The notes beneath the pieces are model-generated. The model was not told the DNA's origin. It worked only from the letters and a program-made list of their open reading frames with translations, and ran no database searches. From positions 1-34,467 of the forward strand of contig ONQC01000019.1 in the NCBI GenBank assembly GCA_900319855.1: a DNA stretch of 34,467 bases, written 5' to 3'. This document shows, one piece after another, positions 1-34,467 of this stretch (the first letter of the stretch is position 1; each line of letters starts with the position of its first letter). Both the position numbers and the translations under genes were made by a program. The stretch comes from an uncultured Bacteroidales bacterium (GTDB lineage: Bacteria; Bacteroidota; Bacteroidia; Bacteroidales; UBA932).

Positions 1-515
1 GTTTCATCACCGAGTTCGACGGAGAAAGTGGCGATGATCTTCTTGGAACCGGAATCATACTTGATCGCCGGATTGATGATGCGGCAGAACGGAATCACAC
101 TGAAATCCACAGTATTGCTTCCCTTGTTCAACGAGAAGTCAGCCTTCTCGGGCTCATAGACAGGGAGCAGTTTCATGGACACCTTGTAGTCCGCTGCAAA
201 TACCAGGTTGTTCGTATAGTGACCGTCGTAGCGCACGAACCAGTGCTGCTCCTGCGATACCGGCTGGCCATTCGCATCTTTCCAACCCTGCTCCATGATA
301 ACGAGAGCACCATAGTTGTATGTAGTCTGGCTCCACCAGCTACCGGTAGTAACCTGCGCCGCTTCAATGTTGATGAGATCTCCGGTCTTGGCGTCTAACA
401 GTCTGCCGGTCACTTCAGCATCCGGACCGTCGAAAGTGTCACGTTTCAGCAGATCGCAGGATGTGACAAACGCGACGGACAACAAAACGGCTATAATCTG
501 AGTAAACTTTTTCAT
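1..515 (-). CDS. DUF3823-like surface lipoprotein, third gene of the susCD operon (3' end outside window)
   Basis: The reading frame starts at ATG 515-513 and is still open at base 1, so about 171 N-terminal residues are visible. A lipoprotein signal peptide ends in a lipobox with Cys20 (FVTSC). The following segment (FDGPDAEVTGRLLDAKTG) resembles the first beta-sandwich of DUF3823-type proteins, which are commonly encoded directly after susD in Bacteroidota. Only one base separates the start from the susD stop codon, so the gene is almost certainly co-transcribed and probably translationally coupled. By family and context I infer an outer-surface accessory glycan-binding lipoprotein working with SusCD. 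The binding function is inferred, and the DUF3823 assignment rests on visual resemblance only. Confidence 0.8.
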   Translation of the reverse strand, partial: MKKFTQIIAVLLSVAFVTSCDLLKRDTFDGPDAEVTGRLLDAKTGDLINIEAAQVTTGSWWSQTTYNYGALVIMEQGWKDANGQPVSQEQHWFVRYDGHYTNNLVFAADYKVSMKLLPVYEPEKADFSLNKGSNTVDFSVIPFCRIINPAIKYDSGSKKIIATFSVELGDE

Positions 516-516
516 A

Positions 517-2451
517 TTAATTAGCGACATTTAAGTTGTTAGGCACAAGATGATTCTTTGCATAGTTCGGAATCTGGCTGTAGTAATCATTGGCCTTGTA
601 ATCAAAGGAACCGTTGTATCCCTGCTTCTGCGTAGCATTGTAAGGATAACAACGTACGAAGATATACTGGGCTTCAGCGCCGCTCAGATCCACGATCGGG
701 ATAAGGGTGAGTTTCCGCACCAGAGGACCTTCTTCCATGCTGCTGCCGCTGCTGGTGATGAACGCGCGGCGGCGATGCAGGACGTGGCTCCACTGGTTCT
801 CGAATGCGAATTCGCACTTCCATTCGTGAAGGACGTTTTCGAGGGTAAGTTCGATATCATCCTTGAATCCGGCACGGTGACGCACTTCGTTCAGGCACTT
901 CTTTGCCAATCCCTTGTCTCCCTTACCGCTCTCGACGACAGCCTCGGCGTAGGTCAGGAGAATCTCGGAATAACGCATGTTATACCACGGAGTCTGCGGG
1001 TTCGGGTTGTTACCGGTCTCGTCAAGCCCCTTGCGGATCTGGAAGCAGTAGAACGAACGGTTGGAGTCGTTGATATCCTTGTCCAGTTTATAGAACATGG
1101 AATTCTGGTCGCCCGGGCCACCGTAAGGATAATATTCTACACCATTTTTCTCGACACCGGTGTTGTTGCCAGGATAGACGGCAAGCGTGCCGTCCGGCAT
1201 CACCATGCCTGCCTGGTTGTTGATCGTCACGCCACGGAAAGATGTCCCAGGATAGCATACCCAGGCCTGGAAACGGGCGTCCTTGATCTTGAACGGCTCA
1301 TCCACCGTATTATAACGCTTGTAGTTGGGAAGCATGTCGGCCGTCAGCTGACGCTCATCCGTCAGATAGGAACTTTCGTCTCCGGAGACAAGCGTCTGGA
1401 TCTGGCCGCTCACTCTCTTGCGCTCATTCAGATCAGAGTAGTTGTCGTAGGCATCCGCGAGGTTCAGGGTGACGGAATACGTTCCCTGGAGGTAACCCGT
1501 TACGACCTGGTTCGGGCCCCAGCCCTGGTTTCCGTTACCGGAAGTGGTCGTACCATTGTTATAGGAACGTCCGAAAATACCCTCATGCACATCGTAGGAC
1601 TGGAACAGGTCGATCAGACTGCCCACTGCCGCATCGACATTGGCCGGGTTGGCGCCGACAAGACCGTATTTTCCGGATTCGATCACCTGCTTGGACGCAT
1701 CGATGGCATCCTGATAATACGCATCGGCATAGGAAGCTTGCATGTAGGTAAGTTTCTGCTGTACAGCGGCATAACCATTATCCAGTGCAGCACGGTTCCA
1801 ATACTTGCTCAGAGAAGCGGCCCACAGCGCGGCACGGGCCTTCATCGCGAGCGCCGTGTACTTGTTGGCTCGCATGGGCTGGCTCTGGCTCGCGGGCATC
1901 ATGTCCGCAGCGACCTGGAACTCGTTGATCACCCAGTCCCATGAGTCTTTTTCAGTCGAACGAGGGATGTATAGATCCTCGCTGTCAATCGGAACATCGT
2001 CGAGGGCACGGTCCAGCAGCGGCATGCCACCGTAGGCGCGTACACCTGCGAAATACATGCAAGCACGGAGGAAATGGGCTTCGCCGAGATAGCCCTTGGC
2101 GGTATTCTCGTCGAGCGTACCGGCCTTCTGGGCCGACTCGACGGCCTCCATGAATTTATGGATGGAACGGATCGTTCCGTAGCTCCACGTACCACTGGTA
2201 CCATTGGCATAACTCGGCGTGGAACGGCTGCCGTTCGCATAGAGCGTTCCCTGGTCAGCAGTGGAGACACCCATGTCCGGAAGATTCGAGTACAGGTTGG
2301 CGAGGAGGCCGAGCAGTCCGGAATTGGAAGCCAGAAGGTCCTCTGCGGACACTTTGCTCAGGTCGCCCTCCATGGAGTCGAAGAATTTGTCGCAGGACAT
2401 CAGTCCGAGAGAAAGTCCGGCAACCAGGATATATTTGAAAATCTTTTTCAT
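517..2451 (-). CDS. SusD/RagB family nutrient-binding outer-membrane lipoprotein
   Basis: This 644-residue protein starts with a lipoprotein signal peptide (lipobox LGLMSC, Cys20), followed by the N-terminal helical SusD-like region rich in tetratricopeptide-type helices (FLRACMYFAGVRAYGGMPLL at about residues 127-146). The C-terminal RagB/SusD region includes the typical PWYNMRYSEILLTYAEA segment at about residues 487-503. Length and architecture are normal for the family. SusD proteins form a lid over the SusC channel on the cell surface and capture oligosaccharides for TonB-dependent import. The gene lies 12 bases after susC and one base before the DUF3823-like gene, so the three form one operon. 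The ligand cannot be deduced from sequence alone. The divergent HTCS and nearby glycosidases and esterases point to a decorated glycan or glycoside. Confidence 0.95.
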   Translation of the reverse strand: MKKIFKYILVAGLSLGLMSCDKFFDSMEGDLSKVSAEDLLASNSGLLGLLANLYSNLPDMGVSTADQGTLYANGSRSTPSYANGTSGTWSYGTIRSIHKFMEAVESAQKAGTLDENTAKGYLGEAHFLRACMYFAGVRAYGGMPLLDRALDDVPIDSEDLYIPRSTEKDSWDWVINEFQVAADMMPASQSQPMRANKYTALAMKARAALWAASLSKYWNRAALDNGYAAVQQKLTYMQASYADAYYQDAIDASKQVIESGKYGLVGANPANVDAAVGSLIDLFQSYDVHEGIFGRSYNNGTTTSGNGNQGWGPNQVVTGYLQGTYSVTLNLADAYDNYSDLNERKRVSGQIQTLVSGDESSYLTDERQLTADMLPNYKRYNTVDEPFKIKDARFQAWVCYPGTSFRGVTINNQAGMVMPDGTLAVYPGNNTGVEKNGVEYYPYGGPGDQNSMFYKLDKDINDSNRSFYCFQIRKGLDETGNNPNPQTPWYNMRYSEILLTYAEAVVESGKGDKGLAKKCLNEVRHRAGFKDDIELTLENVLHEWKCEFAFENQWSHVLHRRRAFITSSGSSMEEGPLVRKLTLIPIVDLSGAEAQYIFVRCYPYNATQKQGYNGSFDYKANDYYSQIPNYAKNHLVPNNLNVAN

Positions 2452-2463
2452 TGTGTTGCGGGA

Positions 2464-5400
2464 TTAGAAGTTGAGGTTGAAACCGAAGGTATAGGTCCTG
2501 TTGATCGGGAAATCACCACCCTGACGGCCATTGTCGCCAGCTTCAGGATCCACATACTTGAGGAGCTTGTTGCAGAAGGTCAGGAGATTACCACCGTTGA
2601 AGAATACACGGGCACTCTTGATACCGGCTTTCTTCAGGAAGGTCGGGGATACCCGGTAGCCCAGTTCGAAGGTCTTCAGACGAACATAGGTCGCATTGAT
2701 GTAGTTGTAAGGCTGGGCATTGGTATAGGTAGCGTTATGGCTTCCACCGGCCTGGTTGACGCGGACGAGGGCCGGCCAGTAACCGGAGACCCATTCGGTC
2801 TGAGGATCCCAAGGGTCAGCACCGTAGGTGGCGACATGGTAGGAATCCGTGTACTGGGAAGGCATATAATACAGGTAACCGGCACCGGCGAAACCACTCA
2901 TGGAAACCGACTTGTTCTTCATCGCAGCACCGCTGAAGATGAAGTTGAAGTCGAAGTTCTTGTAGCTGCCGCCGATGGTCAGACCGAACTGGAGCGGCGG
3001 CATGCTGCTGCCCCAGGTATAGAATACATCCTGGCCGTCGATATATCCGTTACCGTTGCGGTCCACGAGTTTGTACATACCGGGCACGATCAGACGGTTT
3101 CCGTCTCCGGTCCCGCTCAGGCTGTAAAGGACCTGGCTGGCATTCGCATCATCGAGGTTGGTGAAACGTTCACCGGTCCAATGATAGGTGCTGCCGCCCA
3201 TGTAACCGTTCCAACGGTTCAGGGAGCAGTTCCTCCAGTAGTCCATGGAAGAATAATAGGTCTTCGTCTTCTCGCTCTCGATATAGGTAGAGCGGCTCCG
3301 GGTAATGGAGACCTGGCCCTGGATACGATAGGAGAAGGCCCCGATGCTGTTGCGGTGGTACAGGGAGAGTTCAAGACCCTGGTTCTCACTCTTGTTCAGG
3401 TTTTCCTGAGGAATGCTGATCGCATAGAAATCCGGGATGTTGACACTACGGGTCGCGGCGATACCGCTCGTCGCACGCTTGAACCAGTCAAACGTACCGC
3501 CGAACTTGCCACGCCACAGTTCCCAGTCGACACCGAAGTCCATCATGCGGACCGTAGCCCACGTAAGCACGGTGTTCGCAACGGAATTGTTGTTGAAACC
3601 GGTTGTGGAGGCGCCTTCGTTGAAGACCCAGGAACCACTCCGGGAGTAACCGTTGATATAGGCATATGCAGAACCCTGAGGGGAACCGGTACGACCGTCA
3701 GACCAACGCAGTTTGAGATTGTTCACCATCGGGAAGAGATCCTTGAAGAATTTCTCTTCGGATACACGCCAACCCAGGGAGTAGGACGGGAACAGTGACC
3801 AGCGCTTGCCCTTCTGGAACTGGTAGTTACCATCGTAACGCGCCATCAGCTCGACGATGTACTTGCCCATGTAGTTGTAGTTCAGACGGCCGATGTAACC
3901 CGCAGTACGGTTGTTGTTGCGAGTACCGTCGTTGGTGGCGGTGGAGCTGTCACCCTGGTCCAGGGTATCGTGCGTATAGACGAATTCGTCAAGCGACGGA
4001 CCATAACGGCGGGAAGCCTGCAGACGGGAAGTATTGATGTCGGTCAGTTCGGCACCGACCATGGCAGAGATGTTGTGCTTGCCGAAAGAGCGGTCATACT
4101 GGGCCTGGAAGCGGCCGTAAAGACGGATATTGTCATTGACAAGTTCAACATATTCCGTCTGGTTACGGACCTGCATGGATTTGTCCGTCTGATCCGTCTC
4201 GTAGTCGTAGAGCTGGAAGTTCTTGACCAGCGTGCGGGACTTGTTGCTCGAGAAGTCGAACGCACCGTTGGCGGAAAGCCGGAGGCCCTTCACCCACGGA
4301 ACGTTGTATGTCAGGTCGACGGTGTTGTTGAAGTTCTTCCCGGTCGTCTTCGTGTAACCGGAAGCCTCGGAATCCAACAGCGCGGTCGGGTTCATGTTCT
4401 CGTTCACGCGGGAATAGTGGAGCGGGTTGTCCTTGGTATGGACGCCGACCCACGGCTCGGAAGCGAGGATGTAGTAGAAGATGTTCCACTCCTGGTCATA
4501 GGAACCCATACCCTTGTTGTTGGACTGGCGGATGGCCGAAGTATAACGCATGGTCAGGTCCTTGGTCAGATTCACGGAGATGTTCGCATTCAGGTTGTAA
4601 CGCTTGTAACCGAAGGTATCGCCCTTGAGGATGGAGTTGTCTTCCGCATAACCGGCACCGAAATAATAGTTGACTGTGTCGGTACCGCCGGAAAGCGAGG
4701 CGTTGTACTGCTGGTTGACGGCGAACTTGTGATAGCTCTCCTTGTACCAGTCGGTATAGATCGCATCGTGCACGTGACCCAGGTCATCCGTCCAGGTCGG
4801 GAGGCCCTTTTCATAAGCCTCGATCTGGGCATCCGCGAAACGGTGGCTCATCTTGGCCACATCTGCCATCTGGTTGTCCCACTTCATGAAGGAAGTCCAG
4901 CTCTCCACCTTTCTGGGGATGTTCGGCTGGGAAAGGTTCATGGAAGCCGTGAAGTTCACGGAAGGCTTCTTGGCCGTACCCTTCTTGGTCGTGATGAGGA
5001 TGACACCGTTCTGGGCACCGAGACCGTAGATGGTCGCGGAAGCATCTTTCAGGACGGAGATGCTCTCGATATCATCCGGGTTGAGTTCCTGGAGAACGGA
5101 GATATCATTGTAGGATTCAAGGTTACGCGCATTGTTGCTCCAGCTGCCGGAGACCTTACGCTGGCGGGTCACACTGCGGACGACACCGTCCACGACGACC
5201 ATCGGGTTGCCGTAACCACGGATGCTCAGGTTCGAGTTGAACTGACCCGGCTTACCGCTGTTCTGCTGGACCTGGAGTCCGGGAATCTTGCCCTGCAGAG
5301 CGTCCACGCCGTTCGCCGTACGGGTGGCGGCGATATCTTCGGAACGGATCTGGGAGATGGATCCCGTCAGAGACTCACGCTTCTGCACGCCGTAACCGAC

Positions 5401-5727
5401 CACGACCGTCTCGTCCAGCAGCTCGGAGTCTTCCACCAGGACGACGTTCATCTTGGCGGTCGCCTTGAGCTTGCGGGTCTCAAAGCCGATCGATGAGAAT
5501 TCGAGAACGGCACCTGCCGGAACCTGCAGGCTAAAGTTACCGTCCACGTCCGTCGCCGTGCCATTGGTTGTCCCCTCCTGCATGACGGCAGCACCGATGA
5601 TCGGTTCCTTCTGCGCATCCGTGACAGTACCTGTCACCGTGATGTTCTGGGCGAACAGCACCGGAAGGCCGAGGGCGAACCCGCAGACTACCGAAGCCAA
5701 TCGCTTGAGAAGTTGTTTTTTGTTCAT
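2464..5727 (-). CDS. SusC/RagA family TonB-linked outer-membrane receptor
   Basis: This 1087-residue protein has a cleavable signal peptide (cut near LPVLFAQ), a carboxypeptidase-regulatory-like beta-sandwich at about residues 29-105 (VTGTVTDAQKEPIIGAAV), then the SusC-specific TonB-box/plug entry (DETVVVGYGVQKRESLTGS at about 105-124). The plug domain covers about 115-230 (ALQGKIPGLQVQQNSGKPG, SVLKDASATIYG). A 22-strand-type beta barrel follows to the terminal aromatic residue (FGFNLNF), as expected for outer-membrane insertion. No STN domain is present, so it is not obviously an anti-sigma signalling receptor. It is the first gene of susC-susD-DUF3823 and is divergent from the HTCS gene, which is its likely activator. 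Role: energy-dependent uptake of oligosaccharides or glycosides captured by SusD. Confidence 0.97.
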   Translation of the reverse strand: MNKKQLLKRLASVVCGFALGLPVLFAQNITVTGTVTDAQKEPIIGAAVMQEGTTNGTATDVDGNFSLQVPAGAVLEFSSIGFETRKLKATAKMNVVLVEDSELLDETVVVGYGVQKRESLTGSISQIRSEDIAATRTANGVDALQGKIPGLQVQQNSGKPGQFNSNLSIRGYGNPMVVVDGVVRSVTRQRKVSGSWSNNARNLESYNDISVLQELNPDDIESISVLKDASATIYGLGAQNGVILITTKKGTAKKPSVNFTASMNLSQPNIPRKVESWTSFMKWDNQMADVAKMSHRFADAQIEAYEKGLPTWTDDLGHVHDAIYTDWYKESYHKFAVNQQYNASLSGGTDTVNYYFGAGYAEDNSILKGDTFGYKRYNLNANISVNLTKDLTMRYTSAIRQSNNKGMGSYDQEWNIFYYILASEPWVGVHTKDNPLHYSRVNENMNPTALLDSEASGYTKTTGKNFNNTVDLTYNVPWVKGLRLSANGAFDFSSNKSRTLVKNFQLYDYETDQTDKSMQVRNQTEYVELVNDNIRLYGRFQAQYDRSFGKHNISAMVGAELTDINTSRLQASRRYGPSLDEFVYTHDTLDQGDSSTATNDGTRNNNRTAGYIGRLNYNYMGKYIVELMARYDGNYQFQKGKRWSLFPSYSLGWRVSEEKFFKDLFPMVNNLKLRWSDGRTGSPQGSAYAYINGYSRSGSWVFNEGASTTGFNNNSVANTVLTWATVRMMDFGVDWELWRGKFGGTFDWFKRATSGIAATRSVNIPDFYAISIPQENLNKSENQGLELSLYHRNSIGAFSYRIQGQVSITRSRSTYIESEKTKTYYSSMDYWRNCSLNRWNGYMGGSTYHWTGERFTNLDDANASQVLYSLSGTGDGNRLIVPGMYKLVDRNGNGYIDGQDVFYTWGSSMPPLQFGLTIGGSYKNFDFNFIFSGAAMKNKSVSMSGFAGAGYLYYMPSQYTDSYHVATYGADPWDPQTEWVSGYWPALVRVNQAGGSHNATYTNAQPYNYINATYVRLKTFELGYRVSPTFLKKAGIKSARVFFNGGNLLTFCNKLLKYVDPEAGDNGRQGGDFPINRTYTFGFNLNF

Positions 5728-5747
5728 CTTAATCGATAGATTAATTG

Positions 5748-5768
5748 AGGTTAATAATTAAGGTTAAT
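5748..5768 (-). repeat. Direct repeat of ATTAACCT in the susC leader
   Basis: On the minus strand the octamer ATTAACCT occurs at 5768-5761 and again at 5755-5748, 13 bases apart, just upstream of the susC start codon in an otherwise AT-rich leader. It could be a leader regulatory element or simply reflect low complexity. Confidence 0.35.
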
Positions 5769-5810
5769 ATGTTTGGTTTTAGTTTGTTTGCGGCACTCTA
5801 CCGTACGATG

Positions 5811-5818
5811 CAAAATTA
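5811..5818 (-). promoter_or_regulatory. Putative -7 element for the susCD operon
   Basis: Read on the minus strand this is TAATTTTG, a full match to the Bacteroidota -7 consensus TAnnTTTG. Transcription would begin near 5805 and give a leader of about 78 bases. No convincing TTTG element lies 19-21 bases upstream, which would fit a promoter that depends on an activator such as the neighbouring HTCS. Confidence 0.5.
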
Positions 5819-5856
5819 AAGAGTCCGGCACCGAACAGGACCACAGAAAAGAAAGG

Positions 5857-5917
5857 ATGTTTTACCCCATGTTAAACGATACAACCAAAACGGCAAACAG
5901 GTATGCGAAATGTTAAA
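5857..5917 (+). promoter_or_regulatory. Repeated ATGTTWWA motifs between susC and the HTCS gene
   Basis: ATGTTTTA (5857-5864), ATGTTAAA (5869-5876) and ATGTTAAA (5910-5917) lie on the same strand within the 226-base divergent intergenic region, with starts 12 and 41 bases apart. HTCS proteins carry AraC-type DNA-binding domains that often use spaced direct half-sites, so these are candidate operator half-sites. This is pattern recognition only, and AT-rich DNA makes chance matches likely. Confidence 0.3.
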
Positions 5918-5953
5918 AACTGTCTATATTTACAAAAAACGATCTAAACGACC

Positions 5954-8900
5954 ATGAAAAACCTTTTAACTGCGTTTTCCCTGTCTTTTCTCTGGATGGC
6001 CGGCATCGCGACGGCCAGTCCGGCGAATGCCGGTCTGGACCATATTTCAACGCCGAATGTCACCTGCATGACAGAAGACGCGGACGGATATATCTGGATG
6101 GGGACGGCCCGGGGACTGAACCGGTACAACGGCAGCACATACCGGGTCTGGTACCAGGGCGAAGGCTCCCTGACGGACGATGCCGTCACGTCGGTCTGTG
6201 CCGATGGGCAGGGCCGGATCTGGGTCGGAACCTCGTCCGGCGTCAATCTGGTCCGGGACGGCAGGGCCGATCCTGCCTGCGACATCCGCTGCGGACGGGT
6301 CGGGAACGTTTACTCCATCGATGATAAAAGGCTTTTGTATTCCAGCCGGGACGGACTCCACCTGCTGGACAAGGATACGTATTCCTCTTCGCCTGTTTAC
6401 CAGGATCCCAAACTGCTCTATAACACATTCACGGTCCTGTCCGACGGAAAAATCTGGATACGGAACACTGCATCGGGCATCATCACGATCCTGTCACCGG
6501 ACTGGCATGTCATCCGGGAGTTTCCGGCCCCGGAGAACTTACTGTCGAAAGTGACGGAAGCGCCGGACGGGAGCATCTATACCTGTACCGGAGCGGGGTT
6601 GCTCCGCTTTACGTCGGATGGAGCTCCCCTGCCGGTCCCGGAAACACTTCGCAATGCGACACAAGGAAAGCCGGTCCTTTTCATGGCCGTCAAAGATTCG
6701 GACATGTTCATCGGCATCCGGAATGAAGGAATCTTCTATATAGGGAATGACGGTCCGCGCAGGGAATGGATACAGGAAAGCCTGACGGGCGTTGGCAGCT
6801 GCCGGGCCTTGCTGACCCGGGAGAACCTGTGGCTGAGCAAAGACAATGCGGAACCGGTCAACCTGTACCGGCATCCCCTGCAGCATACGCTCTCCCTTCC
6901 GGACCGATACCGGCCGGATGCGCTGAACATGTTCTATCCGACCGGAAACGGGCAGATCCTGGTCATCACCAACCGGGGTGTTTTCCGCCAGCAGCTCAGC
7001 AACGGTGACTGGACGGAACTTCCCGGAGACGGCATCGGCAATGGCAACAAGCTGGGAATCACCTTATTGGACAGGAACAACAACCTGTGGATCCTCTATA
7101 ATTACACCTATTTACGAAAATATGCCGTCGGGGCGGACCGGCTGAACCTGCTTGCGGAATGGCCGGTGGAGACGACCGCGTCCATCTGGGATGACGCCCA
7201 GGGGAATGTCTTCCTCCTGCAAAGCAATCACCTCCTCCGTTTCTCTCCGGATGGACGCAGGGAGCGTCTGCCGGCCGAGGAACATCCCGAATTCTGGTTC
7301 TGCGGCCAGTTCGGCCCCGGACGTCCGTACTTCCTGGCCCAGGACGCAATCTGGCTGCTGGACGAAGGACGGAACTTCCGCCGCATGGACCTGGCGGTCC
7401 AGTCTCCCTCCTGCGTCTGGGAGGACGCGAAAGGCAACTGGTGGATCGGGTCCCGCAACAACGGACTTTTCCATTATGATCCCAGGGAGGGCACCCTCAC
7501 ACCGGTTTCCATGGCCGGAGAAGCGGCGGACAAGACCATCCGATCGGTCGCCGGAGACCGGGAAGGGAACATCTGGGTCGCCTCCCGGTTCGACTACACA
7601 CGCATTTCTGAAGACGGCACCGTCCTCGTCCTGAACGGGGACCATGCCATCAACAATACCAACAGTCTCGCCATCACCGACAACGGTTCTCCCGTTTTCG
7701 GAAGCACGTCGAAACTGACCTGGTTCCCGGCACGGATCCAAGCCGGCCAGCGCCAGATTCCGCTCAGCCTGGACGGAATCGCCATCAACGGAGAAACCCT
7801 GTTCACGGACGTGACATCACAACTGACGCTGGACCATCAGATGCGGCAACTGACGTTCTCTTTCTCCGGCAAGAATTTCGATCCGGGTCTGCAGCCCATC
7901 TATCAGTACAAGCTGGAAGGGCTGGACCGGGAATGGATCTATGCCGACCAGAACCAGCGGGCTTCCTATACCAGCCTGCATCCCGGCCGGTATACGTTCC
8001 GCGTCCGGGTCCAGCAGCCGGACGGGACGTGGAGCCCTGATGAACTGCGCATCCCGATCCACATCAAGCCATCCCCCTGGCTGTCCTGGCCTGCGGTCCT
8101 GGCCTATCTGGCCTTGTTGCTGGCCCTGATGATCTTCAGTATCCGCCAGTTCATCCATTTCCAGGTCAACCGGGAAAAACTCGAGATCAGCGAACAGGAA
8201 AAACTGCTGGTCGAACAGATCAGCCAGGAGCGTACCACCTTCTTCACCAATGTCTCGCACGAATTCCGTACACCGCTCTCGCTGATCTACGGTCCTGTAC
8301 GGGAACTGGACCGCTCCGAGACCCTGTCCGAAAAAGACCGCAACCTGGTCCACCTGATTGAGCGGAATTCCAAACGGATGCTCCGGCTGACCGACCAGCT
8401 CCTGCATTTCAACCAGTCCCGCGCCAACCGGGACAACCTCACGATCATCCGTACTGACCTGACCGTCCTGCTGCGGCAGATGTTGAAGAATTTCGAATAC
8501 ATGTTCACGCAGAAGAATCTGCGTGCCGCCATGGACATGCCGTCCGAACTGGTGGTCTACTGCGACCGGGAGAAAGTCGAACGCATCATCTTCAACCTGC
8601 TCAGCAACGCGGTCAAGTACACCCCGGAACACGGTGAGATCATCGTCTCGGCCAACACCGACGGCGATTCCGCCTGGATTTCGGTCTCCGATACCGGCAT
8701 CGGCATCAGCCCCGATAAACAAGAACGGATCTTTGAACGGTATGAACGGCTCGGGGAACAGGTCGGCGATTCCCTGCCCTCCGGCTTCGGCATCGGCCTG
8801 AACTACGCACGCCACCTCGCCCAGCTTCACAAGGGAGACCTATCCGTCCGGCCCAACGATCCGATCGGATCCGTCTTCACCTTCACCTTCCCCTTCCGCC

Positions 8901-9745
8901 GGGAGGCTTACGTTACGGAAACCGTCTGGCAGGAGGAAGACGGTGCCGCACCGGAAGAGAACACGGCCGCACCGGCCGAACCGGCAACCGGAGCCAGCAT
9001 CCTCGTCGTCGAGGATAATCCCGACATGCGTGAATACATCCGCGGGTTCCTCAGCGAAGAATGCAAGGTCACCCTGGCCGGCGACGGCGAAGAGGCCTGG
9101 AAACTCATCCGCATCAGTGCTCCCGATTTGGTGATCAGCGATGTCATGATGCCCTACAAGGACGGCTACACCCTCTGCAAGGAGCTGAAGAACGATCCGG
9201 AATACTGCCATATCCCGGTCATCCTCCTGACGGCCAAAGCCGATATGGAGAACCAGATCCACGGCCTGGAGCTCGGGGCGGACGGCTACGTCGGCAAACC
9301 GTTCGATCCCGCCTACCTGACCGCCCTGGTCCGGAACCTGCTGGCGACCCGCCGCCGGCTGCAAGGCATGCTGGCCGACCGGACCTCCACGTCCACCGAC
9401 GAAAATCCGGCCCCGGAAGAAGGCCTGAGCCCGCAGGACAAGGCCTTCCTGGAAAAATGCTACAAGATTATCGACGAGCACCTGGCAGAAGAAGATTTCG
9501 GCGTAACCTTCCTGTCCATGGAAATGGGCATGAGCCGCACCAGCATCTTCTCCAAGCTCAAGGCCCTGGTCGGGCAGTCTCCGCAGACCTTCCTGACCAA
9601 CTACCGCCTCAACCGCGGCATGGAACTCCTCCAGTCCCATGAGTACAACATCAGCGAGGTGGCCTACAAGGTCGGATTCGGGACGCTGACCGGATTCTCC
9701 CGCGCCTTCAAGAACAAGTTCGGCGTTCCGCCCAGCCAGATATAA
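5954..9745 (+). CDS. Hybrid two-component system sensor kinase/response regulator (HTCS) with AraC-type output domain
   Basis: This 1263-residue one-protein signalling system has a signal peptide (residues 1-26). A periplasmic sensor follows, made of Reg_prop beta-propeller repeats (first motif DADGYIWMGTARGLNRYNG) and a Y_Y_Y domain at about 640-705 (YKLEGLDREW). A membrane helix spans about 711-731. The HisKA domain has phospho-acceptor His769 in NVSHEFRTP. The HATPase has its N box near 881 (NLLSNAVKY), DTGIGIS near 914 and GFGIGL near 944. The receiver starts near 1016 with phospho-acceptor Asp1063 (ISDVMMP) and Lys1115 (GKPFDP). A C-terminal AraC-type HTH covers about 1175-1263. All catalytic residues are present, so it should be functional. 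HTCSs sense an oligosaccharide or monosaccharide in the periplasm and activate the cognate locus. It is divergent from susC. A weak -7-like element (TATATTTA, 5925-5932) lies upstream. Confidence 0.96.
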   Translation: MKNLLTAFSLSFLWMAGIATASPANAGLDHISTPNVTCMTEDADGYIWMGTARGLNRYNGSTYRVWYQGEGSLTDDAVTSVCADGQGRIWVGTSSGVNLVRDGRADPACDIRCGRVGNVYSIDDKRLLYSSRDGLHLLDKDTYSSSPVYQDPKLLYNTFTVLSDGKIWIRNTASGIITILSPDWHVIREFPAPENLLSKVTEAPDGSIYTCTGAGLLRFTSDGAPLPVPETLRNATQGKPVLFMAVKDSDMFIGIRNEGIFYIGNDGPRREWIQESLTGVGSCRALLTRENLWLSKDNAEPVNLYRHPLQHTLSLPDRYRPDALNMFYPTGNGQILVITNRGVFRQQLSNGDWTELPGDGIGNGNKLGITLLDRNNNLWILYNYTYLRKYAVGADRLNLLAEWPVETTASIWDDAQGNVFLLQSNHLLRFSPDGRRERLPAEEHPEFWFCGQFGPGRPYFLAQDAIWLLDEGRNFRRMDLAVQSPSCVWEDAKGNWWIGSRNNGLFHYDPREGTLTPVSMAGEAADKTIRSVAGDREGNIWVASRFDYTRISEDGTVLVLNGDHAINNTNSLAITDNGSPVFGSTSKLTWFPARIQAGQRQIPLSLDGIAINGETLFTDVTSQLTLDHQMRQLTFSFSGKNFDPGLQPIYQYKLEGLDREWIYADQNQRASYTSLHPGRYTFRVRVQQPDGTWSPDELRIPIHIKPSPWLSWPAVLAYLALLLALMIFSIRQFIHFQVNREKLEISEQEKLLVEQISQERTTFFTNVSHEFRTPLSLIYGPVRELDRSETLSEKDRNLVHLIERNSKRMLRLTDQLLHFNQSRANRDNLTIIRTDLTVLLRQMLKNFEYMFTQKNLRAAMDMPSELVVYCDREKVERIIFNLLSNAVKYTPEHGEIIVSANTDGDSAWISVSDTGIGISPDKQERIFERYERLGEQVGDSLPSGFGIGLNYARHLAQLHKGDLSVRPNDPIGSVFTFTFPFRREAYVTETVWQEEDGAAPEENTAAPAEPATGASILVVEDNPDMREYIRGFLSEECKVTLAGDGEEAWKLIRISAPDLVISDVMMPYKDGYTLCKELKNDPEYCHIPVILLTAKADMENQIHGLELGADGYVGKPFDPAYLTALVRNLLATRRRLQGMLADRTSTSTDENPAPEEGLSPQDKAFLEKCYKIIDEHLAEEDFGVTFLSMEMGMSRTSIFSKLKALVGQSPQTFLTNYRLNRGMELLQSHEYNISEVAYKVGFGTLTGFSRAFKNKFGVPPSQI

Positions 9746-9799
9746 ACATACGGGAGAAGATTTTTGCGATTCAGAATAGAAGCGTCCCCCGAAATCTTC

Positions 9800-9807
9800 T
9801 ATTTTTG
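9800..9807 (+). promoter_or_regulatory. Putative -7 element for the secreted esterase gene
   Basis: TATTTTTG matches TAnnTTTG exactly and ends 23 bases before the ATG at 9831, predicting a leader of about 18 bases. A correctly spaced TTTG element is not evident. The gene may also be read from the HTCS transcript, 85 bases upstream. Confidence 0.5.
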
Positions 9808-9828
9808 TATCAGAAAAAAATCTGATAC
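9807..9828. promoter_or_regulatory. Perfect 8-bp inverted repeat at the start of the esterase transcript
   Basis: GTATCAGA (9807-9814) and TCTGATAC (9821-9828) are perfect inverted copies separated by six A residues. They run from the last base of the -7 element to two bases before the start codon. The position suits a repressor operator over the transcription start, or a hairpin masking the ribosome-binding region. Which one, if either, cannot be decided from sequence. Confidence 0.4.
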
Positions 9829-9830
9829 CC

Positions 9831-11108
9831 ATGAAAGTGCTTCCTATCCTGGCGGTCCTGCCCGCCCTGATGCTCGCCTGCGGTCCGCGACCGGCCGCAG
9901 AAGTCGAGAACGTAGACCTGTTCACCCGCGTCGGCGACAACGGGCTGCTCGTTGACGCCATTGAAATCACGGTCAAGGACGGCCGTTCCCTCAAAGGGCT
10001 CACCGCCGCCGACTTTGATCTGGTCAACAATGTATGCGGGACTTTCATCGATCCGGAAACGGGTCAGGCTCCGGCCGATTATACCGATGACCAACTGACC
10101 GTAACCCGGAAGAAAAACGTCCTTCGCATTGAAGCCAAACCCTTCAATATCAACGGTAAGACCGGCGAACGCTTCCGCCGGATTCCCTGGGAACTGCAAT
10201 GCGCTGTCGACACCGCCCTCAACGTACGGGGCGACCGGATCAGCGGCGAACGCCACATCGCCGTCCTGGATGACTGTATCAAGGGAAGTTTCACCTTCGC
10301 CGGCCTGACCCGGGAATACATGCTGTATCTTCCGAAAGACGATCAAGGGAATGTCATCCCGAACGTGCCGCTGATGGTCTGGCAGATCGGTGGCGGTGAA
10401 TACAACCGGGACATGATGACGGTAGCCACCGCCAACCGCTGCCTGGTTTCCCTGGCGACCGAGGGCATCCCCTGCGCGGCCCTGGTTTTCGCCATTGCCA
10501 ATCCTAATTATTCCTACAGCGCCTCCCTGTATCCCGAGAAGATTGAACTCATCGACCGGAACAACGCCCTGCAGATGGCGTTCATCGACACGCTCATTGC
10601 CGAAGGCAAGGTGGACGGCAACCGGCTGTACTGCGCCGGCGCTTCCAGCGGCGGCGGCTGCACCATGCGGTTCATGATGCAGTTCCCGGACCGGTTCCGG
10701 GCGGCCATCCCCTGCTGCGCCATGGACCCGATCGTCCCGATCCACCAGGTCGAAGAGAAGTATGAAGGCCAGTTCGCGGATGATATCACCACGGCCTTCC
10801 AGGGGCAGGTCTACAAATGGAACGGCTCCGACATGGCCCTGGCGGACATTGACACGAAAGCCTTCGTCAACCTCCCGATGTACTTCGTCCACGCCGCATC
10901 TGACCGGACCTGCAAGGTTGCCAGCACCTATGCCTATTTCGAGGCCCGCAAACGGCTGGGCGCCACGCAGGACCAGATGAAGATCTACACCGACGAGGAA
11001 ATGGCATCCTACGGCATTCCCCCGATGATCGCCCATTTCTCCTGGGTCCCCCTGCTGGACGATTATTCCGACGGAAGCCCGATGCGCTGGATGCTCGCGC
11101 AACAATAG
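9831..11108 (+). CDS. Secreted alpha/beta-hydrolase esterase lipoprotein (PHB depolymerase/feruloyl esterase-like)
   Basis: This 425-residue protein has a lipoprotein signal with lipobox LMLAC (Cys17). An N-terminal beta-rich region (about 20-165) precedes an alpha/beta-hydrolase core of the type seen in extracellular esterases (REYMLYLPKD, PLMVWQIGGGEYNRD). The nucleophile elbow is GASSG with probable catalytic Ser272 (YCAGASSGGGCTMRFM). A late aspartate (ASDRTCKV) and a histidine (IAHFSWVP) are plausible triad partners. Similar lipoproteins in polysaccharide loci remove ester-linked groups such as acetate or ferulate, but the exact substrate here is unknown. It follows the HTCS gene by 85 bases in the same direction and ends at a shared bidirectional terminator. 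The start is supported by the -7 element and signal peptide. Confidence 0.8.
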   Translation: MKVLPILAVLPALMLACGPRPAAEVENVDLFTRVGDNGLLVDAIEITVKDGRSLKGLTAADFDLVNNVCGTFIDPETGQAPADYTDDQLTVTRKKNVLRIEAKPFNINGKTGERFRRIPWELQCAVDTALNVRGDRISGERHIAVLDDCIKGSFTFAGLTREYMLYLPKDDQGNVIPNVPLMVWQIGGGEYNRDMMTVATANRCLVSLATEGIPCAALVFAIANPNYSYSASLYPEKIELIDRNNALQMAFIDTLIAEGKVDGNRLYCAGASSGGGCTMRFMMQFPDRFRAAIPCCAMDPIVPIHQVEEKYEGQFADDITTAFQGQVYKWNGSDMALADIDTKAFVNLPMYFVHAASDRTCKVASTYAYFEARKRLGATQDQMKIYTDEEMASYGIPPMIAHFSWVPLLDDYSDGSPMRWMLAQQ

Positions 11109-11145
11109 CGTGTTGCACAATCACCTGATTTATAAATAATTAAGC

Positions 11146-11178
11146 AAAAGGCCTTCGTCAAATTGACGAAGGCCTTTT
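11146..11178. terminator. Bidirectional rho-independent terminator
   Basis: A perfect 16-bp inverted repeat (11146-11161 with 11163-11178, one central base) has an A-tract on the left and a T-tract on the right, so it can terminate transcripts in both directions. It sits between the convergent esterase genes ending at 11108 and 11228, exactly where a shared terminator is expected. Confidence 0.88.
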
Positions 11179-11227
11179 TAGGTAAATATTTAACTGTCAA
11201 TCTTTTGTAAAACACGCTATCCGAGCT

Positions 11228-12421
<1,194 letters not shown>

Positions 12422-12439
12422 TTAAGGCAAGTAAATAAC

Positions 12440-14686
12440 CTACAGGCGAACGCGTTTCTTCAACCGGATGTCCTGGCTGGAGGCGCCGATCTGGATCTTG
12501 GCCTTCTTGCCGCTGAACGCCCACTGGTGCGCCTCGCTGTCCCACAGCTTCAGGTCTTCCGCCGGGACCACCAGTTCCACGGTCTTCTTCTCCCCCGCCT
12601 TCAGCGCAATGCGGTCGAACCCGCGCAGGCGCTTGGCAGCGTCGTCATTGGCAAACTGCGCATACAGCTGCACGACCTCCTCTCCGTCGCGGCTGCCTAC
12701 GTTCTGCAGGTCGAACCGGAAGACGAAGTTGTCCCCGTCCTTGCTCACTTTCAGCCGGGAATACTTGAACTTCGTATAGCTCAGGCCATAACCGAACGGG
12801 AAGATCGGCTTGCCCTGGAAATACATATAGGTGCGGCCATGGCGGATGTCATAGTCCAGCAGGTTCGGCAGGTCGAGGATGTCGGAGACCCAGGTCTGGG
12901 TCGTGCGGCCGGCCGGATTGTAGTCGCCGAACAGCACGTCGGCCAGACCGTTGCCGAGTTCCTGGCTGCACTGGGTCAGGTGGACGATGGCCGGGACATG
13001 CTGCGCCGTCCAGTTGATCGCGAACGGGAAACTGCTGATCAGGGCGACCACGGTGTTGTGGTTCGCCTGCCAGACGACCTTGATCAGGTCTTCGGTCTCC
13101 AGCTGCAGGCTGCGGCGGTCCAGGGCCTCGCGGCCGTCACCGGCCACGGTACCCATGGCCCACGGGGCCTGGATCGACTGGGCGCCCCAGTCCGGGCTGG
13201 TAGCCGGATGGTTACCCACGCAGACGATGCAGATATCCGCCCATTTGGCGACTTCTTGCGCCGTTCCGTCGGAATCCCAGCGCTGGAAACGCACTTCCAC
13301 ATCCTCCCCTGCCACGGCATTCTTGATACCGTCCAGCGGCGTCACGGTATAGGTCGGGAGGGCACCGTACCAGTCCTTCAGGACCGCTTCGGCACGGTTG
13401 CCGAGCACCGCGATCTTCTTGACCTTCTTCTTGTCGATCGGCAGGATATTCCCTTCATTTTTCAGCAGGACAACCGATTTCTGGGTCACCAGACGCGCCT
13501 TGTCCTTGAATTCCTGGCTTTCCCAGGGAGCAACCTCCTCATCGAAGGTCATCTTGTCATACGGGCATTCCGCATCGAGCAGGCCGAGTTTGAGCATGGT
13601 CCGCAGGTTGCCCTTCGTACGCGCATCCAGGAGTTCGTCGGAAATGAAGCCGGCCTCGTAGGCGGTCTTGACCTGCTGGAAGTTGGAGTCGATGAAACGG
13701 GTCAGGCCCGCATCGAGGGACATGCCGATGGCCTCGTTGATGTCCTTGGCATAGTGGTGCGCGCTGACCATGAAACGCAGGGCGCCGGCATCGTTGACAA
13801 TGGTGCCGTTCATCCCCCATTCCTTGTTCAGGATGTCCTTGATGAAGGGATTGGCCTCGCAAGGGATGCCGTTGTAGCGGTTGTAGGCCGTCATGACGGA
13901 CTGGGAGCCCGCCTTCGCGCCCTTCCAGAAGCCATAGGAATAATACTCCCGGAACAGTTCCTCGTCGAACTGCGAATCCGTGCCGTAGCGGTTGTCTTCG
14001 TTGCTGTTGGCCAGGAAGTGCTTCATCAGGGCCGCACCCCGCCAATAGGTCGGATCGTCACCCTGGATACCCCGCACCTCGGCAGCGACCATCTCGCCCA
14101 CCAGGTACGGGTCTTCACCGAAGCTCTCTTCGGTACGGCCCCAGCGCGGATCACGCGCCAGGTCGGCGTTCGGCGCCCAGAGGATCAGGCAGTTGCGGCC
14201 GCTCTTCTGGGAATAGTAACGGGCCTCGTAGGACATGACGTCACCCACGATGAACGCCATCTCCCGGTCCCAGGTCTCACCAATGCCATAGGCCTGCGGG
14301 AAGGCGGTAGAGTTGACCATCCGCGGCGGCGGAGGGGTTTGCGGCATCTGCTGCCGGTTCTGCTGGCCCTGGCGGTTCTGCTGCTGGCCCATCATCTGGA
14401 ACTGGCCGGCGAAGCCCAGGTTCGGCAGCTGGTTGGAGCCGCCGCGCACGATGCCGTGGATGGCTTCCGTGCTGCCCGGATTCGCAATCCCGAGGCGCGG
14501 GACGCCCTGGCCCACGATGGTCGCAATCTTTTCATCCACCGTCATCAGAGAGACGGCATTGTCCAGCCGTTCCTCCTCGGACAGTTTCGGGTCCTGGAAA
14601 GGATACTCATAGGACTGTGCACGCAGGCCTGCCGATAAAGCCAGCGTTGCAGCAAGAACCGTAAAAAACAAAATTCGGGTTTTCAT
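12440..14686 (-). CDS. Secreted glycoside hydrolase family 3 (beta-glucosidase/beta-xylosidase-like)
   Basis: This 748-residue protein has a signal peptide (cut near GLRAQ). A GH3 N-terminal barrel carries EAIHG near 74-78 and DPRWGRTEESFGEDPYL, and the probable nucleophile Asp299 lies in GTIVNDAGAL. The GH3 C-terminal domain (QKSVVLLKNEGNILP, then FPFGYGLSYTKF) and an FnIII-like domain at about 650-745 follow. The residue before the nucleophile is Asn, whereas most relatives have Ser or Thr. Residues 94-122 form an unusual Gln/Asn/Pro-rich segment in an otherwise conserved loop region. GH3 enzymes release terminal beta-linked sugars in the periplasm or outside the cell; the sugar cannot be fixed from sequence. 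It is divergent from the 14910 esterase. A weak -7-like TATATTCG lies at 14740-14733. Confidence 0.93.
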   Translation of the reverse strand: MKTRILFFTVLAATLALSAGLRAQSYEYPFQDPKLSEEERLDNAVSLMTVDEKIATIVGQGVPRLGIANPGSTEAIHGIVRGGSNQLPNLGFAGQFQMMGQQQNRQGQQNRQQMPQTPPPPRMVNSTAFPQAYGIGETWDREMAFIVGDVMSYEARYYSQKSGRNCLILWAPNADLARDPRWGRTEESFGEDPYLVGEMVAAEVRGIQGDDPTYWRGAALMKHFLANSNEDNRYGTDSQFDEELFREYYSYGFWKGAKAGSQSVMTAYNRYNGIPCEANPFIKDILNKEWGMNGTIVNDAGALRFMVSAHHYAKDINEAIGMSLDAGLTRFIDSNFQQVKTAYEAGFISDELLDARTKGNLRTMLKLGLLDAECPYDKMTFDEEVAPWESQEFKDKARLVTQKSVVLLKNEGNILPIDKKKVKKIAVLGNRAEAVLKDWYGALPTYTVTPLDGIKNAVAGEDVEVRFQRWDSDGTAQEVAKWADICIVCVGNHPATSPDWGAQSIQAPWAMGTVAGDGREALDRRSLQLETEDLIKVVWQANHNTVVALISSFPFAINWTAQHVPAIVHLTQCSQELGNGLADVLFGDYNPAGRTTQTWVSDILDLPNLLDYDIRHGRTYMYFQGKPIFPFGYGLSYTKFKYSRLKVSKDGDNFVFRFDLQNVGSRDGEEVVQLYAQFANDDAAKRLRGFDRIALKAGEKKTVELVVPAEDLKLWDSEAHQWAFSGKKAKIQIGASSQDIRLKKRVRL
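14321..14407 (-). repeat. Low-complexity Gln/Asn/Pro-rich segment within the GH3 gene
   Basis: This stretch encodes residues 94-122 of the GH3 enzyme: many Gln and Asn residues, then four consecutive prolines. Sequence on both sides (EAIHGIV before, TAFPQAYGIGETWD after) is ordinary GH3. The reading frame is intact, so it is a coding insertion rather than a frameshift. Confidence 0.7.
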
Positions 14687-14857
14687 ACACTATGAACGTT
14701 TAGGGTAATCTTCATGAATATCTGTTTCAGTTCGAATATAGTAAAAAAAGAAGCCAGAATAAACGGTTCTCGACCGCGGACAATTGATTTGACATATAAT
14801 TTGAACAATCGGTAAAGTCTTTTATACAATAGAATGCCTACTCTGAAAGATTTTCCT

Positions 14858-14865
14858 TATTTTTG
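14858..14865 (+). promoter_or_regulatory. Putative -7 element for the second CE1-type esterase
   Basis: TATTTTTG is a full match to TAnnTTTG, located 44 bases before the ATG at 14910 and predicting a leader near 39 bases. A -33 TTTG at the right distance was not found. The site is in the 223-base AT-rich region divergent to GH3. Confidence 0.42.
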
Positions 14866-14909
14866 TACAGTCCTAACTACGAGTACATAACCCATAACAC
14901 AAAACACAT

Positions 14910-16022
14910 ATGAAAAAAATCCTTACCGTAATCGCGACGCTCTGCATGGTTGCAGGTGCGCTGCATGCCCAGGAACTGGCGAACTTCCAGAGAGGAGGCG
15001 GCCGTGTCGTTTCCCCGGAAATCCAGAATGACAGCGTCACCTTCCGCCTGAAGGCCGACTATGCCACCATCGTCCGGCTCAGCACCTCCTGGAGCAGGCC
15101 AGTTGACATGGTCCGCGGCGCAAACAACGTCTGGGAAGCCAAACTCCCTTGCCCGCGTCCGGAGATCTACACGTATAATTTCATCGTGGACGGTGTCTCC
15201 GTCAACGATCCGCAGAACATCCTCGTCCAGCGCGACGGCACCCGCTTCCTCAGCATGGTCATCGTACCCGGCGAGCGGAGCGAGAACTACAAGGAAGCCA
15301 ATCACCGCGGTACTGTCAGCCATCCCTGGTATGACAGCAAGATCCTCGGCATCAACCGCCGTCTGACCGTCTACACCCCGTACGGCTACGAGAGCAATCC
15401 CAAGAAGAAGTATCCGGTGCTCTACCTGCTCCATGGTGCAGGCGGCGACGAAGAGGCCTGGTCTTCTATGGGCCGTGCCGCCCAGATCCTCGACAACCTG
15501 ATCGAGAAGGGCCTTGCCGAACCGATGATCGTGGTCATGCCGAACGGCAACCCGGGCCAGCAGGCCGCCGGTACCCTCAACCTCCCCACCAAGCAGGTCA
15601 CTGAGCAGGATGCCTATGTCAAGAGCCTTGTGACGGAAATCGTCCCGTTCATCGAGAAGAACTTCCGCGCCATCCCGAAGAAGGCCTCCCGCGCCATCGC
15701 CGGCCTCTCCATGGGCGGCGGCCATACCACCCGTGCCACCATCCTCTATCCGGATGTCTTCGACTACATCTGCCCGCTCAGCTGCGGTATCCGTGAGAGC
15801 GACGAACTCGACGCCCAGCTCCAGGGCATCAAGAAAGCCGGCTACAAGCTCTACTGGGTCGGCTGCGGTACCGACGACTTCGCATGGCCGGGCACCCAGG
15901 TCCTTGACAAGGCCCTCGAGCGCAACGGCATGCCGCACACCATCTATGCTTCCGACGGCGGCCACGTCTGGTTCAACTGGAGACTCTACCTCAACACCTT
16001 CGCCCGCCTGCTCTTCAAATAG
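14910..16022 (+). CDS. Secreted CE1-type esterase, paralogue of the 11228-12370 gene
   Basis: This 370-residue protein has the same layout as its paralogue: signal peptide (cut near GALHAQ), E-set sandwich at about 30-115 ([16 protein letters not shown]), then an esterase-D domain ([35 protein letters not shown]). The nucleophile is Ser267 in GLSMGGG and the probable catalytic His is in DGGHVWFNWR. The two proteins are alike over their full length, including an almost identical C terminus ([12 protein letters not shown]), so this is a duplicated pair now in opposite orientation around the GH3 gene. Differences cluster in the E-set domain and the loop after the nucleophile, which may mean different ester specificity. 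It ends at its own strong terminator. Confidence 0.87.
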   Translation: MKKILTVIATLCMVAGALHAQELANFQRGGGRVVSPEIQNDSVTFRLKADYATIVRLSTSWSRPVDMVRGANNVWEAKLPCPRPEIYTYNFIVDGVSVNDPQNILVQRDGTRFLSMVIVPGERSENYKEANHRGTVSHPWYDSKILGINRRLTVYTPYGYESNPKKKYPVLYLLHGAGGDEEAWSSMGRAAQILDNLIEKGLAEPMIVVMPNGNPGQQAAGTLNLPTKQVTEQDAYVKSLVTEIVPFIEKNFRAIPKKASRAIAGLSMGGGHTTRATILYPDVFDYICPLSCGIRESDELDAQLQGIKKAGYKLYWVGCGTDDFAWPGTQVLDKALERNGMPHTIYASDGGHVWFNWRLYLNTFARLLFK

Positions 16023-16053
16023 TTCCTGCAACGTAACTATCTGATTCACAGAT

Positions 16054-16104
16054 AAAAAGATAAATCCAAGGACGCGATTTTGCTGTCCTTGGATTTATCT
16101 TTTT
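16054..16104 (+). terminator. Rho-independent terminator of the second esterase gene
   Basis: A perfect 20-bp stem (16054-16073 with 16085-16104) encloses an 11-base loop. The right arm ends in a T-tract and the left arm begins with an A-tract. It starts 31 bases after the stop codon. An additional 10-bp inverted pair (16024-16033 with 16124-16133) encloses the whole hairpin. Confidence 0.88.
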
Positions 16105-16170
16105 CCTGATTTTCAACCGATTGCGTTGCAGGACTATCTCCGCGCCGCCGCATAACAGTCCCAGTGATTC

Positions 16171-16201
16171 TTTGCAATTCTCCCCGGAACTCGCTATCTT
16201 G
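16171..16201 (+). promoter_or_regulatory. Bacteroidota-type promoter for the sulfatase gene
   Basis: TTTG at 16171-16174, 20 bases, then TATCTTG at 16195-16201 (one base short of TAnnTTTG). Spacing is ideal for the Bacteroidota primary sigma factor. Predicted start is near 16207, giving a leader of about 22 bases before ATG 16229. Confidence 0.6.
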
Positions 16202-16228
16202 TACCAATAATCCAAAGGACTACCCAAT

Positions 16229-17827
16229 ATGAAAAAATCCATCGAAATTCCCATCCTGTTCGGTTCTGCGGGTCTGGCGGCCGTCGGGGCGGTGACGGGA
16301 TGCAACTCCCAGAAGGACAACGGTAAGCGGATGAACATCGTCTATATCATGTGTGACGACCATTCGTTCCAGACCATCAGCGCCTACGGCCATGCCCTGT
16401 CCCAGCTGGCCCCCACGCCGAACATCGACCGGCTGGCGGCCCAGGGCATCCGTTTCGACCGGGCCTATGTCGAAAACTCCCTCTCGACGCCGAGCCGCGC
16501 CTGCCTGATGACCGGCCTGTATAGCCACCAGAACGGCCAGACCATGCTTTCCAACGTCATGGATTCCACGGTAACCTTCGTTCCGCAACTCATGCAGGCC
16601 GCCGGTTACCAGACCGCCGTCATCGGAAAATGGCACATGCTCTGCGAGCCCAAGGGTTTCGATACGTTCCGGGTGCTCCGTGACCAGGGAGAGTATTACA
16701 ATCCGGTATTCAAGACCCCCGAGTCCAAGGGCCAGTACATCCGGGAAGAAGGATATACAACGGACCTGATCACCGACCATGCCATCGAATTCCTGGAGAA
16801 CCGGGACAAAGATAAACCCTTCCTCCTTTACGTCCACCACAAGGCCCCGCACCGTTCCTGGATGCCGGACTTCAAGTACCTGGACCTGTATGAGGACGTT
16901 GAATTCCCGCTGCCGGAGACCTTCTACGACGATTATGCCACCCGTGGCGCCGCCATGCAGGAGCAGCGGATGCGGATCGAGCAGGACATGTCCATGCTCT
17001 ACGACCTCAAGCTCTATGGGTATGAAGGATCCACGCACGAGTACGACGGACCGCGGATGCTGGAATATGCCCTCGGTTCCATGACGGACGAAGAACGGGA
17101 AAGATGGTATGCCGCCTATGCCAGGAACAACGCATCGTTCTTTGCCAACCAGGACAAGATGACGGAGGAAGACATCCTCAAATGGAAATACCAGCGCTAC
17201 ATCAAGGATTATGTCCGGGTCATCAAGTCCGTGGACGATTCCGTCGGTGAAATCCTGGACTATCTGGAGGCCAATGGCCTGATGGACAATACCATGATTG
17301 TCTATACCTCCGACCAGGGCTTCTATATGGGCGAGCACGGATGGTTCGACAAGCGTTTCATGTACGAGGAATCCTTCCGCACGCCCCTAATCGTATACTA
17401 TCCCGGCGGAAAGGGCGGCAAGACCTCCCAGACGCTCGTCCAGAACCTAGACTTCGGCCCCACCTTCCTGGACATCGCCGGTGCTCCGCAGCCGGAAAAC
17501 ATGTACGGTGTGTCCATGCTTCCGGTCCTCAAGAAAGATGGCGCCACTCCGAGGAAATGGAGGGAAACGCTCTATTATCATTTCTACGACCACACGCCGG
17601 AGCACAACGTCCTGCGCCATGACGGCATCTTCGACAGCCGCTACAAACTTATCCATTTCTACGATGAGACCGGCGCGATCCCCAGCTATGAGGAATTCTT
17701 CGACCTCCAGGCGGACCCGAACGAGCTGAACAACGTAATTGACGACCCGAAATACAAGAAACTGGTCGACAAGTTCTCCAGGCAACTCACCGAAACCCGC
17801 GCGAAGATCGGCGTGACGGAATACTAG
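16229..17827 (+). CDS. Serine-type sulfatase lipoprotein (S1 formylglycine sulfatase)
   Basis: This 532-residue protein has a signal sequence with a lipobox-like AVTGC (Cys25). The alkaline-phosphatase-like sulfatase fold begins at residue 36 with metal ligands in MCDDHSFQ. The modification motif is Ser86-Thr-Pro-Ser-Arg90 (STPSRACLMTG), so formylglycine must be made from serine rather than cysteine. Further landmarks are GKWHM, HKAPHRSW, and TSDQGFYMGEHGWFDKRFMY with the late metal-binding Asp-Gln pair. Serine-type sulfatases are matured by the radical-SAM enzyme anSME, whose gene lies tail-to-tail immediately downstream. The role is removal of sulfate esters from a glycan or sulfated aromatic or steroid in the periplasm or at the surface. 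The S1 subfamily and substrate cannot be assigned from sequence alone. Confidence 0.93.
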   Translation: MKKSIEIPILFGSAGLAAVGAVTGCNSQKDNGKRMNIVYIMCDDHSFQTISAYGHALSQLAPTPNIDRLAAQGIRFDRAYVENSLSTPSRACLMTGLYSHQNGQTMLSNVMDSTVTFVPQLMQAAGYQTAVIGKWHMLCEPKGFDTFRVLRDQGEYYNPVFKTPESKGQYIREEGYTTDLITDHAIEFLENRDKDKPFLLYVHHKAPHRSWMPDFKYLDLYEDVEFPLPETFYDDYATRGAAMQEQRMRIEQDMSMLYDLKLYGYEGSTHEYDGPRMLEYALGSMTDEERERWYAAYARNNASFFANQDKMTEEDILKWKYQRYIKDYVRVIKSVDDSVGEILDYLEANGLMDNTMIVYTSDQGFYMGEHGWFDKRFMYEESFRTPLIVYYPGGKGGKTSQTLVQNLDFGPTFLDIAGAPQPENMYGVSMLPVLKKDGATPRKWRETLYYHFYDHTPEHNVLRHDGIFDSRYKLIHFYDETGAIPSYEEFFDLQADPNELNNVIDDPKYKKLVDKFSRQLTETRAKIGVTEY

Positions 17828-19107
17828 GGCCGGCGCATCCGCGCCCAGGGGATAATATATGCAGGGGGCTGCTCGCTGGCGAGCAGCTCCTTCATTTTTT
17901 CCATGTAGGGAGCAGCATGGTCATAGAACTTGTAGTAGCCCTCGCACAGGGCATTGAGCCCGGTATCGCCGTTCTCGGTCTTGTTGAACCGGTGCTTGGG
18001 GCACTCACCGTTGCAGGCAAAGAGGTACTTGCAGCGGAAACACTTGGAAGGGAGCGTATTGCGCTTGTCGATGCCGAACCGGACCTGGGCGGAGGATTCC
18101 ATCATGCTGCGGATGGTCTTCTCGCGGATGTTGCCCAGCAGGTATTTCGGATAGACGAAATGGTCGCACGGATACAGGTCGCCGTTGTGTTCGATGACCG
18201 AATTGCCGCCGCAGGTCTGACCATAGACGCAGGTACCGGGCATCACCCCGCACCAGTTGGCCAGGGTCGCATCGAAGAGGCCGACATAGTACCGGCCGAC
18301 ATCGTTGCGGACCCAGTAATCGAAAACGTCGCACATGAACTTGCCGAAGCCCAAGGAAGAAACCGACCAGAAGGCCAGCTGGGCGCCTTCGGTGGCTGGA
18401 TCCACGATGAAGGGACGAGCCGTTTTGCGCGGCTTTCCGTTGGCATCCAGTGGGTACTTGACATGCTCCACGACCGGCATGAACTGCATATAGGTGCTCC
18501 CCACGGACTTGAGGAACTGGTACACCTCCAGTCCCCTGCCCTCGCAGGCTTTGTTGATCGTGGAAAGCGTATTGAACGGGACATCCCGGTCCCTTAAATA
18601 CCGTAAGCCGCGGATAACCCGGTCGAAGGACGGGGCGCCGCCCTTGTCCTTGCGGTACTTGTCATGGATGTCCCGCGGACCGTCCAGCGAGATGCCGACC
18701 AGGAAGCCGTTGTCGCGGAAGAAATCCGCCCATTGGGCATTCAGCAGGGTCCCGTTCGTCTGGATGGTGTTGTGGATGGTCTTGTCAGCGGCGTATTTGT
18801 GCTGGAACTCCATGGCTTTCCGATAGAAATCCATGCCCAGGACCAGCGGCTCGCCGCCATGCCAGTTGAAGGTCACCTCCGGCACATCGTTCGCTGCGAT
18901 GTACTCCCGGATCACGGTCTCCAGCATCTCCTCGGTCATCCGGGGCTCCCGGCCGCCATAGATCTCGGCCTTGTCGAGATAGTAGCAATAGTGGCAGTCC
19001 AGGTTGCAGAGCGAACCGGCCGGCTTGAGCATAATGTTGAAGGCCGCCGGTCCGGTAATCCGGACGGCGTCCTCCAACAATAGCATGTTATGGAAAGGAT
19101 GCGGCAT
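17824..19107 (-). CDS. Anaerobic sulfatase-maturating enzyme (radical SAM/SPASM)
   Basis: This 427-residue cytoplasmic protein has the radical-SAM cluster motif Cys34-x3-Cys38-x2-Cys41 (CNLDCHYC) and the family motif TFNWHGGEPL for SAM binding. GISLDGP supplies the conserved substrate-side aspartate. A C-terminal SPASM region holds many cysteines (GVMPGTCVYGQTCGGNS, YPCDHF, CFRCKYLFACNGEC) for two auxiliary Fe-S clusters. It oxidises the sulfatase Ser or Cys to formylglycine before export. Its start overlaps the stop of the upstream GH3 by one base (TAATG), so the two are translationally coupled. Its stop codon and that of the sulfatase share the palindrome CTAG at 17824-17827. The adjacent sulfatase is serine-type, which requires this class of maturase. 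Confidence 0.94.
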   Translation of the reverse strand: MPHPFHNMLLLEDAVRITGPAAFNIMLKPAGSLCNLDCHYCYYLDKAEIYGGREPRMTEEMLETVIREYIAANDVPEVTFNWHGGEPLVLGMDFYRKAMEFQHKYAADKTIHNTIQTNGTLLNAQWADFFRDNGFLVGISLDGPRDIHDKYRKDKGGAPSFDRVIRGLRYLRDRDVPFNTLSTINKACEGRGLEVYQFLKSVGSTYMQFMPVVEHVKYPLDANGKPRKTARPFIVDPATEGAQLAFWSVSSLGFGKFMCDVFDYWVRNDVGRYYVGLFDATLANWCGVMPGTCVYGQTCGGNSVIEHNGDLYPCDHFVYPKYLLGNIREKTIRSMMESSAQVRFGIDKRNTLPSKCFRCKYLFACNGECPKHRFNKTENGDTGLNALCEGYYKFYDHAAPYMEKMKELLASEQPPAYIIPWARMRRP

Positions 19108-21410
19108 TATTTGTATTTCTCGACACGCTCATCCTTGATCACGCCGGACCAGTTCAGGCCGAAGGCGAAATCGTAGGCGTTGCCGTCCGCATCAACCAGG
19201 CACTGCATGTCGCGCGGAACGTCTTCGAACTGCTCCTCCACGGTCTTCATGTTGGCCGGGAGCTGCATCGGCAGCAGGCCGGAAGGCTCCTGTTTGCCGC
19301 TCACCAGGTCGAGGACCGCCTGGTTCTGCACGCCCATGGTCACGAGGATCGCATCGGCATAGGGTTCGAACTCAGCCAGCACGGCCGGACGGGCCAGGTT
19401 CACGACCACCACGACAGGCTTTGCACCCATGGCCTTCTTGGTATCAATAACGAGTTTCAGGTCATTGATATTCGGAGTCTTGACGGTCTTGTTCTTATAG
19501 GTGCGGTTCGCAGATTTCTCGAGACGGTCGCCGCCGGCGATGCTCTCGGCGCGGGCGCCAACGGCCTTGTAATCATTGTACTGGAGGGAGATCGGGACAT
19601 AGCCGTTCCCGCCCTTGTTGCGGTCGGCAACGTCGTATCCGGCGCCGGACTGCGGACCCTGGATCATCACGAGGGCGAAATCCGCCTGTTTCGGATCGTC
19701 AACCCACTCATAGTACTTCTCCACCAGTTCCCTGGCGACCGGCCAGTCCCAGCGCTCCGCCGTTCCGGGGGTCAGGCCGAACATGCCGCCGGCCCGCGGG
19801 AAATGGCGTTTGGGAACATAGACTTTCAGTTTTTCCTGCTTCGGCAGGGTGTTCGCGTGGTTCTTGATCATGACCACGGACTTGACCTGGGCCTCATAGC
19901 CGGCCTGCATGAACTCCGGATTACCCACGATTTCAGCGGTCTTGGCCGGATCCAGATACGGATTCTCGAAAAGGCCGGTACGGAAGGAATTGAGCAGCAG
20001 GCGCACGGCGGATTGCTCGAAACGCTCCCGGGCACTCTCCTCACCGAAATCCCTCACCCACATCTGATAGGCTTCCAGGACGGGACCTTTCTCATTGTTG
20101 CCGCCGAACTGGTCGACGCCGGCCTTGATGACCTCGTAGTGACGTTCTGCTTCGGTCAAGGTTTCCACACCCCAGCACTTGCCGTCGAAGGCCTCGATGG
20201 CGTTGTTGTCCTTGGTGATGTTCCAGTCCGTGCAGACAACGCCGTCATACCCGTATTTCTCGCGAAGCAAATCCGTGATAATGTACTTGTTATAACTGTT
20301 TCCCACATTCTTTCCGGACGGGTCGATGTTATAGGAAATCGTGTAATACGGCATGACGGCAGAGGCCGTCTTCGTGCCGCCTTTCAGGTTGAAGGCACCC
20401 TCCACGAAAGCACGGAGATGGTCGGCGAAATTGTTGCCCGGATACACGGCATACTTGCCATAGTTGTAGTGGGCGTCACGGCCGCCTTCTTCCGGACCGC
20501 CGGAGGGCCAGTGCTTGACCATCGCATTGACACTCTCGAAGCCCCAACCGTCTGCAGCGCCTTCCGTCGTCTGGAAGCCGTCGACATAGGCGCGGGCCAT
20601 GTCCACATCCAGGTCCGGATCCTCGCCGAAGGTACCGTTGAAACGGCTCCAGCGCGGTTCGGTCGCCAGGTCGATCTGCGGGCTCAGGGCCGTGGCGATA
20701 CCCAGGGCGCGGTACTCCTTGGAGGCGATCCGGCCGAACTGCTCGACGATGGCCGGGTCGAAGGTCGCGGCCAGGCCGAGGGTGGTCGGCCACAGGGAAA
20801 TCTTGCCGCCGGCGCCCATGTTGAACTCGGCGGTCGCCTGCGTTTCGTTGCGCGGGTCGGAGGAATTGTTGGCCGGGATGCCGTGGCCGAAGCTCTCGAC
20901 ATAGGCCTGCACATTGTTGTTCCAGCGGGCGGCCACCTCCGGACTCTCCACGGAGGTTACCAGGACAGCGCGCAGGTTGTCTTCCTTGAGGAACTTTTTC
21001 TGCTGGTCCGTCATGTCATAGGGTTTCTTTCCGCTTTCCTTCAGGCTCTTCCCGTCATAGGTCGCACCGCCGAATCCATAGGCGGCGCCGGGAATGGCCT
21101 GATGGCCGCTGTAAAGCATCAAGCCGGCGATCTCTTCGATATCCAATTGGGAGGCAAGGTTTTTCGCACGATCTTCGGCAGGAAGCCGCCAGTCCTCATA
21201 GGGATCGAGTACACCGTTGCGGTTCAGGTCCTTGAAGGCATAGCCCTTGTCCTGCAGGAGCTGCACGCCCGATTCGGCGCTGTAGCCAAGGGTCGCGCCC
21301 CCTTTCTGGTTGACCTGGACATAGCCGTCCTTCGCTTCTTCCTGCCACTTCGGGCCGCAGCAGGCCAGCACCGGGAGGGCGGCCATCAGATACAAAATGC
21401 TTCTTTTCAT
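19107..21410 (-). CDS. GH3 family glycosidase lipoprotein with EF-hand-like N-terminal motif
   Basis: This 767-residue protein has a lipoprotein signal (LPVLAC, Cys17). Residues 61-69 form a calcium-loop-like pattern, Asp-x-Asn-x-Asn-Gly-x-x-Asp (DLNRNGVLDPYEDW), seen in this GH3 subgroup. The N-terminal barrel includes TEPRWSRFNGTFGEDP and the probable nucleophile Asp395 in VVCTDW, and the GH3 C-terminal alpha/beta sandwich follows (QVKSVVMIKNHANTLP, GLLPMQLP). The C terminus lacks the FnIII-like domain that the other GH3 enzyme here carries. Sequence divergence from the 12440-14686 enzyme suggests a different linkage or sugar. It is the first gene of an operon with the sulfatase maturase, tying exo-glycosidase and sulfatase maturation together. 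A weak -7-like TATCATTG is at 21448-21441. Confidence 0.92.
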   Translation of the reverse strand: MKRSILYLMAALPVLACCGPKWQEEAKDGYVQVNQKGGATLGYSAESGVQLLQDKGYAFKDLNRNGVLDPYEDWRLPAEDRAKNLASQLDIEEIAGLMLYSGHQAIPGAAYGFGGATYDGKSLKESGKKPYDMTDQQKKFLKEDNLRAVLVTSVESPEVAARWNNNVQAYVESFGHGIPANNSSDPRNETQATAEFNMGAGGKISLWPTTLGLAATFDPAIVEQFGRIASKEYRALGIATALSPQIDLATEPRWSRFNGTFGEDPDLDVDMARAYVDGFQTTEGAADGWGFESVNAMVKHWPSGGPEEGGRDAHYNYGKYAVYPGNNFADHLRAFVEGAFNLKGGTKTASAVMPYYTISYNIDPSGKNVGNSYNKYIITDLLREKYGYDGVVCTDWNITKDNNAIEAFDGKCWGVETLTEAERHYEVIKAGVDQFGGNNEKGPVLEAYQMWVRDFGEESARERFEQSAVRLLLNSFRTGLFENPYLDPAKTAEIVGNPEFMQAGYEAQVKSVVMIKNHANTLPKQEKLKVYVPKRHFPRAGGMFGLTPGTAERWDWPVARELVEKYYEWVDDPKQADFALVMIQGPQSGAGYDVADRNKGGNGYVPISLQYNDYKAVGARAESIAGGDRLEKSANRTYKNKTVKTPNINDLKLVIDTKKAMGAKPVVVVVNLARPAVLAEFEPYADAILVTMGVQNQAVLDLVSGKQEPSGLLPMQLPANMKTVEEQFEDVPRDMQCLVDADGNAYDFAFGLNWSGVIKDERVEKYK

Positions 21411-21527
21411 ATACTTGGTTTTTTATGTTTGTTCCTGATACAATGATACGAAATTCCGCCGAGAAATCATACCCTCCCGGACAATCGGGCGCGGTTTTGA
21501 ACGAAAGGATAAATAAATTGCATGATT

Positions 21528-21559
21528 CTTGCGATTTATCAGCCCGGTCCGTAACTTTG
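21528..21559 (+). promoter_or_regulatory. Bacteroidota-type promoter placing the start of transcription at the ATG
   Basis: CTTG at 21528-21531 (3 of 4 to TTTG), 20 bases, then TAACTTTG at 21552-21559 (full match). Transcription should start about six bases downstream, at or next to the ATG at 21565, predicting a leaderless or nearly leaderless mRNA. Confidence 0.6.
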
Positions 21560-21564
21560 ACCCC

Positions 21565-22449
21565 ATGAAATTCCTGAAAGCAACCGCCAGCGCCGCACTC
21601 GTGCTGATCCTGGGCGGAGCCGCCCTCACCGGCGGATTCAAATACTACCAGGCGAAGACTTCTCCCCGACAGACCGTCCGGGCAGAGGGCGCCAGGGTCC
21701 ATGTCGAAGAATTGAGCTTTTTCGACGGGATGGATAAAACCTACGGGAAACTGTATCGTCCGGCGGATGATACCCTGGGACGGCATCCCGTCGTCATATT
21801 CTGTCACGGAATCAGCGTTAATGCCGACTGGTTCGATGCGTATTGCCGCTCTGCCGCCGCCAAAGGCTTTTATGCCTATGCATTCGATTTCACGGGGGGA
21901 TCCCCCACTTCCCGGAGCACCGGTCACAATACCTTGAAAATGACCGTTGAAGGCGAGAAGAAGCAATTGCTGTATGTCCTGAACCGGATCCGCAGGGAAC
22001 CCTTCACCGACCGCAGCAAGGTCTTTGTCGCCGGACACAGCCTCGGCGGGCTTGTCGCCGCGCTGGCCGCCAAGGAATCCCGCCGGGACATCGCCGGCCT
22101 GATCCTGCTCTCCCCTTCCTTCAACCTTGTCGACATGGGACAGGAATTCTATCCCAAACTCCGGGGGATCAAGGATACCACCGACCTGCTCGGGACCCCG
22201 CTCGGCAAGAAATTCTTCACCGAACTCCGGAGCCTCGATCCGTACAAATGGCTTCCCCGCTACCAACGTCCCGTACTGCTGATTGAAGGCGAGAACGATC
22301 ACACCGTTCCTCCGGAATATGTCGAAAAGGCTTTCGAATGCTATAGCAATGCGGAATATGAACTGATTCCCGACACCGGCCACACTTTCAAGGGTGCCGA
22401 TGCCGAAGTCCGTCGCCGCGTCCTCACCTGGCTTGACCGGCAAATGTAA
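21565..22449 (+). CDS. Alpha/beta hydrolase, exported or membrane-anchored
   Basis: This 294-residue protein begins with a hydrophobic signal/anchor segment (residues 3-23). The alpha/beta-hydrolase core has an oxyanion-region HG (VVIFCHGISVNADWF), nucleophile Ser159 in GHSLGG, acid Asp245 (GENDHTVPP) and His273 (DTGHTF). The triad is complete and correctly ordered. FDFTGGSPTSRSTGHNT resembles the cap-entry segment of bacterial serine-aminopeptidase/lysophospholipase-like hydrolases. Substrate is unknown; an ester or peptide bond are both possible. The ATG at 21565 is preferred over an in-frame upstream one at 21529 because the latter precedes the -7 element and would add a poor N terminus. 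It lies five bases before the next gene, probably in the same transcript. Confidence 0.82.
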   Translation: MKFLKATASAALVLILGGAALTGGFKYYQAKTSPRQTVRAEGARVHVEELSFFDGMDKTYGKLYRPADDTLGRHPVVIFCHGISVNADWFDAYCRSAAAKGFYAYAFDFTGGSPTSRSTGHNTLKMTVEGEKKQLLYVLNRIRREPFTDRSKVFVAGHSLGGLVAALAAKESRRDIAGLILLSPSFNLVDMGQEFYPKLRGIKDTTDLLGTPLGKKFFTELRSLDPYKWLPRYQRPVLLIEGENDHTVPPEYVEKAFECYSNAEYELIPDTGHTFKGADAEVRRRVLTWLDRQM

Positions 22450-22454
22450 GCCCC

Positions 22455-23531
22455 ATGGAACTCTACGAATACGCCCAGCCGGAAGTGATGGCCGGCAAGA
22501 AGATCCTCTACCTGCACGGCTTTGCCTCCAGCGGACAGAGCGGATCGGTCCGTACCCTCCGCCTGCTGCTCCCGCAAACGGAAATCATTGCCCCGGACAT
22601 CCCCGAGAAACCCCAGGAAGCCCTTGCCTTCCTGCAGGAGCTCTGCGGCCGGGAGCAGCCGGACCTCGTGATCGGGACCTCGATGGGCGGCATGTACGCA
22701 GAACTCCTGAAGGGATATGACCGCATCCTGATCAATCCGGCCTTCCAGCTCGCGGATACCCTGCTGAAAAACAACGGCCTGGGCCGCCAGGAATACCACA
22801 ATCCCCGTCAAGACGGAGCCACCTCCATCCTGGTGACGAAAGGACTGCTGGAAGACTTCCGGGAAGTCTCTACCCGCTGCTTTGAAGGCATTCCCGAAAT
22901 CGATCCCCGGTATCCTGCCCCCGGACGATGGACGCAGGAACAAAATCGGGTCTACGGCCTGTTCGGTATCCACGATACCCTGGTCCATACCTTTGACCTG
23001 TTCGCCGCCCATTATCCGAATGCCCTCCGCTTCGACGGCGAGCATTACATGAGCGACAAGACCATCCTCCATGCTGTCCTGCCGCTGGTCCGCTGCATCG
23101 ATGACCGGCAGGAAGGCCGCACCCGGAAAGTGGTGTTCATCCAATGGGAAGACACCCTGGCCGACCTGCGCAACAGCCTTCCCAAAGGGCTGGCAGCCGA
23201 GGACTTTCCCCCCGAGAACAGTGCCGTCAAGGCCTTCCGTACCCTCGCCCGACAGTACGAGGTCTACCTGGTTGCCTGCCCGCCGTACAATCTACCCGGT
23301 CTCTGGCCGGATCCCGTCCGCTGGGCCGAGAAATGGCTGGGCGTCGAAGCCTGGGGACATGTCATCCAAACGGAATGGCCGCAACTGCTGCTGGGTGACT
23401 ATTTCATCGTCCGGCATCCGGAGGATTACCGCCTCGACGACTTCATGGGTACCGTTCTCCAGCTCGGCGGCGACACCTTCCGCACCTGGGAAGACATCCT
23501 CGCCTTCTACGCCACCCTCGGCGGACAATAG
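22455..23531 (+). CDS. Two-domain protein: YqiA-like alpha/beta hydrolase fused to a degenerate deoxyribonucleotidase-like HAD domain
   Basis: This 358-residue cytoplasmic protein has no signal peptide. Residues about 15-210 form a small YqiA/UPF0227-type esterase: YLHGFASSGQSG, nucleophile Ser76 in GTSMGG, then probable Asp174 (FGIHD) and His197 (DGEHYMSD). Residues about 222-358 resemble cytosolic 5'(3')-deoxyribonucleotidases (VVFIQWEDTLADL, then GDYFIVRHPEDY and FRTWEDIL). The expected HAD catalytic Asp-x-Asp is replaced by Gln230-Trp-Glu232, and the late acidic pair is also missing in GDYFIVR, so phosphatase activity is unlikely. It follows the 21565 hydrolase by five bases. The second-domain assignment rests on motif spacing seen by eye. 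The hydrolase domain looks intact. Biological role is unknown. Confidence 0.75.
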   Translation: MELYEYAQPEVMAGKKILYLHGFASSGQSGSVRTLRLLLPQTEIIAPDIPEKPQEALAFLQELCGREQPDLVIGTSMGGMYAELLKGYDRILINPAFQLADTLLKNNGLGRQEYHNPRQDGATSILVTKGLLEDFREVSTRCFEGIPEIDPRYPAPGRWTQEQNRVYGLFGIHDTLVHTFDLFAAHYPNALRFDGEHYMSDKTILHAVLPLVRCIDDRQEGRTRKVVFIQWEDTLADLRNSLPKGLAAEDFPPENSAVKAFRTLARQYEVYLVACPPYNLPGLWPDPVRWAEKWLGVEAWGHVIQTEWPQLLLGDYFIVRHPEDYRLDDFMGTVLQLGGDTFRTWEDILAFYATLGGQ

Positions 23532-23583
23532 CAGAAGCAGGGTGCCGGAGGCGCCTCGATTAGGATAATCAGCGAAAAAATCC

Positions 23584-23590
23584 TATCTTG
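23584..23590 (+). promoter_or_regulatory. Putative -7 element for the HAD lipoprotein/M64 pair
   Basis: TATCTTG, the same one-base-short variant seen upstream of the sulfatase gene, lies 22 bases before ATG 23612. There is no clear TTTG upstream. It overlaps a TTG that would be an alternative start, which argues against that start. Confidence 0.4.
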
Positions 23591-23611
23591 CGAAGACCAA
23601 AGATTCCGACC

Positions 23612-24826
23612 ATGAAACGATACCTGGGCATCCTGACCACGCTGGTCATCCTTTTTGCCGCGGCAGGCTGCAGCAAAAAGCCACTCCTGGAGCAATACAA
23701 CTGGAATCCCCGCGTCCATTATGCCCTGACGGAACTGCTGACGGATTACGGAAACAAGTCCAAGTCCTATGATCCGGATTGCCGGCCTTACGCCGTCTTC
23801 GATTACGACAATACCACCATCATTGACGATATTGCCCAGACCCTGCTGGTCTACCAGATCGAAAACCTGGCATTCCAGATCCGCCCCGAAGACCTGTTCG
23901 AAGTCCTCACCCGGGGCATCAAGGACCTGGACATGGGTTTTGGGAATGGATGGACCCCGCGCATCCTCGCGGAAGACCTCTGCGGCGATTACGATGTCCT
24001 GTACCCCCTCCGGGAGGACCTGGGAAGGATGCGGGGCACGGAAGAATACAAGGATTTCCGCGCCAAACTCTGGTACCTTTCCTCCAACATCGACCAGGCA
24101 GAACCGGATTCTCCCTTCGGCTGCATCTGGATCACCACCCTGCTGGACGGCATGACAGACCAGGAAGTCCGCAACCTGACCCGTACCTCCGTTTCGTACT
24201 GGGTGCAGCAGGGTAGCATGTGGAAAGAGACCTGGACGACGCCCGACGGACAGATTGAAGTCAATGTCCCGAAAGGCATCGGCCTAACGACCGAGATGAA
24301 AAGCCTCTACAATGCCCTGCAGCGCAACGGCTTCGATGTCTATATCTGCTCGGCCTCCCTGGAATCCGTCGTTGAAGCCATGGCCTGCGACCCTGCCTAC
24401 GGCCTCGGGGTGGACGAGGACCATGTCTTCGGCATCCGCCTCGCCCAGACCCCGGACGGACGGCTCAAAGCCATCGGCGACAGCACCTATGCCCAAACAT
24501 ACCGGGAAGGCAAGGTACAATGTATCAAAGACTTGATTGCCAAGGACCATGGGGGACGCGGCCCGGCTCTCGTTGCCGGAGACAGCAACGGGGACTTCGC
24601 CATGCTGACCGCTTTCCCGGATCTGAAAGTCGGCCTGATCATCAACTGCCTGCGCAGCGGAGCCATCGGCGGCATGACCGCCGCATCGATCGGCAATGTT
24701 CCCGACCTCAGCCTCAAGGAACGGAAGACGCCGCTCTATGTCGTCCAGGGCCGCGATCCCGAACTCCTCCAGTTCATCCCCTTCTGGGATTCCATCCCCG
24801 TAGAAACCTATTTATCCGAAGACTGA
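23612..24826 (+). CDS. HAD-superfamily phosphatase lipoprotein
   Basis: This 404-residue protein starts with a lipoprotein signal (FAAAGC, Cys20). HAD motif I is Asp64-Tyr-Asp66 (FDYDNTTI), motif II CSAS follows GFDVYI, and motif IV is GDSNGDFAM at about 323-331 (Asp324, Asp328). A large cap of about 170 residues sits between motifs I and II, as in phosphoserine-phosphatase-like C1-capped enzymes. All catalytic positions are intact, so it should hydrolyse a phosphomonoester in the periplasm or on the surface. The substrate is unknown. The ATG at 23612 is chosen because it opens the signal peptide directly. It lies four bases before the M64 peptidase gene, so the two are very likely co-expressed. 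Confidence 0.85.
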   Translation: MKRYLGILTTLVILFAAAGCSKKPLLEQYNWNPRVHYALTELLTDYGNKSKSYDPDCRPYAVFDYDNTTIIDDIAQTLLVYQIENLAFQIRPEDLFEVLTRGIKDLDMGFGNGWTPRILAEDLCGDYDVLYPLREDLGRMRGTEEYKDFRAKLWYLSSNIDQAEPDSPFGCIWITTLLDGMTDQEVRNLTRTSVSYWVQQGSMWKETWTTPDGQIEVNVPKGIGLTTEMKSLYNALQRNGFDVYICSASLESVVEAMACDPAYGLGVDEDHVFGIRLAQTPDGRLKAIGDSTYAQTYREGKVQCIKDLIAKDHGGRGPALVAGDSNGDFAMLTAFPDLKVGLIINCLRSGAIGGMTAASIGNVPDLSLKERKTPLYVVQGRDPELLQFIPFWDSIPVETYLSED

Positions 24827-24830
24827 TACC

Positions 24831-26048
24831 ATGCACAAACTTCTGACCCTTCTGGCCTGCTGTCTGGGACTCGCCGGCAGTTTGGCCGCGCAGGACAAGA
24901 CCCTCCGTCTCGACTACATCTTTTCCGGAACCGACAAAACCACTGAGATTTCACTCGCCCAGATGAAATCCCTCGACGGCTGGTACGGCCGCTGCGTCAA
25001 CAGGGACCGTCTCCAACTGGCCGGGAATGGTCAGATTACCGTCCGTGATGCCCAGGACGGCCAGATCCTGTATACCAACTCCTTCTCCACCCTTTTCCAG
25101 GAATGGCAGAACAGTGAAGAGGCCACCAAAGTCCGCAAATCCTTCGAGAATGTCTTCCTGGTACCCATGCCGGAAAAGCCTGCCGAAATCACGGTGGAAC
25201 TCTTTGACAGCCACCGCCGTCCTTCCGCCAGCATCCGGCATACCGTAGACCCGGCCGACATCCTGGTCCGTCCCGTCGGCTTGCATCCGACCCCGCACCG
25301 CATCCTCCATCAGGCTGGAGACAGCCGCGAGAAGATCGACATCGCCATCGTGGCGGAAGGATATACCGCAGAAGAGGCAGAACTCTTCTATCGCGACGCC
25401 CGGACGGCCATGGAAAGCATCTGGAGCCATGAGCCGTTCAAGAGCATGCAGGACCGGTTCAACATCGTTGCCGTTGCCCCCGCTTCCAACGAGAGCGGCG
25501 TCAGCATCCCGCACAACCACGACTGGAAAGACACGGCCCTCGGTTCGCATTTCGATACTTTCTACTCAGACCGCTATCTCACGACTCTCAACATCTTCCG
25601 ACTCCACGATGTCCTCGCCGGCATCCCGTACGAGCACATCATCATCCTGGCCAATACCGACAACTACGGCGGCGGAGGCATCTTCAACTCCTACGTCCTG
25701 ACGGCCGCCCACAACCGTTTCGCCCTCCCGGTGGTCGTCCATGAATTCGGCCACAGTTTCGGCGGCCTGGCTGACGAGTACTACTATGATGACCAGTACG
25801 AAGAATCCTACCACGCCGATGCCGAGCCATGGGAGCCGAACATCACGACCCTGTTCGACTTCGACAGCAAATGGAAAGGCATGATGGGGAAAAACGGCGT
25901 CGGCCTGCACGAAGGCGGCGGTTACCAGTCCAAGGGCGTTTTCCGCCCGTGTGACGACTGCCGGATGAAAACCAACCAGTACCCGACCTTCTGTCCCGTC
26001 TGCGAACAAGCCATCCGGGACATCATCAACTTCTATACAGTCGAATAA
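24831..26048 (+). CDS. Secreted M64-family (IgA peptidase-like) zinc metallopeptidase
   Basis: This 405-residue protein has a signal peptide (cut near GSLAAQ). An N-terminal beta-rich M64 accessory region (about 25-130) precedes the peptidase domain, which begins at IDIAIVAEGYTAEEAELFY near residue 170. The zinc site is His304-Glu-Phe-Gly-His308 (VVHEFGHSFGGLADEY), and the GGLADEY continuation is typical of family M64, named after an IgA-cleaving enzyme of Clostridium ramosum. Four cysteines near the end (FRPCDDCRM and FCPVCEQA) may form disulfides or bind a metal. It is the second gene of a pair with a HAD lipoprotein phosphatase. Cleavage of host immunoglobulin is a family-level possibility, not shown here. 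The gene ends at the multi-branched repeat at 26055. Confidence 0.9.
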   Translation: MHKLLTLLACCLGLAGSLAAQDKTLRLDYIFSGTDKTTEISLAQMKSLDGWYGRCVNRDRLQLAGNGQITVRDAQDGQILYTNSFSTLFQEWQNSEEATKVRKSFENVFLVPMPEKPAEITVELFDSHRRPSASIRHTVDPADILVRPVGLHPTPHRILHQAGDSREKIDIAIVAEGYTAEEAELFYRDARTAMESIWSHEPFKSMQDRFNIVAVAPASNESGVSIPHNHDWKDTALGSHFDTFYSDRYLTTLNIFRLHDVLAGIPYEHIIILANTDNYGGGGIFNSYVLTAAHNRFALPVVVHEFGHSFGGLADEYYYDDQYEESYHADAEPWEPNITTLFDFDSKWKGMMGKNGVGLHEGGGYQSKGVFRPCDDCRMKTNQYPTFCPVCEQAIRDIINFYTVE

Positions 26049-26054
26049 ACTTTG

Positions 26055-26155
26055 GAAACCGAAGAGGCTTCTCTCTCGAGACGACATTGGCTCCCGAAAA
26101 GGGAGGGGACCCGCTTGCGGGGAGGATCGTCGGAGAGAGAAGCCTCTTCGGTTTC
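26055..26155. repeat. Multi-branched inverted-repeat element between convergent genes
   Basis: A perfect 23-bp inverted repeat (26055-26077 with 26133-26155) closes a 55-base interior. Inside, GACGA/TCGTC (26080-26084 with 26127-26131) extends the stem, then two hairpins stand side by side: CTCCC-GAAAA-GGGAG (26091-26105) and CCCGC-TT-GCGGG (26110-26121). It begins seven bases after the M64 stop and ends five bases before the DeoR stop. The outer arms may act as a two-way terminator, although no good T-tract follows. The interior is unlike a normal terminator loop and could be a REP- or MITE-like insertion or a structured RNA. Confidence 0.8.
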
Positions 26156-26160
26156 AGCAA

Positions 26161-26937
26161 CTAGCTGACTTTTACGATAGTAATTTCGATGCCCAGTTCC
26201 TGCAGGGCGTCAAAATACTCCTGTGGAATCTTGTCATCCGTGATGATCTGGTCGATACGGGAGCAGTCACAGATCTTGCTGAAACCCTTCTTGCCGAACT
26301 TGGAACTGTCCACCAGCAGGACCGTCTTCTTGGCGGCATCCATCATCTTCCGATCCCGGCTGGCCTCCACGATGCTGGACGTCGTCACCCCGAAAGACAG
26401 GTCGATGGCATCAGCGCCCATGAACAACAGGTCGCAACTGAAAAAAGACAGCATCTGTTCAGTAAAACTGCCGACGGTCGAAACCGACTTTTCACGCACC
26501 TGGCCGCCGAGCTGGACCACCTCGATCCCTTTGCTTTGGGAAAGCATGGAAGCCGCGGAGACAGAGGCTGAAATCACCGTAATATTCTTCAGGTCAGCCA
26601 ATTCCTTGGCCGTATACAGAATCGTAGTACCTGCCGTCAACAGGACGGAATCATGCTCATGGACCAAGGCGGCGGCCGCTTTTCCGATCGCCCGTTTTTC
26701 CAGTACGGCCTGGCCCTCGCCCGCATGCAGCGGCAGATTGCCCAGGTAAGGGGTAATCATGACCGCACGGCCATGGCTGCGGTACAACAGTTTCTGCTCC
26801 TCCAGCAAGGTCAAGTCCTTGCGGATGGTCACCTCGGAGACATCCAGCCGCTCTGCCAGGGCCGCGACGGAGACGCTGCCCTGCAGCTGCAGGATATCCA
26901 GGATCGCCTGGTGACGGGCACTCAGTTCTTCCAACAT
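26161..26937 (-). CDS. DeoR/GlpR-family transcriptional regulator
   Basis: This 258-residue protein has an N-terminal winged HTH at about residues 6-60 (RHQAILDILQLQGSVSVAAL, then LDVSEVTIRKDLTLLEEQ). The DeoR sensor domain covers about 75-235 (KRAIGKAAAALV, LLTAGTTILYTA, MGADAIDLSFGVTTSS, LLVDSSKFGKKGF). Proteins of this family usually repress sugar, polyol or nucleoside catabolic genes and are relieved by a phosphorylated sugar bound in the sensor domain. It is the last gene of the minus-strand operon, three bases after the metallophosphoesterase gene. A role in controlling that operon, or genes for products of nucleotide hydrolysis, is therefore plausible but inferred. Length is normal. 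Confidence 0.93.
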   Translation of the reverse strand: MLEELSARHQAILDILQLQGSVSVAALAERLDVSEVTIRKDLTLLEEQKLLYRSHGRAVMITPYLGNLPLHAGEGQAVLEKRAIGKAAAALVHEHDSVLLTAGTTILYTAKELADLKNITVISASVSAASMLSQSKGIEVVQLGGQVREKSVSTVGSFTEQMLSFFSCDLLFMGADAIDLSFGVTTSSIVEASRDRKMMDAAKKTVLLVDSSKFGKKGFSKICDCSRIDQIITDDKIPQEYFDALQELGIEITIVKVS

Positions 26938-26940
26938 GGC

Positions 26941-27765
26941 TCAGCGTACGTCAATCTGACCGACGTTCAGTCCCCAGCAACCGTCCTGTACGATCGGGAC
27001 TGGCTTTCCGTCCAGGTTCTTGACGAACTCCATCTTCTCCAGGAAGGTATGGCTGTGACCGCCTACGACCAGGTCGATATTCCGGGTCTTGGAGACCAGG
27101 ACCGGATCGGTAAACGACTCGCCGTCATACCCGATGTGGGTCAGGGCAATCACCAGGTCGCAATGTTCCTCGTTCTTAAGATAGTCCGCCCATTTCTGCG
27201 CGGTCTCGACATCGTCGAATTTCGGCAGGCGGTCCGAAATACTCCGGTCCACCACCTTCAGGATGTCCGTCAGCAGGCCGAAGACACCGATCTTCCGGCC
27301 GGCCTTCTCGACAATCGCATAGGGCTTGATGTATTTCCCGGCCTCAAACGGGGAGAAATCATAATTGGCGCAGACCACCGGGCAGTCCACGACACTCAGG
27401 CGCCGGGCCAGTTCCTCGATGCCGTTGTCGAACTCATGGTTGCCCAGGGTAACGACATCATACCGCATCGCATTGATGGTCGCAATCTCCAGGTCGCCGC
27501 CCAGTTGGGTGAAATACGACGAACCCTGGCTGAAATCGCCGGCATGGAGCAGAAGCACGTTCTCCTCCCCTTCCGCCGCGCGGACACTGTCGATATACGC
27601 GGCCCGCTCGATGACACCGCCCTGCCCGGCTTCGGCTCCGCTGCGAAGCGGCTCGAAATGGCTGTGGGTATCATTCAGATGCAGGATAACCAGCTTATGC
27701 TGTTTGGGCTGGCAGGCACACAGGAGCACCAGCGCTGCCGCCAGAATGGCAAGACTCTTTCTCAT
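26941..27765 (-). CDS. Metallophosphoesterase lipoprotein, catalytic half of a split 5'-nucleotidase
   Basis: This 274-residue protein has a lipoprotein signal (VLLCAC, Cys18). It contains the full set of UshA-type catalytic motifs: LHLNDTHSHFEP, LLHAGDFSQG, TLGNHEFDNG, ALTHIGYDGE and VGGHSHTF, which bind two metal ions. It ends right after this domain (NVGQIDVR), so the C-terminal substrate-recognition domain of ordinary 5'-nucleotidases is missing. That domain is encoded by the gene just upstream in the same operon, with an ATGA overlap (27765-27762). The likely role is hydrolysis of nucleotides or other phosphoesters in the periplasm together with that partner. Domain assignment is firm; complex formation is inferred. 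Confidence 0.92.
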   Translation of the reverse strand: MRKSLAILAAALVLLCACQPKQHKLVILHLNDTHSHFEPLRSGAEAGQGGVIERAAYIDSVRAAEGEENVLLLHAGDFSQGSSYFTQLGGDLEIATINAMRYDVVTLGNHEFDNGIEELARRLSVVDCPVVCANYDFSPFEAGKYIKPYAIVEKAGRKIGVFGLLTDILKVVDRSISDRLPKFDDVETAQKWADYLKNEEHCDLVIALTHIGYDGESFTDPVLVSKTRNIDLVVGGHSHTFLEKMEFVKNLDGKPVPIVQDGCWGLNVGQIDVR

Positions 27766-28619
27766 TTCCGGAATTCTTCAGAGGTTTCACCTTCGGCGGT
27801 CAGGAACTGGATCCGTCCGTCCGTTTGATATTCAATGGGTTTCCCTTCCGCAGTCAGGCGCTGGACATAAGGCAGCATCACATCCAGGATGTACTCGTCA
27901 TACATTTCCAGGCTGACGGCGTTGCGGGCAACGAAGAGGTTGTCACCGCCGTTGAGCAGGAACGAGATGGTCGCCACACCGTAGATCCGGTCATCATCCA
28001 GCGGCTCCCCGCCGATTTCCGCGGAGACCAGTTTGCCGTCCTGCACCACGCAGCGGGCACCGCCAACCACCTGCCAGGAAGTGGCGGCCAGCTGCTCCAG
28101 CAAGGCCCGGATATCCCGGCCATACAGCTGCAGGAAGCACAGGTTGTTCTTGAACGGGAACATGGAGACGATATCGTCCATCAACACATCTCCGGCCGGC
28201 ATGTCCACACGGATGCCGCCGAAATTCGTGATGCCGAAGTCCACCTTCTGGCCGGACTTGCGTTCCGCCGCCCGCATCAGTTCATCGATGAACCAGTCGG
28301 ACAGCTCGCATTCCGGATAGGTCCGCACCATCTCTCGCGTCGAATGGCCCACCACTTCTTTCAGCTCAGCCATGACAGGCTGCGCATCGATCAGCGCCTT
28401 GGCAACCGCATAGGTTGCGCTTCCTTCCGGGAATTCGCGACCGTTCGGAGCCTTATAAACGGTGCCGTCGATCACGCCCAGTTTTTCCGCAACATTGTCT
28501 GCGGTGCAGGCCTGGACGCCCGTGCGGGCGCCCTGCATGGGCACCCGTTTCCAGGTCATCTTTCCTCCGCAGGAGCACAGCGTCAGCAACACGGCCCCCA
28601 TCCAAAGAACATTCTTCAT
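27762..28619 (-). CDS. 5'-nucleotidase C-terminal-domain lipoprotein, substrate-binding half of a split 5'-nucleotidase
   Basis: This 285-residue protein has its own lipoprotein signal (LTLCSC, Cys17). After a linker region it shows the 5'-nucleotidase C-terminal domain from about residue 100: ELSDWFIDELMRAA, then TNFGGIRVDMPAGDV, MFPFKNNLCFLQLYGRDI, and FLLNGGDNLF, the segments that in UshA form the nucleoside-binding pocket. No metallophosphoesterase motifs are present. The catalytic half is the next gene, overlapping by four bases, so gene order is reversed relative to the domain order of a fused enzyme. This gene is two bases after the ABC permease gene, all in one operon. Confidence 0.9.
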   Translation of the reverse strand: MKNVLWMGAVLLTLCSCGGKMTWKRVPMQGARTGVQACTADNVAEKLGVIDGTVYKAPNGREFPEGSATYAVAKALIDAQPVMAELKEVVGHSTREMVRTYPECELSDWFIDELMRAAERKSGQKVDFGITNFGGIRVDMPAGDVLMDDIVSMFPFKNNLCFLQLYGRDIRALLEQLAATSWQVVGGARCVVQDGKLVSAEIGGEPLDDDRIYGVATISFLLNGGDNLFVARNAVSLEMYDEYILDVMLPYVQRLTAEGKPIEYQTDGRIQFLTAEGETSEEFRK

Positions 28620-28621
28620 AT

Positions 28622-30001
28622 CTAATTCTGTTTAAGCCATTTCCAAAGATCCTTGAAGGTCGACTTCTTGCCGAACATCAGGATGCCCACCTTGTAGATC
28701 TTCGCCGAAACCCAGGCACAGGCCACGAAAGTCAGGAAAAGCAGGACGATCGACAGGACCAGCTGCCACATCGGGACGCCATACGGGATGCGCGCCAGCA
28801 TGACGATCGGCGAAGTGAACGGGATCATCGAGCCCCAGAAGGCCAGACCGCCGTCCGGGTTGCGGAACGCCACGAAGACAATCATGTACGCGACCATCAG
28901 CGGGATGGTCAGCGGCAGCTGCAGCTGCTGGGTATCCGCCTCATTCTCAACCGCCGAGCCGATGGCCGCGAACAGCGAGGCATACAGCAGGTAGCCGAGG
29001 ATGAAGAAGATGAAGAAGGAGACGATCAGGGTCACCCAAGGGATGTTCGCCAGGGTCGTAACCACTACATCCATCTCGCCGGCCGGGGCCGCGACGGCGG
29101 CCGTATCCACTGCCACACCGAGGCTTTCCAGCTGGGACGGATCCATGCCGCTCATCTGGGATACCTGAGCCATCTGCTGGGGATCCATGTTCTTCAGGCT
29201 GTCCAGGCCGATGATACCGCCGACGACGCCCACGATGACCAGCGTCAGCACGATCCACAGCAGGAACTGCGTCAAGGCCACCAGCGCAACACCGATGATC
29301 TTGCCGAACATCAGTTCCGTCGCCTTGGCCGAAGAAATCAGCACTTCCACGACCCGGCTCGATTTCTCCTCGATGACGCTCGACATGACCATGCCGCCGA
29401 ACATCGTGATGAACATGAAGATAAAGATACCGAGCACCATGGAGACGGCCATGTAGATGCCCGACTCGGAAACCGTCTCGTTACCGGAATCATCCAGCGT
29501 GTATTCGGTCACCCGGACATTCGATTTCACGTCCTTCATGATCTGGGACAGATTCTCGATCCCATAGGAATCAATCCGGTAGGCTTCCACCGCGTCATCC
29601 ACCTTGGCGGAGACTTCCGAAGAGAAATCCACGCCCAGCGGTTTCTTGGAATATGCCTGGACGGATACGGTCTTGGCGACGGTATCCAACGGGGAAACGA
29701 CCACCAGGACATCCATCTTGAATTCATCGAGCCGCTGCTTGAACGACTCGGGATCCTCCGTCGAGAAATCCAGGTAGGTATTCGCCTTGTTGTCCGTCAG
29801 ATAAGGAAGGACGAAGCCGGACTGGTCGATGACGGCGACATTCTGTTTCCGCTCGCCCGTCTGGGTCATGATCAGCGACATGACCACGATGGCGGCGGCA
29901 ATCAGCACCGGCACCAGGAAGGTGGTCAGCAGGAAGGATTTTTTCTTGACCTTGGTCAGGTATTCCCGTGCAATGACGGTCTTGACTGTTCTGAAATTCA
30001 T
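28622..30001 (-). CDS. ABC-2 type transporter permease (NatB-like)
   Basis: This 459-residue inner-membrane protein has one helix at about 24-46 (FLLTTFLVPVLIAAAIVVM), a large extracytoplasmic domain (about 47-180), and then five or more helices beginning at about 181 (GIYMAVSMVLGIFIFMFITM) through the C terminus. The layout matches ABC-2 exporters of the NatB/YhaP group. IEEKSSRVVEVLISSAKATE before the third helix is the family's cytoplasmic coupling segment. A Met/Gln-rich loop (MDPQQMAQVSQMSGMDPSQL) lies between helices. It starts three bases after the ATPase gene and is followed two bases later by the split-nucleotidase genes. Substrate is unknown; Na+ export is known for some relatives but cannot be assumed. 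Confidence 0.92.
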   Translation of the reverse strand: MNFRTVKTVIAREYLTKVKKKSFLLTTFLVPVLIAAAIVVMSLIMTQTGERKQNVAVIDQSGFVLPYLTDNKANTYLDFSTEDPESFKQRLDEFKMDVLVVVSPLDTVAKTVSVQAYSKKPLGVDFSSEVSAKVDDAVEAYRIDSYGIENLSQIMKDVKSNVRVTEYTLDDSGNETVSESGIYMAVSMVLGIFIFMFITMFGGMVMSSVIEEKSSRVVEVLISSAKATELMFGKIIGVALVALTQFLLWIVLTLVIVGVVGGIIGLDSLKNMDPQQMAQVSQMSGMDPSQLESLGVAVDTAAVAAPAGEMDVVVTTLANIPWVTLIVSFFIFFILGYLLYASLFAAIGSAVENEADTQQLQLPLTIPLMVAYMIVFVAFRNPDGGLAFWGSMIPFTSPIVMLARIPYGVPMWQLVLSIVLLFLTFVACAWVSAKIYKVGILMFGKKSTFKDLWKWLKQN

Positions 30002-30004
30002 CGT

Positions 30005-30919
30005 TTACGCCTCCTCCGTTACCAGTTTGATAAATATGTCGTTCATGCGCGGAAGCAGTTCCTTGAAGGAATTGATCGCGAGCCCCTCACCGAGCAGGGC
30101 GGAAAGGGCGGCATTGGCGGTCACGCCGGACGCCAGGCCCAGGACGGCCGTATGCCGGCCGGCATTATCCACGTCGGAAAGGACGGTGAAGCAGTCCGCC
30201 TGGCTTTCCACGGCCCGGTCTCCCGTATAGACGAGTTCGATGTTGTTGTTGCCATGCTGGCGGCGGATCTCATCCACCCCGCCGGTGATGACCAGGCGCG
30301 ACTTGTTGATCAGCGCGATACTGTCACACAGTTCCTCGACAGACTCCATGTTGTGCGTTGACAAGATGATCGTCGCCCCCTCGTCCTTGAGCCGCAGGAT
30401 CTCCTTGCGGATCAGTTCGGCGTTGACCGGATCGAAACCGGAAAACGGTTCATCCAAGATCATCAGGGAAGGCTTATGGACGACGGTCGTGATGAACTGG
30501 ACCTTCTGGGCCATGCCCTTGGACAGCTCTTCTACTTTTTTCTTCCACCAGTCCTGGATGCCGAAACGGACGAACCATTCCTTCAGGGCGGCACGGGCCT
30601 CGGCAGCAGACATTCCCTTAAGCTGGGCCAGGTACATGGCCTGGTCCCCTACTTCCATCTTGCGGTACAATCCGCGCTCTTCGGGCAGGTAACCGATCTT
30701 TTCCACGTCCCGCTGGGTGATGGGGCGTCCGTCGAACAGGACCTCTCCCCCGTTCGGAATCGTAATCCGGTTGATGATGCGGATCAACGTAGTCTTGCCG
30801 GCACCGTTCGGCCCCAGCAAGCCGAAGATCTGCCCTTTCGGAACTTCAACGCTGACATGGTCAAGCGCCACCTTCTCGCCGAAATTCTTGCAGATTTCCT
30901 TACATTCTATTATTCCCAT
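30005..30919 (-). CDS. ABC transporter ATP-binding protein (NatA-like)
   Basis: This 304-residue protein has Walker A at residues 36-43 (GPNGAGKT), a Q-loop region (KIGYLPEERGLYRKM), signature LSKGMAQKVQF, Walker B LMILDEP, and H-loop LSTHNM. A C-terminal extension of about 85 residues follows, as in DUF4162-type ABC-2 ATPases. The signature has LSKGM in place of the common LSGGQ, which is usual for this subgroup. It is the first gene of the five-gene operon and has a good promoter upstream. It powers the adjacent permease. Why an ABC exporter is joined to 5'-nucleotidase domains and a DeoR regulator is unclear. Confidence 0.95.
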   Translation of the reverse strand: MGIIECKEICKNFGEKVALDHVSVEVPKGQIFGLLGPNGAGKTTLIRIINRITIPNGGEVLFDGRPITQRDVEKIGYLPEERGLYRKMEVGDQAMYLAQLKGMSAAEARAALKEWFVRFGIQDWWKKKVEELSKGMAQKVQFITTVVHKPSLMILDEPFSGFDPVNAELIRKEILRLKDEGATIILSTHNMESVEELCDSIALINKSRLVITGGVDEIRRQHGNNNIELVYTGDRAVESQADCFTVLSDVDNAGRHTAVLGLASGVTANAALSALLGEGLAINSFKELLPRMNDIFIKLVTEEA

Positions 30920-30941
30920 GGTATATAAAGGTTAACAGGGG

Positions 30942-30972
30942 CAAATCTAATAAATAATTATTGATTTACAAT
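30942..30972 (-). promoter_or_regulatory. Bacteroidota-type promoter of the ABC transporter/nucleotidase operon
   Basis: On the minus strand ATTG (30972-30969, 3 of 4 to TTTG), 19 bases, then TAGATTTG (30949-30942), a full match to TAnnTTTG. Predicted start is near 30936, giving a leader of about 17 bases before ATG 30919. Confidence 0.6.
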
Positions 30973-30983
30973 AAAAATATAAA

Positions 30984-32027
30984 TTAATTCAGTATTTTTG
31001 CAATTAACTCGACCAACAGTTGTCCCGGCGTCGCCTCGCCGCTCTCACCACCCTTTCCCTTGAAGTCGTATTCTTCGATCAGGGCCAGGACCTGCATGCA
31101 CTTGCGCAGCGGATAGTTCTGCACGGCCGTATCATACTCCCTGAAAAAGAACGGATTGACGCCCAGGACCTTGGCTTTCACGTCATTCCCGGGGCGCGGA
31201 TCTTCCTGCAGGAGGGCTTCATACTTGAGGATCCGATAAAAATGGCCGAACAGCGTCGCCGTGGCCATCGGAAGGGCGAAGCGGGGCGTCTCAGCAATAT
31301 AGGCCGCGATCTTCAGCGCCTTGGGGGCGTTGTGCATGGAAAGTTCCCGGGTCAGTTCGAATACGCTGTACTGCCGGCTGATACCGACATTCTTCTCGAT
31401 ATCCGCCGCCGTCACGGCCGTCGTCCCCTCCGGAAGGTTCTTCAGCATCTTCTCCGTCTCCAGGGCGATCTTTCCCAGATCCGTACCGGCCGACTCACCC
31501 AGCAGCATCGCTGCATCCGGAGCGATTGACAAACCTTTCTCCCGGTAATACATGGCGATCCACCGGTCGACCTCATAGTCGCGCAGCGCAGCGGAATCCA
31601 TCACGATCCCGTTTTTCTGCACGTTCTTGTACAAGGCTTTCCGCTTGTCAGCCTTGGCACCATGCAACAGGATGACCAGCACCGTGGAGTCCATCGGTTC
31701 CTCGCAATACGTCGCCAGTTCTTCCAGCGACTTCATGCTCTGGGCTTCTTTCAGTACGACGAGCCGGCGGTCCGCCATCATCGGATAACTCCGGGCTTCC
31801 GAGGCCACGGTCATGGCATCCGTATCCAGGCCATAGAAAACGGTCTGGTTGAAATCCCGCTCGTAGTCTTGCAAAGCATTTGCGATAATCGCTTCGCAAG
31901 CCTTGTCCGGATAATAGGGTTCCTCCCCCATCAGCAGATACACCGGCGCAAATACCCCCTCGCGGGCATCCGCGATGATTTTCTTGCACAGGGCATCCGT
32001 TTCCATGAATCCGGGGTTCTTCGCCAT
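30984..32027 (-). CDS. holA: DNA polymerase III subunit delta
   Basis: This 347-residue protein has the normal size and architecture of HolA. An N-terminal AAA+-like clamp-loader domain begins at FAPVYLLMGEEPYYPDKACE near residue 26, with VVLKEAQSM and VLVILLHGAKADKRKALY as conserved segments. A helical middle follows (AAMLLGESAGTDLGKIALET), and then the C-terminal collar domain (FALPMATATLFGHFYRILKY, FFFREYDTAVQNY). It is the clamp-loader subunit that opens the beta sliding clamp at replication forks. It is a single-gene unit with its own promoter, separated from the ABC operon by 64 AT-rich bases and from hpf by a terminator. The start ATG 32027 agrees with the promoter position. Confidence 0.93.
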   Translation of the reverse strand: MAKNPGFMETDALCKKIIADAREGVFAPVYLLMGEEPYYPDKACEAIIANALQDYERDFNQTVFYGLDTDAMTVASEARSYPMMADRRLVVLKEAQSMKSLEELATYCEEPMDSTVLVILLHGAKADKRKALYKNVQKNGIVMDSAALRDYEVDRWIAMYYREKGLSIAPDAAMLLGESAGTDLGKIALETEKMLKNLPEGTTAVTAADIEKNVGISRQYSVFELTRELSMHNAPKALKIAAYIAETPRFALPMATATLFGHFYRILKYEALLQEDPRPGNDVKAKVLGVNPFFFREYDTAVQNYPLRKCMQVLALIEEYDFKGKGGESGEATPGQLLVELIAKILN

Positions 32028-32050
32028 AGGTCCGTCTATCTATAATTTGT

Positions 32051-32082
32051 CAAAGATAGGAATTTCCGGTCGTTCCGGCAAG
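32051..32082 (-). promoter_or_regulatory. Bacteroidota-type promoter of holA
   Basis: On the minus strand CTTG (32082-32079, 3 of 4 to TTTG), 20 bases, then TATCTTTG (32058-32051), a full match to TAnnTTTG. Predicted start is near 32045, about 18 bases before the holA ATG. It lies just downstream of the hpf terminator, so holA is transcribed independently. Confidence 0.62.
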
Positions 32083-32095
32083 GGAGGAGGGCATG

Positions 32096-32121
32096 AAAAA
32101 ACCGGAGCCGTGCGGCTCCGG
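32096..32121 (-). terminator. Rho-independent terminator of the cca-xer-hpf operon
   Basis: On the minus strand a GC-rich 9-bp stem (32121-32113 with 32110-32102) with a very short loop is followed directly by six T residues (32101-32096). It lies 47 bases after the hpf stop codon. Confidence 0.92.
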
Positions 32122-32167
32122 GAAATGGTAAAGGTATGTCGGGGAGCCAGAAGCTCCAGGACGGGGA

Positions 32168-32458
32168 TTATTCGTACCTCTTCTCCTTGTTTCTGACCAG
32201 TCTCTCCTTCATGATATCGACGGCCTCGGTAACGGCCTCTTCGAAGGTTTTGGCCGACCGGTCGACCACGAGGGTATCGCTCGGTACGGCGACCTGCAGC
32301 TTCACAGCCTTGTTCTCAGGTCTTTCTTCGAGAGAGAGGACAACTTCCACGCTGGTGATGTTGTCGTCGAAACGTTCAATTTTCGAGACCTTCTTCTCCA
32401 CATAGTCGAGCAGTTTCTGGTCGGCATTGAACTTCAGGGATTGAATTCTAATCTCCAT
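32168..32458 (-). CDS. hpf: Ribosome hibernation-promoting factor (HPF/YfiA family), short form
   Basis: This 96-residue protein starts at MEIRIQSLKFNADQKLLDYV and has the beta-alpha-beta-beta-beta-alpha pattern of the ribosome-associated HPF fold (VEKKVSKIERFDDNITSVEV, then TFEEAVTEAVDIMKERLV). It lacks the long C-terminal domain of long-form HPF, so it is the short type. HPF binds the 30S subunit in slow-growing cells and shuts ribosomes down. The ATG at 32458 is chosen because a textbook Shine-Dalgarno sequence precedes it by five bases and the family starts here. A longer in-frame version from 32503 would run back through the recombinase gene. The gene overlaps the end of xer by 11 bases and is last in the operon. 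Confidence 0.92.
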   Translation of the reverse strand: MEIRIQSLKFNADQKLLDYVEKKVSKIERFDDNITSVEVVLSLEERPENKAVKLQVAVPSDTLVVDRSAKTFEEAVTEAVDIMKERLVRNKEKRYE

Positions 32459-33422
32459 TGTTACCTCCTCTTTTAGCCCGTGGATGGGCGTTGTTATACA
32501 CATTTTTCAACTTCTCGATACTGTTGTGCGTATAGACCTGCGTAGCGGCCAGGGAAGAATGGCCCAGCAGTTCCTTGATGGAATTCAGGTCCGCCCCTTT
32601 GTCCAGCAGCCCAGTAGCGAGCGTATGGCGGAGGACGTGCGGAGACTTCCTTCCGGAAATGCTGCTGACATTTCCCAACTGCTCGCTGACAATCCGTTGC
32701 ACGGCCATCGGATACAGGCGGGCGCCCTTCTCCGTCACCAGCAGCGGTGCGTCAGCAGGCCTTTTGCAGCCCAGCATCGTTTCAGTTGCTTGTAAATATA
32801 AGCAAATTTCGTGACAAAGTGACGCGATTAGCGGAATTTCTCGCATTTTGTCTCCTTTACCCCTGACATGCAGGACTTCCCGGGAGAAATCCACGTTTCG
32901 GATATCCAGCGAGATCAGTTCCGCCCGACGGATACCGGTCCCATACAGCATCGACACCACCATCCGGCCCAGCCGTCGCCGATACCATTCCCGCGATACC
33001 TTGTCATCTCCTGTGATCTGGTCCAGGTTTTCCTCGGAAGCAAAGGCGGCAGTCCGGTCAAAATATTCCTCCATCGAAGAGGCCCGGTAAAAGACCGGAA
33101 GGCGCTTTTCCTGCTTCGGACGGCTCACGGAACGGGCGGGATTGGCATCCAGCAGCCCCTCTTTCATCAAATAGCGCCCGAAACTGCTCAGCACGGAAAG
33201 ATGCTGGTTGACGGTCCGGGGATTCTCTTTTTTCCCGTCCATCAGCCAGACCTCATAATTCCGGATGGCCGTCGGGGTCATGGCCACGAGCAAACCCGCA
33301 TCCGTCACTTCGGGGCAGGAATAAGCAGCAAACTGCTGAAGGACATCACGATAGACGGATTGGGTCCGCGCGGAATAACGCCGGACCGTCGTGATATACT
33401 GTATGAATTTGTCGATCAACAT
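32448..33422 (-). CDS. xerC: Tyrosine recombinase, XerC/XerD type
   Basis: This 324-residue protein starts at MLIDKFIQYITTVRRYS. An N-terminal SAM-like DNA-binding domain covers about 1-95 (RTVNQHLSVLSSFGRYLMKE). The catalytic domain has Arg in GTGIRRAELISLD, Lys in RGKGDKMREIPL, His-x-x-Arg in HVLRHTLATGLL, and the His and nucleophile Tyr in LGHSSLAATQVYTH. The full active-site set is present. Length and full-span similarity fit the housekeeping Xer enzymes that resolve chromosome dimers rather than phage integrases. The conserved company of a cca-type gene and hpf supports a chromosomal core role. A longer in-frame extension to 33722 is antisense to cca and is not real. One base separates it from the cca stop. 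XerC versus XerD is not certain. Confidence 0.88.
   Translation of the reverse strand: MLIDKFIQYITTVRRYSARTQSVYRDVLQQFAAYSCPEVTDAGLLVAMTPTAIRNYEVWLMDGKKENPRTVNQHLSVLSSFGRYLMKEGLLDANPARSVSRPKQEKRLPVFYRASSMEEYFDRTAAFASEENLDQITGDDKVSREWYRRRLGRMVVSMLYGTGIRRAELISLDIRNVDFSREVLHVRGKGDKMREIPLIASLCHEICLYLQATETMLGCKRPADAPLLVTEKGARLYPMAVQRIVSEQLGNVSSISGRKSPHVLRHTLATGLLDKGADLNSIKELLGHSSLAATQVYTHNSIEKLKNVYNNAHPRAKRGGNNGD
32464..32469 (-). promoter_or_regulatory. Strong Shine-Dalgarno sequence of hpf
   Basis: On the minus strand AGGAGG lies five bases before the hpf ATG, inside the last codons of the xer gene. Clear Shine-Dalgarno sequences are uncommon in Bacteroidota, so it both fixes the start and suggests efficient independent translation of hpf. 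Confidence 0.75.
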
Positions 33423-33423
33423 T

Positions 33424-34467
33424 TTACTTGACCGGAACCAGCCCGTAATCCGCGGCAATCGAGCGCATATAGGCATCCGTCGCCTCGAACGTATTCGCGA
33501 CCTTTCCGTCCAGGACAGCCTCTTTGATCGCCTCCTTGAGCCGGCCGATCGTATTGCACGGGCCGATGCCGTAGACTTCCATGATGTACTCGCCGGTAAT
33601 CGGGTTCTTCCAGTTCCGGATGGCGTCCTTCGCCTCGACCTCCACCAGTTTTTCGCGGACCAGTTCGAAATTCCGTTTGAGCCGGGCCACCTTGGCCGGA
33701 TTCTTCGAGGTGATGTCGGCATTGCACAGCAGCATCAAGTCATCGATCTCGTTACCGGCATCGAAGAGCAGGCGGCGCACCGCGGAATCTGTTACTTCCT
33801 CGTCTACCAGCGTCACCGGGCGATGGTGGAGGCCGACCAGTTTCTGGACGTACTTCATCTTCTCGTTCAGCGGCATCTTGAGCGCCTGGAAGATCTTGGG
33901 GACCATCTTGGCACCCACGACCTCATGTCCGTGGAAGGTCCAGCCGGCGGCAGGGTCCCAACGCTTGGACACCGGTTTGCCGATATCGTGCAGCAGGGCC
34001 GCCCAGCGCAGCCAGACGAAAGGTTCGGTACGGACGGTCTCGACGAAGCCGCTGCCGTCCTCGACGGGACTGTAATTGTGCAGCCGGCCTTCCGCAATGG
34101 CGGCCTGTTCCAGCTCCGCGACATGGTCCACCACCTGGATGGTATGCGAGAAATTGTCCTTGTGTCCCCTGCCCTCAACGGTCTCGACCCCCTTGAGCTT
34201 CGCCAGCTGCGGCAGGACGTAATCCAGCAGACCGGTCTCGTCCATCAGGCGGAAGCCCATGGACGGGTGCGGGGTGATCAGGATCTTGTTGAGCTCTTCG
34301 ACAATGCGTTCCTTGGAAAGGATTTCCATCCGGTCCTTCATCCGACGCATGGCGTTCAGGGATTCCGGGACGATGGTAAACGTCATTTCCGGCGTACTGA
34401 GCTTGGTGGCGAATCGGATGGCCCGGAGCATTCGGAGGGGATCGTCGCTATAAGTGATGTCCGGGTC
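33424..34467 (-). CDS. CCA tRNA nucleotidyltransferase/poly(A) polymerase family with HD domain (5' end outside window)
   Basis: The frame is open to the window edge, so the N-terminal nucleotidyltransferase catalytic centre is not visible; 347 C-terminal residues are. The visible part begins at DPDITYSDDPLRMLRAIRFA, the conserved RNA- and nucleotide-binding region of class II CCA-adding enzymes. An HD domain follows (LRWAALLHDIGKP, GHEVVGAKMVPKI) with a helical C terminus (IGRLKEAIKEAVLDG). Such enzymes add or repair the 3' CCA of tRNA, and the HD domain can give phosphohydrolase activity. It is the first visible gene of the cca-xer-hpf operon. The exact head-group specificity (CCA-adding or poly(A)) cannot be confirmed without the missing N terminus. 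Confidence 0.9.
   Translation of the reverse strand, partial: DPDITYSDDPLRMLRAIRFATKLSTPEMTFTIVPESLNAMRRMKDRMEILSKERIVEELNKILITPHPSMGFRLMDETGLLDYVLPQLAKLKGVETVEGRGHKDNFSHTIQVVDHVAELEQAAIAEGRLHNYSPVEDGSGFVETVRTEPFVWLRWAALLHDIGKPVSKRWDPAAGWTFHGHEVVGAKMVPKIFQALKMPLNEKMKYVQKLVGLHHRPVTLVDEEVTDSAVRRLLFDAGNEIDDLMLLCNADITSKNPAKVARLKRNFELVREKLVEVEAKDAIRNWKNPITGEYIMEVYGIGPCNTIGRLKEAIKEAVLDGKVANTFEATDAYMRSIAADYGLVPVK

Follow-up and report, generated by a model that had tools for sequence, protein, structure and literature searches.

What is a perfect 23-bp inverted repeat with an intricately folded interior doing in the short space between two convergent genes? The question arises at positions 26055–26155 of the window, a 34,467-nt stretch of DNA from an uncultured Bacteroidales bacterium (contig ONQC01000019.1). 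We conclude that the feature is probably a copy of a clade-specific, non-coding palindromic mobile element of ~90–110 bp, whose arms would be held complementary and whose core would be flipped by template switching, and which sits here in the position of a terminator. Across its copies the element is an asymmetric conserved core of two small hairpins centred in a long inverted repeat; the core is conserved, the arms diverge freely yet stay complementary, and the core is inverted at many matched sites.

A long hairpin between two convergent genes

The left outer arm (26055–26077, 23 nt of locus-specific sequence) is complementary to the right outer arm (26133–26155, 23 nt) at 23/23 positions, so that the coordinates and letters given in a preliminary description, a 23-bp outer repeat enclosing 55 bases, are confirmed. 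Its 5-bp inner stem and two GC-rich hairpins were likewise recovered in the fold: GACGA (26080–26084) pairs with TCGTC (26127–26131) around a conserved core (CATTGG ... GGA), 42 nt long here (26085–26126). Within the core, on the evidence of fold and core alignment, lie hairpin 1 (26091–26105, CTCCC-GAAAA-GGGAG), conserved in stem and loop, and hairpin 2 (26110–26121, CCCG-CTTG-CGGG), whose apex is variable with paired changes. All these features are given on the forward strand. The whole structure occupies the 112-nt spacer between a gene for an IgA peptidase M64-like protein on the left (24831–26048, forward strand; Pfam PF09471 and PF16217) and a gene for a DeoR-family transcription regulator on the right (26161–26937, reverse strand; PF00455 and PF08220), which are indeed convergent, as had been described.

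Folded as RNA, the forward strand of the hairpin reaches a minimum free energy of −66.0 kcal/mol (z −8.2; 0/200 shuffles equal it) and the reverse strand −64.4 kcal/mol (z −8.3, again equalled by no shuffle). It is the longest among the listed perfect inverted repeats of the window. Together with 386 kb of the same genome (420,564 nt in all), the window holds 53 hairpins with a stem of at least 12 bp and at most one mismatch; the core is present in all seven of the longest stems (22–29 bp), and the longest core-free stem measures 20 bp. The preliminary description had set the feature apart from other terminators of the window with plain short loops. Those loops measure 11 nt at 16054–16104 and 1 nt at 11146–11178, but the stems there are long and perfect too, at 20 bp and 16 bp.

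A family with a fixed core and free but paired arms

The hairpin belongs to a dispersed family. A covariance model built on 17 cores finds nine copies in its own genome, one of them interrupted, and the exact core pattern finds seven. At genus level, 146/400 genomes have matches at E ≤ 0.01, 71 of these at E ≤ 1e-10 (a count by hand), with up to 14 copies per genome; the weakest matches are probably chance or belong to a related core, core-B, and in one genome (G060) two weak core matches fall on core-B places. Stricter filters were applied at the higher ranks: across the family, 36/199 genomes from 7/25 genera match at E ≤ 1e-6, and in an order-wide sample 4/393 genomes match at E ≤ 1e-5, every one of them from the same family. 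A pattern scan of named genomes yielded at least 112 stretches with the core; the 112 listed records are labelled Bacteroidales, Bacteroidetes, Bacteroidia, Bacteroidaceae/Rikenellaceae or as genera placed in Bacteroidales. The matches listed include the Bacteroidales genera Candidatus Cryptobacteroides, Coprenecus and Cacconaster, and one complete genome, that of Bacteroidales bacterium CF.

Two departures from the standard core were seen. At L036/L009 (G000 contig C24, ~25340–25473), the loop of hairpin 1 is interrupted by ~80 nt with more hairpins. A third core type (CCCGTGACC... or CCCGTGGCC...) with inverted arms occurs at L077:1890, L179 and L190.

Conservation is confined to the centre of the element. 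Among 147 copies, a set that includes a few of another core type (the second of L077, L179 plus and L190 minus), identity is at least 0.9 at 27/36 compared core positions, whereas beyond about the fifth base from the core on the left and the ninth on the right the arms show a pairwise identity of 0.25–0.32 per position, near chance. Core conservation is partly built in, because it was through the core, by pattern and by model, that the copies were found, but the randomness of the arms is not. The two arms of a copy nonetheless match each other: their median pairing score is 23, against 6 for arms swapped between copies, and it lies above the 95th percentile of swapped pairs in 140/147 copies, with 7/147 not above the control. 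This test, like that for self-palindromic arms, leaves out copies less than 70 nt from a locus end and 20 long stretches, which avoids repeats. The idea that each arm is itself a small self-palindromic terminator was rejected as a general rule, with a mean z of −0.32 and p < 0.05 for 12.6% of 103 arms.

Paired changes extend into the interior. In the alignment of 17 cores, both sides have changed in 4/5 pairs of the inner stem and 2/5 pairs of hairpin 2; hairpin 1 scarcely varies and therefore gives no covariation support. The covariation that the preliminary description had suggested looking for thus appears in two of the three interior stems, the remaining one being too invariant to contribute. 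Compensatory change was one of two findings on which that description had staked its idea of a small palindromic mobile element, the other being further copies in this or related genomes; both were found, as the nine own-genome copies and the paired changes in the inner stem and hairpin 2, and together with dispersal as a palindromic unit (see below) they bear the idea out.

Copies between convergent genes

Genomic context was tabulated for 146 of the 147 copies, leaving out L009 with its interrupted core. Of 90 intergenic copies, 59 lie between convergent genes, 28 between codirectional and 3 between divergent ones, by a crude gene calling that files the window copy as codirectional although its true genes are convergent; 49 copies lie inside some frame, a class that includes spurious frames, and 7 lie at locus edges. 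Many copies between convergent genes, which had been proposed as a check on the preliminary description, are thus found. Relative to element-free gaps of the same loci, the convergent preference has an odds ratio of 9.4 (approximate, as some gaps hold two copies), and convergent copies often lie 50–70 nt from both stop codons.

At the 3' foot, the T fraction is 0.40 in 55 convergent copies versus 0.15 in 14 in-gene copies. In the window copy no more than a short T-run follows the right arm, and a terminator scan, whose 8-nt loop limit excludes this hairpin, finds nothing at the element. The window copy is thus a putative terminator, judged by its position and stem.

Placement directly past stop codons would also suit a structured RNA or regulatory 3' element, such as a protein-binding terminator or an mRNA-end signal, that is kept by selection and is not mobile. 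The core loops are almost invariant though the adjoining spacer DNA of the same genomes is hard to align (by eye), and the paired variation in the inner stem and hairpin 2 points the same way. We nevertheless hold such a function to be distinctly unlikely. Among codirectional copies neither strand is favoured (13 sense, 15 antisense), and the excess of G-U pairs over the whole arm fades to a non-significant 21 vs 12 (p 0.16) outside the 12 innermost positions; a strand-specific RNA function was rejected on these two grounds. Near the core the G-U bias is 23 vs 4 (p 0.0003), but it rests there on a junction that recurs among copies. No Rfam 15 family fits: at the gathering thresholds the window has 0 matches, and a scan at E ≤ 10 gave four, all of chance level. 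Copies inside genes, inverted cores and a patchy distribution, taken up below, weigh against a fixed RNA as well.

Copies in frame inside genes

Some copies sit within the genes of conserved proteins and leave the reading frame open, among them genes for a MiaA-type tRNA transferase, GH92, TrmB-like and SpoU-like methyltransferases and a UppP-type protein. Such positions inside conserved protein domains speak against a regulatory 3' RNA. The MiaA gene gives the clearest view of such an insertion. We fetched 30 MiaA loci from the genus, of which 22 have the motif that was used and 8 do not. The insertion place spans 29–38 residues in 16 loci, holds other inserts (52–77 residues) in four, and has 65 residues with the element in two, the starting locus in G023 and one in G063. 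Compared with 29-residue relatives, these two proteins carry 36 extra residues with the whole palindrome inside, and their cores have opposite orientations. Since the extra residues hold the whole palindrome, its arms arrived with the insertion or arose there, and no pre-existing terminator was involved.

In-gene palindromes take other forms too. L244, in the MiaA gene of another genome, has a tandem pair at this insertion place, both copies being in one frame. In TrmB, the loop that precedes the final conserved motif is a hot spot where varied palindromic insertions occur in frame (L324–L330, L332, L333, L336 and L074), and the TrmB of L340 has yet another in-frame insertion, in which GGACCTGGTCC palindromes are repeated.

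In-gene copies have less perfect arms than convergent copies, with a median longest perfect run of 10 versus 21 (p 6e-5). The in-gene set comprises 16 copies at 14 loci; six of the loci are from G166, the second copy of L077 is not genic, and L053 is a frame without a Pfam match. It follows from this difference that mutation alone does not keep arms perfect. Selection may therefore add to template switching in keeping arms paired, with the reservation that few in-gene copies were available and that one genome contributes heavily to them.

Movement, inversion and sites without the core

Arms are related within genomes. Their mean likeness is 9.1 for 111 pairs within genomes versus 5.1 for 7757 pairs between genomes, and the highest of 500 label permutations reaches 6.0; some genomes bear two labels (G128 and CALZOR, for example), an error that counts against the difference observed. 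Recent spread is visible in G858, a member of the family with 18 copies, where a unit of ~93 bp that includes both arms is ~95–100% identical at 10 sampled places (L398–L407, three of them at contig ends) with flanks of several kinds. By eye, these flanks show no obvious target-site duplication. A symmetrical substitution on both arms occurs in L404, L405 and L407, perhaps representing only two places because they end in identical 125-nt contig ends, and one-sided changes occur in the recent copies L400, L401, L403 and L406. At L398, L400, L401, L402, L404, L405 and L415 the 93-bp unit sits in longer composite repeats of ~100–300 bp. Such a burst, in an otherwise patchy distribution, is hard to square with an RNA that stays in place.

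The core also changes direction. Its orientation is opposite in 15/24 matched locus pairs between genomes, a count made by hand on pairs that overlap and that exclude same-locus pairs as well as L076/L176, L080/L081, L242/L244 and L038/L177 (one genome). The clearest flip is L191/L242, with shared flanks, nearly identical arms and an inverted core. Assembly error is a caveat for flips, the genomes used being mostly metagenome drafts, although a typical short read is longer than the entire element. Frequent inversion is a further point against a structured RNA read from one strand. At L054/L203, L086/L181 and L039/L046 the arms at matched sites are unrelated, so some shared positions may be independent insertions.

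A close relative, G295, shows what can stand at such a site in place of the element. At the window's own site it has a plain terminator and no core, with 44 nt between matched flanks (86 and 82% identical) versus 118 in the window, and two further own-genome sites (L006 and L008) are plain terminators in G295 as well. From these plain terminators it follows that the element replaced, or grew from, ordinary terminators. At the window site the G295 terminator resembles the arms weakly (p 0.04 left, 0.12 right); at L006 the likeness, AAACAG..AACCC.CCGG, is stronger (p 0.0025 left, 0.083 right); at L008 there is none (p 0.65 and 0.29).

These resemblances bear on the possibility that the core alone is mobile or recruited and lands in the loops of existing terminators or palindromes, the arms being host sequence. 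We regard this as unlikely. The left arm of L006 and, less so, the window site speak for it, and so do the long perfect stems found on this genome's plain terminators. However, L008 shows no likeness, the arms of G858 were copied with the core, arms are related within genomes, the MiaA insertion holds the whole palindrome, and core-bearing stems exceed every plain stem in the 420-kb sample. Empty sites with the outer arms only, which the preliminary description had suggested looking for, did not turn up among the sites examined; at three sites G295 has a plain terminator whose stem is different or only partly similar. Its picture of a terminator whose loop was filled therefore fails as a general account, the arms having been inserted or copied with the core elsewhere, but it may apply at the window site.

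Search for a mobilizing enzyme

Neither a transposase nor a mechanism of insertion nor a duplicated target emerged from the analyses of copies and flanks. One 4-kb stretch of G013 has three copies around a DUF2971 gene. The idea that clustered copies flank a transposase was rejected, none being present in the part of the frames searched near the clusters of G013, G364 and G128, and no parent element of MITE type was found among frames near clustered copies.

A sister family, core-B, has three hairpins, and the motif CCTCCC-hairpin-GGG.CCCCTCCCTYTT is common to it and to the core when the latter is reverse-complemented. Core-B occurs in 74/151 genomes, with up to 27 copies per genome and zero matches for a reversed control pattern, and its arms are palindromic and locus-specific at 34/34 sites examined (L324–L333, L336 and L352–L379).

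One candidate would be a REP-associated tyrosine transposase (RAYT) acting on a REP-type element. Y1_Tnp-like genes are present in 17/20 genomes with the core, and G045 and G347 each have one at a distance of ~2.5 kb from the core. They are equally frequent, 17/20, in genomes without the core, a comparison that is confounded because 13/20 of these 'empty' genomes carry core-B; when either core is counted, the gene is found in 30/33 genomes with a core versus 4/7 with neither (Fisher p 0.055). Against RAYT, the core-bearing genomes G128, G213 and G013 have no Y1_Tnp-like gene, the window's genome has five but none closer than 30 kb to a copy that shares its contig, and most Y1_Tnp matches are weak. 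The fixed tetranucleotide tag that REP elements have at their stem foot is also absent, because the outer arms are at chance identity (0.25–0.32 in the 147 copies). Mobilization by a RAYT appears very improbable to us.

Relation to known palindromic elements

In behaviour the element is closest to Rickettsia palindromic elements (RPE) and REP elements, but it is defined by a fixed core in free arms. RPE are described as short palindromic repeats that lie in frame within many unrelated protein genes (PMC10969869). Our family likewise occurs in frame in MiaA, TrmB-like, SpoU-type and other genes, a likeness of behaviour drawn from descriptions; such insertion is seen in a minority of copies, and the window copy is not among them. 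Unlike RPE, it conserves mainly its central core and leaves the arms free, its intergenic copies are mostly convergent and its hosts are Bacteroidales. REP and BIME elements, in the account taken from PMC3733652, are small palindromes that chiefly follow genes, in gaps of convergent or unidirectional pairs; the gene-downstream, convergent placement is shared, whereas our family is without a fixed GTAG or CGTC-type tag and measures ~90–110 bp rather than 20–40 bp.

Other classes resemble the element in part. MITEs have ends that their copies share and that serve as transposase sites. The inverted repeats of our family, by contrast, differ among copies except within recent bursts. Together with MITEs, the elements known as ERIC, RUP and SPRITE are like ours in being short non-coding repeats with inverted repeats, some of them terminator-like, as SPRITE is in its description in PMC10969869. 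The element recalls bidirectional intrinsic terminators in lying after both convergent stop codons, with a long stem and, on average, A-rich and T-rich feet; it differs in its 42–57 nt of structured, conserved loop content and in stems longer than those of its own genome's plain terminators. With template-switch hairpins and spacer inversions it shares homogenized arms and an inverted spacer, but the inverted spacers or loops in the cases considered from the two published studies are a few bases long, and our family flips a conserved piece of ~42 bases (PMC8604942, PMC8794818). The literature that we consulted on intergenic palindromic elements of Bacteroidales describes no such element, only related but different ones, and other print may exist; the family is apparently an undescribed, family-restricted variant of small palindromic mobile elements.

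Discussion

Paired change in the arms and inversion of the core are the outcome that template switching predicts. One study reports that inverted repeats which exchange template strands come to have equal arms and an inverted spacer (PMC8604942); another reports that the process can generate and maintain perfect RNA stems, the loop being inverted on rare occasions (PMC8794818). For the mobile palindrome that we favour, switching between the arms during replication would renew their pairing, and the same process would invert the core. A stable hairpin would presumably also be favoured by selection wherever the element works as a bidirectional transcription terminator, and the window copy may have replaced, or developed from, an ordinary terminator. 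Spread to new sites is not explained by template switching.

A more radical possibility, which we judge quite unlikely, is that the core is a selfish palindrome builder: its hairpins would stall replication, and template switching would then copy host DNA into an inverted second arm. Two observations hint at this. The left outer arm of L006 matches the relative's flank better than the right arm does, and, by eye against the TrmB of relatives, an arm of L074 seems to hold inverted host codons. If true, the core would make its own stem from any landing site, and terminators and occasional in-frame protein insertions would result.

More than 100 hairpins from related bacteria, alike at the centre but with stems that are in effect random, amount to a natural experiment in which the origin and upkeep of perfect stems, by selection for pairing or by template switching, could be tested, for example by comparing intergenic with in-gene copies. 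The core, in turn, could be used as a bait to find whatever moves or reads the element. Overall, we see here a short palindrome that would be spreading through a gut lineage both as terminator-like DNA and as in-frame insertions in proteins.
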